The notes below the pieces were generated by a model. It was not told the DNA's origin. It ran no database searches and was given only the letters and a program-made list of their open reading frames with translations. The translations under genes were made by a program, and so were the position numbers. 64,000 bases of DNA from Xanthomonas indica (GTDB taxonomy: Bacteria > Pseudomonadota > Gammaproteobacteria > Xanthomonadales > Xanthomonadaceae), in contig NZ_CP131914.1 in the NCBI RefSeq assembly GCF_040529045.1, positions 4,076,501 to 4,140,500 of the forward strand, written 5' to 3'. Below are positions 1-64,000 of this stretch, one piece after another. The first letter of the stretch is position 1, and every line of letters begins with the position of its first letter.

Positions 1-86
1 ACGCGCGCGCGCTGGGTGACGATGGCCTCCACTGCGCCCTCGTTGCCGAGGGTTTCCCACTCCAGATTGAATGCGGTCTCGCTCAT
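1..86 (-). CDS. 5' end of an unidentified gene (partial)
   Basis: An ATG on the minus strand opens a frame that stays open to the window edge; 28 residues are visible, beginning MSETAFNLEW and rich in Glu. It starts 31 bases after the aspS stop on the same strand, so it is probably co-transcribed with aspS. No clear ribosome binding site precedes it, and too little is present to name a family. Confidence 0.5.
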   Translation of the reverse strand, partial: MSETAFNLEWETLGNEGAVEAIVTQRAR

Positions 87-117
87 GTGTCGGCCTGCTA
101 CGGTTGGAAGAACGGGA

Positions 118-1869
118 TCACTGCGCCTGCGGGCGCACCTGCACGTGCACCTCGGCGAGTTGCGCGTCGGCGATCGGCGACGGCGCGTCGGTCATCAGGT
201 CCTGCGCGCCGGTGGTCTTGGGGAACGGAATCACGTCGCGGATCGACTCGGTACCGGCCATCAGCGCGGCGATACGGTCGATGCCGAAGGCGATGCCGCC
301 GTGCGGCGGCGCGCCGTAGTTCAGCGCATCCAGCAGGAAGCCGAACTTGGCGCGCGCTTCCTCGGCGCCGATGCCGAGCAGCTCGAACACCGCGCTCTGC
401 ATGTCCGGGCGATGGATACGGATCGAACCGCCGCCGATCTCGTTGCCGTTGAGCACCATGTCGTAGCCGCGCGAGACCGCGGTCTTGGCGTGCGTGCGCA
501 ACTCGGCGATGTCGTCCACCGCCGGCGCGGTGAACGGGTGATGCAGGGCCACGTAGCGCTGCGCCTCCTCGTCCCACTCGAACATCGGGAAATCGGTGAC
601 CCACAGCGGCCGCCAGCCGTCGGCAATGAGGTTGAAGTCCTTGCCCGCCTTCAGGCGCAGCGCGCCCATGAAGTCGGAGACCTTGCCGTAGGCGCCGGCG
701 CCGAAGAACACGATGTCGCCGTTGCCGGCACCAACGTGGGAGAGCAGCGCAGCGAACGCGGCCTCGCCGAAGAACTTCTGGATCGGCGAGCTGATCTCGC
801 CGCTGTCGGCGATCTTGATGTAGGCCAGGCCCTTGGCGCCGTACTTGGCGGCGTGCGCGGCGTATTCATCGATCTGCTTGCGCGAGAGGCTGGCGCCGCC
901 GGGAATGCGCAGCGCGGCGACGCGGCCATCGGGATCGGCGGCCGCGGCGCTGAACACCGCGAAGTCGCTGTCCTTGACCAGCTCGGCCACGTCGGTCAGC
1001 TCCAGCGCGATGCGCAGGTCCGGCTTGTCCGAGCCGTAGCGGCGCATGGCCTCGGCCCAGGTCATGCGCGGGAATTCGGCGGCCAGTTCGACGTCGACCA
1101 CCTCCTTGAAGATGGCGCGGACCATCGCCTCGACGAAGTCCTGCACGTCGCGCTCGCGCACGAAGGCGAACTCCATGTCGAGCTGGGTGAACTCGAGCTG
1201 GCGGTCGGCACGCAGCGCCTCGTCGCGGAAGCAGCGCGCGATCTGGTAGTAGCGGTCGAAGCCGGCCACCATCAGGATCTGCTTGAACAGCTGCGGCGAC
1301 TGCGGCAGCGCGTAGAACTCGCCCGGGTGCATGCGCGCCGGCACCAGGAAGTCGCGCGCGCCTTCCGGGGTGGCCTTGGTCAGGATCGGGGTCTCGATGT
1401 CCTGGAAGCCGCGCTCGTCCAGGTAGCGGCGCAACGCCTGCACCAGCTTGATGCGGGTGCGCTGCATGCGCTGCATCTCCGGACGGCGCAAATCCAGATA
1501 CCGGTACTTCAGGCGGGTTTCCTCGCCCGGGTTCTCGTGCGCGTGGAACGGCAGCGGCGCGGCCTTGTTGAGCACGGTGATGGCGGTGGCGATGACCTCG
1601 ACCTTGCCGCTGCGCAGCTTGTCGTTGACCGCATGCCGCGCGCGCACCACGCCCTCGACCTGCAGCACGTCCTCGTAGCCGAGGCTGGCGGCGACCTTGA
1701 ACACCTCCGCGTTCTCCGGCTCCACCATCACCTGCACGATGCCTTCGTGGTCGCGCAGGTCGATGAAGCACACGCCACCGAGGTTGCGGGCCACGTCGGT
1801 CCAGCCGGCCAGGGTGACGGTTTGGCCGATCAGGGTCTCGTCGACCAGGCCGCAGAAGTGGGTACGCAT
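118..1869 (-). CDS. aspS: Aspartate-tRNA ligase (AspRS)
   Basis: Cytoplasmic class II aminoacyl-tRNA synthetase that charges tRNA(Asp) with aspartate using ATP. The 583-residue product has the bacterial length (E. coli has 590). It shows an N-terminal OB-fold anticodon-binding domain (about 1-110), the motif 2 region ([11 protein letters not shown]), a bacterial insertion domain, and motif 3 (GIAFGIDRI) near the C terminus. I chose the ATG at 1869 because the protein then begins MRTHFCG, collinear with E. coli MRTEYCG; the longer frame adds 30 low-complexity residues. Oddity: the anticodon-domain stretch that reads NRRRDLG in E. coli is DVARNLG here, keeping one Arg (residue 28). The partial gene at 1-86 follows on the same strand. 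Confidence 0.97.
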
Positions 1870-2026
1870 CGCTAGCTCCAAACAGGGGGCGGCCGGCGCA
1901 GAAGGCGCCGGCAAGCCCGGTATTCTGCGGCGGCGCGTCGGCCCGGGCAAATCGCGCATGACTCATCCTGGCTTAAGTTGGCCTGCGGCTATAGTCCGCG
2001 CACCATTCACGGGGAGGAGAGAACCC

Positions 2027-2980
2027 ATGTTGAAGCCCCTTGGCACCTGGCTGGTGATCGCCGCGCTGGCCCTGGCCAGCGCCCCGGCCGCGGCCCAGAG
2101 CGCCCGCGCCTACGCCCCGCAGGACCTGCGGCAACTGTCGATCCCCGGCCGGGTCCGGGTGATCGAGCGCGAATACGCCGATCAGTCGCGCGGTCGGCAG
2201 ATTCCCGACGACCAGCTCGAGTTCTACCTGGACCAGATCGACCGCGGCTGGGGCTTCGGCAACATCCAGCAGGACATCGCCACCTCGCTGCGCGGCAGCG
2301 GCGGCGGCTGGCGGCAGGAACCGGGCTTCGACGGCCGCACCGTCGCCTGCTCCAGCAACGATCGCCGCCGCCAACAGTGCGCAACCCCGTTCCGCGGGCC
2401 TGCCCGCCTGGTCGGCACCCTCTCCGACTCGCCCTGCATCGAGGGCCGCACCTGGGGCTCGGCGCCGGGCGTGGTGTGGGTGGACCAGGGCTGCCGCGGC
2501 CGCTTCGTCGAAGGTCGCGGCGATTGGGGCGGCAACTGGGGCGGTGGCGGCGGTGGCGCGGCCGGCACCGTGCGCTGCGAGAGCCAGGACCAGCGCCAGC
2601 GCGTGTGCCCGACCGGCTGGCGCAACGCCATGCTGGTACGCCAGCTGTCGGACACCCGCTGCATCGAGGGCCGCACCTGGGGCTCGCGCGATGGCGCGGT
2701 GTGGGTCGACGACGGCTGCCGCGGCGAGTTCGCCCCGGGCCGCGGCGGTGGTGGCGGTGGCTGGGGACCGGGCCGGCCGCCGCTGGACAGCGGCTATACG
2801 GTGACCTGCAGCAGCGACGACAAGCGCCTGCGCACCTGCGCCTGGGACCGCCGCCAGGGCCGCCCGGTGCTGATCGAACAGCTGTCGGGCACCACCTGCG
2901 CGGAAGGCCGCAGTTGGGGCTACGAAGGCAATACGGTGTGGGTCAACGGCGGCTGCCGGGCACGCTTCGGCGCGCGTTGA
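2027..2980 (+). CDS. Exported DUF3011 protein with three Cys-rich repeats
   Basis: A 317-residue protein with a signal peptide (residues 1-23, ending AAAQ), an N-terminal region of about 80 residues, then three DUF3011-type repeats separated by Gly-rich linkers. Each repeat has four cysteines with nearly constant spacing (108/118/137/156, 184/194/212/231, 261/271/291/310) and the shared elements EGRTWG, VWV and GCR. The cysteines probably form disulfides after export to the periplasm or cell surface. The ATG follows a strong Shine-Dalgarno sequence (GGGGAGGAGA, 2011-2020). The gene is divergent from aspS. The domain is common in Xanthomonadaceae; its function is unknown. Confidence 0.85.
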   Translation: MLKPLGTWLVIAALALASAPAAAQSARAYAPQDLRQLSIPGRVRVIEREYADQSRGRQIPDDQLEFYLDQIDRGWGFGNIQQDIATSLRGSGGGWRQEPGFDGRTVACSSNDRRRQQCATPFRGPARLVGTLSDSPCIEGRTWGSAPGVVWVDQGCRGRFVEGRGDWGGNWGGGGGGAAGTVRCESQDQRQRVCPTGWRNAMLVRQLSDTRCIEGRTWGSRDGAVWVDDGCRGEFAPGRGGGGGGWGPGRPPLDSGYTVTCSSDDKRLRTCAWDRRQGRPVLIEQLSGTTCAEGRSWGYEGNTVWVNGGCRARFGAR

Positions 2981-2995
2981 GCAAGGCGAATGCGT

Positions 2996-3017
2996 GCCGC
3001 CCGCGATGTCGGGCGGC
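2996..3017 (+). terminator. Hairpin after the DUF3011 gene
   Basis: A perfect 8-bp inverted repeat (GCCGCCCG / CGGGCGGC, 6-nt loop) begins 15 bases after the stop codon. It lacks a T-run, so a transcription-ending role is only possible. Confidence 0.4.
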
Positions 3018-3094
3018 CCGACGCCGGCGTGAGACGTCGATTTCCAGGGGCGGCTCGTACCGTTTTTGGATGACCGCGACCGGGTGATGCCTGG

Positions 3095-3116
3095 TCGCGG
3101 CTGAAGCCGCTCCTAC
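3095..3116 (-). repeat. Single REP-type palindromic repeat
   Basis: The minus strand reads GTAGGAGCGGCTTCAGCCGC followed by GA, the same unit found at 21947-22006, 50079-50144 and 55880-55945 and split by the IS110 element at 22.2-23.4 kb. This copy is single, not part of a doublet. Confidence 0.85.
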
Positions 3117-3156
3117 GATGAGCCGCGCGCCTGACGCGGCTTGGCCAGGGCGGGAC

Positions 3157-3495
3157 TCAGGTCGCCGCAGGCTTGGCCGCGGCGGGCGCCGGCGCCGGGG
3201 CGGCGGCAGCCGCCGGCTTGGCCGGGGCGTCGGACGCAGGTGCAGCCGCGGGCTTGGCCTCGCTGCTGCCGCCGGTGCTGCCCGACTCGGCGAGGTTGCG
3301 CTTCTTGTCGCCGTCCTTCTTGAAGTCGGTCTCGTACCAGCCGCTGCCGGACAGGCGGAACGCCGGTGCGGTGAGCTGGCGCTTGACCGCCGGGGCGGCG
3401 CAGGACGGACAGGTCTCAGGATCCGGATCGGACAGTTTCTGCAGGCGGTCGAAGCTGTGACCGCATGCGGCACATTGGAAAGCGTAGATCGGCAT
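3157..3495 (-). CDS. FmdB-family zinc-ribbon protein
   Basis: A 112-residue protein. The N terminus (MPIYAFQC) and paired CxxC motifs (CAAC at 8-11, CPSC at about 29-32) define the FmdB/CxxC_CXXC_SSSS small regulatory-protein family, a putative nucleic-acid or metal-binding zinc ribbon. After about residue 65 the sequence becomes an Ala/Pro/Lys-rich, probably disordered tail. It lies downstream of the antiporter gene on the same strand, with 71 bases between. Function in the cell is not established for the family. Confidence 0.85.
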   Translation of the reverse strand: MPIYAFQCAACGHSFDRLQKLSDPDPETCPSCAAPAVKRQLTAPAFRLSGSGWYETDFKKDGDKKRNLAESGSTGGSSEAKPAAAPASDAPAKPAAAAAPAPAPAAAKPAAT

Positions 3496-3566
3496 GGCGG
3501 CAAAAACGCGAGAGCAACGGAGGCGGCCAGTATGGGGGCCGCACGCCGGCTTTCAAGCGCTCTCGC

Positions 3567-4850
3567 TCATGCCGGCCCGGGCTGGGGCCGCGGCGCCGCC
3601 TCCGGCGCGCCCACGGGCGGCGTTGGCGCCTCCGCTACCGGCGCCTCGGCGACCGGCGCGGCCGGCGCCGTCGGTGCCTGCGCCGACGCGGCATCCGCCG
3701 GCGCGGCCGGCGCCGCTTCCAGCGGGCTGACGTCGAACGGCATGCGCAGCAGCAGCGCCGGCAGCAGCGTGGTCAGGGCCGCGTACAGCAGCAGGGCGCC
3801 GAACAGGGCGTCGGCGATGGCGAAGCGGTCGCGCAGGATGCCGGCCAGCACCAGGGTGAAGATCAGCGTCGGCGACAGCGCCAGCGACACCCGCAGGCTG
3901 CTGCGCGCGCCTTCGCCGAACAGCACCCGCCGCTGCAGCCACAGAATGCCGATGCGCAGCGGCAGCACGCAGGCGGTCATGGCCAGGCCCAGGCCCAGCG
4001 CCTGCAGGCTCAACGCTCCGCTCGGCACCTTGGTGCCGGCATTGAAGAAGTAGAACGGCACGAAGAACGAGGCGAACAGGCGCACCGCCTGCAGGTTCTC
4101 GTCGGAGGCCAGCAGCGGCATGCGCTGGCGCAGCAGCCGCGCCACCAGCCCGGCGATGAACGCACCGACCAGGTAGTACACGCCCAGCGAATAGGTGATG
4201 TAGGCGGCGATCAGGCCGACCATCACCAGCAGCGAGAACTCCGACCCCGGCGCCTGCGGCGCCACCCAGCGCCCCAGGGCCACGAACAGCAGCGGCAGGC
4301 CGACCAGCATCGCCACCAGCGCCAGGCTGGACAGGCCCATCTGCCAGGGATCGCCGGCCTGCAGGATCACGAACAGCGCCGCCAGCGCCAGCAGTTCGCC
4401 GGCGATGGCCTTGCTGGTGACCCAGAAGCGTTCTTCCTCGTCCAGCCCCAGCCGCCCCAGCGACTCGATGATGAAACCGGTGGATGGGGTCAGCAGGGCC
4501 AGCGCCAGCAGCCCGGCCGCCTGCCACGGCAGCGCGGCGTAGCGCCAGGCCAGCCAGCCGACGCCGAACAGGGTGCCGCCGCGCACCACCAGGTGCAGCA
4601 GCAGCGGCCACAGGCCGCGGCGCAGCGCCTTCGGGTCCACTTCCAGGCCGGCGAACAGGAACAGCGACGAGATGCCGAGCGTGGCCAGCAGGGTCACCAC
4701 CGGGTCGTGCGCGCGCGGCCCCATCGCCAGCATCGCGATGATGCCGAACAGCAGACAGGTCAGCGGCGCCGGCATCTTGAAGCGCTGCAGCGCGCGCGGG
4801 ATCACCAGCAGGGCGAAGATCAGCAGCAGGTAGATCAGTTCGTGGCTCAT
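3567..4850 (-). CDS. Cation:proton antiporter (CPA2 family)
   Basis: A 427-residue inner-membrane protein with about 11-12 hydrophobic segments through residue 370, followed by an Ala/Pro-rich cytoplasmic tail of about 50 residues. The SSLFLFAGLEVDP segment and the later TPSTGFII segment fit the Na+/H+ exchanger fold of the monovalent cation:proton antiporter-2 family, which exchanges K+ or Na+ for H+. There is no C-terminal TrkA-N domain, unlike the antiporter at 29480-31159. The start is the ATG at 4850; no strong Shine-Dalgarno sequence is visible. The transported ion cannot be told from sequence. Confidence 0.85.
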   Translation of the reverse strand: MSHELIYLLLIFALLVIPRALQRFKMPAPLTCLLFGIIAMLAMGPRAHDPVVTLLATLGISSLFLFAGLEVDPKALRRGLWPLLLHLVVRGGTLFGVGWLAWRYAALPWQAAGLLALALLTPSTGFIIESLGRLGLDEEERFWVTSKAIAGELLALAALFVILQAGDPWQMGLSSLALVAMLVGLPLLFVALGRWVAPQAPGSEFSLLVMVGLIAAYITYSLGVYYLVGAFIAGLVARLLRQRMPLLASDENLQAVRLFASFFVPFYFFNAGTKVPSGALSLQALGLGLAMTACVLPLRIGILWLQRRVLFGEGARSSLRVSLALSPTLIFTLVLAGILRDRFAIADALFGALLLYAALTTLLPALLLRMPFDVSPLEAAPAAPADAASAQAPTAPAAPVAEAPVAEAPTPPVGAPEAAPRPQPGPA

Positions 4851-5287
4851 CGGGCAGGAGGTTCCATCGCGGGCCCGCCAGCGGCGGCAGCGGCGATGAT
4901 GCCGGTTCGCCCGTGTTGTGCGCCATCACGGCGAAGCGCCGGCTGCGGTCGCGGGCCCTGCGTAGCGTCTGCGTGCAGCGGCGCGTCCACGCGAGGCACT
5001 GCCTGCCTGCGGCGAATCCGCACCGCATGCAGGCATCCGTGCCCAACACGAACGCGTCACCGGCGCACACGCCGCGCACGCGAACGTCCTCCCAGGCAGC
5101 CGCGCAAACGCAACGGCTCCGCCTCGGCCGCCGCCCCTCCCCCGTTGCCGCTGCGCGTGGCTCGCGACATCGCCCTGTCTCGATTCATGCCGATTTGCGC
5201 ATGATGCATGGATCCGCAAGATCCCGGTCATATGCACGAAACCGCTCGATCGGACCATGAGCGCCCCTCACGCAAGCCACGCAACCG
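4851..5287. other. Divergent intergenic region, no gene seen
   Basis: This 437-bp stretch separates the divergent antiporter and TBDR genes and should hold both promoters. Open frames here have poor codon use and no recognisable protein. The last 120 bases, with several CATG/ATGC elements, are less G+C-rich than the rest and are the likely receptor promoter. I could not find a convincing Fur box or Pho box. Confidence 0.5.
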
Positions 5288-7684
5288 ATGACCGTTTCGG
5301 CGTATTTCCGCACCCCCGCCCCAACCCTGCTGGCCCTGGCGCTGGCCGCCAGCATCGCCTCCGCCCACGCCGCCGAGGCCGCCGACGCAGCGGAGCCCGC
5401 CGCGCCTGCCGACGGCAGCGACCGGGTCTCGACCCTGGACCAGGTGCAGGTGCTCGGCCAGGCCACCACCTACGCCAAGATCAACGTCAGCAAGGAGGCG
5501 CTGGACCGCCAGTTCGCGATGAGCAGCGTCAACGACGCGCTCAACGAACTGCCCGGCGTGATCGCCACCGAGGCCGATGCGTTCGGCTCCTCCGACTGGG
5601 GTACCCAGATCAGCATGCGCGGCTTCGTCACCAACCGCGACGACCAGCAGATCGGCACCACCATCGACGGCGTGCCCAACGGCGGCTCGGCCTACGGTGG
5701 CGGCTCCAAGGCCAACCGCTTCATCGACACGCTGGACCTGGAGACGGTGGAGGTCAGCCAAGGCACCGCCGACATCGCCTCGCGCTCCAACGAAGCGCTG
5801 GGCGGCACCCTCAACTTCCTCACCAGCGAACCGCTGGACCAGCAGCGCGTGCGCATGGCCTTCGGCATCGGCGACAACCAGGCGCGCAAGTACTACGCGC
5901 GCTACGACAGCGGCGACCTCGGCGGCACCCGCGCCTGGGTCAGCGGTTCGCATGCCAGCAACGACGACTGGATCGACGGCAGCGGCCACACCACCCGCGA
6001 CCACCTGGCCGGCAAGTTCGTCAGCGACCTCGGCGCATGGACGCTCAGCGGCTACCTGTCCTACGACGATGCCAACGAATCCGAATACAGCAGCGTCACC
6101 CCGGCGCAATTCGCCACCGATCCGGACCACGACCTGCTCACCGGCAAGCTCACCGGCATCCCCTACTACGACCAGAACTACCGCTCCGGCTCGCGCGCGC
6201 TGCGCAAGAACACCTTCGGCTACCTGCGCGGCCTGTTCGACGGCGGCAACGGCTTCAAGGCCACCCTGACCGGCTACGCGCACCGCATGAAGGGCCGTGG
6301 CGACTGGATTCCGCCGTACCTGGTCGACGTCACCAACGACGGCGCGGGCCAGCCCGAGTCCGAATACACCGGCGGCCATACCGTGTACGGCGGCAGCGCG
6401 CTGGGCAAGCTCTACTTCGTCACCCCGGGCGGCGCGGCCGCGAGCATGCTGCCGGGCTGCGCCGACACCGCGACCCTGCCCGCCGAGTCCAACCCGGCCT
6501 GCTATCCGGCCGGCTCGCTGCCGGTGCAGTCCTACCGCCACAGCCACTACGACAACCAGCGCGGCGGCGTCACCGCCGACGTGGAATGGGCGCAGGACTT
6601 TGGTGGACTGCACAACACCGTGCGCGGCGGCCTGTGGCTGGAACGCTACGACCGCAGCGTCACCCGCGACTGGCACCGCCTGCTCAACGTCGGCACCAAC
6701 ATCGCCTTCGACCACGTGCCGTACTGGGTGCAGTTCAAGGACGACTACCGCACCGACGAGCAGATGTACTACGCCGAGGACGTGATGCGCTACGGCGACT
6801 TCGCCTGGCGCGTAGGCGTCAAGCAGTTCTTCGCCGACCAGACCCGCGACCGCCGCATCGGCGACGCGGCGCACATCGAATCGGATTCGCACTCCGATCC
6901 GCTGTTCTCCGCCGGCCTGACCTGGACCACGCCGATCAAGGGCGTGGAGGCCTTTGCCGGTTTCTCGCAGAACTTCGCCGCGATCCCCTCCGGCGTGCTC
7001 GGCGAGACCGATCCGCTGGTGCTGAGCAAGGTCAAGCCGGAAACCGCCGACAACATCGAGGTGGGCCTGCGCATGAGCCGCTGGCCGCTGACCGGGAGCA
7101 TCACCCTGTACGACATCCGCTTCGACAACCGCATCGTCTACGTGCCGGCCAACTTCGTCACCGGCATCGACTACCTAGGCGAGACCGACGGCGTCTACGA
7201 GAACTTCGGCGGCGTGCACGCGCGCGGCGTGGAGCTGGCGCTGGGCTACGCCTGGGACAACGGCTGGCGGCTCAACGGCGCCTACACCTACAACAAGGCG
7301 ACCTACCTGGGCAGCGGCAACGCCGCGCGCGACCAGGCGCTGGAGATCGCGCCGGGCTCGCAGGTGATCGGCCAGCCGCGCCAGACCCTGGTGCTGTCGG
7401 CCGACTGGCAGGGAGAGCGCTGGCACGGCGGCCTGTCCGGCCGCTACCTCGGCCGGCGTTACCTGGATGCGGCCAACAGCGCGGCGCTGGATGCGGTGAC
7501 CACCTTCGACGCCAATCTCGGCATCGCCCTGGGCGGGCTGTCGCCGCAGTTGCAGCAGGCCAGGCTGGACCTGGTGATCAGCAACCTCACCGACAAGCGC
7601 TACCTCAACGGCGTGGACGGCAGCGACAGCGCCTTCATCGCGCCGCCGCGCACCGTCGGCCTGACCTTCATGGTCGACCTGTAA
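5288..7684 (+). CDS. TonB-dependent outer-membrane receptor
   Basis: A 798-residue receptor with a signal peptide (about 1-30, SIASAHAAEA), a plug domain (about 45-180: NELPGVIATEAD, SMRGFVTN, VEVSQGTADIASRSNEALGGTLNF) and a beta-barrel ending in the aromatic-rich GLTFMVDL. It differs clearly from the four related receptors later in the window. The phospholipase C gene starts 70 bases downstream on the same strand, suggesting a two-gene operon and a substrate or product linked to phospholipid or phosphate use. The ligand is otherwise unknown. Confidence 0.9.
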   Translation: MTVSAYFRTPAPTLLALALAASIASAHAAEAADAAEPAAPADGSDRVSTLDQVQVLGQATTYAKINVSKEALDRQFAMSSVNDALNELPGVIATEADAFGSSDWGTQISMRGFVTNRDDQQIGTTIDGVPNGGSAYGGGSKANRFIDTLDLETVEVSQGTADIASRSNEALGGTLNFLTSEPLDQQRVRMAFGIGDNQARKYYARYDSGDLGGTRAWVSGSHASNDDWIDGSGHTTRDHLAGKFVSDLGAWTLSGYLSYDDANESEYSSVTPAQFATDPDHDLLTGKLTGIPYYDQNYRSGSRALRKNTFGYLRGLFDGGNGFKATLTGYAHRMKGRGDWIPPYLVDVTNDGAGQPESEYTGGHTVYGGSALGKLYFVTPGGAAASMLPGCADTATLPAESNPACYPAGSLPVQSYRHSHYDNQRGGVTADVEWAQDFGGLHNTVRGGLWLERYDRSVTRDWHRLLNVGTNIAFDHVPYWVQFKDDYRTDEQMYYAEDVMRYGDFAWRVGVKQFFADQTRDRRIGDAAHIESDSHSDPLFSAGLTWTTPIKGVEAFAGFSQNFAAIPSGVLGETDPLVLSKVKPETADNIEVGLRMSRWPLTGSITLYDIRFDNRIVYVPANFVTGIDYLGETDGVYENFGGVHARGVELALGYAWDNGWRLNGAYTYNKATYLGSGNAARDQALEIAPGSQVIGQPRQTLVLSADWQGERWHGGLSGRYLGRRYLDAANSAALDAVTTFDANLGIALGGLSPQLQQARLDLVISNLTDKRYLNGVDGSDSAFIAPPRTVGLTFMVDL

Positions 7685-7754
7685 CCGGCGCCGTGGCAGT
7701 CTCGCGGCGGCGGTCGATCCCGGCCGCCGCCGCGTTGCGTTTTCCCGGACCACC

Positions 7755-9911
7755 ATGACCGACCAGACCCGCCGCCGGCTGCTCCGCGCCGGCCTCACCG
7801 CCAGCGCCGCCGCCCTGTTGCCGCCAAGCATCGCCCGCGCCGCGGCGATCGCCCCGGACGTGCGCAGCGGCACCCTCGATGACCTGCAGCACGTGGTGAT
7901 CCTGATGCAGGAGAACCGCGCCTTCGACCATTACTTCGGCAGCCTGGCCGGCGTGCGCGGCTTCGGCGACCGCTTCCCGATCCCGGCACCGACGCTGCCC
8001 GGCATCGCCCCGCGCACGGTCTGGCTGCAACCCAGCGCCGACGGCAGCCGCCAGTTGGCGCCGTTCCCGCTGCGCACCGCGCACAATTTCGCCACCATGC
8101 GCGTGCAAGGCACGCCGCACACCTGGCCGAACGCGCAGCAGGCCTGGGATCACGGCCGCATGGGCCAGTGGCCGGCGGCCAAGCGCGACCACGCGCTGGC
8201 CTATTACGAACGCGATGACCTGCCGTTCCAGTTCGCCCTGGCCGAGGCGTTCACCGTGTGCGATGCCTACCACTGCGCGATCCAGGCCGGCACCAATCCG
8301 AACCGCGTGTTCCTGTGGACCGGGCAGAACGATCCGCACGCCCGCGCCGGCGGCCCGGTCATCGCCAACTCACACGACAACTTCCCGGAACTGGGCGGCG
8401 ACCCGGACGACTACCGCTGGCCCAGCTATGTCGAGGCGCTGCAGCAGGCCGGCGTGTCCTGGCAGATCTACCAGGACATGGCCGACAACTTCACCGACAA
8501 CCCGCTGGCCGGCTTCGCGCCGTTCCGCGCGGCCTGGCGCGGTGCGCCCGGGCACGACCCGCAGTTGCGCGCACGCGGCGTCTCCAGCCGCAGCCTGGCC
8601 CAGTTGCGCGAAGATGTATTGGCGGCGCGGCTGCCGTCGGTGAGCTTCATCATCGCCGACGCCGCCGGCAGCGAGCATCCCGATCCGTCCAGCCCGGCGC
8701 AGGGTGCGGCCTACACCGCGCGCGTGCTCGACGCGCTGACCGCCGACCCCAAGGTATGGGCGCGCACCGCGCTGCTGCTGATGTTCGACGAGAACGACGG
8801 CTTCTTCGACCACGTGCCGCCACCGGCGCCGCCTTCGCCCGACCCGTCCGCGGCCGGCGGCCGGGCCGGCGCTTCCAGCGTCGACACCGACGGCGAATAC
8901 CATCTGCACCCGGCGCCGGGCGACGCCAAGGCCGACCCGCCGGAACTGCGCGGGCGTCCCTACGGCCTCGGTCCGCGCGTGCCGCTGTACGTGATCTCGC
9001 CGTGGAGCCGCGGCGGCTGGGTCGATTCGCAGGTCTACGACCACACCTCGGTGCTGCGTCTGCTGGAACGCCGCTTCGGCGTCGCCGCCAGCGGCGTGAG
9101 CGCGTGGCGCCGCGCAGTCTGCGGCGATCTGCTCGACGCCTTCGATTTCCGCCAGGCCGATACCCGCCCCTTCGTCGCCGACCTGCCCGACGTGCGCGCG
9201 GCAGCAGCGCGTGCCGCCGCATTGCACGAGCACGCACTGCCGCCGCTGCCAGCGCAGGTGCAGGCGCCGCGCCAGGCGTTCGGCGTGCGCCGCGCGCGTG
9301 CCCTGCCGTATCGGCCGACGGTGCAGCTGCAGTACGGACGCGAACGCGGCGAGGTGCAACTGCACATGGCCAACACCGGGGCGGCAGCGGTGCTGCACGT
9401 GTACGACCGCTACGACCTGGCCGCGATCCCGCGCCGCTACACCGTCGGCGCCGGCGCGCCCCTGGACGGCACCTGGACCACCTACGACGGCGACTACGAC
9501 CTGTGGCTGCTCGGCCCCAACGGCTTCCACCGCCACTACCGCGGCGACCTGAGCGCCCCGCTGCTGCAGGCGGACATCACCCAGGACCCGGACGATGCGC
9601 AGGCGCTGTGCCTGCTGTTGCGCAATCCTGGCACCGCGCCACTCAGCGTGTCGCTCGAACCGGCCGCCTACGCTCAGGCACAACCCCGCCAACGCGTGAC
9701 ACTGGCACCCGGCACCGAGCAGCGCATGCGCTGGAGCGCCAGGCCGAGCGGCGGCTGGTACGACCTGTGGCTGGTCCAGGACAACGCCCGCCAGCGCCTG
9801 GCCGGCCGCGCGGAAACCGGCAAGCCCGGCATCAGCGACCCGGCGATGGGCGGACCGGCGCGGCTGTACCAGGAGAGCCCGCCCAACTATCAAGGCCCCG
9901 GACCCGTCTGA
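7755..9911 (+). CDS. plcN: Phosphocholine-type phospholipase C, Tat-exported
   Basis: A 718-residue non-haemolytic phospholipase C-type phosphoesterase that would hydrolyse phosphatidylcholine and related lipids to diacylglycerol and a phospho-alcohol. It has a twin-arginine signal (TRRRLLRAG, residues 5-13), the phosphoesterase core with the metal/catalytic motif ENRAFDHYFG (53-62), and MFDENDGFFDHV further on. Two DUF756-type C-terminal modules follow (about 510-600 and 620-710), the full bacterial PLC arrangement. The protein should reach the periplasm or exterior folded. It follows a TBDR gene. The symbol is given by family, not by a proven orthologue. Confidence 0.92.
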   Translation: MTDQTRRRLLRAGLTASAAALLPPSIARAAAIAPDVRSGTLDDLQHVVILMQENRAFDHYFGSLAGVRGFGDRFPIPAPTLPGIAPRTVWLQPSADGSRQLAPFPLRTAHNFATMRVQGTPHTWPNAQQAWDHGRMGQWPAAKRDHALAYYERDDLPFQFALAEAFTVCDAYHCAIQAGTNPNRVFLWTGQNDPHARAGGPVIANSHDNFPELGGDPDDYRWPSYVEALQQAGVSWQIYQDMADNFTDNPLAGFAPFRAAWRGAPGHDPQLRARGVSSRSLAQLREDVLAARLPSVSFIIADAAGSEHPDPSSPAQGAAYTARVLDALTADPKVWARTALLLMFDENDGFFDHVPPPAPPSPDPSAAGGRAGASSVDTDGEYHLHPAPGDAKADPPELRGRPYGLGPRVPLYVISPWSRGGWVDSQVYDHTSVLRLLERRFGVAASGVSAWRRAVCGDLLDAFDFRQADTRPFVADLPDVRAAAARAAALHEHALPPLPAQVQAPRQAFGVRRARALPYRPTVQLQYGRERGEVQLHMANTGAAAVLHVYDRYDLAAIPRRYTVGAGAPLDGTWTTYDGDYDLWLLGPNGFHRHYRGDLSAPLLQADITQDPDDAQALCLLLRNPGTAPLSVSLEPAAYAQAQPRQRVTLAPGTEQRMRWSARPSGGWYDLWLVQDNARQRLAGRAETGKPGISDPAMGGPARLYQESPPNYQGPGPV

Positions 9912-9918
9912 GGCGGGC

Positions 9919-10014
9919 GGGATTGGGAATTAGGGATTGGGGATTCGCGAAAGCGCAATCCGCGCGCTGACACGCTTTTGCCAATCCCGAATCCCTAATC
10001 CCTAATCCGGCTCT
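9919..10014. repeat. Inverted pair of GGGATTn heptamer arrays
   Basis: About four heptamers of the type GGGATTn (9920-9946) are followed by a GCGAAAGC-type segment, then by an inverted array (9981-10010: AATCCCG, AATCCCT, AATCCCT, AATCCGG). Related arrays occur at 21856, 31172, 42295, 59335 and 62574. The right-hand array runs into the coding end of the esterase gene. Confidence 0.85.
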
Positions 10015-10948
10015 CAAGCACCCCGATCGTCCGCAGCCAGGTCTCCACCAGCTGCGGCCACTGCGCGATCGGCAGGTTCTTGGCGCGCAGGCCGAAGGCA
10101 TGGCCGCCCTTGGCGTAGATATGCATTTCCGTCGGCACGTCGGCGTGGTTGAGCGCGACGAAGTACGCCAGCACCTGCGAGATGCCGTCCACATAGTCGT
10201 CCTGGGCCTGCAGCAGGAAGGTCGGCGGGGTGTCGGCGACCACGCGGATGTCCGGACGCAAGGCCAGATCGGTGAAATCGCGGGTGTCGGCGTCCTCGTC
10301 CTCGTGCACCCACAGATGGCCCGGATACACGGCGATGGCGAAGTCCGGGCGGCAGCTGACGCGATCGGCGGCATCCACCAGCGGGTAGGTGCGCTGGGCG
10401 AAGTGCGTGCTCACCGCGGCCACCAGGTGGCCGCCGGCGGAAAAGCCCATCACCCCGATCTTGTGCGGGTCCACGCCCCAGGTCGCGGCCTGCTGGCGCA
10501 CCAGGCCCAGCGCGCGCTGCGCGTCCTGCAGTGCGGTCTGCACCTTGGGGTAGTAGCGGCGGTCGTCGACCCAGGTCGGACCCGAGTTCGGCACGCGGTA
10601 CTTCAGCAACACGCAGGTGATGCCGCGCGAGACCAGCCAGTCGCAGATCTCCGTGCCCTCCAGGTCCATCGCCAGCATCTGGTAGCCGCCGCCAGGAAAC
10701 ACCACCACCGCGGCGCCGGTGTTGTGGCCCTGCGCCGGGTACACGGTCATGGTCGGCCGGCTGACGTTGTCGATCCTGGCTCCGGGTCCGGCCGATTCCG
10801 GCTTCGGATGCGGCACTGCATCCGGCACCGCGCCGGGCCAGATCGGCACCTGCACGTGGCCCGGCGTGGGCTCCCAGACCCGCGCCTGCGCGGCGTGGGC
10901 AAACAGACCGAGGGCGATGGCCAAGGAACAGCACACGAATCGACGCAT
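9995..10948 (-). CDS. Exported alpha/beta-hydrolase (acetyl-xylan-esterase-like)
   Basis: A 317-residue protein with a signal peptide (about 1-22, LFAHAAQA) and an alpha/beta-hydrolase fold: an oxyanion-type PGGGY segment, a nucleophile elbow GFSAGG, an acidic residue in QAQDDYVD and a late His in GGHAFGL. It resembles the BD-FAE / acetyl-xylan esterase group acting on plant cell-wall esters outside the cytoplasm. A GGAG precedes the ATG at a normal distance. Oddity: the last residues (ESRIRD) and the TAG stop are encoded by a GGGATTn heptamer array, so the original C terminus was probably altered by the repeat. Confidence 0.85.
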   Translation of the reverse strand: MRRFVCCSLAIALGLFAHAAQARVWEPTPGHVQVPIWPGAVPDAVPHPKPESAGPGARIDNVSRPTMTVYPAQGHNTGAAVVVFPGGGYQMLAMDLEGTEICDWLVSRGITCVLLKYRVPNSGPTWVDDRRYYPKVQTALQDAQRALGLVRQQAATWGVDPHKIGVMGFSAGGHLVAAVSTHFAQRTYPLVDAADRVSCRPDFAIAVYPGHLWVHEDEDADTRDFTDLALRPDIRVVADTPPTFLLQAQDDYVDGISQVLAYFVALNHADVPTEMHIYAKGGHAFGLRAKNLPIAQWPQLVETWLRTIGVLESRIRD

Positions 10949-11120
10949 GGGACGCTCCGAACAGGATGGGGAATGGAAGGAACCGCACGATCAGGGGGCA
11001 AGGCCGCGGCGGCTGTGGCCGTTGGATACGACGCAGGCGATCGCGCGCGGCATCGGCACGATCGCGCCGCCAGTGATCGCCAGCGGCGTCCGGCAGGAAT
11101 GGCTGTTGTCCCCGTTTGTG

Positions 11121-11177
11121 GGATCAGCCGCGACGGACCTTCCCGGTAAAGCCCGTCGCGGCTGAAGCCGCTGCTAC
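11121..11177. repeat. REP doublet (left copy degenerate)
   Basis: The right copy (11155-11177) is TCGCGGCTGAAGCCGCTGCT with flanks, one base from the consensus. The left half keeps only ATCAGCCGCGACGG (11123-11136). The spacer contains CCCGGTAAAGCCC, like the spacer of the doublet at 55880-55945. Confidence 0.75.
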
Positions 11178-11242
11178 GGAAGAGCGACCTGCATCCGATG
11201 CGATTGTGGCGAACGCAGGTGCCATGGCGCGCACAAGGCAGA

Positions 11243-12151
11243 CTAGGCGGCGCGTGGCGCCTGCGCCGGCAGCGAGGCCACGACCGCCTGCGCCACCGCC
11301 TTGAGCGCAGCATCGCGACCGGCGCTGTCGACCGTGGCGCCGTTGAGATACGCCGTCAGCAGCAGCGGCGTGGCCCGCCCCGGCGCCCACACGATGGCGA
11401 TATCGTTGCGGGTATCGGTGCCGTTGCTGCCGGTCTTGTCGCCGATACGCCAGCCCGCCGGCAAGCCGGCACGCAAGCAGTCGTTGCCGGTGCGGTTGTC
11501 GCGCATCCAGGCGATCAGGCGCTGCCGCGACGCGGGCTGCAGCGCCTCGCCGAGCAGCAGGGTGCGCATCGTCGCGGCCATCGCAGCGGGCGTGGTGGTG
11601 TCGCGCAGATCGCCGGCGACGAAATCGTTCATGCCCGGCTCGTTGCGGTCCAGCTGGGTCTGCGTATCGCCCAGCGCACGCAGGAAGCGGGTCACGCCGG
11701 GCGGGTCGCCGACCAGCGGCAGCAGCAGGTTGGCGGCGGTGTTGTCGCTGTAGATCATCGCCGCGCGGCACAGCTCGACCACGCTGAGCGTGCCGCCGAC
11801 ATGGCGCTCGGACACCGGCGCATTCGCCAGCAGATCCGCCTTGCGCACCGGCACGCGCCGCTCCAGGGCCAGTTCGCCGCGATCGACCCGCTGCAGCACC
11901 GCCCCCGCCAATAGAAATTTGAAGGTACTGCACAGCGGGAAGCGCTCGTCCTGGCGCTGTCCGCCGAGCGTCGCGCCGCTGCCGTCGAGCAGGCTCACGC
12001 CGAGCCGGCCGCCGCTGCGGCGCTCGATCTCGGCCAGCCGCTGCTGCAGCGTTTGCGCTGGGTTTTGCGCCGTTTTCGCCTGTACCGCAGCCATCGCCAG
12101 CAGGCTCGCGCCCATGCCCACGCCCTGCAGGAACCGTCGTCTCGTCAGCAT
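11243..12151 (-). CDS. bla: Class A beta-lactamase
   Basis: A 302-residue periplasmic serine beta-lactamase that opens beta-lactam rings. Visible motifs are the catalytic STFK (Ser75, Lys78 here; Ambler 70-73), SDN (Ambler 130-132), EPGMN (Glu166 and Asn170) and KTG (234-236). The N terminus TRRRFLQG followed by a hydrophobic stretch looks like a twin-arginine signal. Two adjacent ATGs occur; I chose 12151 because GGAGG is then better spaced (12154 is possible). A Cys precedes the active-site Ser, but no Cys is seen at the position after KTG that would pair with it in carbapenemases. It is divergent from ampR, the usual inducible arrangement. Confidence 0.95.
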   Translation of the reverse strand: MLTRRRFLQGVGMGASLLAMAAVQAKTAQNPAQTLQQRLAEIERRSGGRLGVSLLDGSGATLGGQRQDERFPLCSTFKFLLAGAVLQRVDRGELALERRVPVRKADLLANAPVSERHVGGTLSVVELCRAAMIYSDNTAANLLLPLVGDPPGVTRFLRALGDTQTQLDRNEPGMNDFVAGDLRDTTTPAAMAATMRTLLLGEALQPASRQRLIAWMRDNRTGNDCLRAGLPAGWRIGDKTGSNGTDTRNDIAIVWAPGRATPLLLTAYLNGATVDSAGRDAALKAVAQAVVASLPAQAPRAA

Positions 12152-12214
12152 CATCCACCTCCGTCGGGAGCCAGGATGATGGCCGCATTGACCCGCCCCC
12201 ACCAGCGAGGTTAT

Positions 12215-12240
12215 TCAATCGCACCCATGAGCCGAATTGA
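12215..12240. promoter_or_regulatory. Candidate AmpR operator between bla and ampR
   Basis: Between the divergent start codons there is a 5-bp inverted repeat TCAAT / ATTGA with 16 bases between, in the only A+T-richer part of the 95-bp intergenic region. LysR-family regulators such as AmpR bind dyads of about this span. The assignment is by position and symmetry only. Confidence 0.45.
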
Positions 12241-12249
12241 TACCTAGCA

Positions 12250-13128
12250 ATGACCCGCCCGCACCTGCCGCTGAACGCGCTGCGCGCCTTCGAGGCCGCG
12301 GCGCGGCACCAGAACCTGACCCGTGCCGCTGCCGAGCTGTGCGTCACCCAGGCCGCGCTGAGCCACCAGATCAAGCACCTGGAGGCGCGCCTGGGCGTGG
12401 TCCTGTTCCAGCGTCTGCCGCGCGGCGTGGCCCTGACCGACGAGGGCCTGCGTCTGCATCCGGTGCTGACCGAGGCCTTCGACCGCATCGCCGGGACGCT
12501 GCAGCGCTTCGCCGGCGGCCGCTACCGCGACACCCTGAGCGTGGGCGTGGTCGGCACCTTCGCGGTCGGTTGGCTGCTGCCGCGGCTGGACGCCTTCCAC
12601 GCCGCGCATCCGGATATCGAGCTGCGCGTGTACACCCACAACAACCGGGTCGACCTGGCCGGCGAAGGCCTGGACCTGGCGATCCGCTTCGGCGACGGCG
12701 ACTGGCAGGGGCAGAGCGCCACGCCGATCCTGGACGCCCCCTTCGCACCGGTCTGCGCGCCGGCGCTGGCACCGCGGCTGCGCACGCCCGCGGACCTCGC
12801 CAGGACCACCCTGCTGCGCTCCTACCGGCTGGACGAATGGCCGCGCTGGCTGCAGGCCGCCGGTGCGCCCGAGGTCCAGGCCGGCGGCCCGATCTGCGAC
12901 GCCTCGCTGACCCTGGCCAGCATCGCCGCGGCCGGCCACGGCGTGGCCCTGCTGCCACTGCGGCTGTTCGCCCAGGATCTGGACGCCGGGCGCCTGGTCT
13001 GTCCGTTCACCACCCGGATCGACCTGGGCCGCTACTGGCTGACCCGGCTGCGCTCGCGCGCGGAAAGCGACGCCGGGCGGCGCCTGCGCACGTGGTTGCT
13101 GGCCGAACAGGCGCTGCACCCGGATTGA
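12250..13128 (+). CDS. ampR: LysR-family regulator, AmpR type
   Basis: A 292-residue transcription regulator. Residues 1-65 form the winged helix-turn-helix (LNALRAFEAAARHQNLTRAAAELCVTQ begins it; the adjacent ALSHQIKHLEARLG is strongly AmpR-like). The rest is the effector-binding domain that in AmpR senses muropeptides and UDP-MurNAc-pentapeptide. Divergent transcription from bla, with start codons about 98 bases apart, strongly supports control of beta-lactamase induction. In other bacteria AmpR represses without inducer and activates when peptidoglycan fragments build up. Confidence 0.93.
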   Translation: MTRPHLPLNALRAFEAAARHQNLTRAAAELCVTQAALSHQIKHLEARLGVVLFQRLPRGVALTDEGLRLHPVLTEAFDRIAGTLQRFAGGRYRDTLSVGVVGTFAVGWLLPRLDAFHAAHPDIELRVYTHNNRVDLAGEGLDLAIRFGDGDWQGQSATPILDAPFAPVCAPALAPRLRTPADLARTTLLRSYRLDEWPRWLQAAGAPEVQAGGPICDASLTLASIAAAGHGVALLPLRLFAQDLDAGRLVCPFTTRIDLGRYWLTRLRSRAESDAGRRLRTWLLAEQALHPD

Positions 13129-13328
13129 GCGGCGCCGCCAGCGCTGCACGTCGCGCCGCAGGCCACTGCCGCCCATCTGGCATGCGCCTTGCCTCCCTTA
13201 CCAGCAGGGCCTGACAGCGATGTGAAGAATTTGTGCACTGCCGCTTGGCGGGCGTGTAGACACGAAATATGATCCTGGTCGCAGTGGCAATGTGCGCCGG
13301 GGATGGCGCTCACCGTTCAGGGGGAAAC

Positions 13329-13625
13329 ATGCTGATGAACCGTGTTGTCCTGACCGCCCGTCCGGGCCTGGTCTCGCGTGACGTCGTGCTGGCAGCCGCA
13401 TTGAGCTGCCTGTGTGTACTGCATCTGGCCTACTTCCTGCGCGGCGGCGCCAGCGAATGGCACTGGGCGCTCAGCGCCGCGGGCCTGGCGCTGATGGCGC
13501 TCAAGGCCGGTCTGCGGCCGACGCCGACCGCCCGCCCCTCGCTGCAGAGCCTGCGCTCGCGCACGCCGCTGGACTGGGCCGCGATCGCCGGCGGCCTGCT
13601 GGTCGTGGCCAGCGCCGCCGCCTGA
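13329..13625 (+). CDS. Small hypothetical membrane protein
   Basis: A 98-residue protein starting MLMNRVVL, with about three hydrophobic stretches (residues 19-35, 45-58 and 82-97). The ATG at 13329 is preceded by AGGGGG, a good ribosome binding site; an upstream in-frame extension lacks one. No family is recognised. It stands alone after ampR, with 200 bases between, so it probably has its own promoter. Confidence 0.6.
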   Translation: MLMNRVVLTARPGLVSRDVVLAAALSCLCVLHLAYFLRGGASEWHWALSAAGLALMALKAGLRPTPTARPSLQSLRSRTPLDWAAIAGGLLVVASAAA

Positions 13626-13689
13626 GCGTTACAGACCGGCGCTCTCGCGCTCTGGCCTCGCCTGGAGCCGCGTCAAGAAGCGACTGAAG

Positions 13690-13815
13690 CCCCTCTCCCA
13701 CCGGGAGATGGGTTGGGGTGAGGGTACGCCGGCATGCACGGCCGGCTGCCCTGACTCCCTGGCACCCGCACCCTCATCCGCCCCTTCGGGGCACCTGCTC
13801 CCGCAGGGAGAAGGA
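13690..13815. repeat. CCCTCTCC / GGGTTGGGGTGAGGG hairpin repeat
   Basis: A left part (CCCCTCTCCCACCGGGAGAT, then GGGTTGGGGTGAGGG) and a right part (CCCTCATCCGCCCCTTCGGG, then a CTCCCGCAGGGAGAAGG hairpin) flank about 40 unrelated bases. Copies of the same parts occur at 42045-42244. Confidence 0.8.
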
Positions 13816-13945
13816 ATCGCTGGCTCGGCGGGAATCATCCGTGCCTTGGCGGCGCAACCATCGCCGCGCCGCATCCGCGGGAACAGACCCGCCCGGACAT
13901 CCACCGCTCCCGTCTCTCCAGCGCATGCCCTAGCCGCGCCACTCG

Positions 13946-14464
13946 CTACACGGTGCGCTTGCCGGCATCGCCGCCGACCTGCGCCGCCACCAGTTGACGG
14001 AACGCATCGCGCTGCGCGGCATCGGCGAACCAGGCCGTCGGCACCAGGTCGAACAGGATGTCGTTCTGGTACAGCATCAGCACCTGCGAACTCTCGCGAT
14101 AGCGCACGTAGTCGCGCCAGGAACGACGCACGTGGCCATCCGCCCAGGTGACCTCCAGGCCGGCCTCGTCCCAGCGGTAGGTGAGGCGATGCCGCAATGC
14201 CGCCTGTTGCGCATACAGGCGCCGCACCTTGCGCGGCATCGTCCATGCCGACTGGATGGTCTGGCCGATCAAGCCACCGCCACCGGCACCCGCCAGCACG
14301 ATGCCGAGCATGGCCATACCGGAGCCATGCCGGGCAAAAGCGAACAGCATCAATCCGCCCAGCAGCAACGCCGCCATCGCCAGCAGCACGCGCCGCAGCG
14401 CGCACCGTTGATGCAGGCGCTGCGCGGCCAGGTAATCCTCCACCGTGATGCTGCCGCTGATCAT
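13946..14464 (-). CDS. YcxB-like membrane protein
   Basis: A 172-residue protein. It has a short N-terminal segment (SGSITVEDYLAAQRLHQR), two adjacent hydrophobic helices (about 26-70, the second very Gly-rich) and a cytoplasmic part with YRWDEAGLEVTWADG and WRDYVRYRE, features of the YcxB-like family. The ATG at 14464 is preceded by GAGGAGG at a suitable distance. The family's role is unknown. It lies about 200 bases downstream of the ABC-F gene on the same strand. Confidence 0.75.
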   Translation of the reverse strand: MISGSITVEDYLAAQRLHQRCALRRVLLAMAALLLGGLMLFAFARHGSGMAMLGIVLAGAGGGGLIGQTIQSAWTMPRKVRRLYAQQAALRHRLTYRWDEAGLEVTWADGHVRRSWRDYVRYRESSQVLMLYQNDILFDLVPTAWFADAAQRDAFRQLVAAQVGGDAGKRTV

Positions 14465-14667
14465 GCCGCTCCTCCTCGCGCTGTCGTGCAGGGCCGGGCA
14501 CGGAGCGTGCCACGCACGGCAGGATCGGTGCAAAGCGGCCCAGTGCCGCACTGCGCCGCCGACGAGACTGAATTCACGATGGTCCGCGGGCGACTCGGCG
14601 GGTGCCCGGCGTACGCGTGCGGGCCACCTTCGCGGCCGTGCACCGGCCAGGAGACTTACGGCGCGTT

Positions 14668-16527
14668 TCAGGCGCCGTCGATCAGCTCCATCCACGTCTG
14701 CTCGGCCTGGGCCAGGTCGCGCGCGGCGGCCTCGCGCTCGCGGCCCAGCACCGCCATCTTCTCCGCATCGGCGTAGTGCTTGGGATCGGCGAGTTGGCGG
14801 TCGAGCTCGGCCAGGGTCGCTTCCAGTTCGCCCACGCGCTTCTCGGCGGCGGCCAGCTTGTGCGGGTTCGGCGGCTTCTTCGCCGGCAGCGGCTTGACCG
14901 GCGGCGGCGGGGTCGGCGCGGCCTCGGCCAGTTTCTGCTTGGTGCCCTGCGCGGCCGGCCGCGTGCGCAGCCACGCGGCGTAGGCGTCGAGGTCGCCGTC
15001 GAACGGCTCCACCACGCCATCGGCCACGCGCCAAAAGGTATCGCAGACCAGGCCGATCAGGTGGCGGTCGTGCGAGACCATCACGATCGCGCCCTCGAAA
15101 TCGCTCAAGGCCTCGGCCAGCGCCTCGCGCATCTCCAGGTCGAGGTGGTTGGTCGGTTCGTCGAGCAGCAGCACGTTGGGCTGCTGCCAGGCGATCAGCG
15201 CCAACGCCAGGCGCGCGCGCTCGCCGCCGGAGAAGCCATCGACCGGCTCGAACGCGCGGTCGCCGGGGAAATTCCACTTGCCGAGGAAATCGCGGAACGC
15301 CTGGTTGCTGGCCTCCTTGTCGATCTCGCGCATGTGGTCCATCGGCGATTGCCCTTCGTGCAGCGACTCCACCGTGTGCTGGGCGAAGTAGCCGATGCGC
15401 AGGTCCGGATGCGCCATGCGCTCGCCGGCGATCGGCGGCAGTTCGCCGACCAGGGTCTTGACCAGGGTGGTCTTGCCGGCGCCGTTGGGGCCCAGCAGGC
15501 CGATGCGCTGGCCGGCCTCCAGGCCGAAGCCGACGTTGTGCAGGATCACCGCGTCCGCGCCATAGCCGGCCTCGGCGTGGTTGAGGCGGATCAGCGAGAA
15601 CGGCAGCTTGGCCGGCGGCGCCAGTTCGATGCGGAACTCGCGTTCGGCGCGCACCGCCTCGGTGCCGGCCAGCTTCTCCAGGCGCTTCATCCGGCTCTGC
15701 GCCTGCGCCGCCTTGGACGCCTTGGCCTTGAAGCGGTCGATGAAGCTCTGCAGGTGGGCGCGCTCGGCCTGTTCCTTCTCGTGCGCGATCTGCTGCTGGC
15801 GCAGCTGCTCGGCGCGCTGGCGCTCGAAATCGGTGTAGCCGCCGGTGTACAGCTTGGCGCCGCCGTTGTGCAGATGCAGGGTATGGGTGGCGACGTTGTC
15901 GAGGAACTCGCGGTCGTGCGAGATCAGCAGCAGCGTGCCCGGATACTTCAGCAGCCACTGCTCCAGCCAGTACACCGCGTCGAGGTCGAGGTGGTTGGTC
16001 GGTTCGTCGAGCAGCAACAGGTCGCTGGGCATCATCAGCGCGCGCGCCAGGTTCAGGCGCACGCGCCAGCCGCCGGAGAACGAGGACACCGCGCGCTGGT
16101 GTGTCTCGGCCGGGAAGCCGAGGCCGTGCAGCAGCTTGCCGGCGCGCGCCTCGGCATCGTAGGCGCCCATCTCGGCCATCTTGGTGTGCGCCGCGGCGAC
16201 CGCCTCCCAGTCCTCGCGCGCGGTCGCCTCGGCCTCTTCGGCCAGCACCGCGGCCACCGCGGTGTCGCCGCCGAGCACGAAGCTCAGCGCCGGGTCCGGC
16301 AGCGACGGGGTTTCCTGGGCGACGCTGGCGATGCGCACCTTGCCGGGCAGGTCGACGTCGCCCTTGTCGGCCTCCAGTTCGCCCTTCACCGCCGCGAACA
16401 GGCTGGACTTACCGGCCCCGTTGCGGCCGACCACGCCCACCCGGTAACCGGCATGCAGGGTGAGGTCGACATTGGACAACAGCAGCCGCTCGCCGCGGCG
16501 CAAGGCGAAATTACGTAGGGAAATCAA
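14668..16527 (-). CDS. yheS: ABC-F family ATPase (YheS/Uup-like)
   Basis: A 619-residue soluble protein with two ATP-binding cassettes and no membrane domain. Cassette 1 has GRNGAGKSS, SGGWR and LLLLDEPTNHLDL; cassette 2 has GPNGAGKTT, SGGER and VLLLDEPTNHLDL. The charged linker between them (about 240-310) is typical of ribosome-associated ABC-F factors. A C-terminal basic/coiled region (about 530-619) follows a Pro-rich linker, as in YheS. ABC-F proteins act on the ribosome E site or in antibiotic protection. I infer a TTG start at 16527, because the cassette begins at once (ISLRNFALRRGERLL) and no nearby ATG fits. Confidence 0.9.
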   Translation of the reverse strand: MISLRNFALRRGERLLLSNVDLTLHAGYRVGVVGRNGAGKSSLFAAVKGELEADKGDVDLPGKVRIASVAQETPSLPDPALSFVLGGDTAVAAVLAEEAEATAREDWEAVAAAHTKMAEMGAYDAEARAGKLLHGLGFPAETHQRAVSSFSGGWRVRLNLARALMMPSDLLLLDEPTNHLDLDAVYWLEQWLLKYPGTLLLISHDREFLDNVATHTLHLHNGGAKLYTGGYTDFERQRAEQLRQQQIAHEKEQAERAHLQSFIDRFKAKASKAAQAQSRMKRLEKLAGTEAVRAEREFRIELAPPAKLPFSLIRLNHAEAGYGADAVILHNVGFGLEAGQRIGLLGPNGAGKTTLVKTLVGELPPIAGERMAHPDLRIGYFAQHTVESLHEGQSPMDHMREIDKEASNQAFRDFLGKWNFPGDRAFEPVDGFSGGERARLALALIAWQQPNVLLLDEPTNHLDLEMREALAEALSDFEGAIVMVSHDRHLIGLVCDTFWRVADGVVEPFDGDLDAYAAWLRTRPAAQGTKQKLAEAAPTPPPPVKPLPAKKPPNPHKLAAAEKRVGELEATLAELDRQLADPKHYADAEKMAVLGREREAAARDLAQAEQTWMELIDGA

Positions 16528-16677
16528 GGCAGGGCACTCGGCTAGCGAGGCGGAAGTGTAGCCGCTTCGCCCGCGCCGGCCCACCTGCGAGGCCACCCTG
16601 CCCTGTCCGGGGCCGCCCCCGGCGCCCCGCAAAAAACCGACCCAGGTCCATTTTTGTATACGCGCCGGCGTGAAAAA

Positions 16678-16691
16678 CGGATTTCAATCCG
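16678..16691. promoter_or_regulatory. Palindrome upstream of the first tandem TBDR
   Basis: CGGATTTCAATCCG is a perfect 6-bp inverted repeat with a 2-bp centre, about 92 bases before the start codon and next to an A+T-rich stretch (TTTTTGTATAC). It could be an operator; no known regulator is recognised. Confidence 0.35.
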
Positions 16692-16782
16692 ATGGCACGC
16701 GCTGCATCGCAGCATTCCCCCTGCCTCCACCGGAACTCGTCAGACCCACGCCAATCCCCCCAGCCACTGGAGTCTCCGCCCG

Positions 16783-19173
<2,391 letters not shown>

Positions 19174-19190
19174 GACAGCCAGGGAACGCG

Positions 19191-19216
19191 GCATGGCCGC
19201 AGGGGCGCGGCCATGC
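19191..19216 (+). terminator. Hairpin after TBDR copy 1
   Basis: A perfect 10-bp inverted repeat (GCATGGCCGC / GCGGCCATGC, 6-nt loop) lies 18 bases after the stop codon. No T-run follows, so it may be a transcript-stabilising hairpin rather than a terminator. Confidence 0.45.
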
Positions 19217-19251
19217 TCCGGCGCGGGCGGCTTAGAACGTAAAGAAATAAG

Positions 19252-19288
19252 AACATGCGCTTGCATCCTGCGACGCAGCACGCATGTT
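19252..19288. promoter_or_regulatory. Inverted repeat in the TBDR copy 2 promoter region
   Basis: AACATGCG (19252-19259) and CGCATGTT (19281-19288) form a perfect 8-bp dyad around 21 bases, flanked by A-rich stretches (AAAGAAATAAG, AAAAAATAATAAG), about 92 bases before the receptor start. The distance to the start matches that of the palindrome in front of copy 1. It is a candidate operator. Confidence 0.4.
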
Positions 19289-19380
19289 AAAAAATAATAA
19301 GACGCCCCCTGGGACGCGGCCTGCCTGGCCAGGCCAGCCGCCGCGCCCCGCCTGCCGTTTCGGCACCTGCTGGAGTTTTC

Positions 19381-21774
19381 ATGAACCGTCCGTTGTCGCT
19401 GCTGGCGAGCGCCGTGCTCGCCGCCCTCGCCACTCCCTCCGTCTCCGCCCAGACCGCCCCCGAGGCGTCCAGCACGCCCAGCACGCTGGACACAGTGATC
19501 GTCACCGGCACCCGCGTCAGCGACCGCACCGTCGCCGAGTCGCAATCGCCGATCGACATCATCACCCCCGAGGCGCTGCAGGCCACCGGCACCTCGGAAC
19601 TGGCCACCGCGCTGTCGCGCGCGCTGCCCTCGCTGAACTTCCCGCGCCCGGCCCTGACCGACGGCACCAGCGGCATCCGCCCGGCGCAGTTGCGCGGGCT
19701 CTCGCCCGACCAGGTGCTGGTGCTGGTTAACGGCAAGCGCCGCCACACCTCGGCGATGATCAACGTCAACGGCACCATCGGCCGCGGTTCCTCGGCAGTG
19801 GATCTCAACGCGATCCCGATCGCCGCGATCGAGCGGGTAGAAGTGCTGCGCGACGGCGCCTCGGCGCAGTACGGCTCCGACGCCATCGCCGGCGTGGTCA
19901 ACATCGTACTCAAGGGCGCCGGCGAAGGCGGCAGCCTGGCGGTGGAGCACGGCCAGTACTCGGCCGGCGACGGCGCCAAGTCGCAGCTCTCCGGCGATGC
20001 CGGGGTCGGCTTCGGCGATGGCCGCGGCAGCCTGCACGTGGCCGGGCAGATCAGCCAGCAGGACGCCACCAATCGCGCCGGTCCGTACCAGGGCACCGCG
20101 CCGAACACCGGCAACTATCCCGGCATCGGCCAGACCACCTTCGTCTACGGCGATCCCAAGGTCGACGCCACCGCGGTCTCGGCCAACGGCGAGTTCCGCT
20201 TCAGCGACCACCTCACCGGCTATGCCACCGCGATCGCCAGCAACCGCGACATCACCTCGTTCGCGTTCTACCGCTCGCGCAACCACAACGGCCAGACCGC
20301 GCTGCTGGCGCAGGTCTACCCGGACGGCTACGTGCCGCAGATCGAGCAGTACTCCAAGGACCGCTCGCTGCTCGCCGGCCTGAAGGGCAGCACCGCCGGC
20401 GGCTTCGCCTGGGACATCAGCTACAACTACGGCTACAACAAGGTCGATTTCCACACCGCCAACAGCATCAACTACAGCCTCGGCGCGGACAGCCCGCGGC
20501 GCTTCTACGACGGCGCGCTGGAGTACACCCAGAACGCGATCAACGCCGACTTCACCCAGCCGCTGGAGTGGGGCCTGGCCTATCCGGTGACGCTGTCCTT
20601 CGGCGCCGAGTACCGCCAGGAGAAGTGGAACCAGTCGCCGGGCGAGCCGGCCTCGTACACCGGCACCACCGGCGGTGCGCAGGGCTTTGCCGGTTTCGCG
20701 CCGCTCAACGCGGTGCATTCGGACCGCCACAACTACGCGGTGTACGCGGGGCTGGAAGCCGACCTCACCGACAAGTTCTCCGCCGGCCTCACCGGCCGCT
20801 ACGAGGACTACTCGGACTTCGGCAGCAAGACCTCCGGCAAGCTGTCGGCGCGCTATGCCTTCACCGACAAGGTGGCGCTGCGCGGCACCGTCGCCAGCGG
20901 CTTCCGCGCGCCGTCGCTGGCGCAGCAGCAGTACCAGGCGGTGACCAGCAGCTACATCAACGGCAGCTTCTTCGAATCCGGCACCTTCCCGGTGAACAGC
21001 GCCGTGGCCCAGGCGCTGGGCGCCGCGCCGCTGAAGGCCGAGACCTCGCTGTCCTACAGCCTGGGCCTGGTGCTGCAGCCGGTCGAGCGCCTGTACCTGA
21101 CCGTGGACGCGTACCAGATCGAGATCGACGACCGCATCCTGCTGTCGTCCAACCTCAACGACGCGGCGGTGCTGGCCAAGCTGCGCCAGCTCGGCTACAG
21201 CAACGTCACCAGCGTGCGCTACTTCAGCAACGCCGCCGACACCCGCACCCGCGGCGTCGACGTGGTCGGCACCTACAGCATCCCGTTCGCGGCCAGCACG
21301 CTGGACCTCACCGCCAGCTACGGCTACAGCAAGACCGATATCACCCATGCGGTGACCCAGCCGCAGGCGCTGGCCGCCATCGGCTCGACCCAGACCACGC
21401 TGGGCCGCGACGAGATCGGCCGCCTGGAAGACAGCTATCCGAAGGACAAGCTGATCCTCAGCGGCACCTGGAAGCTGCCGAAGTGGGACCTTAGCCTGGC
21501 CGCCACCCGCTACGGCGAATTCACCGTGCGCAATTCGGCCACCGCCGCGCGCGACCAGACCTACGGCGCGGATTGGGTGGTCGACGCCTCGGCCAGCTTC
21601 AAGCCGAGCACCAACTGGACGCTGACGCTGGGCGCGGACAACGTGTTCGACCAGTACCCGGACAAGACCGCCAACCTGATCAACTCGACCTACGGCATGC
21701 TCCCGTACAGCAACTACTCGCCGTACGGCTTCAACGGCGCCTACGTGTACGGGCGGATCAATTACCGCTGGTGA
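19381..21774 (+). CDS. TonB-dependent receptor, tandem copy 2
   Basis: A 797-residue outer-membrane receptor with a signal peptide (1-22, ATPSVSAQ), the VIVTGTRVSDRTVAESQSPI segment shared with copies 1 and 3, a plug with RGLSPDQVLVLVNGKRRHTS and YGSDAIAGVVNIVLK, and a barrel ending GRINYRW. It is closer to copy 3 than to copy 1 over the plug. CTGGAG lies shortly before the ATG, as it does, at varying distance, before the other two tandem copies. A strong terminator follows. The ligand is unknown; the barrel differs enough between copies that substrates may differ. Confidence 0.93.
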   Translation: MNRPLSLLASAVLAALATPSVSAQTAPEASSTPSTLDTVIVTGTRVSDRTVAESQSPIDIITPEALQATGTSELATALSRALPSLNFPRPALTDGTSGIRPAQLRGLSPDQVLVLVNGKRRHTSAMINVNGTIGRGSSAVDLNAIPIAAIERVEVLRDGASAQYGSDAIAGVVNIVLKGAGEGGSLAVEHGQYSAGDGAKSQLSGDAGVGFGDGRGSLHVAGQISQQDATNRAGPYQGTAPNTGNYPGIGQTTFVYGDPKVDATAVSANGEFRFSDHLTGYATAIASNRDITSFAFYRSRNHNGQTALLAQVYPDGYVPQIEQYSKDRSLLAGLKGSTAGGFAWDISYNYGYNKVDFHTANSINYSLGADSPRRFYDGALEYTQNAINADFTQPLEWGLAYPVTLSFGAEYRQEKWNQSPGEPASYTGTTGGAQGFAGFAPLNAVHSDRHNYAVYAGLEADLTDKFSAGLTGRYEDYSDFGSKTSGKLSARYAFTDKVALRGTVASGFRAPSLAQQQYQAVTSSYINGSFFESGTFPVNSAVAQALGAAPLKAETSLSYSLGLVLQPVERLYLTVDAYQIEIDDRILLSSNLNDAAVLAKLRQLGYSNVTSVRYFSNAADTRTRGVDVVGTYSIPFAASTLDLTASYGYSKTDITHAVTQPQALAAIGSTQTTLGRDEIGRLEDSYPKDKLILSGTWKLPKWDLSLAATRYGEFTVRNSATAARDQTYGADWVVDASASFKPSTNWTLTLGADNVFDQYPDKTANLINSTYGMLPYSNYSPYGFNGAYVYGRINYRW

Positions 21775-21819
21775 TCGCGGGCCCGGGCGTGGATGGCGCC
21801 TACGTTATGCGGCATGACG

Positions 21820-21849
21820 ACGGCCCGGATTTCCGGGCCGTTGTTTTTT
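21820..21849 (+). terminator. Rho-independent terminator after TBDR copy 2
   Basis: ACGGCCCGG / CCGGGCCGT stem (9 bp, loop ATTT) followed by TGTTTTTT, 46 bases after the stop codon: a textbook intrinsic terminator. Confidence 0.9.
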
Positions 21850-21855
21850 GCGGGC

Positions 21856-21904
21856 GGGGATTGGGGATTGGGGATTCGGGATTCGGGATTCGGGATTCGG
21901 GATC
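21856..21904. repeat. Seven perfect heptamers (GGGATTn family)
   Basis: The array is three GGGGATT, three CGGGATT and one CGGGATC in exact register (49 bp), beginning just after the terminator's T-run. Only one orientation is present here. Confidence 0.9.
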
Positions 21905-21946
21905 GGCAATTTATCGGTTGCGACGTGTTCGCCTGCCTAGGTTTTT

Positions 21947-22006
21947 GTGGGAGCGGCTTCAGCTGCGACGCGATCGCGCAGGGGTCGCGGCTGAAGCCGC
22001 TCCTGC
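21947..22006. repeat. REP doublet
   Basis: A forward copy (21947-21970, GTGGGAGCGGCTTCAGCTGC...) and an inverted copy (21984-22006) face each other across 13 bases. Both deviate slightly from the consensus used at 50079 and 55880. Confidence 0.85.
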
Positions 22007-22174
22007 GAAACGCGAACGTACCAACCGCGAATGACGTTGCCGCACGGCATCTCCCCTGGCTCAACCCAGCGACAACCGCTGGAGGCGATCGGCGATGGTG
22101 ACTTCGCCGCCACCCTCGCCTGCGTGCCTCTCCATCCCGTCATCAAGGCACCAGACGAACGCACCGCGCGCGCC

Positions 22175-22199
22175 GGCCTGGCCTGGCCTGGCCTGGCCT
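22175..22199. repeat. Pentanucleotide tandem repeat (GGCCT)5
   Basis: Five exact GGCCT units in non-coding DNA next to the IS110 element. The unit could vary in copy number between strains. Confidence 0.8.
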
Positions 22200-22237
22200 G
22201 CGCAGCGTACGCCCGTGACACCCGTAGGAGTCAACTG

Positions 22238-23161
22238 TCATGCAGCCGCGATGGCAGGAGGGGCATACGCTGCCTGATCACGCGCAATCGCGTTGAGCCA
22301 GCGCAGGAACTTGTGCATGCAGGCGACGATGGCGACCTTGGCTGGTTTGCCGGCCGCACGCAGGCGGGCATAGGTCTTGGCCAAGGGGGATTTGGCGCGG
22401 ATGCTGGCCCAGGTGGCCATGTACAGCACGCGTCGGATCTCGGCCCGTCCGCCTTTGATGCGACGCTGGCCCTGCCAGCGGCCGCTGTCGCGATTGAACG
22501 GGGCTAGCCCGACCAGAGCAGCGAGCTTGCGCGGCGGTAACGTGCCCAGTTCCGGCAGCCGTGCGGCCAGGACCGCGCGCAGGATCGCGCCAAGTCCGGG
22601 CACCTTCGGCAGGGTGGAGCAGGTCGTAGCCTGCTGCTCGATCTGCCGCGTCAACGCCTGGATCTTCTGGTTCAGTAGGGCGATCACCTCTTGGCAGTGG
22701 CCTTGCACCTCGGGGCTGGTGATGTGCTCCAGCCGCCGCCGATGGGCATCACGCTGGCCGACCAGAGTGTCGCGTAGGTCCAGCAATTCGCGCAGGGACT
22801 GAAGATGCTCGGGTAGTACGGCTGTGGGTGTGGCCGGGATGTGCTGGGCGGCGATGGCCAACAGGCGCGCGTCCAGGGCGTCGGTCTTGGCGTGCAGGCC
22901 AAGGGCCTTGGCCAGGTCCCGCGGACGATCGGCGGCCACCCTTGCCGCGGGCAGGTCCGCCTCCCGAAGGACTCGCAGCAGGGCATGTTCATAGCCACCA
23001 CTGGCTTCCAGCACGATCCGCTCGCAGTCCAGCCCCGTCAGGCGCTGGGCCAGCGCACGCCGCTCCTGTGCGGTATTCGGCTGGGTCCAGGTGTGGCCCT
23101 CCGGCAGGACATGAATGACCAGTTCGGCCTTGGCAACATCGATCCCGACAAAGCGTCGCAT
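22238..23161 (-). CDS. IS110-family transposase (DEDD recombinase)
   Basis: A 307-residue bridge-RNA-type recombinase. The N-terminal RuvC-like domain shows the DEDD residues Asp8 (FVGIDVAK), Glu52 (LEASGGYE), Asp94 and Asp97 (KTDALDA). A helical/coiled linker (about 115-180) joins the C-terminal Tnp domain, with VPGLG at 188-192 and the catalytic serine candidate Ser226 in NRDSGRWQG. The start at 23161 (MRRFVGID) leaves the upstream region non-coding, as expected. The gene appears intact, so the element may be active. The TGA stop overlaps the sequence of the element's right end. Confidence 0.95.
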   Translation of the reverse strand: MRRFVGIDVAKAELVIHVLPEGHTWTQPNTAQERRALAQRLTGLDCERIVLEASGGYEHALLRVLREADLPAARVAADRPRDLAKALGLHAKTDALDARLLAIAAQHIPATPTAVLPEHLQSLRELLDLRDTLVGQRDAHRRRLEHITSPEVQGHCQEVIALLNQKIQALTRQIEQQATTCSTLPKVPGLGAILRAVLAARLPELGTLPPRKLAALVGLAPFNRDSGRWQGQRRIKGGRAEIRRVLYMATWASIRAKSPLAKTYARLRAAGKPAKVAIVACMHKFLRWLNAIARDQAAYAPPAIAAA

Positions 23162-23186
23162 AGACGTTCTCCGCAGTAGACTCAGG

Positions 23187-23349
23187 GGTGAGAGCACTCC
23201 TGCCGATGCCCATGCTTGTGGAGTTCGAGTTCGCGACTCGGGCAACTGTTCGGGCTTGTGAGGCAGGAGTACGGAGTGCGGCGGCGCTGACTCCTACTCG
23301 TGCTTGCTTGGCACTGCGGCTAAACGGCCTGCCGCACTCCGCTCTCACC
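23187..23349 (-). ncRNA. Predicted bridge RNA of the IS110 element
   Basis: In the non-coding left end, perfect complements form a closing stem (23187-23195 with 23341-23349, 9 bp) enclosing two arms. RNA 5' arm: stem 23272-23282/23331-23341 (11 bp; base 23341 can serve only one stem), inner stem 23300-23303/23311-23314. Its internal loop holds CTCCTAC (23291-23297; RNA GUAGGAG) and GCGGCT (23316-23321; RNA AGCCGC), which match the two sides of the REP target. RNA 3' arm: stem 23196-23204/23262-23270 (9 bp), inner stem 23226-23230/23236-23240. Its loop holds RNA ACAGUUG (23243-23249) and CACAAG (within 23214-23220), matching the two element ends. Bridge RNAs guide IS110 recombinases by such target and donor loops. 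Exact ends and transcription are inferred. Confidence 0.82.
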
Positions 23350-23376
23350 TATAACGATAGACCCTCATAAGACACA

Positions 23377-23393
23377 AGCGGCTTCAGCCGCGA
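23377..23393 (+). repeat. Right half of the REP repeat split by the IS110 element
   Basis: AGCGGCTTCAGCCGCGA follows the element directly. The missing left half, GTAGGAG, is at 22224-22230. Confidence 0.9.
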
Positions 23394-23824
23394 CGCTTCA
23401 TCTATAGCGCGTCGAAGCGGGCGATGTTGCTGGAACGACCAGCCATGCGCTGGCGCCCCCCATGGCAACGCCGCCGCGGTCAATCCACAGGATGACGCCC
23501 GCGGCCATGTAGCCCGCACCTCACAGCTGCGCAACCCGCAGCGTCACGCAGGATGCGCACGCGATCCCGCGCAGGCACGGCGCAGGCACCGCGCCGTCGC
23601 GCGTGCCCGGCCATTTTGTCTACAACCCCGGCAAATCCGCGGATCCACGCTGCCGCAATGCCTGCAGCGGTGGTTGCAACTGCAACCTCCACCTCGCGCT
23701 TAACGGAACATTGACACTGCTGACATCCGTCGGTAATCCCTAAGTGGCGTCGCCGCATCCGCCAGGGGACAAGGGGAGCGCGCGTGCAGCGACGCACTCC
23801 CCCACTACTGGAGCCGCCTCCCTC
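23394..23824. other. Upstream region of TBDR copy 3, no gene seen
   Basis: This 430-bp stretch has no convincing reading frame. The A+T-richer part at about 23690-23745 (TTAACGGAACATTGACACTGC region) is the likely promoter. No dyad like those before copies 1 and 2 was found. Confidence 0.45.
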
Positions 23825-26209
<2,385 letters not shown>

Positions 26210-26218
26210 AGCGCAGGC

Positions 26219-26248
26219 GGCGGCGGTGCCCCGGCACCGCCGCCGTCT
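26219..26248 (+). terminator. Terminator after TBDR copy 3
   Basis: GGCGGCGGTGC / GCACCGCCGCC stem (11 bp, loop CCCG) followed by GTCTTTG, starting 9 bases after the stop codon. The T-run is short. Confidence 0.75.
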
Positions 26249-27021
26249 TTGTCGTGGCAACACCGCGACCGCACGCGTGCGCCGGTGGCGTGCGATGGCA
26301 TGCGGCAGCACGGCCGCGCAACAGGATTGGACTACGTGCCAAACGCAGTGGCGATACGGATTCGGCATGACGCATGCGCGCCCGACCTGCCAGATGCCGT
26401 TCGGCGGCGCATCTCCGACCGTCGCCATTCTTATCGCGTTTTACAGCGCGGGCTCGACCTGATCGCGGCGGCGGCGACGCACATGCGTCAAGCATTCGTC
26501 GCGCGATGGGAATGCATCGGTGAATACGTGGCAGCCGTTTGCTTGCCTCCAATGATCGCGATGTCCGACACAGGACCGCCGCGCCGCACTCGCAAAACGC
26601 CGGGCGGGACAATGCGTTTTACCCGCGGCGCAGTGCGCGGACGATAGACAGCGCCATTCGATCCAAGCCACCGCCAGCGAAGACCCGCACGTATTTAGGT
26701 GCGCATCAATGCGACCGGCCACGCTCGGCCACCACGCCGCGCAGGGATGGCCGCTTATGGCATGGAAACTGCACCAAGCACGGCGCCCGACAGCCCGGCG
26801 ACGCCGGACCGGTCACGCGATGCTGCGATGACCTGGGGCCATACCTGAGCAAGCCGATGCGGCCCACTTTTCTGGGAATCATTTCCCAGAATATAAAAGT
26901 GATGCACATCACAAGTATGAATCGCTTGATTATTTGTCAACAGTGGCCTGTTGCGATTCGCGTAATGTGGAATCGCCTGAACGGCAGGCAAAAAAAACCC
27001 CATCAGGGGAAGGACGTAATT
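26249..27021. other. Long non-coding stretch with A+T-rich end
   Basis: About 770 bp without a convincing gene; the open frames present (for example 26249-26647) have no recognisable protein and poor codon use. From about 26870 it is distinctly A+T-rich for this genome and carries the Clp/CRP-like site described separately, so its last 150 bases are the promoter region of the exported protein gene at 27022. Confidence 0.5.
26898..26913. promoter_or_regulatory. Clp/CRP-like binding site
   Basis: AGTGATGCACATCACA matches the TGTGA-N6-TCACA consensus at 9 of 10 positions and is a near-perfect palindrome. It lies 109 bases before the start codon of the exported protein gene at 27022. In Xanthomonas the CRP-like protein Clp, which responds to cyclic di-GMP, uses this consensus. 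Confidence 0.7.
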
Positions 27022-27453
27022 ATGTGGAAGACCTCTAAACTCGCGACGCTTTCGGGCATCGTGCTCTGCTCTGCGCTGGTGTCCAATGCCTATGCGCAAA
27101 GCTGCTGTCCGGGCGGTGGTGTCGGCACGCCGATCGCCATTCGTGGCCTTGGCGAAAGCGCCCCGGCGGCGACCAATCTGTCCAGCAACCCGTCGGCACG
27201 CATCTACCAGTTCGAGCGTAACGGCGTGACCTATCTGCAGATCAACGACACCACCGGCCAGGTGCGTGGCGCGATCGGCCGCGTCGGCGACACCGCATGG
27301 GTGACGCCGATGGGCAAGGACGTGGATCGGGTGAGCACCGTCGACACCTTCGACAGCAGCCGCGGCACCGTGGTCTACGACGCGCGTTACTTCACCGTGC
27401 AGCTGGCCAGCGGCGCCAACGGCGACGTCTGGACCGTGACCATCAAGAAGTAA
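27022..27453 (+). CDS. Small exported hypothetical protein
   Basis: A 143-residue protein with a clear signal peptide (1-26, SALVSNAYAQ), a short Cys/Gly motif after cleavage (SCCPGGGVGTP), then a predicted all-beta domain (RIYQFERNGVTYLQIND ... DVWTVTIKK). The ATG at 27022 is preceded by GGGGAAGGA. It has a likely Clp-controlled promoter. Its 3' end overlaps the convergent MASE1 gene by 11 bases. No family is recognised; a role at the cell surface or periplasm under Clp control is inference. Confidence 0.75.
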   Translation: MWKTSKLATLSGIVLCSALVSNAYAQSCCPGGGVGTPIAIRGLGESAPAATNLSSNPSARIYQFERNGVTYLQINDTTGQVRGAIGRVGDTAWVTPMGKDVDRVSTVDTFDSSRGTVVYDARYFTVQLASGANGDVWTVTIKK

Positions 27454-28957
27454 CGGTCCTTTCCAGCGGCTCGGAGATCAGAAAACTGATCTTCTGCTCA
27501 TGGCGGCGCCGGCAGGTGCCGTCATGAGCCTTCAACCGGCTGGCCAACTCCCAGTCCATCTCGTCGGCGTTGTGAGGCTTGCGCCCAGCACCCGGCATCG
27601 CCGCATCGGCTTCCACCGTCACCACCACGCCGCGCTTGCCACGGGCCGACCAGACCCGCGCCGCGATCGTGTGCCGGCCCGCGTCGGGCAGGATTTGCAT
27701 GGCGTTGAGCACGCAGCGATACGCCGCCAGTTGCAGCCCGATCGACAGCCGCCGCGAATCTCCGTGCAGGCGCGCCTCGACCTCGGTATCGCAGGCATTG
27801 GCGAAGGCGATGGAATTCAGCGCGCCATACAGGCCATGGGTTTCGATATCCAGCGGATACAGTGCGGCGACGTAGTCGTCCAGCAGCTGCGCCTGGATCA
27901 CCCCGGTGCGGTTCATTTCCATCGCCGCCGCGTAGTGGCCGTGCTGCTTCAGCGTGGTGGCGATGTCGCGGCGCAGCTTGTTGATATGCACGTGGATGTC
28001 GGTGTACTCGATCACCCGGTTGCGCAGGGTACGCTCGGCCGACATGTAGCTGGCCTGGGCGACCTGCAGCGCCTCCCTTTCGGCAAAGCCGAAGCGTTGC
28101 ACCTGGTCGAAGGCGACAGACAGCTTGGCGCCGAGTGAGGCAAGCGCGGTGACGGCAAATGCGATCAACAACTGCACCTGCAAGGTATCCGCGTCGTAGG
28201 CACCGGCATAGTTGGTCTTCGGCAGGGACATGGCCACCGCAAAGTTGGCCATCACCACACCGATGGCAGCGCCCCGCCAGGCATGCTTGAACGTCAGCCA
28301 GACGGCAGGCGTGATCATGAGCACCAGGAGGAACTGGCGCAGGACGCCCTCGACCTGCATCGCGATACCGAACAGAACGCCCATCAGCAGCGCGGCGATG
28401 CCGGCGCTGTGCAGCACCGCCCGTCGCGTACCTGCATCCCCCTCTGCTCGCCTGACCCACAGCAGTGCCGGAAAGACGAACATGACGATACCCAGATAGA
28501 AACCGATCCAGAACTTGAGCGTGTTTTCCAGGTTGATGTAGGCGGCAGGTCCACCGAGCAGCCAGTTGGCGCCCTTGTTGACCAGCACGGCCCACAACGC
28601 CGCACACAGGCAGATCAGCGGCAGCCAACTCTGCTCGACCCGGAAATCGGGCAGGTTACGCCGGACCGCCCAGGGCAGCAGCGAGAAGGCCGGCATCAAC
28701 AGCAAGGAACTGCCATACACCCAGACCGGATTTGCGCCCTCCGCATCGATCATCGGCACACGCATGCTCAGCAGCGCCGCCGCGTCTCCCAGAAAAACGT
28801 AGGGCCAAAGCCGATACGGGAGAAACAGCAGTGCTGCCGTGCGCAGTCCGATCGGCAGGAACCATTGATCCAGAGAGCAGTGCCACACGGCCAGGTAGGC
28901 CGCGCAGTACAAAGCACTCAGAAGGATTCCGCTCGCGAAGGTCTTCAGTCTAGCCAT
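27443..28957 (-). CDS. MASE1-type membrane protein with degenerate kinase end
   Basis: A 504-residue protein. About eight hydrophobic segments (to about residue 295) match the MASE1 integral-membrane sensor domain, then a coiled region and a C-terminal part resembling NarX/LytS-type histidine kinases (THGLYGALNSIAFAN, LQLAAYRCVLNAMQ). The usual N-box Glu/Asn pattern and the DNGxG ATP-lid motif are not seen, so it may be a non-catalytic or very diverged kinase. I take MARLKTF (ATG 28957) as the start. The gene is convergent with, and overlaps by 11 bases, the exported protein gene. No response regulator is adjacent. Signal and output are unknown. Confidence 0.7.
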   Translation of the reverse strand: MARLKTFASGILLSALYCAAYLAVWHCSLDQWFLPIGLRTAALLFLPYRLWPYVFLGDAAALLSMRVPMIDAEGANPVWVYGSSLLLMPAFSLLPWAVRRNLPDFRVEQSWLPLICLCAALWAVLVNKGANWLLGGPAAYINLENTLKFWIGFYLGIVMFVFPALLWVRRAEGDAGTRRAVLHSAGIAALLMGVLFGIAMQVEGVLRQFLLVLMITPAVWLTFKHAWRGAAIGVVMANFAVAMSLPKTNYAGAYDADTLQVQLLIAFAVTALASLGAKLSVAFDQVQRFGFAEREALQVAQASYMSAERTLRNRVIEYTDIHVHINKLRRDIATTLKQHGHYAAAMEMNRTGVIQAQLLDDYVAALYPLDIETHGLYGALNSIAFANACDTEVEARLHGDSRRLSIGLQLAAYRCVLNAMQILPDAGRHTIAARVWSARGKRGVVVTVEADAAMPGAGRKPHNADEMDWELASRLKAHDGTCRRRHEQKISFLISEPLERTVTS

Positions 28958-29479
28958 GCCACCCTGTCCTGGCAGGACACCAATGGCGCAAACATACACC
29001 AGGGAATGGGCCGAAACAGTAGACAGTTAACGTCCAACATTGGGTGTAATGCCTTTCCTGACAGGGAGTTGCGTGCGACACCCGATCCCTGCGACCTCCA
29101 TCCCAATCGCGCTGTCGGGGAGTGGCCATCAGGGCCACGGTGGAGGACCGACGCCGGTACCGACTGCGCAACGATCGGCGCCGCGCCGCCCGCTTCGACC
29201 ATACCTGACCGAACGGATCGGTCGCGTGCGGGGACGGGCGGATCCAGTTCCTCCGAGCCAGCCTCACCTGATCCAATCAGGACACGGCCGGCCAGGCCTG
29301 GCTGCGCACGGAGCGCTGGCCGGGCTCTTCCTGTCGCGCCACTGCGTTCCGCGGCCGAGGACGCAGAGGCGCGCGCCCAGTACCTGCGGCCACTGTTGTC
29401 ACGCCATCCCTGCTACAGCGATTTGCCGACAAAAGCCCCGATCGGCGACACTCGACGCCTACTTGTTCTGCGATCCTGA
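28958..29479. other. Divergent intergenic region, no gene seen
   Basis: This 520-bp region separates the MASE1 gene (minus) from the YbaL-type antiporter gene (plus). Short frames on both strands have no recognisable product. It must contain both promoters, but no strong promoter match was identified. Confidence 0.45.
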
Positions 29480-31159
29480 ATGCATCACGACACCAGTCTC
29501 ATCGACATCATCGCGGTCGGGCTCGCGCTCGCCTTCCTCCTTGGCACGCTGGCCCATCGCCTCAAACTCTCGCCGCTGGTCGGCTACCTGGTGGCGGGCA
29601 TCTGCGTGGGTCCGTTCACGCCGGGCTTCGTCGCCGACCAGGCCCTGGCCACCCAGCTGTCGGAACTGGGGGTGATGCTGCTGATGTTCGGGGTGGGGCT
29701 GCACTTCTCGCTCGAAGACCTGATGGAAGTGAAGTGGATCGCGATCCCCGGCGCGCTGGCGCAGATCGCGGTCGCCACCCTGCTCGGCTGGGGGCTGGCC
29801 TGGAGCATGGGCTGGCCGACCCTGCACGGCCTGGTGTTCGGCCTGGCGCTGTCGGTGGCCAGTACCGTGGTGCTGCTGCGGGCAATGGAGGAACGGCGCC
29901 TGCTGGAGACGCTGCGCGGGCGCATCGCGGTCGGCTGGCTGATCGTGGAAGACCTGGTGATGGTGCTGGCACTGGTGCTGCTGCCGGCGCTGGCCGACGT
30001 GCTCGGCGGCAAGGGCGCCGATACCGGCTCGATCCTCGGCGCGCTCGGCGTCACCCTGCTGAAGATGGCCGCGTTCGTGGCGGTGATGCTGGTGGTGGGC
30101 CGCCGCGCCATCCCGTGGGCGCTGGAAAAGGTGGCCGCGACCGGTTCGCGCGAGTTGTTCACCCTGTCGGTGCTGGCGATCGCGCTGGGCGTGGCGTTCG
30201 GCTCGGCGACCCTGTTCGGCGTGTCGTTCGCGCTGGGCGCGTTCTTCGCCGGCATGCTGCTGAAGGAATCGGAACTCAGCCACAAGGCCGCCAACGACTC
30301 GCTGCCGCTGCGCGACGCCTTCGCGGTGCTGTTCTTCGTCTCGGTGGGCATGCTGTTCGATCCGCACATCCTGCTCGAGCATCCGTGGCAGGTGCTGGCC
30401 ACCTTCCTGACCATCACCGTCGGCAAGTCGCTGGCCGCGTTCGTGATCGTGCGGGCCTTCGGCCATCCCACCGGCATCGCCCTGACCATCTCCACCAGCC
30501 TGGCGCAGATCGGCGAGTTCTCCTTCATCCTCGCCGGCCTGGGCGTGAGCCTGGCGATCCTGCCCGAGACCGGCCGCGACCTGATCCTGGCCGGCGCGCT
30601 GCTGTCGATCATCGCCAATCCGCTGCTGTTCACCTGGCTGGACCGATGGCAGGCGCGGCAGGCGGTGGAGGCGCCGGTGACGGTGGAACCGGAACTGCCG
30701 CCGGGCCCATCGCTGGACCTGGTCGACCATGCCATCGTGATCGGCTACGGCCGGGTCGGCAGCGCGCTGGCGGCGGTGTTGCGCGAGCGCGGCGTGCCGG
30801 TGCTGGTGATCGACGACAACCGCGACCACGTCGAACGCGCGCATGCCGACGGCATCCCCGGCATCCGTGGCAGCGCCGCTGCCGACCGCGTGCTGGCCGA
30901 GGCGCATCCGGAAAAGGCCAAGATCGCGATCCTGGCGATCCCGCAGCCGCTGGAGGCCGGCGAGGCCCTGGCCAAGCTGCGCGCGCTGAACCCGGCGCTG
31001 ACCCTGCTGGCGCGGGCGCACAGCGATGCCGAGGTCAAGCATCTGCTCGACCACGGCGCCGACGGCACGGTGATGGCCGAGCGCGAGCTGGCGTATTCGC
31101 TGGCGGAAATGGTGATGGCGACGCCGCCGTACCGGGGGATGCGCGCTGCCGCACGCTGA
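29480..31159 (+). CDS. ybaL: YbaL/KefB-type cation:proton antiporter with TrkA-N domain
   Basis: A 559-residue inner-membrane CPA2 transporter. About 12-13 hydrophobic segments fill residues 5-395 (LSELGVMLLMFGVGLHFS, GLALSVASTVVLLRAMEE, VSVGMLFDP). A cytoplasmic RCK/TrkA-N domain follows (about 418-540), with the nucleotide-binding motif GYGRVGS and an acidic residue in VIDDN. Kef-type proteins exchange K+ for H+ and are gated by nucleotides or glutathione adducts. The length and order match YbaL of E. coli (558 residues). No KefF/KefG partner is adjacent. Confidence 0.92.
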   Translation: MHHDTSLIDIIAVGLALAFLLGTLAHRLKLSPLVGYLVAGICVGPFTPGFVADQALATQLSELGVMLLMFGVGLHFSLEDLMEVKWIAIPGALAQIAVATLLGWGLAWSMGWPTLHGLVFGLALSVASTVVLLRAMEERRLLETLRGRIAVGWLIVEDLVMVLALVLLPALADVLGGKGADTGSILGALGVTLLKMAAFVAVMLVVGRRAIPWALEKVAATGSRELFTLSVLAIALGVAFGSATLFGVSFALGAFFAGMLLKESELSHKAANDSLPLRDAFAVLFFVSVGMLFDPHILLEHPWQVLATFLTITVGKSLAAFVIVRAFGHPTGIALTISTSLAQIGEFSFILAGLGVSLAILPETGRDLILAGALLSIIANPLLFTWLDRWQARQAVEAPVTVEPELPPGPSLDLVDHAIVIGYGRVGSALAAVLRERGVPVLVIDDNRDHVERAHADGIPGIRGSAAADRVLAEAHPEKAKIAILAIPQPLEAGEALAKLRALNPALTLLARAHSDAEVKHLLDHGADGTVMAERELAYSLAEMVMATPPYRGMRAAAR

Positions 31160-31171
31160 GGCCTTGACCGC

Positions 31172-31200
31172 AGGGATTGGGGATTAGGGATCGGGTATTC
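31172..31200. repeat. Short heptamer array (GGGATTn family)
   Basis: Three to four degenerate heptamers (GGGATTG, GGGATTA, GGGATCG, GGTATTC) begin 13 bases after the antiporter stop and are followed by GCAAAAGC, the segment that links the inverted arrays at 62574-62678. Confidence 0.8.
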
Positions 31201-31300
31201 GCAAAAGCGGCTCCTCTTCGAAGAGTGAGTCGCAGCGAGAAGCGCGGTAGCGCACAGAAAGCGTCTACAGCGGCCGTGACGACGCGCAGCGAATCTTCTT

Positions 31301-31319
31301 GATAAGCATTCTCGTTTGC
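31301..31319. promoter_or_regulatory. Fur box of the siderophore operon
   Basis: The 19-bp sequence GATAAGCATTCTCGTTTGC lies 44 bases before the first gene. Its reverse complement matches the Fur consensus GATAATGATAATCATTATC at most positions. Iron-loaded Fur bound here would repress the operon, as known for xanthoferrin synthesis in Xanthomonas. Confidence 0.75.
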
Positions 31320-31362
31320 GGCAGGATTGCGCTCCCTTCCCCAGTTCCGCTCGCCCTCCCCC

Positions 31363-32094
31363 ATGGCCTGCAAGATCGGGTTGCTCAACTCCGTGCCCAG
31401 TGCCCTGCTGTGCGAGATGTTCGGGCATGTCGGCTATGACTTTGCGGTGCTCGATCTGGAACACGTGCTGCGCTCGCCAGCCGAGCTGGAACACGCCATC
31501 CGCGCCTGCGAGCTGGGCGGCTGCGAAGCCTGGGTGCGGGTGCCCGAGGTCGATGCCAAGCTGATCGGCCGGGTGCTCGACGCTGGCGCCCGCGGCGTGG
31601 TCCTGGCCGGGCTGGACAGCGCCGAACAGGCCAAGCGCGCGGTCGCCGCCGCGCACTTCCCGCCGCACGGCCGCCGCGGCATCACCGGTGGCCGCGTCAC
31701 CGGCTTCGGCAGCGTGGCCCTGGCCGACTACATCGCCCGCAGCCGCGAGCGCCTGCGCGTGATCCCGATGATCGAGAGCGCCGCCGGCGTGCGCGCGCTG
31801 CCGCAGATCCTGCAGGTACCCGGCGTGTCGCTGGTGATGGAAGGCGCGCTCGACCTGGCGCTGGACCTGGGCGTCGGCCCGCAGCCCACCCACCCGCAGG
31901 TCTGGGATCACCTGCTGGCGATCGATGCGGCCTGCCGCGCCGCCGGCGTTCCGTTCTGCCCCAATCCCCGCGACGCCGCACAGCGCGCGCACTGGCTGGT
32001 GCAACCGGACCTGCAGTGGCTGTTCGCCGGCGAAGACCGCGCGCTGCTGCAGGCCGCATTGCGCCAGCGCGCAGCCGACCTGCGCCGTCCCTGA
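31363..32094 (+). CDS. HpcH/HpaI-family enzyme, SbnG-like (siderophore citrate supply)
   Basis: A 243-residue TIM-barrel protein of the HpcH/HpaI aldolase / citrate lyase beta family. It shows FAVLDLEH near the N terminus, GRRGITGGRVTGFG (about 105-118), the metal-ligand stretch VIPMIES and VSLVMEGALDLALDLG. In Staphylococcus the family member SbnG is a citrate synthase dedicated to a siderophore. Citrate is a building block of vibrioferrin-type siderophores, so the same job is inferred here from its place as first gene after the Fur box. The start MACKIGL (31363) is chosen over an upstream in-frame start for best family fit. Substrate is not proven. Confidence 0.78.
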   Translation: MACKIGLLNSVPSALLCEMFGHVGYDFAVLDLEHVLRSPAELEHAIRACELGGCEAWVRVPEVDAKLIGRVLDAGARGVVLAGLDSAEQAKRAVAAAHFPPHGRRGITGGRVTGFGSVALADYIARSRERLRVIPMIESAAGVRALPQILQVPGVSLVMEGALDLALDLGVGPQPTHPQVWDHLLAIDAACRAAGVPFCPNPRDAAQRAHWLVQPDLQWLFAGEDRALLQAALRQRAADLRRP

Positions 32095-32122
32095 CCGTTT
32101 TCGTGCCTTTGGAGTCGTCGTC

Positions 32123-34249
32123 TTGATCGCTTCGCTTTCCCCTTCGCTGCTGGCCGTCGCCCTCGTCGCCGCCATGCTCGCTCCCACCAGCGTGCGCGCC
32201 GAGGACGTCCCGCCCGATGCCGACGCGCAGGCGCGGATCCGCCAACTCGACGCGGTGCAGGTGCAGGGCAGCCTGCTCGGCCGCTCCACCGTCGAGGACG
32301 TGCAGCACTACGCCGGCAGCCGCCAGGTGATCGACAGCACGCAGCTGCGCACCGGCGCCAACCGCTCGCTGGACGAGGCGCTGCAGAAGGTGCCGGGCAT
32401 CAAGGTGTTCGACGAGACCGGCACCGGCGCGCTGCCGCAGATCATGCTGCGCGGCCTGTACGAGAGCCGCAGCGGCCGCGTACAGGTGCTGGAGGACGGC
32501 ATTCCGCTGGCGCTGGCGCCGTACGGGCAGACCAGCCTGTCGCTGTTCCCGGTCGGCATGAACCAGATCGACCGCATCGACATCGTGCGCGGCGGCGCCG
32601 CGGTGCAGTACGGCCCCAACAACGTCGGCGGCGTGATCAACCTGATCAGCCCGGACATCCCCACCACCTGGACCACCACGCTGGGCCAGAAGGTCACCGC
32701 TGGCGGCGCCGGGCATTACCTGAGCGACACCGCGATCAGCACCGGCGGCTACGCCAGCGAGACCTTCGGCCTGCAACTGGATGCGAACTGGACCAAGGGC
32801 GACTATTGGCGTGAACACAGCGCCACCGACATCAAGAACCTGCGCCTGCGCGCAGAGTGGTGGCTGGCGCCGGACAAGCTGCTCAAGGCCAGCGTGCAGC
32901 GCTATGTCGCCGACATGGACATGGCCGGCGCCTTGTCCACCGCCGACTACCTGCGCAATCCGCGCCAGTCGACGCGGCCGCTGGATGCATTCACCGGCCG
33001 TACCACCCGCGCCTCGCTGGTCTACCAGCAGGACTTCGGCGACGTGGGGCCGTTCCAGGACCTGCGCCTGGACTGGAGCAACTTCAGCGCGCGCAGCAGC
33101 CGCAACTTCATCGTCGGCATGCGTTCGGCCTCCAGCGAGACCTGGCGCCCCGACCTGCCGCCGCAACTGCGGCAGAGCGCGCCGCGCGATTTCCGGGTCT
33201 ACGGCAGCGAACCGCGGCTGAGCTGGACGATGGGCGACGCGGTGCGCCAGCAGTGGACGCTCGGCGCGCGCGCGATCAACGAGGACATCGACTTCCTGGT
33301 CGGCAACACCCGCCTCAGCAACGGCGTCTACACCCTGGTGCGCGACTGGCGCTTCAAGGATCGCGGCGCGGCGGCCTACGTCAGCAACGCGATCGCGTTC
33401 GCCGACGGGCGCGTCACCGTCACCCCTGGCCTGCGCTACGAGCAGGTCGATTCGCGCTACTACAACCTGGCCAGCGGCGCGCGCACGCGCAACAAGACCG
33501 ACGACGTGTTGCCCGGCCTGACCCTGGGTTTCCAGGCCAGCCCGCAGTGGTACCTGTACGCCGACGGCCAGCGCTCGCTGCGCGCGCCGCAGGTCACCCA
33601 GATCATCTTCGGCGACAACCTCGACGCCGAACTGGCCTGGAACTACGAGGCTGGCGCGCGCTACCAGCCCAACGAGCGCACCCGTGTGCAGTTCGGCGGC
33701 TACCTGATCGACTTCGATCAGCAAATCCAGCTCGACAACACCACCCGCACCTACCGCAACCTCGGCAAGACCCGCCACCAGGGCGGCGAAGTGGAAGTGC
33801 AGTGGAGCCCGGCGCACCTGCGCGCGCTGACCCTCAACGCCGGCTACGCCTACCTGGACGCGCGGCAGGAATCGGGCGTGTACGACGGCAATCGCGTGCC
33901 CTACACCTCGCGCAACCAGCTCACCCTCGGCGCGTCGTACCGGCCCGAATCCGGTCATACCACCGTCGCCGTTTCCAGCTATTACTTCAGCCGTGCCTTC
34001 AGCGATGCGGCCAACACCGTGCAGGAGAACGCGATCGCCTCGGTCGGCGAACTGCCCTCCTACTGGGTGTGGAACGCGCAGCTGAGCCAGGTGCTCAGCG
34101 AAGGGACCAGCGGCAAGCTCAGCGCGTCGCTGGCGGTCAACAACCTGTTCGATCGCAAGTACTGGTACCGCGGCATCGACACCAGCCCCTGGGGCCGGCA
34201 GCCGGCGCCGGGCCGCAGCGTCACCGTCGGCCTCGAGTACACGTTCTGA
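32123..34249 (+). CDS. xsuA: TonB-dependent ferric-siderophore receptor (xanthoferrin type)
   Basis: A 708-residue outer-membrane receptor. I infer a TTG start at 32123: GGAG lies 8 bases upstream, and a good signal peptide (IASLSPSLLAVALVAAMLAP, then TSVRAED) follows at once; no ATG fits. The plug (about 40-165) carries VPGIKVFDE, QIMLRGLYESRSG and IDIVRGGAAVQYGPNNVGG; the barrel ends SVTVGLEYTF. It lies 28 bases after the SbnG-like gene and before the biosynthesis genes, the place of pvuA/xsuA receptors in vibrioferrin/xanthoferrin clusters. It would take up Fe(III)-xanthoferrin with TonB energy under Fur control. Confidence 0.88.
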   Translation: MIASLSPSLLAVALVAAMLAPTSVRAEDVPPDADAQARIRQLDAVQVQGSLLGRSTVEDVQHYAGSRQVIDSTQLRTGANRSLDEALQKVPGIKVFDETGTGALPQIMLRGLYESRSGRVQVLEDGIPLALAPYGQTSLSLFPVGMNQIDRIDIVRGGAAVQYGPNNVGGVINLISPDIPTTWTTTLGQKVTAGGAGHYLSDTAISTGGYASETFGLQLDANWTKGDYWREHSATDIKNLRLRAEWWLAPDKLLKASVQRYVADMDMAGALSTADYLRNPRQSTRPLDAFTGRTTRASLVYQQDFGDVGPFQDLRLDWSNFSARSSRNFIVGMRSASSETWRPDLPPQLRQSAPRDFRVYGSEPRLSWTMGDAVRQQWTLGARAINEDIDFLVGNTRLSNGVYTLVRDWRFKDRGAAAYVSNAIAFADGRVTVTPGLRYEQVDSRYYNLASGARTRNKTDDVLPGLTLGFQASPQWYLYADGQRSLRAPQVTQIIFGDNLDAELAWNYEAGARYQPNERTRVQFGGYLIDFDQQIQLDNTTRTYRNLGKTRHQGGEVEVQWSPAHLRALTLNAGYAYLDARQESGVYDGNRVPYTSRNQLTLGASYRPESGHTTVAVSSYYFSRAFSDAANTVQENAIASVGELPSYWVWNAQLSQVLSEGTSGKLSASLAVNNLFDRKYWYRGIDTSPWGRQPAPGRSVTVGLEYTF

Positions 34250-34495
34250 TCCATCCCGGCGTCGGACGACGACGCCGGACGCCGCACCACCGCGCGCCAG
34301 CACGGCGCGCCGCCGCCCGCGGGAGACGCGGGCCAGTGCAACGGACGCAGCCGCGTCCTTCCCTACCCAGCGCGCGCCCGATGCGATGCGCCAGGCAACC
34401 ACGCGACCCTGCCGCAGCCGCGGCGCATGCCTCCCGTGTCCGCCTCCGCGCGGCCGCGCCGGCGTGCGTGCGCCTGCGCCCGACGAGACCCGCAC

Positions 34496-35722
34496 ATGAC
34501 CCCGCACGACGCTCCCCTGCTGATCCTCAGCCACGTCTGCCACCCGGCGGTGACCGATGGCTTCCTTCCCGCCGCGCAGCGCCTGGGCGTGCCGGTGCTG
34601 CTGTTGACCGACCACCGCCACGCCCACCTCGACCACTTCCGCCGCCATCCGCCCGCCGCACCGGTGCAGGTGCTGGAGTGCGACGTGTTCAATCCGCTGG
34701 GCGTGCTCGACCTGCTCGGCAGCCTGCCGCAGCCGCCGCGCGCGGTGTTCAGCAACAGCGACCACCTGCAGACCAGCGCCGCCGTGGTCGCCGCCGCGCT
34801 CGGCGTGCCCGGCAAGGACTGGCAGGTCTGCTACGCGGCCAAGAACAAGGCGGCGATGCGCCAGCGCTTGCGCGCACTCGGCCTGCCGACGCCGTGGTTC
34901 TGCAGCCTGGCGCCGGGCGCGACGGCGCCGGCGCAGGTCTCCTGGCCGCTGATCGCCAAGCCGCGCGAAGGCGTGGCGAGCATGGACGTGCGCCACTGCG
35001 CCGACGCGACGGCGCTGCAGGCCTACCTCGACGATTTCTGGCAGCGCCACCCGCAGCGCAGCGTGCTGCTGGAAAGCGTGCTGGACGGCCCGCTGTTCAC
35101 CCTGGAAACGCTCGGCGACGGGCGCAGCCTGCAGCCGATCGGCGGCTTCGACGTGAAACTGTCGGCACCGCCGCATTTCGTCGAGTGCGAGGCGCGCTGG
35201 CGCGGCGCCACCGACACGCCGGTGCTGCAGCAGGCGCTGGCGCAACTGCAGGCGTTCGGCATCGGCTTCGGCGTGTGCCACAGCGAATTCATCCTCACCG
35301 CCGACGGCCCGGTGCTGGTGGAGATCAACTACCGCAGCATCGGCGACGGCCGCGAATTCCTGCTCGACCGGCTGTTCGGCGGGCACTGGTTCGACAGCGT
35401 GCTCGGCCTGCACCTGGGCCGGCCGCTGCCGACGCTGCAGGCGCGCCGCGCGCACGCCCTGGTGCGCTACTACGTGGCCGAGCACGACGGCACGCTGGCG
35501 GTGGCCAGCGCCGACCACGGCAGCAGCGACACACATTGGGAGGCGCGCTACCGGCGCCTGCGGCAACCCGGCGACGCGATCCGCCTGAGCCACTCCAACA
35601 AGGATTACCTGGGCGTGCTGGACGTGCTCGCCGACACCGAATCGGACCTGCAGCGAGCGCTGGCCAGCACCGAGGCGGCCCTGCACTGGCGCATCGACAC
35701 CACCACCGGAGTGGCGGCATGA
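34496..35722 (+). CDS. xssA: ATP-grasp ligase of siderophore synthesis (PvsA-like)
   Basis: A 408-residue cytoplasmic enzyme with an ATP-grasp fold: N-terminal Rossmann-like region (PLLILSHVCHP), the lid/Lys segment PLIAKPREGVAS (about 160-172), and metal-binding residues in VLVEINYRSIGDGREF. In vibrioferrin synthesis PvsA is the ATP-grasp member that joins an amino-acid unit to a carboxylate. The ATG at 34496 (MTPHDAP) is the likely start; upstream sequence is low-complexity. About 245 bases separate it from the receptor gene, so a second promoter is possible. Its TGA overlaps the next ATG (ATGA), indicating translational coupling. Confidence 0.88.
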   Translation: MTPHDAPLLILSHVCHPAVTDGFLPAAQRLGVPVLLLTDHRHAHLDHFRRHPPAAPVQVLECDVFNPLGVLDLLGSLPQPPRAVFSNSDHLQTSAAVVAAALGVPGKDWQVCYAAKNKAAMRQRLRALGLPTPWFCSLAPGATAPAQVSWPLIAKPREGVASMDVRHCADATALQAYLDDFWQRHPQRSVLLESVLDGPLFTLETLGDGRSLQPIGGFDVKLSAPPHFVECEARWRGATDTPVLQQALAQLQAFGIGFGVCHSEFILTADGPVLVEINYRSIGDGREFLLDRLFGGHWFDSVLGLHLGRPLPTLQARRAHALVRYYVAEHDGTLAVASADHGSSDTHWEARYRRLRQPGDAIRLSHSNKDYLGVLDVLADTESDLQRALASTEAALHWRIDTTTGVAA

Positions 35723-37515
35723 GCCAGGACGCCGATCGCCGTTACATCGACCTGCGCGTGATCGATGCCTGCCTGCGCGAAGACCTGCGCGGCATCGTCA
35801 GCCGCGGCGCCGCCGCCACGCCGCCGCCGGCGGTGCTCGCCGCCTGGGCGCAGGCGCCGCTGCCCGCGGATGCCACCTGGTGGCGCATCGCGCACCTGCC
35901 CGACGGCGAACTGTGGCTGCCGCTGCGCCGCGCCGGCTACCTGCAGACCGTGAGCGCCTGCAGCGACGGCTGGGTGCTGCACACCGGGCAGCACAGCGCC
36001 TACGAATCCGGCGCCGCGCAGTGGCTGGCGCGGCTGGGCTCCGGACTCGACATGGAAACCCAGGCGCTGCACCGCGCCTACGTCGAGGAAGCCGACTGCG
36101 CAGTGCGCCAGCGCGCGCTGGCGCGGCAGGCCTACACGCAGCAACAGCCCCTGCTGGCCACCGCGCTGGACGCGGCCGACGCGCACGAACGCGCCTACCG
36201 CTGCGAACAACTGGCCAGCCACCGCGACCACCCGTTCTATCCCAGCGCGCGTGCCAAGCTCGGCCTGGACGACGCCGACCTGCCGCGCTACGCGCCGGAG
36301 TTCGGCCCCAGCTTCGCGCTGCGCTGGCTGGCGCTGCCGGCCGCGCAGGTCACCCAGACCACGCCGCCACCGGCCTTCTGGCCGCGCCCGAGCATGCTCG
36401 GCCTGGACCCGACGCTGGACGCCGATCACGTCGCCTGGCCGCTGCATCCGCTGATCTTCGCGCGGCTGGGCGAGGACAGCTTCGCCGTGCCCGAGGGCGC
36501 GATCGCCGCGCCGCAGCCGTGGCTGCAGGTACGCCCGTCGCTGTCGCTGCGCACGGTGATTCCGCTGGCGTTTCCCGATCATCACCTGAAGCTGCCGGTG
36601 CCGATGCGCACGCTCGGCGCGCTCAACCTGCGCCTGATCAAGCCGTCGACGCTGTACGACGGGCACTGGTTCGAACGCGTGCTGCGCGACCTCGCCGCGC
36701 ACGATCCGGCGCTGGGCGAACGCTACCTGCACGTGGACGAGGCGCATGCCGGCCATGTCGGCGAGACCCGGCACCTGTCCTACCTGCTGCGCCGCTATCC
36801 GGCGCTGCCGGAGGCGACCCTGGTCCCCGTGGCCGGTCTGTGCGCGGCGCTGCCGGACGGCCGGCCGCTGGCCGTGCACCTGGCCGAGCGCTTCCATGGC
36901 GGCGACCTCACCGCCTGGTGGGACAGCTACCTGGCGCTGATGTGCGAGGTGCACCTGCGGCTGTGGCTGCGCTACGGCATCGCGCTGGAGGCCAACCAGC
37001 AGAACAGCGTGCTGATCTACGCCGCCGGGCGCGCGCCGCGGTTGCTGCTCAAGGACAACGATGCGGCGCGGGTGCTGCTGTCGCGGCTGCACGCGCAACG
37101 GCCGGCGCTGGCCGCGTTGGGTACGCCGCGCGACACACGCATCGCGGTGCAGGACGACACCGCGCTGGCGCGGATGTTCTGCACCATCATTTTGCAGCTG
37201 GATCTGCAGGCGGTGCTCGAAGGACTTGCGGAATGGCAGCCGGGACTGCGCGCAACGCTCTACGCGCTGCTGCGCGCGCGCCTGCACGGCACCCTGCGTA
37301 CCTTGCGCGAAGAGGGCATCGATATCGCCCCGGCGCAGACGCTGCTGGATGCACCGAAGCTGCCGGTGAAGTACCTGCTCAGCGCCGGCAGCCTGCTCGG
37401 CAAGCAGATCACCGGCGCGGCGGACATCAACAAGTTCTACGGCGACAGCGCGCCCAACCTGCTGCGCGAGGATGCGCTGGCGGCGCGCGCGGCCGCGGCC
37501 GGGGCGGCGCGATGA
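35719..37515 (+). CDS. xssB: NIS siderophore synthetase (IucA/IucC family, PvsB-like)
   Basis: A 598-residue NRPS-independent siderophore synthetase, which adenylates a carboxylate of citrate or a derivative and joins it to an amine or alcohol. Family marks are HRDHPFYPSARAKLG (about 171-185), RPSLSLRTV, KLPVPMRTLGALNLR and EANQQNSVLIY followed by LLLKDND, which line the ATP and citrate site. A C-terminal FhuF-like region has LPVKYLLSAGSLLGKQI. It overlaps the preceding gene by ATGA and the exporter gene after it by ATGA. With the second NIS synthetase it would complete the xanthoferrin skeleton. Confidence 0.93.
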   Translation: MSQDADRRYIDLRVIDACLREDLRGIVSRGAAATPPPAVLAAWAQAPLPADATWWRIAHLPDGELWLPLRRAGYLQTVSACSDGWVLHTGQHSAYESGAAQWLARLGSGLDMETQALHRAYVEEADCAVRQRALARQAYTQQQPLLATALDAADAHERAYRCEQLASHRDHPFYPSARAKLGLDDADLPRYAPEFGPSFALRWLALPAAQVTQTTPPPAFWPRPSMLGLDPTLDADHVAWPLHPLIFARLGEDSFAVPEGAIAAPQPWLQVRPSLSLRTVIPLAFPDHHLKLPVPMRTLGALNLRLIKPSTLYDGHWFERVLRDLAAHDPALGERYLHVDEAHAGHVGETRHLSYLLRRYPALPEATLVPVAGLCAALPDGRPLAVHLAERFHGGDLTAWWDSYLALMCEVHLRLWLRYGIALEANQQNSVLIYAAGRAPRLLLKDNDAARVLLSRLHAQRPALAALGTPRDTRIAVQDDTALARMFCTIILQLDLQAVLEGLAEWQPGLRATLYALLRARLHGTLRTLREEGIDIAPAQTLLDAPKLPVKYLLSAGSLLGKQITGAADINKFYGDSAPNLLREDALAARAAAAGAAR

Positions 37516-38684
37516 AGCGCCTGCTCGGCCCGGTGCTGGCCGCGCACTACCTGGCCGCCTTCACCGCGCTGGGCATGCCGCTGTTCCTGCCGCAGGTGCT
37601 GCAGCAGCTGGCGCCGGGCGCGGCGATCGGCTGGAGCGGCGTGCTCTACGTGCTGCCGACCCTGTGCACCGCGCTCACCGCCAGCGCCTGGGGCCGGCTG
37701 GCGGATCGCTACGGACGCAAGCGCTCGCTGCTGCGCGCGCAGCTCGGCCTGGCGCTGGGCTTCGTCATGGCCGGCTTCGCGCCGAACCTGGGCTGGCTGG
37801 TCGCCGGCCTGGTCGTGCAGGGCGCCTGCGGCGGCTCGCTGGCCGCGACCAACGCCTATCTCAGCAGCCAGGCGCAGAGTGGCTCGCTGGCGCGGGCGCT
37901 GGACTGGACCCAGTTCTCGGCGCGGCTGGCGATGGTCACCGCCCCGGCGCTGCTCGGCCTGGCCACCGCGCTGGGGCCGGCGCAGTCGCTCTACCGCTAT
38001 CTGGCGCTGCTGCCGCTGCTCGCCTTCGCGCTGAGCTGGCGCTTGCCGGCCGATCCGCCGCGCGCACCGGCGTCACGCGCGTCCACGCCCGCCGCGCCAC
38101 ACCTGGATGCGGCGCAGCGCCGCCAGCGCTGGGCGCTGTGGACCACGCAGTTCCTGTTCTGCTTCGCGATGGTGGTGACGTTTCCGTACTTCCTGCCGTA
38201 TGCGCAGGCGCACGGCATCGGCAGCAGCGCGGTCGCAGGCCTGCTGTACAGCCTGCCGCACCTGGTCTACCTGGTGTTGATGCCGTGCTGGCGCGGTCGC
38301 GACCACCGCACCTCGCCGCTGCCGGCGGGGCTGGCGCTGTTCGCGCTGGCCTGCCTGCTGCAGATCGCGCCGCCGGCGCCGGGCTGGTTGATCGCGGCGC
38401 GGCTGCTGTTTGGCCTGGGCATGTGGATGGCGCTGCGCGGCCTCAACCGCAGCCTGGCCGAGATCGCCGGCGGGCACGGCGCCGGCCAGTTGTTCGGCCG
38501 TTTCGATGCCGCCGGCAAGTGCGCCGGCGTCGCCGGCGGCGCCCTCGCCGGCGCCCTGGTGCAAGGCCATGGCCTGGCCGTGCCGTTCCTCGCCGCCGCC
38601 GCGGCCGCCCTGCTGGCGCTGCTGCCGGCCCTGATGCTCACGTCCGTTCGGAGAACCGTCCATGTCCCCGTTGCCGATGCATGA
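37512..38684 (+). CDS. xssC: MFS siderophore exporter (PvsC-like)
   Basis: A 390-residue inner-membrane major-facilitator protein with about 12 hydrophobic segments. The MFS signature GRLADRYGRKRSL lies between helices 2 and 3. Its position between the two NIS synthetase genes is that of pvsC in the vibrioferrin operon, which exports the finished siderophore. Start and stop are tightly fixed: ATGA overlap with xssB upstream and a 23-base overlap with xssD downstream. Confidence 0.9.
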   Translation: MKRLLGPVLAAHYLAAFTALGMPLFLPQVLQQLAPGAAIGWSGVLYVLPTLCTALTASAWGRLADRYGRKRSLLRAQLGLALGFVMAGFAPNLGWLVAGLVVQGACGGSLAATNAYLSSQAQSGSLARALDWTQFSARLAMVTAPALLGLATALGPAQSLYRYLALLPLLAFALSWRLPADPPRAPASRASTPAAPHLDAAQRRQRWALWTTQFLFCFAMVVTFPYFLPYAQAHGIGSSAVAGLLYSLPHLVYLVLMPCWRGRDHRTSPLPAGLALFALACLLQIAPPAPGWLIAARLLFGLGMWMALRGLNRSLAEIAGGHGAGQLFGRFDAAGKCAGVAGGALAGALVQGHGLAVPFLAAAAAALLALLPALMLTSVRRTVHVPVADA

Positions 38685-40419
38685 CCCGTGGTACGACAAC
38701 CTCGCGCAAGCGCAGGCGATCACTTGCTGGCTCAACTGCTACCTGCGCGAAGTCGCGCTCGCTCGCGGCCTGGCCGACTTCGACTACCGCGGCCTGGACC
38801 GGCCCGGCGTCGCCACCGCCAACGAACGCTGGTTGCGCCTGCGCCTGCCCTCCGGCGCCACGCTCTGCGTACGCCTGGCGCATGCCGACGGCCTGGGCCG
38901 CTGCCGCTTCGCCTCGGCGCCCTACCTCAAGGCCGACGGCCGTCCCTGGCACTGCCTGGACGCAGAGGCGCTGGTGCGCCTGCTGTTGCAGGAGCTGAGC
39001 GAAGGCGAACAGGCGCCGAACCTGGAACTGCTGGCGCAGAGCGCCAACAGCATCGCCATCACCGCGCAACTGTTGCGCCAGGCCGAGGCCGCGTCGCCCA
39101 CCGGCGAGGCGCTGATCGACGCCGAGCAGTCGATGCTGTGGGGTCACGCCTTCCATCCCACGCCCAAGAGCCGCGAAGGCGTGCCGCTGGAGCAGGTGCT
39201 GGCCTGCGCGCCGGAAGCGCGCAGTGCCTTCCCGCTGTTCTGGTTCCGCATCGACCCACGCCTGTACCGCGCGCAAGGCGATGACGTGCGCGCCACGCTG
39301 GCGCAGGCCGGCGGCGGCGCCGACCTGTACCCCTGCCATCCGTGGGAGGCCGAGCGCGTGCTGGCGCATCCGCTGCTGCGCCAGGCGCAGGCGCGCGGCT
39401 GGATCGAACCGCTGGGCGAACGCGGCCTGGCGCTGCGTCCGACCTCGTCGGTGCGCACGCTGTACCACGCCGACCTCGATCATTTCCTCAAGCTGTCGGT
39501 GCACGTGCGTCTGACCAACTGCGTGCGCAAGAACGCCTGGTACGAACTGGAAAGCGCGGTGGCGCTGACCCGCCTGCTGGCCCCGGACTGGCAGGCGCTG
39601 GCGCAGCGCGTGCCCGGCTTCCACGTGCTGCTGGAGCCGGCCGCCACCGACCTGGACTTCTCCGCGCTGGAGGCCGATGCGCAGGCCTGCCGCGAACTCG
39701 GCGAAAGCTTCGGCGTGCTGTACCGGCAGGCGATCCCGGCAGCGCAACGGGCACGCTATCGCCCGCAGGTGGCCGGCGCGCTGTTCACCCTCGACGCGCG
39801 TGGCCAGCCGGCCTGCGCCGCCGCGCTGCAGACGCTGGCAAAGCGCAGCGGCAGCAGCGTGGAGGCCGCCACCGCAGCCTGGTTCCGCGCCTACGCGCAG
39901 TTGCTGCTGGACGGCGTGTGGAGCGCCTGGTTCGGCTACGGCATCGTGCTGGAGCCGCACCTGCAGAACACCGTGATCGGCTGCGAAGAGGGCTTGCCGA
40001 CGCAGGTGTGGATCCGCGACCTGGAAGGCACCAAGCTGCTGCCGTCGCGCTGGCCGGCCGCGCGCCTGCCCGGCATGTCCGAGACCGCGCGGCAGTCGCT
40101 GTACTACAGCGCCGAACGCGGCTGGAACCGCATCGCCTATTGCGCGCTGGTCAACAACCTGGCCGAAGCGATCTTCCACCTCGCCGACGGCCACGACCGC
40201 CGCGAACGCCAGCTGTGGCAGATCGTCGGCGACATCGCCCGCCGCTGGCAGCAGCGCCACGGCGCGCAACCGGCGCTGCAGGCCCTGCTCGATGGCGCGC
40301 CGCTGCCGGCCAAGAACAACCTGCGCCTGCGCCTGCTGCAGCGCGCCGACCGCCACGCCGACTACAGCTTCCTGCCCAACCCGATCGGCAGCGCCGCCCT
40401 GCGGCAGGTGGCGGCATGA
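38662..40419 (+). CDS. xssD: NIS siderophore synthetase (IucA/IucC family, PvsD-like)
   Basis: A 585-residue second NIS synthetase. Family motifs are WGHAFHPTPKSREG (about 160-173), RPTSSVRTLYH, KLSVHVRLTNCVRKNAWYEL and GIVLEPHLQNTVI, with a C-terminal FhuF-like part (NNLRLRLLQRAD). The ATG at 38662 has GGAGAA upstream within the end of xssC, so the two genes overlap by 23 bases. Two NIS enzymes of different type, as here, are usual when a citrate is coupled at both ends. Its stop overlaps the start of the decarboxylase gene (ATGA). Confidence 0.93.
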   Translation: MSPLPMHDPWYDNLAQAQAITCWLNCYLREVALARGLADFDYRGLDRPGVATANERWLRLRLPSGATLCVRLAHADGLGRCRFASAPYLKADGRPWHCLDAEALVRLLLQELSEGEQAPNLELLAQSANSIAITAQLLRQAEAASPTGEALIDAEQSMLWGHAFHPTPKSREGVPLEQVLACAPEARSAFPLFWFRIDPRLYRAQGDDVRATLAQAGGGADLYPCHPWEAERVLAHPLLRQAQARGWIEPLGERGLALRPTSSVRTLYHADLDHFLKLSVHVRLTNCVRKNAWYELESAVALTRLLAPDWQALAQRVPGFHVLLEPAATDLDFSALEADAQACRELGESFGVLYRQAIPAAQRARYRPQVAGALFTLDARGQPACAAALQTLAKRSGSSVEAATAAWFRAYAQLLLDGVWSAWFGYGIVLEPHLQNTVIGCEEGLPTQVWIRDLEGTKLLPSRWPAARLPGMSETARQSLYYSAERGWNRIAYCALVNNLAEAIFHLADGHDRRERQLWQIVGDIARRWQQRHGAQPALQALLDGAPLPAKNNLRLRLLQRADRHADYSFLPNPIGSAALRQVAA

Positions 40420-41669
40420 GCCTGCGCATCGATCCCGCGCCGCTGCCGGCGGCGCTGGCGCGGCTGCGCGCGCAGGCCGACGGCCCGGTCTGCGCCTACG
40501 TCTACGACCTGGCGGCGCTGCAGGCGCACGCGGCGATGCTGCGCGCACACCTGCCGGCCGGGTGCGAGCTGTTCTATGCGGCCAAGGCCAACGCCGAGCC
40601 GCCCGTGCTGCGCACCCTGGCGCCGTGGGTGGACGGCTTCGAAGCGGCCTCCGGCGGCGAGCTGCAGTGGCTGCACACGCATCAACCGGGCCGCCGGCTG
40701 CTGTTCGGCGGCCCCGGCAAGCTCGATGCCGAACTGCAGTTGGCCGCCAGCCTGCCCGATTGCAGCGTGCACGTGGAAAGCCTGGGCGAGCTGCAGCGAC
40801 TGGCCCGCATCGCCGCGTCGAGGGAGCGGCCGCTGTCGGTGTTCCTGCGCCTGAACATCGTGGTGCCGGGCATGCAGGACACGCGCCTGGTGATGGGCGG
40901 GCGGCCCTCGCCGTTCGGCCTGGACGTGGACGACCTGGACGCGGCCATGCAGGTGCTGCGCGGCGCGCGCGGGTTGCGCCTGGACGGCTTCCACTTCCAC
41001 CTGCTGTCGCACCAGCGCGACGCGCAGCTGCAGTTGCGCCTGATCGCACACTACCTGCAGACCGTGCAGGGCTGGCGCCAGGCGTATGGGTTGGGACCGC
41101 TGACGGTGAACGCCGGCGGCGGCTTCGGCGTGGACTATGCCGATCCGGCGGCCTCGTTCGATTGGGCGACGTTCTGCGCGGGATTGCCGATGCTGCTGCA
41201 CACGCATGGCGAGGGCCTGCGCCTGCGCCTGGAACCGGGCCGCTACGTCAGCGTCGCCTGCGGCTGGTATTTGATGGAGGTGCTGGACATCAAACGCAGC
41301 CATGGCGCGCAGTTCGCCATCGGCCGCGGCGGCACCCATCATTTCCGCACGCCCGCCGCGCAGGGCCACGATCATCCGTTCCTGGTCCTGCGCGGCACCC
41401 AGCCGCCGGTGCTGCGCGATGCGCGGGTGACCCTGGTCGGGCAGCTGTGCACGCCCAAGGACGTGCTGGCCCGCGACCAGCCGGTGGCCGCGCTGGCGCC
41501 GGGCGACTGCCTGGCGTTCCCGCTGGCCGGCGCCTACGCCTGGAACATCTCGCACCAGCAGTTCCTGATGCATCCGCCGCCGCAGATGCTGTTCCTCGAC
41601 GGCCCGGCGCAGGCCGCCGACGCCATGCCGCAGCGCCGCATTGCCGACCCGGCCACCCCCGCGTCATGA
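40416..41669 (+). CDS. xssE: PLP-dependent decarboxylase (LysA/PvsE-like)
   Basis: A 417-residue fold-III (alanine racemase-like barrel) amino-acid decarboxylase, related to diaminopimelate decarboxylase. Lys57 in FYAAKAN would bind pyridoxal phosphate. Other marks are FEAASGGEL, the His/Gly-rich GFHFHLLSHQRD, the phosphate-binding NAGGGFGVDY, and EPGRYVS. A C-terminal CTPKDVLARD motif completes the active site. In vibrioferrin clusters PvsE decarboxylates a serine-linked intermediate to yield the ethanolamine part. It is the last gene of the operon, coupled to xssD by ATGA. Confidence 0.9.
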   Translation: MSLRIDPAPLPAALARLRAQADGPVCAYVYDLAALQAHAAMLRAHLPAGCELFYAAKANAEPPVLRTLAPWVDGFEAASGGELQWLHTHQPGRRLLFGGPGKLDAELQLAASLPDCSVHVESLGELQRLARIAASRERPLSVFLRLNIVVPGMQDTRLVMGGRPSPFGLDVDDLDAAMQVLRGARGLRLDGFHFHLLSHQRDAQLQLRLIAHYLQTVQGWRQAYGLGPLTVNAGGGFGVDYADPAASFDWATFCAGLPMLLHTHGEGLRLRLEPGRYVSVACGWYLMEVLDIKRSHGAQFAIGRGGTHHFRTPAAQGHDHPFLVLRGTQPPVLRDARVTLVGQLCTPKDVLARDQPVAALAPGDCLAFPLAGAYAWNISHQQFLMHPPPQMLFLDGPAQAADAMPQRRIADPATPAS

Positions 41670-41722
41670 TCCGCTCGCCCGTGCCGGCACACCCTGCCGG
41701 CACACCATCCGGAGCTGCCGCC

Positions 41723-42037
41723 ATGACCCGTTCCGCTCGCTTCGCCGCCACCTGTTTGCTGCTGAGCTTCACCGCCGCCCCGCTGCTGGCCACCGCCGCG
41801 ACCAAGCCACAAACCGCACAACAGACCTTGATGGCCAAGTGTTCGGCCCAGAACAAGGGCAAGAAAGGCGACGAGTACAAGAGCGCGCAAAAAGCCTGCC
41901 TCAGCGGTGGCACCCCCCCGGCGGCGGGCAACGCCTCGCAGCAACGGATGAAGGACTGCAACGCGCAAGCCGCGACGCAGAAACTGCAGGGCGACGCCCG
42001 CAAGACCTTCATGAGCGGCTGCCTCAAAAAGCAGTGA
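41723..42037 (+). CDS. psiF: PsiF-repeat periplasmic protein
   Basis: A 104-residue protein with a signal peptide (about 1-23, PLLATAATK) and two PsiF repeats (KCSAQNKGKKGDEYKSAQKAC and DCNAQAATQKLQGDARKTFM, each described here by its key Cys-Asn/Gln-Lys pattern). PsiF of E. coli is phosphate-starvation inducible; its function is unknown. GGAG precedes the ATG at 41723. It starts 53 bases after xssE, so it could be read through from the siderophore operon, though the link may be only by position. Confidence 0.85.
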   Translation: MTRSARFAATCLLLSFTAAPLLATAATKPQTAQQTLMAKCSAQNKGKKGDEYKSAQKACLSGGTPPAAGNASQQRMKDCNAQAATQKLQGDARKTFMSGCLKKQ

Positions 42038-42044
42038 GCCCGCT

Positions 42045-42244
42045 CGCCCTCTCCCCCTGGGAGAGGGTTGGGGTGCGGGTACGGCGCGCAGCGTCTCGCG
42101 GTGTTTGGGTGCACGAGGCTACGCCCTTACCCTCATCCGCCCCTTCGGAGCACCTTCCCCCCCAAAAGGGGGCCATGGTCCCGAGGGGAGAAGGAAAGGC
42201 GCCAGCCCCTCTCCCCCCGGGAGAGGGGTTGGGGTGAGGGTACG
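42045..42244. repeat. Cluster of CCCTCTCC-type hairpin repeats
   Basis: Three parts of the element described at 13690 lie here: CCCTCTCCCCCTGGGAGAGG with GTTGGGGTGCGGG (42047-42081), CCTCATCCGCCCCTTCGG with a GGGAGAAGG end (42132-42196), and CCCCTCTCCCCCCGGGAGAG with GTTGGGGTGAGGG (42207-42241). Strong hairpins follow psiF at once and may end or stabilise its transcript. Confidence 0.8.
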
Positions 42245-42291
42245 ACAGCCAGCGAGACCGGCAACAACCGCGTTGCCAACCGCCACCGCTC

Positions 42292-42325
42292 CTACGAATC
42301 CCGACTCCCCACTCCCGAATCCCCG
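42292..42325 (-). repeat. Heptamer array forming the end of a coding region
   Basis: Plus-strand units CGAATCC, CGACTCC, CCACTCC, CGAATCC (42295-42322) adjoin CTA, the complement of the stop codon. Confidence 0.85.
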
Positions 42326-43377
42326 CCGTTCAACGGCATCCCCGCATGATCCACCGGGATCGGCGCATAGTCCTCGCCGAACGCGACCTCGCCCAGCGTC
42401 CATCCGGAACGCCGCCGCACCGCGCCCCAGAAGCGCTTGAGTCCTTCTACCTGCAGCGCCACCAGGCCCAGTTCGTTGTCGCGGTCGACCATCGGATCGC
42501 CCACCCCGGTCGGCCGCACCGGCTCGCCGTACAGCGCCGTGCCGAACAGCACGTCCCAGAACGCGAACACCTGGCCGAAGTTGCAGTTGTGCAGGCCGGG
42601 CCGCTCCGGATCCACGCGCATGTGGTGCAGGCGATGGAACGGCGGATCGACCAGGAGTTTGTTGAGCACCGGGCCGAAGCCGAAACGGGTGTTGGCATGC
42701 GACAGGTTCTGCACCAGTTCGCCGAGCAGCATCAGCCAGGCGAACTCATCGGCCTCGATGCCGAAGGCGATGCCCACCGCGGCCAGCACGAACGACTGCA
42801 GCATGCCGTCCAGGTAGTTGCTGCGGTCGTTGGCCCAGCAGCTGAGCTGGCGCTGGCTGTGGTGCATGCTGTGCATGGCCCACCACCACGGCATCCAGTG
42901 CTGCACCCGGTGCATCCAGTAGTAGGTGAAGTCGTAGGCCAGGTAGTACAGCGCGAACAGCACCAGCGGATGCTGGTCCAGCCACGGCCAGGCATGGCGC
43001 AGGCCGGTCTCCGGCGCCGCCGCGGCATTGGGGTCGGCGCCGCCCAGCGCGTTGACCACCGGCGTCAGGATCAGGAACGAGAACAGCGGGAACACCCCGA
43101 TCAGCATCAGCCAGGTGTAGTGGAAGTCGATCCGCGCCAGCCGCCGGTGTTCCCAGCGCTCGGCCGGCCACAGGCTCTCCAGCGGCCGGAACAGCACGGC
43201 GATGATGGACAGTTGCAGCGCGGCCACCAGCAGCGAGGCGGCGATGTCGTGCGGATCGTCGCTGAGCCCGGTCAGGTGCAGCGCCGCCAGCAGCGGCGCC
43301 ACCGCATGGCTGGCGACCAGGTCGACCAGCGTGGACCAGGCGTGGGCAATGGACGAAACCATGGCGATGGCAGGCAT
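42292..43377 (-). CDS. Sterol desaturase / fatty acid hydroxylase family protein
   Basis: A membrane di-iron oxygenase-type protein of about 361 residues. Three histidine boxes are visible: HRVQH, HSMHHS and HRLHH, with a further HNCNFG segment, in the pattern of the fatty acid hydroxylase superfamily. Four or more hydrophobic segments place it in the inner membrane. The start is uncertain: I use ATG 43377 (MPAIAMV); ATG 43419 and TTG 43440 are in frame upstream. Oddity: the last residues (GDSGVGSRDS) and the TAG stop are encoded by four heptamers of the intergenic repeat family (42295-42322), so the C terminus was probably rewritten by the repeat. The substrate is unknown. Confidence 0.85.
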   Translation of the reverse strand: MPAIAMVSSIAHAWSTLVDLVASHAVAPLLAALHLTGLSDDPHDIAASLLVAALQLSIIAVLFRPLESLWPAERWEHRRLARIDFHYTWLMLIGVFPLFSFLILTPVVNALGGADPNAAAAPETGLRHAWPWLDQHPLVLFALYYLAYDFTYYWMHRVQHWMPWWWAMHSMHHSQRQLSCWANDRSNYLDGMLQSFVLAAVGIAFGIEADEFAWLMLLGELVQNLSHANTRFGFGPVLNKLLVDPPFHRLHHMRVDPERPGLHNCNFGQVFAFWDVLFGTALYGEPVRPTGVGDPMVDRDNELGLVALQVEGLKRFWGAVRRRSGWTLGEVAFGEDYAPIPVDHAGMPLNGGDSGVGSRDS

Positions 43378-43479
43378 GCGGAAACGGCGATGGGGGCGCG
43401 ACGCGCGGCGCGACAGCATGCTGCCGCTGGCTTTCGCCAAGCTGTCCGCGTCGACCGAGGCCGGCCGCCACTGCCCGCG

Positions 43480-44748
43480 CTAGTGCGCCGCGGCGGTGCC
43501 CGGCCGCCGGCTCGGTAGCAACGCCGCGACGATCCCCAGCAGCGGCAGGAACGACATCACCTGGTACACGAAGACGATGCCGCGGTGGTCGGCGAGCAGG
43601 CCCAGCACCGCCGCGCCCAGCCCGCCCATGCCGAAGGCGAAGCCGAAGAACAGCCCGGAGATGGTGCCGATGCGCCCGGGCATCATTTCCTGCGCGTACA
43701 CCAGGATCGCCGAGAACGCCGAGGACAGCACGAAGCCGATCAGCACGGTCAGCGCGGTGGCCGCATGCAGGCCCACGTGCGGCAGCGCCAGCGCGAACGG
43801 CGCCACGCCCAGGATCGACACCCAGATCACTGGCTTGCGGCCGATGCGGTCGCCGACCGGGCCGCCGATCAGCGTGCCCAGCGCCGACGCCAGCAGGAAC
43901 GCGAACAGATGCAACTGCGCGCTCTGCACCGAGACGCCGAAGCGCTGGATCAGATAGAACGTGTAGTAGCTGCTCAGCCCGGCGATGTAGAAGTACTTGG
44001 AGAAGATCAGCAGCAGCAGGATGCCGACGATGCGCACCACCATGGCGCGCGGCAGCGCGGGCGCCGTGGCGACCGGCCGCGGCGCGGCGCGCGCGGCCTG
44101 CAGGTGCAGCGCGTACCAGCGCCCGACATAGGACAGCAAGGCGATGCCGAGCAGCGCCGCGCCGCCGAACCAGGCCACGCTGTGGCGGCCGTTGGGCACG
44201 ATCACCGCCGCGGCGATCAGCGGCCCCAGCGCGGTGCCGGTGTTGCCGCCGACCTGGAACACCGACTGGGCCAGGCCATGGCGGCCGCCCGAGGCCAGCC
44301 GCGCGATGCGCGAGGATTCGGGATGGAAGATCGCCGAGCCGATCCCGACCAGGGCCGCGGCCAGCAGCACCATGCCGAAGCTGGGCGCGTAGGCCAGCAG
44401 CAGCAACCCGCACAGCGTGGAACTCATGCCCATCGGCAGCGAATACGGTGCCGGCCGGAGATCGGTGCGCAGCCCGATCAGCGGCTGGAACAGCGAGGCG
44501 GTGATCTGGTACGTGAGGGTGATCAGGCCAACCTGGGCGAAGCTGAGCTGGAACTGGCCCTTGAGCACCGGGTACAGCGCCAGGATCAACGACTGCATCA
44601 TGTCGTTGATCAGGTGCGAGGAGGTGATGGCCGCGAGCACGCCGGCGGCAAGCCTGCGCGGCGCGGCAGTGGGGCTGGAGACGGTGGGGCTGGCGGCAGG
44701 TGCGGAGGCGGGGGTGGCCGCGGACGCGGCGGGGCGCAGAGAGGACAT
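43480..44748 (-). CDS. fsr: MFS efflux protein, fosmidomycin-resistance (Fsr) family
   Basis: A 422-residue inner-membrane transporter with 12 predicted helices. The first helix carries HLINDMMQSLILALYPVLK, characteristic of Fsr; further matches are GNTGTALGPLIAA, FSKYFYIAGLSSYYTFYL and GPVGDRIGRKPVIW. Fsr of E. coli exports fosmidomycin. An Ala/Pro-rich N-terminal extension of about 30 residues precedes helix 1; the start is ATG 44748 (MSSLRPA), with GAGG just upstream. An AraC regulator gene is divergent, probably its controller. The natural substrate is unknown. Confidence 0.9.
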   Translation of the reverse strand: MSSLRPAASAATPASAPAASPTVSSPTAAPRRLAAGVLAAITSSHLINDMMQSLILALYPVLKGQFQLSFAQVGLITLTYQITASLFQPLIGLRTDLRPAPYSLPMGMSSTLCGLLLLAYAPSFGMVLLAAALVGIGSAIFHPESSRIARLASGGRHGLAQSVFQVGGNTGTALGPLIAAAVIVPNGRHSVAWFGGAALLGIALLSYVGRWYALHLQAARAAPRPVATAPALPRAMVVRIVGILLLLIFSKYFYIAGLSSYYTFYLIQRFGVSVQSAQLHLFAFLLASALGTLIGGPVGDRIGRKPVIWVSILGVAPFALALPHVGLHAATALTVLIGFVLSSAFSAILVYAQEMMPGRIGTISGLFFGFAFGMGGLGAAVLGLLADHRGIVFVYQVMSFLPLLGIVAALLPSRRPGTAAAH

Positions 44749-44813
44749 GGCGGAACGGGCAGCGCGAGGGTGGACGCATGGTAGGCTTCCCGGCCCCGAC
44801 CTTCCCGCGCGAC

Positions 44814-45608
44814 ATGACCACTCCCTATCGCGAAAAGGACATGCCGCAACCGCCATCGCCGCGCAATGCGGACGACGCCGTGGCCGACGTGGTGTGCAAG
44901 GCCACCGACTACCCCGGCGACAGCGCCATCCCCCCGCATCGCCATGCCCGTCACCAATTGGTCTACGCGGTGTCCGGGCTGATGGTGGTGCGCTCGGGCC
45001 AGGGCCACTGGGTGGTGCCGAGCACGCGTGCGCTGTGGATGCCGGCCGGCACCGAGCACAGCGTGCGCTGGATCGGCACGCTGCGCATGCGCAGCCTGTA
45101 CATCCGCCCCGACGCCATCGCCGGCATGCCCGACACGCCGGCCGTGGTGGCGGTGGAGCCGTTGCTGGAAGCGCTGATCCGCAGCGCCGCCGAGATCCCC
45201 TGGGACCACGCCACCGACTCGCGCGACGGGCGGCTGATGCGGCTGATCCTGGACGAACTGCATGCGCTGCCGGCGCTGCCGCTGTACCTGCCGCAGCCGC
45301 GCGATCCGCGCCTGCTGCGCATCGGCGCCGCGCTCGACGCCGACCCGGCCGACCCCACCACCCTGCACGCCTGGGCCGCGCAATTGGAGGTGGACGTCAA
45401 GACCATCCAGCGCCTGTGCCAGCGCGACCTGCGGATGCGCTTCGGCCAATGGCGGCAGCAACTGCGCCTGCTGCGCGGACTCGAACGGCTGGCCGCCGGC
45501 GATCGCATCATCGACGTGGCGATGGACCTGGGCTACGACAGCCCCAGCGCGTTCACCGCCATGTTCAAGCGCCAGTTCGGGCAGCCGCCCAGCCAGTTCT
45601 TCCGGTAG
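44814..45608 (+). CDS. AraC-family transcription regulator
   Basis: A 264-residue regulator. An N-terminal cupin-type sensor domain (PHRHARHQLVYAVSG ... WMPAGTEHSVRW, about 40-90) is followed by a C-terminal double helix-turn-helix (about 165-264, ending DVAMDLGYDSPSAFTAMFKRQFGQPPSQFFR in its AraC signature). I take ATG 44814 (MTTPYRE); ATG 44841 is an alternative. Only 65 bases separate its start from that of the divergent efflux gene, so it probably controls that gene and itself from the shared region. The inducer is unknown. Confidence 0.88.
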   Translation: MTTPYREKDMPQPPSPRNADDAVADVVCKATDYPGDSAIPPHRHARHQLVYAVSGLMVVRSGQGHWVVPSTRALWMPAGTEHSVRWIGTLRMRSLYIRPDAIAGMPDTPAVVAVEPLLEALIRSAAEIPWDHATDSRDGRLMRLILDELHALPALPLYLPQPRDPRLLRIGAALDADPADPTTLHAWAAQLEVDVKTIQRLCQRDLRMRFGQWRQQLRLLRGLERLAAGDRIIDVAMDLGYDSPSAFTAMFKRQFGQPPSQFFR

Positions 45609-45708
45609 CGGTCCCGAGGCGGCGGCGCAGCGACCGCGCAGTCACCAGCACGCGGCCAGGCACCGACGTCTGGCCATGCGGCGTCGCTGCCGGCCATGGC
45701 ACCGGCGA

Positions 45709-46080
45709 TCAGGCGTTGGACCTGGATTTGGAGACGGCGGACGCGCGACGCGCGCTGATGCGCTCGACCATCTGCATGTGCTGCGTGCCCCACTCGCACA
45801 GCCCTGCCAGCGCCGCCGCCAGGGACTGCCCGAACGGCGTCAGCGCGTACTCGACCCTGGGCGGGATCTCCTGGAAGTCGGTGCGGGCCACGACCTGGTC
45901 GCGTTCCAGCTCCTTGAGCTGCTGGATCAGCACCTTGTCGGTCACGCCGCCGATGGCACGCCGCAACTCGCCATAGCGGTGCACGCGCTTCGCCAGGTGG
46001 TAGAGGATCAGCGGCTTCCACTTGCCGCCAAGCACGGACAGGGCGGCCTCCAGACCGCAACTGAAAGTGGCGTTCGCCAT
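45709..46080 (-). CDS. HxlR-family transcription regulator
   Basis: A 123-residue winged-helix regulator: CGLEAALSVLGGKWKPLILYHL, HRYGELRRAIGGVTDKVLIQQLKELE and PPRVEYALTPFGQSL are all HxlR-family elements. A conserved Cys (residue 8) near the N terminus is the redox or electrophile sensor in several relatives such as YodB and QorR. It is divergent from the SDR gene, with a perfect palindrome between, and so probably controls it. Confidence 0.92.
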   Translation of the reverse strand: MANATFSCGLEAALSVLGGKWKPLILYHLAKRVHRYGELRRAIGGVTDKVLIQQLKELERDQVVARTDFQEIPPRVEYALTPFGQSLAAALAGLCEWGTQHMQMVERISARRASAVSKSRSNA

Positions 46081-46119
46081 GATCCGACCGCTCCGAAGGC
46101 ACTTACCAAATGGTGCATA

Positions 46120-46135
46120 CTATTCAAAAGAATAG
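46120..46135. promoter_or_regulatory. Palindromic operator between hxlR-type and SDR genes
   Basis: CTATTCAAAAGAATAG is a perfect 6-bp inverted repeat with centre AAAA, in the A+T-rich middle of the 97-bp divergent intergenic region. It is the likely binding site of the HxlR-type regulator and would cover both promoters. Confidence 0.7.
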
Positions 46136-46177
46136 CCCAGTTCTACAGTGGCGCCTCCCCATTCCCTGGAGCGCAGC

Positions 46178-46927
46178 ATGCGCAGGCTAAACGGCAAGAT
46201 TGCAGTGGTGACCGGCGGCAACAGCGGCATCGGTCTGGCAAGCGCGATCCGCTTCGCCGCCGAGGGCGCGCAGGTCGTCATCGTCGGGCGTCGGCAGGAG
46301 GAACTGGACAAGGCGCTGCGCCTGATCGGTGCCGACGCCATCGCCATTCAGGGCGACATTTCCAGGCTGGACGATCTGGACCGCGTCTTCGCCCAGGTCC
46401 AGGCCAGCAAGGGCCGCATCGACGTGTTGTTCGCCAATGCGGGGCTGGGCGACTTCCAGCCGCTCGGCGCGATCACCGAGGATTCCTTCGATCGCACCTT
46501 CGGCGTCAACGTCAAAGGCACGCTGTTCACCGTGCAAAAGGCGCTGCCGCTGATGGGCGCCGGCGGCTCGGTGATCCTCACCGGTTCCACCACCGGCAGC
46601 ATGGGCACGGCGGCATTCAGCGTGTACAGCGCCACCAAGGCCGCCCTGCGCAACTTCGCCCGCAGCTGGGCGCTGGACCTGAAAGGCACGGGCATCCGCG
46701 TCAACGTGCTCTCGCCCGGGCCGATCGCGACGCCCGGGCTGGACGCGGTGCTGTCCGGCACGGGCCAGCAGGAGGCGATCCTCGACGGCATGACCGCGCA
46801 GCTCCCGCTGGGCCGGATCGGGCGCGCGGAAGAGGTCGCGGCGACGGCGCTGTTCCTGGCCTCGGACGAGAGCAGCTTCATGACCGGCAGCGAGGTGTTC
46901 GTGGACGGCGGATTCGCGCAGGTCTGA
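46178..46927 (+). CDS. Short-chain dehydrogenase/reductase
   Basis: A 249-residue classical SDR using NAD(P)H. It has the cofactor motif TGGNSGIG (about 11-18), NAG near residue 88, the catalytic Ser in LTGSTTGS, and YSATK (Tyr and Lys of the active site). GRR after strand 2 suggests NADP(H). I chose ATG 46178 because GGAG precedes it closely; the longer frame starts upstream of that site. It is divergent from an HxlR-type regulator, an arrangement common for reductases of quinones or reactive carbonyls. The true substrate is unknown. Confidence 0.9.
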   Translation: MRRLNGKIAVVTGGNSGIGLASAIRFAAEGAQVVIVGRRQEELDKALRLIGADAIAIQGDISRLDDLDRVFAQVQASKGRIDVLFANAGLGDFQPLGAITEDSFDRTFGVNVKGTLFTVQKALPLMGAGGSVILTGSTTGSMGTAAFSVYSATKAALRNFARSWALDLKGTGIRVNVLSPGPIATPGLDAVLSGTGQQEAILDGMTAQLPLGRIGRAEEVAATALFLASDESSFMTGSEVFVDGGFAQV

Positions 46928-46989
46928 ACGACGCGCGGCCGTTCCACCCTGCCGGCACAGCCCGGCCGACCGGTCGAATCGCGCGCCGA

Positions 46990-49035
46990 TCAGGACGGCA
47001 GCGGCGCCGAAGGCATCAGCGGCGCCTGCGCTTGCACGTGTTCCTGCGCGCCGGCCTGCAGATATTCGCGTGCGCACAGCGCCATGTCCCACAGCAGCAT
47101 CGCCGTATGCCAGTGCGCCTGGGCCTGCGCGTCCAGGCGGTCGCTGGCCAGGACCGCATGGTGGCGCGCCGCGCGCATGGCCTGGTGGGCAACGCCCGGC
47201 AGGTCGCCGCGCGCGAGCCGGCGCAGCACCGCACGCACCCGCGGCCCCGACGCGCCATCGGTCCGCGCCAGATCAAGCGCGTCGCTGCCCATGCCCAGCG
47301 CGCCGAGCAAGGCGGCCAGGTCGGGCTGCAGCGTCGACTCCGGCAGCGCGGCGGCCAGGCCCAGGCGCGCGCGCATGCGATCGGCCATCAGGCCGAACCA
47401 GGCCCGTCGCTTCATGCGCCGCGGATGCAGCGCGATCGCCGCGAGATCGGCATCGACCGAACGCCGCAGCCGGCGCACGTACCGCCCGGCCCCACTGGGC
47501 AGCAGCACGGTGAACATCAGCACGCCGATGCCGATCCCCAGCAAGAGCGTCAGCGCGCCATTGAACAGTTGCACCACACCGGTCGTGGTGCCGTTGAGCG
47601 GCCCCACCAGATCGATGAAGAAGATCGAGCCGCTGGCGCCCAGCGCGGCGGTCGACGGCCGCCGCATCGCCAGGCCGGCCAGGATCAGGAACGGCGCCAG
47701 CACTGCCACCAGCCCGGCGAAATCCTCCACCCAGGGCAGCAGCCAGACGATGCACACGAAGGCCGCCAGTGCCGCCAGCCCGGCGCCCTTGAGAAAGCCG
47801 AGGCCGCCGGACACCGGATCGGGTCGGGTCGCATACAGCGCGCACACCACGCCGACGATGGTCACCATGCCCGAACCGGCACTCCAGCCGCTGTAGACCC
47901 AGAACAAGGACGCCGCCCCCACCGCCAGGAAGGCGCGCAGTGCGTTGTACGCCGCCTCGTGCAGGTCCCGATGGCGGCGTGTGGCGAAGCGGTGGCGCGA
48001 CGGCCGGCCCTGTTCGAACGCCGCCTGTTCGTGCTGGCTGGCCTGCAGGTCGCGCACGATGTTGCGCGCGTGTTCCAGCGCGAACGCACGGTCGAAGGCC
48101 TCGCGCCGATGCGCGCACAACCGGCGCAGGCGGCGATGGCGCAGGTCGAGCAGATCCAGTGCGGCGGCCAGTTGTTCCTGGCCAGGCAGCCGGCCCTCGG
48201 CACGCTGGACCAGCACGTCGTGCACGCCGCGCAGCGCCCGCGAAGGCGCGCGTCCATCCAGGCCGACCCGGCACGATTGCGCCGCCGACAGCTGCGCCAG
48301 CATCAGGTAACTGATGTGGCGCAGGCGCCCGCCCAGCCGCGCGATCTCGCGCGAGCGCGCGGCGGCATAGTCGACCGCATCGTTGAGCGCCAGCGCGCTG
48401 GCGAAGAAGCCGTGGATCTGCGTGCCGGTCGCCTCGCCGCGCAGCAGCCGCGCGGCCAGCGCGCTGCCCTGGCGCAGATACGTCTCCAGCCGCGACTCCA
48501 GTGCCGGGCGCGGCGACGCCGGCGAGAAGATCGACGCCATCGCGCCTTCGACCAGGATGCCGAGCAGGATCTCGGTGGCGCGCGCCACGGCGATGTCGAA
48601 CACCTGCTGCGGATGGGCGGTGGAGGACATGCCCACGATCATCGCCGTGTAGCCGGCCAGCACCACGCCATAGCTGCGGAAGGCCGAGACCACGCTGGCC
48701 ATGCCGGTGCACACGCCCAGCCACAGCGCCAGCGCGATCATGAACAAGGGCGGCGCCTGGCCGAACAGGCCCATCAGCACCACGGCCATGCTGGCCCCCA
48801 CCAGCGTGCCGACGATGCGGTTGCGCGCCTTGACCACGCTCATGCCGCGGTCGGCCTGGGCCACGATGAAGACCGTCATCGCCGCCCACTTGGGGTCTTC
48901 CATCGAACACAGCAGCGCGATGGCCAGCGCCAGCAGCGCGGCAGCCGTGGTCCGCAGCGCAAACCACAACGCGGGCGAAGGACGGAAGCGGACCATCGAC
49001 ACCGGGTCGAAGCAGGGCAGGCGCATGGCCGTCAT
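46990..49035 (-). CDS. FUSC-family exporter (AaeB-like)
   Basis: A 681-residue inner-membrane protein with two halves, each of about five or six hydrophobic segments (about 20-165 and 370-510), separated by a large soluble region, the arrangement of the fusaric-acid-resistance/AaeB family. N-terminal marks are WAAMTVFIVAQADRGMSVVKARNRIVGTLVG. The family exports aromatic acids such as p-hydroxybenzoate, usually with a membrane-fusion partner, which is not present here. Start is ATG 49035 or 49026. A LysR gene is divergent 26 bases away and probably controls it, as AaeR controls aaeXAB. Confidence 0.85.
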   Translation of the reverse strand: MTAMRLPCFDPVSMVRFRPSPALWFALRTTAAALLALAIALLCSMEDPKWAAMTVFIVAQADRGMSVVKARNRIVGTLVGASMAVVLMGLFGQAPPLFMIALALWLGVCTGMASVVSAFRSYGVVLAGYTAMIVGMSSTAHPQQVFDIAVARATEILLGILVEGAMASIFSPASPRPALESRLETYLRQGSALAARLLRGEATGTQIHGFFASALALNDAVDYAAARSREIARLGGRLRHISYLMLAQLSAAQSCRVGLDGRAPSRALRGVHDVLVQRAEGRLPGQEQLAAALDLLDLRHRRLRRLCAHRREAFDRAFALEHARNIVRDLQASQHEQAAFEQGRPSRHRFATRRHRDLHEAAYNALRAFLAVGAASLFWVYSGWSAGSGMVTIVGVVCALYATRPDPVSGGLGFLKGAGLAALAAFVCIVWLLPWVEDFAGLVAVLAPFLILAGLAMRRPSTAALGASGSIFFIDLVGPLNGTTTGVVQLFNGALTLLLGIGIGVLMFTVLLPSGAGRYVRRLRRSVDADLAAIALHPRRMKRRAWFGLMADRMRARLGLAAALPESTLQPDLAALLGALGMGSDALDLARTDGASGPRVRAVLRRLARGDLPGVAHQAMRAARHHAVLASDRLDAQAQAHWHTAMLLWDMALCAREYLQAGAQEHVQAQAPLMPSAPLPS

Positions 49036-49061
49036 CGTAGAAGCAGATCGCTTGCGAGATA

Positions 49062-50024
49062 ATGGCGCCAGAGATGGATAGACTCTTGCCAGAAACGGAA
49101 GAAAACCGCCGCGCCGACAGCGTGGACTTCGACAGCGTGCGGCTGTTCCTGCGCGTGGTCGAACACGGCAGCCTGACCGCCGCCGCGCGCCAGGCGCGCG
49201 TGCCGCTGACCAGCGTCAGCCGTCGCATCAAGGCACTGGAACGGGCACTGGGCGTGCAACTGCTCCATCGCACCACCCGGCGGCTGGCGGTATCCGAGGC
49301 CGGGCGTGCCTTCTATGCCAGTTGCGTGGAGGCCGAGCAGACCCTGCAGGATGCCGTGCAGGCCGCGCGCGACCTGCGCGCCCAGGCGCGCGGCACCCTG
49401 CGCGTGCTGGCCCCCTATGCGCTGGGCCTGCTGGTGCTGGAACCGCAGTTGGCGCGATTCCGCCAGCGCCACCCGGGCGTGCAACTGGCGCTGACCTACG
49501 ACGATCAGCCGCTGGACCTGCTCCGCCATGGCCTGGACGTTGCGGTCCATGTGGGGCCGCCGGTCCATTCCAGCTACGTGGCGCGGCCGTTGGGCGCCTC
49601 ACGCGGCATCCTGGTGAGCAGCCCCGAGTATCTGGCCCGCGCCGGCACGCCCGCCCACCCCAAGGAGCTCATCGGCCACGCCGTGCTCGCGGTCGGCGCG
49701 GATGCGCCGCTGGTCGCCTGGGCGTTGCGGCACGGCGCCGGCGAAGCGATCGAGCTGACCCTGCGGCCGGTGCTGATTTCAAACGAATCGACCACGGTGA
49801 TCCGCCAGGTCGCCCAAGGCGCCGGGATCGCCCTGCTCTCCCAGCCGCTGGTCCAGTCGCGGCTGGACCAAGGCCAGCTGGTGCGCCTGTTGCCAGGCTG
49901 GCAGCGCTGGCCGGACCTGGAGATCACCGCGCTCTACCCCCGTCGCGCCACCCAGGAGCGCAAGGTGCGCGCCTTCGTCGATTTCCTGCTGGAGATCTTC
50001 GCCGATTGGCGCGTGTCCGATTGA
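49062..50024 (+). CDS. LysR-family transcription regulator
   Basis: A 320-residue regulator. The helix-turn-helix lies at about 20-82 (DSVRLFLRVVEHGSLTAAARQARVPLTSVSRRIKALERALG), then a CrgA-like effector domain. The first 18 residues are charged and may not be translated (ATG 49074 is the alternative start). Start codons of this gene and the divergent FUSC exporter are only 26 bases apart, so the operator must lie in or near the two coding starts. Ligand unknown; aromatic carboxylates are a reasonable guess from the neighbour. Confidence 0.88.
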   Translation: MAPEMDRLLPETEENRRADSVDFDSVRLFLRVVEHGSLTAAARQARVPLTSVSRRIKALERALGVQLLHRTTRRLAVSEAGRAFYASCVEAEQTLQDAVQAARDLRAQARGTLRVLAPYALGLLVLEPQLARFRQRHPGVQLALTYDDQPLDLLRHGLDVAVHVGPPVHSSYVARPLGASRGILVSSPEYLARAGTPAHPKELIGHAVLAVGADAPLVAWALRHGAGEAIELTLRPVLISNESTTVIRQVAQGAGIALLSQPLVQSRLDQGQLVRLLPGWQRWPDLEITALYPRRATQERKVRAFVDFLLEIFADWRVSD

Positions 50025-50040
50025 AAGGCGCCGCTCATCA

Positions 50041-50074
50041 CCCGCCTCCGGCCCAGCGCGCCGGAGGCGGGTTT
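50041..50074 (+). terminator. Terminator-like hairpin after the LysR gene
   Basis: A perfect 11-bp stem (CCCGCCTCCGG / CCGGAGGCGGG, 9-nt loop) followed by TTT, 16 bases after the stop codon. Confidence 0.7.
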
Positions 50075-50078
50075 CCCG

Positions 50079-50144
50079 GTAGGAGCGGCTTCAGCCGCGA
50101 TGGGCTGCCGGGAACGCCCCCGTCGCGGCTGAAGCCGCTCCTAC
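50079..50144. repeat. REP doublet (consensus copies)
   Basis: GTAGGAGCGGCTTCAGCCGC plus GA (50079-50100) and its inverted copy (50122-50144) face each other across 21 bases containing CCGGGAACGCC. It lies between the LysR gene and metY, directly after the hairpin. Confidence 0.92.
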
Positions 50145-50217
50145 AGGGCACTTCAGTGCCCCAAAGCCCCACAAGCAGGGTTGCAGGAGCCCCCATCGCG
50201 GCGAGGCTGCCGCGCGC

Positions 50218-51504
50218 TCAGGCCTGCGCCAGCGCCTGCTGCAGGTCGGCGAGCAGGTCGTCGATGTGCTCGATGCCCACCGACAGCCGCACCGTGTCCT
50301 CGCTGACGCCGCTGCGCTGCAATTCCTCGGGCGAGAGCTGGCGATGGGTGGTGGATGCCGGATGCGTGGCCAGCGACTTGGCGTCGCCGATGTTGACCAG
50401 GCGGGTGAACAATTGCAGCGCGTCGAGGAAGCGTGCGCCAGCGGCGCGGCCGCCGCGCAGGCCGAAGGTCAGCACGCCGGAACCATGGCCGCGCAGGTAC
50501 TTCTGCGCCAGCGCGTGTTCGGGATGGTCCGGCAGGCCGGCGTAGTTCACCCACTCCACCTTCGCTTCGCCCTGCAGGTGCCGCGCCAGCGCCAGGGTGT
50601 TCTGGTTGATCCGGTCCATGCGCAGCGGCAGCGTCTCGATGCCCTGCAGGATCTGGAACGCGTTGAAGGGCGACAGCGCCGCGCCGGTGTTGCGCAGCGG
50701 CACCACCCGCGCACGGCCGATGTAGGCGGCCTCGCCCAGCGCTTCGGTGTAGACCACGCCGTGGTAGCTCACGTCCGGCTCGTTGAGGCGGCGGAAGCGC
50801 TGCGCGTGCGCCGCCCACGGGAAGCGCCCGGAATCGACGATCGCCCCGCCCAGGCTGGTGCCATGGCCGCCCAGGTACTTGGTCAGCGAATGCACCACGA
50901 TGTCGGCGCCGAAGTCGAATGGCCGCAGCAGGTATGGCGTGGGCACGGTGTTGTCGACGATCAGCGGCACGCCGTGGGCGTGGGCGATGGCGGCCACCGC
51001 TTCCAGGTCGGTGACGTTGCCGCGCGGATTGCCGATCGACTCGACGAAGATGGCCTTGGTGCGTTCGTCGATCAGCCCGGCGAATGCGCCGGGATCGCGG
51101 TAGTCGGCGAAGCGGGTCTGGATGCCGGACAGGGGCAGCGTATGCGCGAACAGGTTGTAGGTGCCGCCGTACAGCGCGCTGGAGGAGACGATGTTGTCGC
51201 CGGCCTCGGCGATGGTCTGGATGGCATAGGTCACCGCCGCCTGCCCGGAAGCCACCGCCAGCGCGCCGATGCCGCCTTCCAGTGCGGCGATGCGCTGCTC
51301 CAGCACGTCGGTGGTGGGGTTCATGATGCGGCTGTAGATGTTGCCCTGCACCTTCAGGTCGAACAGGTCGGCACCGTGCTGGGTGTCGTCGAAGGCGTAG
51401 GCCACGGTCTGGTAGATCGGCACCGCCACCGCGCGGGTGGTCGGATCGGGACGGTAGCCACCGTGCACGGCGATGGTTTCCAGCTTCCAGTTCGGGTCGG
51501 ACAT
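50218..51504 (-). CDS. metY: O-acetylhomoserine sulfhydrylase
   Basis: A 428-residue PLP enzyme of the Cys/Met metabolism family, which makes homocysteine from O-acetyl-homoserine and sulfide. N-terminal TIAVHGGYRPDPTTRAVAVP, YSRIMNPT, the PLP-lysine motif SLTKYLGGHG (about 205-214) and the C-terminal THPASTTHRQL are typical of MetY. Its length matches MetY (about 425-430) rather than the shorter MetB/MetZ enzymes (about 380-400). It stands as a single gene after a REP doublet. A SAM-responsive leader was looked for in the 126 bases upstream and not recognised. Confidence 0.93.
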   Translation of the reverse strand: MSDPNWKLETIAVHGGYRPDPTTRAVAVPIYQTVAYAFDDTQHGADLFDLKVQGNIYSRIMNPTTDVLEQRIAALEGGIGALAVASGQAAVTYAIQTIAEAGDNIVSSSALYGGTYNLFAHTLPLSGIQTRFADYRDPGAFAGLIDERTKAIFVESIGNPRGNVTDLEAVAAIAHAHGVPLIVDNTVPTPYLLRPFDFGADIVVHSLTKYLGGHGTSLGGAIVDSGRFPWAAHAQRFRRLNEPDVSYHGVVYTEALGEAAYIGRARVVPLRNTGAALSPFNAFQILQGIETLPLRMDRINQNTLALARHLQGEAKVEWVNYAGLPDHPEHALAQKYLRGHGSGVLTFGLRGGRAAGARFLDALQLFTRLVNIGDAKSLATHPASTTHRQLSPEELQRSGVSEDTVRLSVGIEHIDDLLADLQQALAQA

Positions 51505-51630
51505 GGGCGGCTCTCGGCAACGGGAGCGCAGACGATAGCGCCGCGCGCGGCGGCGAATGCAAACCTGCGGTTATGAGGCCATGCCGCGGGGTTGTCAGCG
51601 CTTCGGCGGCACCGTGGCGGCATGCCGGCC

Positions 51631-52280
51631 TCAGTCGTCGCCGAGCGCGCCCTCGGCGAGCAGCCAGGCACGCAATGCCGCAGCGTCGACATAGCGCTCG
51701 GCACGCAGGCCCAGGCCACGCGCGGCCTCGACATGGGCCGCCGTGTCATCGACGAACAGCACCTCGTCGGCGGCCATCCCCAGCTGCGCCAGCGCATGCG
51801 TAAAGATCGCCGGTTCCGGCTTGATCGCGCCGACCTCGCTGGAGTTCACCACCGCATCGAACGCATCGGCGATGCCGAGCGCCTGCAGATCGCGCGACAG
51901 GCGCGAGGTGGCATTGCTCAGCAGCACCACCGGCAGGCGCTGGCGCACCTCGCGCAGCAGTGCCAGTACCGGCGCATTGAGGCGGGCCGCCGTCGGCGCG
52001 GACCATGCGGCGACCAGCGCAGTGGCGTCCGCAGCCGGGGCCAGCGCGGCGATGCGCGTGGCGACCTCGGCCAACCAGTGCGCGTCGCTGGTGGCGCCAC
52101 GGATCGCCGGCTCCAACAACGCCGGCGCGAACGCCACCGCACGCAGGCTGCCCGGCGGCACGCCGTGCGCGCGTTCCAGCGCCGCGTCGTCGTCGGGCCA
52201 CAGCCGCAGCACGCCATCCATGTCGATCAACAGTGCGCGTGCCGCAGGCGCGGCAGCGCGCGCCTGCACGACGAGCCCCA

Positions 52281-52281
<1 letters not shown>
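51631..52281 (-). CDS. HAD-superfamily hydrolase
   Basis: A 216-residue phosphatase-type protein with the four HAD motifs: LLIDMDGV (Asp nucleophile, about 18-25), LLSNAT, the Lys in KPEPAIF and FVDDTAAHVEAA. Such YihX/YjjG-like enzymes dephosphorylate sugar or nucleotide phosphates. Its ATG shares one base with the clpB stop (TGATG), so it is translated from the clpB transcript and may be produced on heat shock. Confidence 0.88.
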
Positions 52282-54866
<2,585 letters not shown>

Positions 54867-54913
54867 CGGGAAGTCCTCTGAAGGAAAGGGCCGGCCGCGC
54901 CGGCATGCCAGCA

Positions 54914-54941
54914 AAATGCGGCTGTCCGCCCCTGTTTCAAG
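54914..54941 (-). promoter_or_regulatory. Sigma-32 heat-shock promoter of clpB
   Basis: On the minus strand, CTTGAAA (54941-54935) matches the sigma-32 -35 element exactly. After 13 bases, CCGCATTT (54921-54914) matches the -10 element CCCCATnT at all but one of its fixed positions. It lies about 48 bases before the clpB start codon. Confidence 0.88.
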
Positions 54942-55082
54942 ACCACCGGCGGCGTCCGTATACGCTACGCAGGAGCACCGCGACGCGGTGTGCCGTTGGC
55001 CGCACTTTGGCACCCGCCAGTCACACGCCGCTACCGCAAGGGCGCTACCCTCGGCGCTTCGTTCCCACGCGCAGGCCCCGCC

Positions 55083-55787
55083 ATGCACTACGAGCTCTAC
55101 TACTGGACCGGCATCCAGGGCCGCGGCGAGTTCGTGCGGCTGGCGCTGGAAGATGCCGGCGCCGGCTATCGCGATGTCGCCCGCGAGCAGGGCGACGCGG
55201 CGATGCAGCCCTTCCTCGACGGCGCCCATGCCGGCGCGCGGCCGTTCGCGCCGCCGTTCCTCAAGGCCGGCCGCTTGGTGATCGCGCAGGTCGCCAACAT
55301 CCTGCACTACCTCGGCCCGCCGCTGGGCCTGGTGCCGGACAGCGAATCGCGGCGGCTGCAGGCGCTGCAGCTGCAATTGACCATCGCCGACCTGGTCGCC
55401 GAGGTCCACGACAGCCACCACCCCATCGCCAGCGGGCTGTACTACGAAGACCAGAAGGCCGAGGCGCTGCGCCGCGCCGAGGACCTGCGCAAGCAACGGC
55501 TGCCGAAGTTCCTGGGCTATTTCGAGCAGGTCCTGGACCAGGGCGGCGGCCGCCACGTGCTGCGCGAGCACTCCTACGTGGACCTGTCGCTGTTCCAGCT
55601 GATGAGTGGACTGGACTGCGCCTTCCCGCAGGCGATGAAAAAACTGTCGCCGAAGCTGCCACGGCTGCGCGCGCTGCAGCAGCGCGTGTGCGAGCGCCCG
55701 GCGATCGCCGCCTACCTGGCGTCGCCACGGCGCCTGCCGTTCAACGAGAACGGCATCTTCCGGCATTACCCGGAGCTGGATGGGTGA
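55083..55787 (+). CDS. Glutathione S-transferase family protein
   Basis: A 234-residue protein. The N-terminal thioredoxin-like domain starts [23 protein letters not shown], which looks like the sigma/mu-type GST start with Tyr near the active site, and VANILHYLG places the cis-Pro/Ala glutathione site region. An all-helical C-terminal domain follows (about 90-225). ATG 55083 is chosen because the fold starts there. It is divergent from clpB. The substrate is unknown. Confidence 0.87.
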
Positions 55788-55879
55788 GCGGGGCGAGGGC
55801 CTTGTCATTTACCGGAAGACCGCTGTCCCGGCGGGCTGGCAGATGACGAACAAAAGCGGTGCACCGAAGCATCGCGACT

Positions 55880-55945
55880 GTAGGAGCGGCTTCAGCCGCG
55901 ATGGGCATTACCGGTAACGCCTGTCGCGGCTGAAGCCGCTCCTAC
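55880..55945. repeat. REP doublet (consensus copies)
   Basis: GTAGGAGCGGCTTCAGCCGC plus GA (55880-55901) and its inverted copy (55923-55945) flank TGGGCATTACCGGTAACGCCT, a spacer similar to that at 50101-50121. It lies between the convergent GST and DUF3014 genes. Confidence 0.92.
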
Positions 55946-56002
55946 AAGAACAAAAAGCCCGCAGGCGCGGCCACGTGACGCGGCACGCGCCTCGCGTCCG
56001 GC

Positions 56003-56836
56003 TCAGGTCCGCGTCAGCGCCTCGCGCACCGCACGCAATTGCGCCTTCACCGCGGCGGCCTGGGTCGGGCCCATGCGCAGCAGCGCCTTCTGCCCGATCG
56101 ACAGCGACTCCAGCGCCGGATCCACGAAACGGTACTTGCCGCGCACCGGGTCGACCTCCACCGCCAGTGGCCCCGCCGGCGTCGGGGTCTGCAGCAGGTG
56201 GTCGATCACCTGCACCAAGCGGTCGTTGAAGTAGCCCTGCGGATAGCCCAGTTCCACATAGGCCTGCTGGAACAGCGGGTAGAAGCGCCGGTAGGCCGCC
56301 ACCGCCGTGCCCGGATCGGCCCGGGTGAACGCCTCCACGTAGGGCGCGTAACGCTGCGCATTGGCGTCGGCAATGACGCTGGCGCCGCTGGCATCGGTGC
56401 TCACCTGCAGCTCGCCCGGCACCGGCTTGAGCGCCAGCGCTCGCGCGGTGACGCGGCGCTGGGTCAGGTTGTCGACCATGGTCACCAGGCGCTGGATCAG
56501 GTGGTCGCGCACCAGCAGCGCCAGCGGCGCGTCGCCGCCGGCCAGCGTGCTCAGCGCCGCCCAGACCGCGTCGTCGCTGGCGGCCAGCGCCGGAATCGCC
56601 GCGTCGGCGGCTTCCGCGGCATCGATGGGGTGCTGGATCGGCGGCGGCGCTGCCGCCGCGGCCGGCGCGTCGGGTGTGGCAGGCGGCGCCACGGTGGAGG
56701 GCGGCGCGACCGCGGCAGGCGCCGGCGCGGCGGCGGGCCACAGCGCCGCGATGTTGTCGCGGAACAACCACGCCGCGGCGGCGGCCACCAACACGGCGAC
56801 CAGGATCCACGGCCAGAACGAATGACGCGGCTGCAT
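56003..56836 (-). CDS. DUF3014 membrane-anchored protein
   Basis: A 277-residue protein. A single N-terminal membrane helix (about 7-25, WPWILVAVLVAAAAAWLF) is followed by a long Ala/Pro linker (to about 70), then a conserved domain (LLVRDHLIQRLVTMVDNLTQRRV ... RYAPYVEAFTRAD ... LGYPQGYFNDRLVQVIDHLL) that fits DUF3014. The domain is predicted to lie in the periplasm. The start is taken as MQPRHSF at 56836. Function is unknown. Confidence 0.82.
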   Translation of the reverse strand: MQPRHSFWPWILVAVLVAAAAAWLFRDNIAALWPAAAPAPAAVAPPSTVAPPATPDAPAAAAAPPPIQHPIDAAEAADAAIPALAASDDAVWAALSTLAGGDAPLALLVRDHLIQRLVTMVDNLTQRRVTARALALKPVPGELQVSTDASGASVIADANAQRYAPYVEAFTRADPGTAVAAYRRFYPLFQQAYVELGYPQGYFNDRLVQVIDHLLQTPTPAGPLAVEVDPVRGKYRFVDPALESLSIGQKALLRMGPTQAAAVKAQLRAVREALTRT

Positions 56837-57141
56837 GGGATGCACATCTCCATCGGACAATGGAGGTGTGACCGCAGTGATGTGTGCCGGTTCCAGCAAG
56901 GGACGGCTGGCGTTCAGTCTCGACGCACCTCACCGGAAGAGCGCCGACTACTGCACATCGCGCCATGAGCGTCGCGGGCCTGCGACACCTGTTTCACGCC
57001 GCAGGCCGCAGGCGGGCGCGGCGGCGCGGGAATGTCAGCAGACCCTGGCGGTGGTGCCAGCGGAACGGCACCACGGCCGCCGCGCTATCGAGCGGCGGCC
57101 GCACGACCTCACGCCGGACGGCACGCGCACCGCAGCGCCGC
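56837..57141. other. Intergenic region, no gene seen
   Basis: About 305 bp between the DUF3014 gene and the end of the permease gene. No convincing frame, hairpin or repeat was seen. Confidence 0.4.
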
Positions 57142-58740
57142 TCACTCCACCAGCACCGCGCGCGGCTTCTGCAGCGACAGCAGGCCGAGCAAGGCGGCCA
57201 GCACCAGGTAGCCGCCGACGAACTGCCAGGCGATCAGCTTCGGCACGCCGCTCAGCGTCCACGGCAGGTACAGGCCGCCGCGCGGATCCACCGAGTGAAT
57301 CAGTCCGAACAAGGTCAGCCCAGCCGCCACCAGCAGGAATGCCGCGGCGCGACGCAGGCGGCCGTCGACCATCGCCGCCACCGTGGCGATCCACAGCATC
57401 GAGGTGATGATGAAGCCGTTGCCCAGGGTCAGGATCACCGCCAGCTCCGGCAGGCCGTGACCGTCCAGGGTGGTGGTGAGCTTGGCCAGCTGGTCCGGGG
57501 CGATCCAGCCCGGCGCCTTGATCGCCAGCAGGTAGGCCACCGACGGCAGGAAGCCCAGCACCATCGCCCCGGCGTGGCGCTTGGGCGTGGCCTGGAAGGC
57601 CTGGGTGGTGATGTCGATGGCGACGTAGACGATGATCGGCGCCAGCACCGCCATCGGCAGCCACTGCACCAGGCCGGCGACCAGCCCGAACATGCCACCC
57701 AGGCCGATGAACAGACCGGTCAGCAGGGTGTAGCCGCTGCGCGCGCCCATGTGCTTGTAGGCCGGCTGGCCGATGTAGGGCGTGGTCTGGGCGACGCCGC
57801 CGCAGACGCCGGCGATGAGGGTCGCGCCGGCCTCGACCAGCAGGATGTCGCGGGTGCGGTAGTCGTCGCCGGCGGCGCGCGCGCTTTCGCTGACGTTGAT
57901 GCCGCCCACCACCATCAGCAGGCCGAACGGCAGCAGCAGCGGCAGCAGCGGCACGGTGTCGGGCAGGCCGGCGACGAAGCCCAGGCTCGGCCACGGCAGC
58001 ACCAGTTGCGGCGCGATCCACTGCGGCGCCTGGTGACCGGGAATGCCGATTCCCGCCGCATTGGCCCAGTAGTACAGGCCGGTACCCAATGCCAGCGCCA
58101 CTGGCACCCCGGGCAGGCGCCACGGCAGCCGCCCCTTGGCGATCAGCACGTACAGCAGCAGGCCCAGCACCACCAGCCCGACCAGCGGCGTGCGCAGCGT
58201 CTCCAGCAGCGGCAGGAAGCCCATCAGCACGATGGCGATGCCGGCGATGGAGCCGAGCAGCGCGGCGCGGGGCAAGGCGCGGGTCACCGCGTCGCCGAAG
58301 AACGACAGCACTGTCTTCAGCGCGCCCATCACCACCAGCGACGCCATGCCCAGGTGCCAGGTGGCCAGCGCCGCGGCCTGCGGGTCCAGGCCCTGCTGCT
58401 TGTAGCGCACGAACGCCGGGCCGAGCACCAGCAGCGCCATGCCGATGCTGGTCGGCGCGTCCAGGCCCAGCGGCATCGCGGTGACGTCGCTGCGCCCGCT
58501 GCGCGCGGCCAGCCGCCGCGCCATCCATGTGTACAGCAGGTTGCCGACCAGCACGCCGAAGGCGGTGCCGGGAATCATCCGGGTGTAGATGACCTCGGCG
58601 GGGAACTGGAAGAGGCCGACCAGCGCCAGGGTGATGAAGCCGAGGATCGACAGGTTGTCGACCACCAGGCCGAAGAAGCCGTTGAGGTCGCCGGCGACGA
58701 ACCAGCGCAGGCGCGGTGAAACGGGAGCGGGACTGGACAT
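57142..58740 (-). CDS. NCS2-type xanthine/uracil permease-like protein
   Basis: A 532-residue inner-membrane protein with about 12-14 hydrophobic segments. FVAGDLNGFFGLVVDNLSILGF near the N terminus, GLDAPTSIGMALLVLGP, GGVAQTTPYIGQPAYKHMGARSGYTLLTG and GFIITSMLWIATVAAM recall the AzgA/NCS2 nucleobase transporter fold, in which TPY-type segments line the binding site. The start is ATG 58740 (MSSPAPVS). It seems to stand alone; no purine enzymes are next to it, so the substrate is not certain. Confidence 0.8.
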   Translation of the reverse strand: MSSPAPVSPRLRWFVAGDLNGFFGLVVDNLSILGFITLALVGLFQFPAEVIYTRMIPGTAFGVLVGNLLYTWMARRLAARSGRSDVTAMPLGLDAPTSIGMALLVLGPAFVRYKQQGLDPQAAALATWHLGMASLVVMGALKTVLSFFGDAVTRALPRAALLGSIAGIAIVLMGFLPLLETLRTPLVGLVVLGLLLYVLIAKGRLPWRLPGVPVALALGTGLYYWANAAGIGIPGHQAPQWIAPQLVLPWPSLGFVAGLPDTVPLLPLLLPFGLLMVVGGINVSESARAAGDDYRTRDILLVEAGATLIAGVCGGVAQTTPYIGQPAYKHMGARSGYTLLTGLFIGLGGMFGLVAGLVQWLPMAVLAPIIVYVAIDITTQAFQATPKRHAGAMVLGFLPSVAYLLAIKAPGWIAPDQLAKLTTTLDGHGLPELAVILTLGNGFIITSMLWIATVAAMVDGRLRRAAAFLLVAAGLTLFGLIHSVDPRGGLYLPWTLSGVPKLIAWQFVGGYLVLAALLGLLSLQKPRAVLVE

Positions 58741-58846
58741 GCGGGCAGTGGCGGCGTGAGGAGTCGAGGGATGGTAAGGGGAAGCGGCACCGGCGGATCG
58801 GTGCACGCGCAGGATGCCGTTTTCCGGCGACGGCGCGCCGCGACAA

Positions 58847-59317
58847 TTACAGCGGCAGATGCAGGAACTGGTTGAACGCGCTCGGCAGGTAGTCGCCGAA
58901 TGCCGGCCCGTTGCGGAAGCCGCGCCGGCGGTACAACGCCAGCGCCGGCTCGAACGCCGCGCCGCTGCCGGTCTCCAGGCTCAGCCGTTGCAGGCCTTCG
59001 GCGCGGGCGAGCGCGATCAGGTGGTCGAGCAGGGCCGCGGCCGCGCCCTGGCGGAGAAACGAAGGATGCGTGCGCATCGACTTCAGTTCGCCACCGCCAT
59101 CGTCCAGCGTCCGCAACGCGCCGACCGCAACCAGCGTCTCGTCGCGCAACACGCTCCACACCCGCACCTGCGGCTGCCGCAGACCCGACAGGTCCAGCGC
59201 ATACACGCTGCCCGGCGGCGACTGCGCATGCATCCGCTGCACGTGGTACTCCAGCAACCCGCGCACCGCCGGATCGTCGAGATCACCGGGCCGGATCACG
59301 AACGACCCCACCGTCAC
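58847..59317 (-). CDS. GNAT-family acetyltransferase
   Basis: A 156-residue acetyltransferase. The acetyl-CoA signature is in SMRTHPSFLRQGAAAALLDHLI (Q/R-x-x-G/A type) and the terminal LYRRRGFRNGPAFGDYLPSAFN resembles the YafP/ElaA-like group that often acts on small molecules. I choose a GTG start at 59317, giving VTVGSFVIRPGD as the opening. The longer frame to ATG 59377 would begin inside the heptamer repeat and translate repeat sequence (VESGDSQGRG). Substrate unknown. Confidence 0.82.
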   Translation of the reverse strand: MTVGSFVIRPGDLDDPAVRGLLEYHVQRMHAQSPPGSVYALDLSGLRQPQVRVWSVLRDETLVAVGALRTLDDGGGELKSMRTHPSFLRQGAAAALLDHLIALARAEGLQRLSLETGSGAAFEPALALYRRRGFRNGPAFGDYLPSAFNQFLHLPL

Positions 59318-59334
59318 CGCAGCACCCCGCCCTT

Positions 59335-59391
59335 GCGAATCCCCGCTTTCCACAGCCGAACGGCTGGTCATCCCCACTCCCGAATCCCCGC
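59335..59391. repeat. Heptamer units with small hairpin
   Basis: CGAATCC units at 59337 and 59380 and a CCCACTC unit between flank the palindrome CAGCCGAACGGCTG (59353-59366). The stretch fills the gap between the GNAT and DUF3574 genes and abuts the stop of the latter. Confidence 0.7.
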
Positions 59392-59393
59392 AG

Positions 59394-59882
59394 TCAAAAC
59401 GACACGTCCACCGCCTGACGCGCCCACAGCACCGACTGGTGCCCGGTGGCCTGCTTCCACGCCAGCCGGATCGCCTCGATGTCGGCGCGGCGCTGCGGGG
59501 TGTCCTCGTGCAGGATCACCAGCACCTTGGTGTTGAGCCGGTTCGGTTCCTTGGCGCCGCGGAACAGCCACTGGCCATAGGCGTCGAACACGGTCAGGCC
59601 ATCGGGAAAGCGCGGCGTGACCTCCTTGTCCAGGAACGCGCGCCAGCGCGCCTCGCTGATCGGCTCGGCCTGCGGGCGGTCGGCCGGGCCGCTCTCCTCG
59701 CCCACGCCGAAGTACAGCTCGCTGCGCACCCAGCCGCTGGCCTGCGCCGGCCGCGCCGCATCGCCCTGCATGGTCGCGCTGACCTTGCTCGACGCGGTCG
59801 ACGCGGTCGGCGTGGACGGCGCGACGCTGGCGCATGCGCTCAGGGCCAGGAGGACGGCGATCAACGGGGCACGCAGCAGCAT
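59394..59882 (-). CDS. DUF3574 lipoprotein
   Basis: A 162-residue protein. The lipobox LSAC puts the lipidated Cys at residue 17, so it should be anchored in a membrane facing the periplasm. The conserved domain (SELYFGVG, ARWRAFLDKEVTPRFPDGLTVFDAYGQW, RLNTKVLVILHED) matches DUF3574. I chose the start MLLRAPLIAVLL at 59882, which gives a normal lipoprotein signal; the longer frame adds 51 residues without one. Its stop codon is next to a heptamer array. Function is unknown. Confidence 0.87.
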   Translation of the reverse strand: MLLRAPLIAVLLALSACASVAPSTPTASTASSKVSATMQGDAARPAQASGWVRSELYFGVGEESGPADRPQAEPISEARWRAFLDKEVTPRFPDGLTVFDAYGQWLFRGAKEPNRLNTKVLVILHEDTPQRRADIEAIRLAWKQATGHQSVLWARQAVDVSF

Positions 59883-60126
59883 CGGCAGGGTCTCGGTGGG
59901 AACGGAAAGGGAACGGGCGATCGTAGGCCAGGCGCGGTCCGGACCCGGATAACCGGCGGGCATGAGCTCATGCCCGACAGCACCGACCACGCGGCTCGCA
60001 CATCGCCTTAACGTCGGGCTAATATATCGCTTCATCCGGATGGATGCAGCAACCTTTGCCGACCCCAGTCGCCGCCACGGCCGGCGCGGCCGGTCTTGAT
60101 GGTCATCGTTTCAGGAGAGAACCCCC

Positions 60127-62565
60127 ATGTCGTCCCCGTTCGTCAGGCCGTTGAGCCTGGCCATCGCCCTGGCCCTGGCGGCCCCCGCCCTCGCCCAGGA
60201 CGCCGCCCCCGCCACCGCGACCAATCTGGACACGGTGATCGTCACCGGCACCCGCGCCAGCGGCCGCACCGTGCTCGAATCCACCGCCCCGGTGGACGTG
60301 CTCAGCGCCGAGGACATCCGCAAGGCCGGCGTGGTCAACGGCGAACTCGGCAGCGCGCTGCAGGCGCTGCTGCCCTCCTTCAACTTCCCGCGCCAGTCCA
60401 ACTCCGGCGGCGCCGACCACGTGCGCGCCGCGCAGTTGCGCGGGCTCTCGCCCGATCAGGTGCTGGTGCTGGTGAACGGCAAGCGCCGCCACACCTCGGC
60501 GCTGGTCAACACCGACAGCAAGATCGGCAAGGGCACCACGCCGGTGGACTTCAACGCCATCCCGATCAGCGCGATCAAGCGCATCGAGGTGCTGCGCGAC
60601 GGCGCCGGCGCGCAGTACGGCTCGGACGCGGTGGCCGGGGTGATCAACGTGATCCTGGACGACGACCCGGACAGCGGCGCGCTGGAAGCCAGCTATGGCG
60701 CCAACCATACCGACGTCAAGCCGATCCACCGCACCCTCACCGACGGCCAGACCGGCTATGCCAGCGGCAAGGTCGGCACGCGCCTGGGCGAGGACGGCGG
60801 CTTCTTCAAGGTCGGCCTGGAGCTGAAGAATCACGAGGCCACCAACCGCGCCGGCTTCGACCAGATCCCCTCGTTCGAGGAGCAGACCCCGGCCAACCTG
60901 GCGCTGGTCGGCAAACGCAACTACGCGCTCGGCGACGGCGCCAGCAAGGATCTCAACGCCTGGCTCAACGGCAAGCTGCCGTTCGGCCAGGGCAGCGAGG
61001 TCTATGCCTTCGGCACCTACAACCAGCGCGACACGCAGGGCGACAACTACTTCCGCTACCCCGACGGCGCCGCCAACTGGACCCAGGTGTATCCGCAGGG
61101 CTACCGCCCGGTGTCGCTGGGCGAGAACCGCGACCTGCAGGCGGTGCTCGGCGCGCGCGGCCAGTGGGGCGAATGGGCCTACGACGCCAGCCTCGATTAC
61201 GGCCGCAACGACTTCACCTACCGGCTCAAGCACTCGCTCAACGCCTCGCTGGGCCCGGGCAGCCCGACCCGCTTCAAGACCGGCGACTATGCCTTCGAAC
61301 AGGGCGTGGCCAACCTCGACCTGAGCCGCAGCTTCGACGCCGCCGGCGCCACCCACACCCTGGGCACCGGCGTGGAACTGCGCCGCGAGCACTACCGGAC
61401 CCGTCCGGGCGACCCGGCCAGCTACGCCGCCGGCCCCTACACCGACCGCCCCACCGGCGCCCAGGCCGGCGGCGGCCTGACCCCGCAGGACGCGGCCGAC
61501 CTGTCGCGCAACGTCGCCAGCGTCTACGCCAGCGTGTCCAGCCAGTTCGGCGACAAGCTCTCCACCGACCTGGCCGCGCGCTACGAGCACTACCAGGACT
61601 TTGGCGGCGAACTGACCGGCAAGCTGGCCGCGCGCTACGAGTTCGTCCCGGCGTTCGCCCTGCGCGGCGCGATCTCCAACAACTTCCGCGCGCCGTCGCT
61701 GAGCCAGATCGGCTACGAAGCCAGCTCCACCGGCTACAACGCCAACGGCCAGTTGCTGCAGGGCCGCCTGCTCTCGGTCGACAACCCGATCGCGCAGGCG
61801 CTGGGCGCCCGCACGCTGCAGCCGGAAAAGTCGCGCAACTACAGCCTGGGCTTCACCAGCCGCGTCGGCAGCCATTTCGACCTGTCGCTGGACCTGTTCC
61901 AGATCGACATCGACAAGCGCATCGCGCTGTCGGAAAGCATCGACGGCGACGCCCTGACCGACTTCGTCGCGCAGCGCTTCGGCATCACCGGCCTGCAGAG
62001 CGCCAGCTTCTTCGTCAACGCCGCCGACACCCGCACCCGCGGCGCCGAACTGGTCAGCAACTGGCGGCAGGCACTGGGCGATGGCCAACTGCAGTTGACC
62101 GGCACCTGGAGCTACGCCAAGACCGAGCTGGAGAACGTGGTGGCCACGCCGGCGCAGCTGCTGGCACTGAATCCGGACTACGTGCTGTTCGGCGTGGAAG
62201 AGCGCAACACCCTGACCGAAGCGACCCCACGCACCCGCGCGCAGCTGGCGGCGAACTGGAGCGATGCGCGCTGGTCGCTGCAGACCCGCGTCACCCGCTA
62301 CGGCAGCGCCACCCGCGTGTTCGACTTCGGCGGCGGCTTCGCCCCGGAACAGACCTACAGCGCCAAGTGGCAACTCGACGCCGAGGTCGAATACCACCTC
62401 ACCCCGCAGTGGAGCGTGGCGGTGGGCGGACAGAACCTCACCGACACCTACGCCGACCGCTCCAAGCCGGACATCGCCTACTTCGGCAACCTGCCCTACG
62501 ACGTGCTCTCGCCGATCGGCAGCAACGGCGCTTACTACTACGGCCGGGTGCGGTACACCTTCTGA
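60127..62565 (+). CDS. TonB-dependent receptor, fourth paralogue
   Basis: An 812-residue outer-membrane receptor of the same subfamily as the three at 16.8-26.2 kb. It has a signal peptide (about 1-22, APALAQ), VIVTGTRASGRTVLEST, a plug with RGLSPDQVLVLVNGKRRHTS and GAGAQYGSDAVAGVINVIL, and a barrel ending GRVRYTF. AGGAGAGAACCCCC precedes the ATG, a strong ribosome binding site like that of the DUF3011 gene. It lies 36 kb from the others and has a different leader, so it is an older or moved duplicate. The ligand is unknown. Confidence 0.93.
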   Translation: MSSPFVRPLSLAIALALAAPALAQDAAPATATNLDTVIVTGTRASGRTVLESTAPVDVLSAEDIRKAGVVNGELGSALQALLPSFNFPRQSNSGGADHVRAAQLRGLSPDQVLVLVNGKRRHTSALVNTDSKIGKGTTPVDFNAIPISAIKRIEVLRDGAGAQYGSDAVAGVINVILDDDPDSGALEASYGANHTDVKPIHRTLTDGQTGYASGKVGTRLGEDGGFFKVGLELKNHEATNRAGFDQIPSFEEQTPANLALVGKRNYALGDGASKDLNAWLNGKLPFGQGSEVYAFGTYNQRDTQGDNYFRYPDGAANWTQVYPQGYRPVSLGENRDLQAVLGARGQWGEWAYDASLDYGRNDFTYRLKHSLNASLGPGSPTRFKTGDYAFEQGVANLDLSRSFDAAGATHTLGTGVELRREHYRTRPGDPASYAAGPYTDRPTGAQAGGGLTPQDAADLSRNVASVYASVSSQFGDKLSTDLAARYEHYQDFGGELTGKLAARYEFVPAFALRGAISNNFRAPSLSQIGYEASSTGYNANGQLLQGRLLSVDNPIAQALGARTLQPEKSRNYSLGFTSRVGSHFDLSLDLFQIDIDKRIALSESIDGDALTDFVAQRFGITGLQSASFFVNAADTRTRGAELVSNWRQALGDGQLQLTGTWSYAKTELENVVATPAQLLALNPDYVLFGVEERNTLTEATPRTRAQLAANWSDARWSLQTRVTRYGSATRVFDFGGGFAPEQTYSAKWQLDAEVEYHLTPQWSVAVGGQNLTDTYADRSKPDIAYFGNLPYDVLSPIGSNGAYYYGRVRYTF

Positions 62566-62573
62566 CGAAGGTG

Positions 62574-62678
62574 TGGGGAATGGGGAGACGGGAATCGGGA
62601 ATGGGTAAAAGCAACAGCAGCGCGCGCAGGCACCGCTTTTGCTCCTCCCATTCCCGTTTCCCCATTCCCGTTTCCCGG
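62574..62678. repeat. Inverted heptamer arrays around GCAAAAGC-type arms
   Basis: Direct units (GGGAATG, GGGAGAC, GGGAATC, GGGAATG) from 62576 to 62604 are mirrored by CCCATTCCCGTTTCC-type units at 62647-62678. Between them are AAAAGC (62607-62612) and GCTTTT (62635-62640). The whole can fold into one long hairpin, starting 10 bases after the receptor stop codon. The arrangement is as at 9919-10014. Confidence 0.85.
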
Positions 62679-62728
62679 CCCCCGACCAATCCACCTGGCG
62701 CTAACGCTGTCTCGTTCATCATGAAAAG

Positions 62729-63481
62729 ATGGCAGACGCGCTCCCCCTCCGACCGCCGCCGCCGCGCCTGGACGATGCCTGCGCATTGTTCCTGGACGTG
62801 GACGGCACTCTCATCGCCTTTGCCGAACGCCCCGACCAGGTGCAGTTGCTGCCTGAGGTCCGTGAGGCGATCGGCCGCCTGCACCAGCGCCTCGGCGGCG
62901 CGGTGGCGTTGGTCAGCGGACGTCCGCTGACGCAACTGGACGCCCTGTTCGCGCCGCTGCGGCTGCCTGCCGCCGGCCTGCACGGCCACGAGTTGCGCAG
63001 CGACGCCGACGCGCAGGCGGCGATGCCCGCCGATACCTCGCAGTTTCTGCATGCGCTCCATGCGCGCGCCGCGCACCTGCGCCAGGCGCATCCGGGCGTG
63101 CTGGTCGAAGACAAGGGCGCCAGCATGGCGCTGCACTGGCGCGCGGCGCCGAGCGCGGCCGAGGCGGTGCTTGGGTTCGCCCACGCCCAGATCGCCGACC
63201 TGCCCGGCTACCGCCTGCAGCCCGGCGACCACGTGGTCGAGTTCGTGCCCGAAGGCAGCGACAAGGGCGTGGCGCTGACCACGCTGCTGCAGCAGCCGCC
63301 GTTCCGCGGCCGCCGCCCGGTGTTCGTCGGCGACGATCTCACCGACGAGTTCGGCTTCGCCGCGGCCAACCAGGCCGGCGGCTGGAGCGTGCTGGTCGGC
63401 GCCCGCGCCGACAGCGTCGCCACCTATGCGCTGCCCGATCCACGCGGCGTACACGCCTGGCTGCGCGATAACGCCGGATGA
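62729..63481 (+). CDS. otsB: Trehalose-6-phosphate phosphatase
   Basis: A 250-residue HAD phosphatase that removes phosphate from trehalose-6-phosphate. Motifs: LFLDVDGTLIAF (nucleophile Asp), ALVSGRP, the cap domain with HGHELR, GSDKGVAL and FVGDDLTDEFGF. It is the usual size for bacterial OtsB. A GH15 gene follows after 76 bases on the same strand; in Xanthomonas these are normally followed by otsA (outside this window), forming a trehalose synthesis operon for osmotic and desiccation protection. Confidence 0.95.
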   Translation: MADALPLRPPPPRLDDACALFLDVDGTLIAFAERPDQVQLLPEVREAIGRLHQRLGGAVALVSGRPLTQLDALFAPLRLPAAGLHGHELRSDADAQAAMPADTSQFLHALHARAAHLRQAHPGVLVEDKGASMALHWRAAPSAAEAVLGFAHAQIADLPGYRLQPGDHVVEFVPEGSDKGVALTTLLQQPPFRGRRPVFVGDDLTDEFGFAAANQAGGWSVLVGARADSVATYALPDPRGVHAWLRDNAG

Positions 63482-63557
63482 GGGCGCCGCCGCGCCCGCC
63501 CGCCTGCGTCCCGTGGCCGCTTCCCCCACTGCTTCCGCACAAGGATCCGTCCGTTCC

Positions 63558-64000
63558 ATGAGTTCCCCCAATCTCGACCTCGGCGTCATCGGCAACGGCA
63601 GCTTCGGCGCCCTGATCGACAAACGGGCCAGCGTGGTGTGGAGCTGCCTGCCGGCCTTCGACGGCGACCCGGCGTTCTGCGCCCTGCTCTCCCCGCGCGC
63701 GCATCCCGGCGGCGATTTCAGCATCGAGCTGGAAGACTTCGTCGACAGCGACCAGCACTACCTGGCCAATACCGCGATCCTGCGCACGGTGCTGCGCGAT
63801 GCCCACGGCGGCGCGGTGGAAGTGATCGACTTCGCGCCGCGCTGGCGCAACCACGGCCGCTTCTACCGCCCGGTCAGCATCATCCGCCAGGTGCGGCCGC
63901 TGGCCGGCAACCCCCGCATCCGCGCACGCGCACGGCCGCTGGCCGACTGGGGTGCGCGCCAGCCGGAGAGCACCTGGGGCAGCAACCACGTGCGCTGGCT
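63558..64000 (+). CDS. Glycoside hydrolase family 15 protein (partial)
   Basis: The first 147 residues of a gene cut by the window end. MSSPNLDLGVIGNGSFGALID and WSCLPAFDGDPAFCALL are typical of the N-terminal beta-sandwich of GH15 glucoamylase/trehalase-like proteins. No signal peptide is present, so it is cytoplasmic. Position directly after otsB suggests a role in trehalose or glucan turnover; whether it is a trehalase or a glucoamylase cannot be told from this part. Confidence 0.9.
   Translation, partial: MSSPNLDLGVIGNGSFGALIDKRASVVWSCLPAFDGDPAFCALLSPRAHPGGDFSIELEDFVDSDQHYLANTAILRTVLRDAHGGAVEVIDFAPRWRNHGRFYRPVSIIRQVRPLAGNPRIRARARPLADWGARQPESTWGSNHVRW

Follow-up and report, generated by a model that had tools for sequence, protein, structure and literature searches.

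An IS110-group element between two halves of a REP repeat

We analysed a stretch of 64,000 nucleotides from Xanthomonas indica (contig NZ_CP131914.1, positions 4,076,501 to 4,140,500 of the forward strand), referred to below as the window. Its minus strand carries an IS110-group element at 22231..23376 (CT cores excluded), the ends of which were set by comparing the flanks of the four copies in this genome and of 51 further copies of the lineage. The sole gene of the element, at 22238..23161 (minus strand, ATG at 23161), encodes a recombinase of 307 aa that starts with MRRFVGIDVAKAE, and a ribosome-site-like CGGAG was seen in the sequence at 23169..23173 (minus strand). The recombinase matched PF01548 (3.4e-17) and PF02371 (1.7e-16) in Pfam, both above the cut-offs, corresponding to the DEDD RuvC-like and Tnp domains, and phmmer matched it to IS621 (8wt6) and ISCro4 (9t56) with an E value of 9.7e-18 each. 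The IS621 residues D11, E60, D102, D105 and S241 were all conserved in the alignment with 8wt6, in which the corresponding segments of the window protein are GID, LEASG, KTDALDAR and DSG; the roles of these four acidic residues and the serine in IS621 have been described (PMC11208158).

The element has a long left end, with 215 bases upstream of the start codon, and a short right end, with 7 bases past the stop codon, a TGA that doubles as part of the donor-left sequence. On the minus strand, it is flanked by two halves of a REP-like repeat. Comparison of the flanks of the own copies placed the core CT (AG on the plus strand) at 23377..23378 for the left end and at 22229..22230 for the right end, both in minus-strand sense. 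Beyond these cores, flank comparison placed the left target side, the REP arm GTCGCGGCTGAAGCCG, at 23379..23394, and the right target side, CCTAC, at 22224..22228 (minus strand, given in recombinase sense). In the same sense, the left junction of flank, core and element reads GAAGCCG-CT-TGTGTC and the right junction of element, core and flank reads GACAGTTGA-CT-CCTACGGG. Judged by its sequence, the element belongs to a known kind, the IS110-group insertion sequences with a bridge RNA. It lies between two adjacent long genes (19381-21774 and 23744-26209) of the same orientation and similar sequence, which by eye are TonB-dependent receptor-like. Short tandem repeats were also noticed by eye near its right flank, at 21858-21906 (GGGATTC-type heptamers) and 22182-22204 (GGCCT units), and an 85% relative is present on the X. 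sacchari R1 plasmid.

Guide segments and fold of the predicted bridge RNA

The bridge RNA region spans 23187..23354 (minus strand). Consensus folds, and the match to the Rfam family sX15 on the plus strand, predict an RNA running from about 23347 to 23187, composed of a closing stem, a target arm and a donor arm. By guide alignment and fold, the left target guide AGCCGC, which includes the first core base, was placed at 23316..23321, and the right target guide GUAGGAG, predicted to pair with the core CT plus CCTAC, at 23291..23297. By fold and donor comparison, the left donor guide ACAGUUG was placed at 23243..23249 and the right donor guide CACAAG, predicted to pair with the core CT plus TGTG, at 23215..23220 (all on the minus strand). 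The left target guide thus matches the target over five bases plus one core base. An extra CACAAG was seen upstream of the left donor guide, at 23260-23255 (minus strand). These four segments had been proposed in a sequence-only reading of the window, and they stand at the places claimed, on the minus strand and in the order AGCCGC, GTAGGAG, ACAGTTG and CACAAG. That reading had also likened the order of the target loop and then the donor loop, as well as the strand sense, to those of IS621; both agree with the description in PMC11208160, in which each loop base-pairs to the bottom strand through its 5' side and to the top strand through its 3' side.

When the 197-nt region was shuffled 3,000 times (dinucleotide type), single matches appeared in 619 shuffles for AGCCGC, 65 for GTAGGAG, 40 for ACAGTTG and 254 for CACAAG, while the ordered set of all four segments appeared in none (0/3,000). 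The earlier statement that the four matches are unlikely by chance therefore holds for the ordered set, but two of them, AGCCGC and CACAAG, are weak when taken alone.

Consensus folds were obtained for 19 window- and sister-type RNAs and for 35 sX15-type RNAs, and both showed an end-to-end closing stem and two arms with large internal loops. Two-sided changes were found at 8 of 54 pairs in the window/sister type and at 22 of 51 pairs in the sX15 type, with broken cells amounting to 27/1,020 and 100/1,758, respectively. The proposal that all four guides lie in internal loops is only partly supported: each guide is in part base-paired in the consensus fold, with some pairing between the left and right target guides, and such guide pairing may exist in the free RNA before DNA binding. 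A separate 5' hairpin of the IS621 kind was absent from both consensus folds, in which the 5' and 3' ends pair as the closing stem; for this reason, the bridge RNA was not placed in the IS621-type structural class.

Insertion at the Xanthomonas REP

The genome of the window contains four copies of the element (E up to 0.001), all of which cut the REP at one and the same base and in the same orientation. All four give the empty site GAAGCCG-CT-CCTAC and the joined ends ACAGTTGA-CT-TGTGTC. The uninterrupted sequence GGCTGAAGCCGCTCCTAC occurs 328 times in this genome (166 forward and 162 reverse), while the reversed control occurs 0 times. A recombinase match was detected in 14 of 20 genomes of the genus, a distant lineage being counted. 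Sixty copies were parsed at both ends, comprising 55 of the window lineage (nine genomes, the four own copies included) and five of a sister lineage (G018); L129 (no right end) and L131 (decayed) were left out of the genus set, and recombinase fragments of G004, G008 and G019 were unparsed.

The CT core and clean junctions were present in all 60 of these lineage and sister sites. Positions ‒5, ‒2, ‒1, the CT core, +1, +2, +4 and +5 were invariant (60/60), positions ‒4 and +3 differed in one site each, and position ‒3 was C in 54 sites and T in six. Conservation drops from +6 outward, and the upstream REP arm is moderately conserved. When the 12-base block (five bases on the left, CT and five on the right) was compared with the guide of the same element, 46 of the 60 sites matched perfectly, 13 showed one G-U-type change (L102, L113, four in G017, L123, L124 and the five of G018), and one, L116 with CCCAC, showed one other mismatch. 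The check suggested in the sequence-only reading, that insertion sites of near-identical or related elements should match the loop segments, thus gave 60 of 60 sites within one mismatch of the guides and none without a match. The elements L074, L076 and L115 were inserted in REPs that are diverged or interrupted outside the guide-matched stretch. The further claim of the sequence-only reading, that the specificity for Xanthomonas REPs can be read from the guides, stands for a guide-matched stretch of about 12 bp but not for the whole REP. REP copies in which an insert of ~20 bases replaces the loop were seen in G011 and G005 (L074 and L129), and these are still targeted.

Variant guides and a second lineage within the genus

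The left target guide carries U (AAGUCG) in G003, G017, G014 and G015, at the place where the window has C. A U in the guide is also able to pair with the G that stands opposite C. In G003 (guide AAGUCGC), the free REPs comprise eight of the GTCG type versus 225 of the GCCG type, and three of four strict REP insertions were in the GTCG type, compared with 8/233 free copies (Fisher p = 2.9e-4); GTCG was found in five of six when all insertions were counted. For the pooled U-guide genomes, the ratio of GTCG to GCCG was 4 to 6 among inserted and 46 to 1,183 among free REPs (p = 4.1e-4). G017, with a U guide like that of G003, showed no significant preference for GTCG (p = 0.22). In the C-guide genomes, the same ratio was 0 to 32 among inserted and 17 to 1,262 among free REPs, a comparison with little power to show avoidance because GTCG REPs are rare.

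On the donor side, the left donor guide ACAGUUG hardly varies (ACGGUUG in G384), and the same holds for the donor itself. Elements with the donor CT-TGT have the right donor guide ACAAG, and most of those with CT-TAT have AUAAG, the exceptions being G384, one copy of G359 and G205.

A distant IS110 lineage of the genus, with 26-31% amino acid identity to the window recombinase, cuts the same REP 3 bp away, at GCCGCTC-CT-ACR, and its joined ends read ACGGTAT-CT-TGTATC. In L132-L138, from seven genomes, the left target guide CGCUCC and the donor guides ACGGUAU and ACAAG were found in 7/7, and the right target guide was UGUAG in three elements at CT-ACA and CGUAG in four at CT-ACG.

Guide–target covariation across the family

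The sX15-type relatives are mostly inserted at targets other than the window REP. Among these targets, GAGC-CT-ACANGG, AAGC-CT-CCANGG and GAGC-CT-CCATGG lie in terminator-like repeats (labelled by eye); GTGGAT-CT-ACT, TCCGCT-CT-ACR and TCGGCT-CT-ACC belong to three palindromic repeats; CAACCC-CT-CTCCCG belongs to a CCCTCACCCC repeat; and AGATCC-CT belongs to another repeat. The target CTAACRC-CT-GARTTAAGCC (one GAACTAAGCC) is attC-like: it resembles one side of an integron attC, with GTTAG further out in the right flank of several elements, by comparison with the attC consensus. The elements at attC-like sites are L243-L245, L251-L253, L259, L269, L272, L273, L275, L276 and L278.

Guides were read by one anchored rule, with two left-guide offsets allowed, in shuffled pairs too; right flanks off the contig, flanks with N in the tested bases and the right end of L238 (not an element end) were omitted from the permutation. 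The mean fit of guides to their own versus other targets was 5.99 versus 3.60 of 7 on the left and 7.04 versus 4.01 of 8 on the right, and none of 100,000 permutations reached the own-target fit (26 left and 22 right guide classes), although the permutations overstate independence because the guide classes are related. The sX15 type alone (20 left and 16 right classes) likewise gave 0/100,000, while the left guides of the window-type lineage alone gave a weak result, 3,322/100,000 permutations reaching the fit. In a tree of 32 proteins, the target changes ACA/CCA and GAATTA/GAGTTA each occurred at two separate positions, with the guide base changed to match, and the recombinases flanking these changes are 84-91% identical. 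As exceptions, six of 56 sX15-type right sides mismatched the guide within CT plus three bases, among them L199 and L211, which have ACA guides at CCA sites, and the left guide of L274 fits only 4/7. In G330 (L209-L212), the recombinase match was split near residue 147 with an intact bridge RNA, as if the element were mobilised in trans or the break were read through.

For G218 and G279, the own right flanks of which are cut off by contig ends, the right target sides were predicted from the guide. The right guide of G218 reads CT-CGCTGG; ACAGTTGCTCGCTG was found at four places (reversed-pattern control 0), and all four show a right end, then CGCTGCGC, and then a differing flank. Repeat copies in the left flanks of the G218 loci had hinted at the same sequence. 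The right guide of G279 reads CT-CTCCCG, which was found at 13 places (reversed control 0), and the six inspected were all right ends; this prediction was made with prior knowledge, CTCCCG having already been seen in G239, which shares the right guide. The expectation of the earlier reading, that changed loops should go with changed targets, is thus supported by the G003 preference, the family permutations and the predicted sides found for G218 and G279.

sX15 and promoter-like motifs

The Rfam scan of the window returned one notable hit, sX15 (RF02234), on the plus strand opposite the bridge RNA, with 42.5 bits over the full 159-position model. This score is lower than the gathering score of 55, and the window copy is therefore regarded as a diverged sX15 homologue on the antisense strand rather than a formal member. 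The original report of sX15 is reportedly that of Schmidtke et al. in 2012. Within Xanthomonadaceae, sX15 was found in 90 of 395 genomes at E up to 0.01 and in 70 of 395 over the gathering score. We fetched 80 sX15 regions, a part of the matches listed, of which four are without a parsed left end (L260, L266, L267 and L271). An IS110 recombinase, whole or in part, lay on the strand opposite sX15 in 78 of the 80 fetched regions; tblastn with 12 query proteins, 11 of them drawn from the same 80 regions, left L241 and L274 without a recombinase match. Where the first residue was aligned, the recombinase starts about 25-30 bases beyond the end of the bridge RNA, with the exception of L260 (contig end). 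Five relatives searched against all of Rfam at gathering scores matched sX15 only, with 117.9-183.6 bits, each antisense to the recombinase. By homology, sX15 (RF02234) is the antisense strand of these predicted bridge RNAs.

A ‒10-like TAGACT lies at 23177..23182 (plus strand), just upstream of the sX15-equivalent start and beside the ribosome site. In 40 of 47 distinct leaders, a raw count with no chance control, a regular-expression search found TANNNT just ahead of the antisense 5' end; two of the seven misses (G018) carry TAGACT outside the range of the expression, and the other five are rows with decay, truncation or wrong orientation. The sigma70 scan gave no convincing ‒35 on the antisense strand. 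On the minus strand, the ‒10-like TATCGT at 23354..23359 is promoter-like only in the joined circle junction, where the TTGA of the right end plus CT gives TTGACT-17-TATCGT, with 9/12 consensus bases; this arrangement occurs in 11 of 13 distinct window-lineage junctions (no chance control). In most sX15-type elements, a good junction promoter was not found by sigma70 scan, the scores being mostly 6-7 (no chance control).

In ISPpu9, the experimentally mapped antisense RNA Asr9 covers the transposase leader, is driven by a promoter located within the first eight codons, the ‒10 of which overlaps the ribosome site, and is reported to raise transposase translation and transposition (PMC8450116). 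In view of this geometry, sX15 looks like the Xanthomonadaceae counterpart of Asr9, a putative antisense to the bridge RNA, and the ‒10-like motif beside the recombinase ribosome site, which mirrors that of Asr9, suggests antisense control of bridge RNAs. The available text of PMC11208160 cites PMC8450116 only for small RNAs thought to modulate recombinase expression. ISPpu9 also has a sense small RNA, Ssr9, partly complementary to Asr9 and with stand-alone copies (PMC8450116), which may be a free-standing relative of a bridge RNA.

Proposed mechanism and alternatives

Taken together, we consider it highly probable that the locus carries an IS110-group element with a bridge RNA guiding insertion into the REP. 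The recombinase would use the left-end bridge RNA, one loop of which would pair with the Xanthomonas REP (AGCCG-CT-CCTAC) and the other with the joined ends of the element (ACAGTTGA-CT-TGTG), and strand exchange would occur at the CT core. When the element is excised as a circle, a sigma70-like promoter would arise over the junction (TTGACT-17-TATCGT) and drive the bridge RNA, and relatives would have evolved other target loops, inserting at other multicopy palindromic repeats or attC-like sites. The sX15-type transcript, probably a true antisense, would act on the bridge RNA or the recombinase leader, in the way Asr9 acts on that of ISPpu9. Of these steps, transcription, RNA–protein binding, catalysis, promoter use and antisense function are inferred.

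Observed directly are the ends and the core, the correspondence of guides with target and donor, their covariation, the target sides that were predicted and then found, and the identity of sX15 together with its strand in the Rfam model. Selection of REPs by the recombinase protein or by the shape of the REP hairpin, with the RNA matches incidental, draws some support from the many targets that are palindromic repeats and from a proposal of 2006 that some transposases recognise palindromic REPs in the way that regulators find their own sites (PMC1525189). We regard it as very unlikely and set protein-only recognition aside, since guide and target co-vary even between recombinases that are 84-91% identical, G003 favours the rare REP variant matching its variant guide, the target sides predicted from guides were found, and this REP is also cut, 3 bp away, by a second lineage in which the guides are shifted. 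Chance matches, aided by GC-rich sequence and abundant REPs, could be argued from AGCCGC and CACAAG, each present in 8-21% of shuffles, but the ordered four did not arise in 3,000 shuffles, the covariation was not reached in 100,000 permutations, and the predicted sides were found; short of an error in the guide positions of all classes, the covariation already refutes chance, which was set aside with next to no weight. An IS1111-type seekRNA element, which would share the recombinase superfamily and have relatives at attC and REP sites (PMC11187229), is equally improbable and was rejected: the RNA lies upstream of the recombinase in the left end, the guide order is that of IS110, and the 7 bases after the stop codon leave no room for a guide RNA in the right end.

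The strand of sX15 is the less settled part. It is possible, though we think it unlikely, that sX15 is the bridge RNA itself, entered on the wrong strand in Rfam, and not an antisense RNA, given that hairpin RNAs look alike on both strands and that a convincing antisense ‒35 was not found. Against this, the model reports the antisense strand only, in the window and the five relatives, TANNNT precedes the antisense 5' end in 40 of 47 distinct leaders, and Asr9, of similar geometry, was mapped experimentally (PMC8450116). We therefore favour an antisense transcript, and tentatively, with slightly less than even confidence, extend this to a broader proposal: sX15 would be a genuine antisense RNA from a conserved promoter beside the ribosome site, pairing with the whole bridge RNA including its four guides, and, together with Asr9, would make antisense RNA a general control layer of RNA-guided IS110 recombination, setting which role the left-end transcript takes, guide RNA or leader of the recombinase mRNA. 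As the complement of the guides, such an antisense would automatically keep pace with each of their natural reprogrammings.

Significance and comparison with known systems

Earlier publications already describe the guide–target concordance of IS110 elements, the insertion of IS621 at REP and of IS1111 elements at attC, and natural redirection (PMC11208160, PMC11187229, PMC1525189). In the literature searched, no link of sX15 to IS110 or to bridge RNA was found among the matches listed, in which IS110, bridge RNA and Xanthomonas co-occur in one paper; nor were IS110-group elements at attC-like sites found, the named attC-targeting elements being of the IS1111 type. One paper has sX15 as a single entry in a table of hits, and another mention, in work on onion endophytes, looks unrelated. 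Two parts would be unexpected to a specialist: the assignment of sX15 and the presence of IS110-group elements at attC-like sites. In this clade, two short RNA loops reveal the landing site accurately enough for flanks to be located from a guide, and the natural guide–target series, with its repeated single-position changes and the target changes that match them, is a ready data set on bridge RNA reprogramming in nature and on tolerated mismatches or G-U pairs. The Rfam family sX15 gains an assignment, the antisense strand of bridge RNAs, and the control of IS110 transposases by small RNAs, the puzzle posed by Asr9, becomes testable as control of the guide itself.

Compared with E. coli IS621, the window element is alike in its DEDD plus serine recombinase, CT core, REP target and predicted left-end RNA, in the order of target and then donor loop, in strand sense, and in a predicted promoter formed at the circle junction (PMC11208160). 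It is unlike IS621 in its distant recombinase (E 9.7e-18), its closing stem in place of the separate 5' hairpin, its Xanthomonas REP target and the sX15 homologue on the opposite strand; in addition, the left guide match is five bases plus one core base, compared with the 8-9 reported for IS621. ISPpu9 of Pseudomonas putida is likewise an IS110-family element in REPs, with a 244-nt leader and the leader-complementary antisense small RNA Asr9, which was published before bridge RNA as an activator of transposase translation (PMC8450116). In the window element, by homology, the antisense strand extends over the predicted bridge RNA guides. RF02234 itself corresponds to the antisense of the bridge-RNA region in both the window and its relatives, at 42.5 bits in the former versus up to 183.6 in the latter. 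Guided insertion at integron attC is known from the IS1111-type ISKpn4 and ISPst6, as in the relatives at attC-like sites described here, but unlike these two, our attC-like-site elements have an IS110-type anatomy with a left-end RNA and a short right end. Finally, the natural redirection seen here resembles that of ISEc11 and ISXne4, in which related recombinases with differing guides have matching targets (PMC11187229), whereas in our case many guide classes occur within one bacterial family, with repeated changes at single positions.
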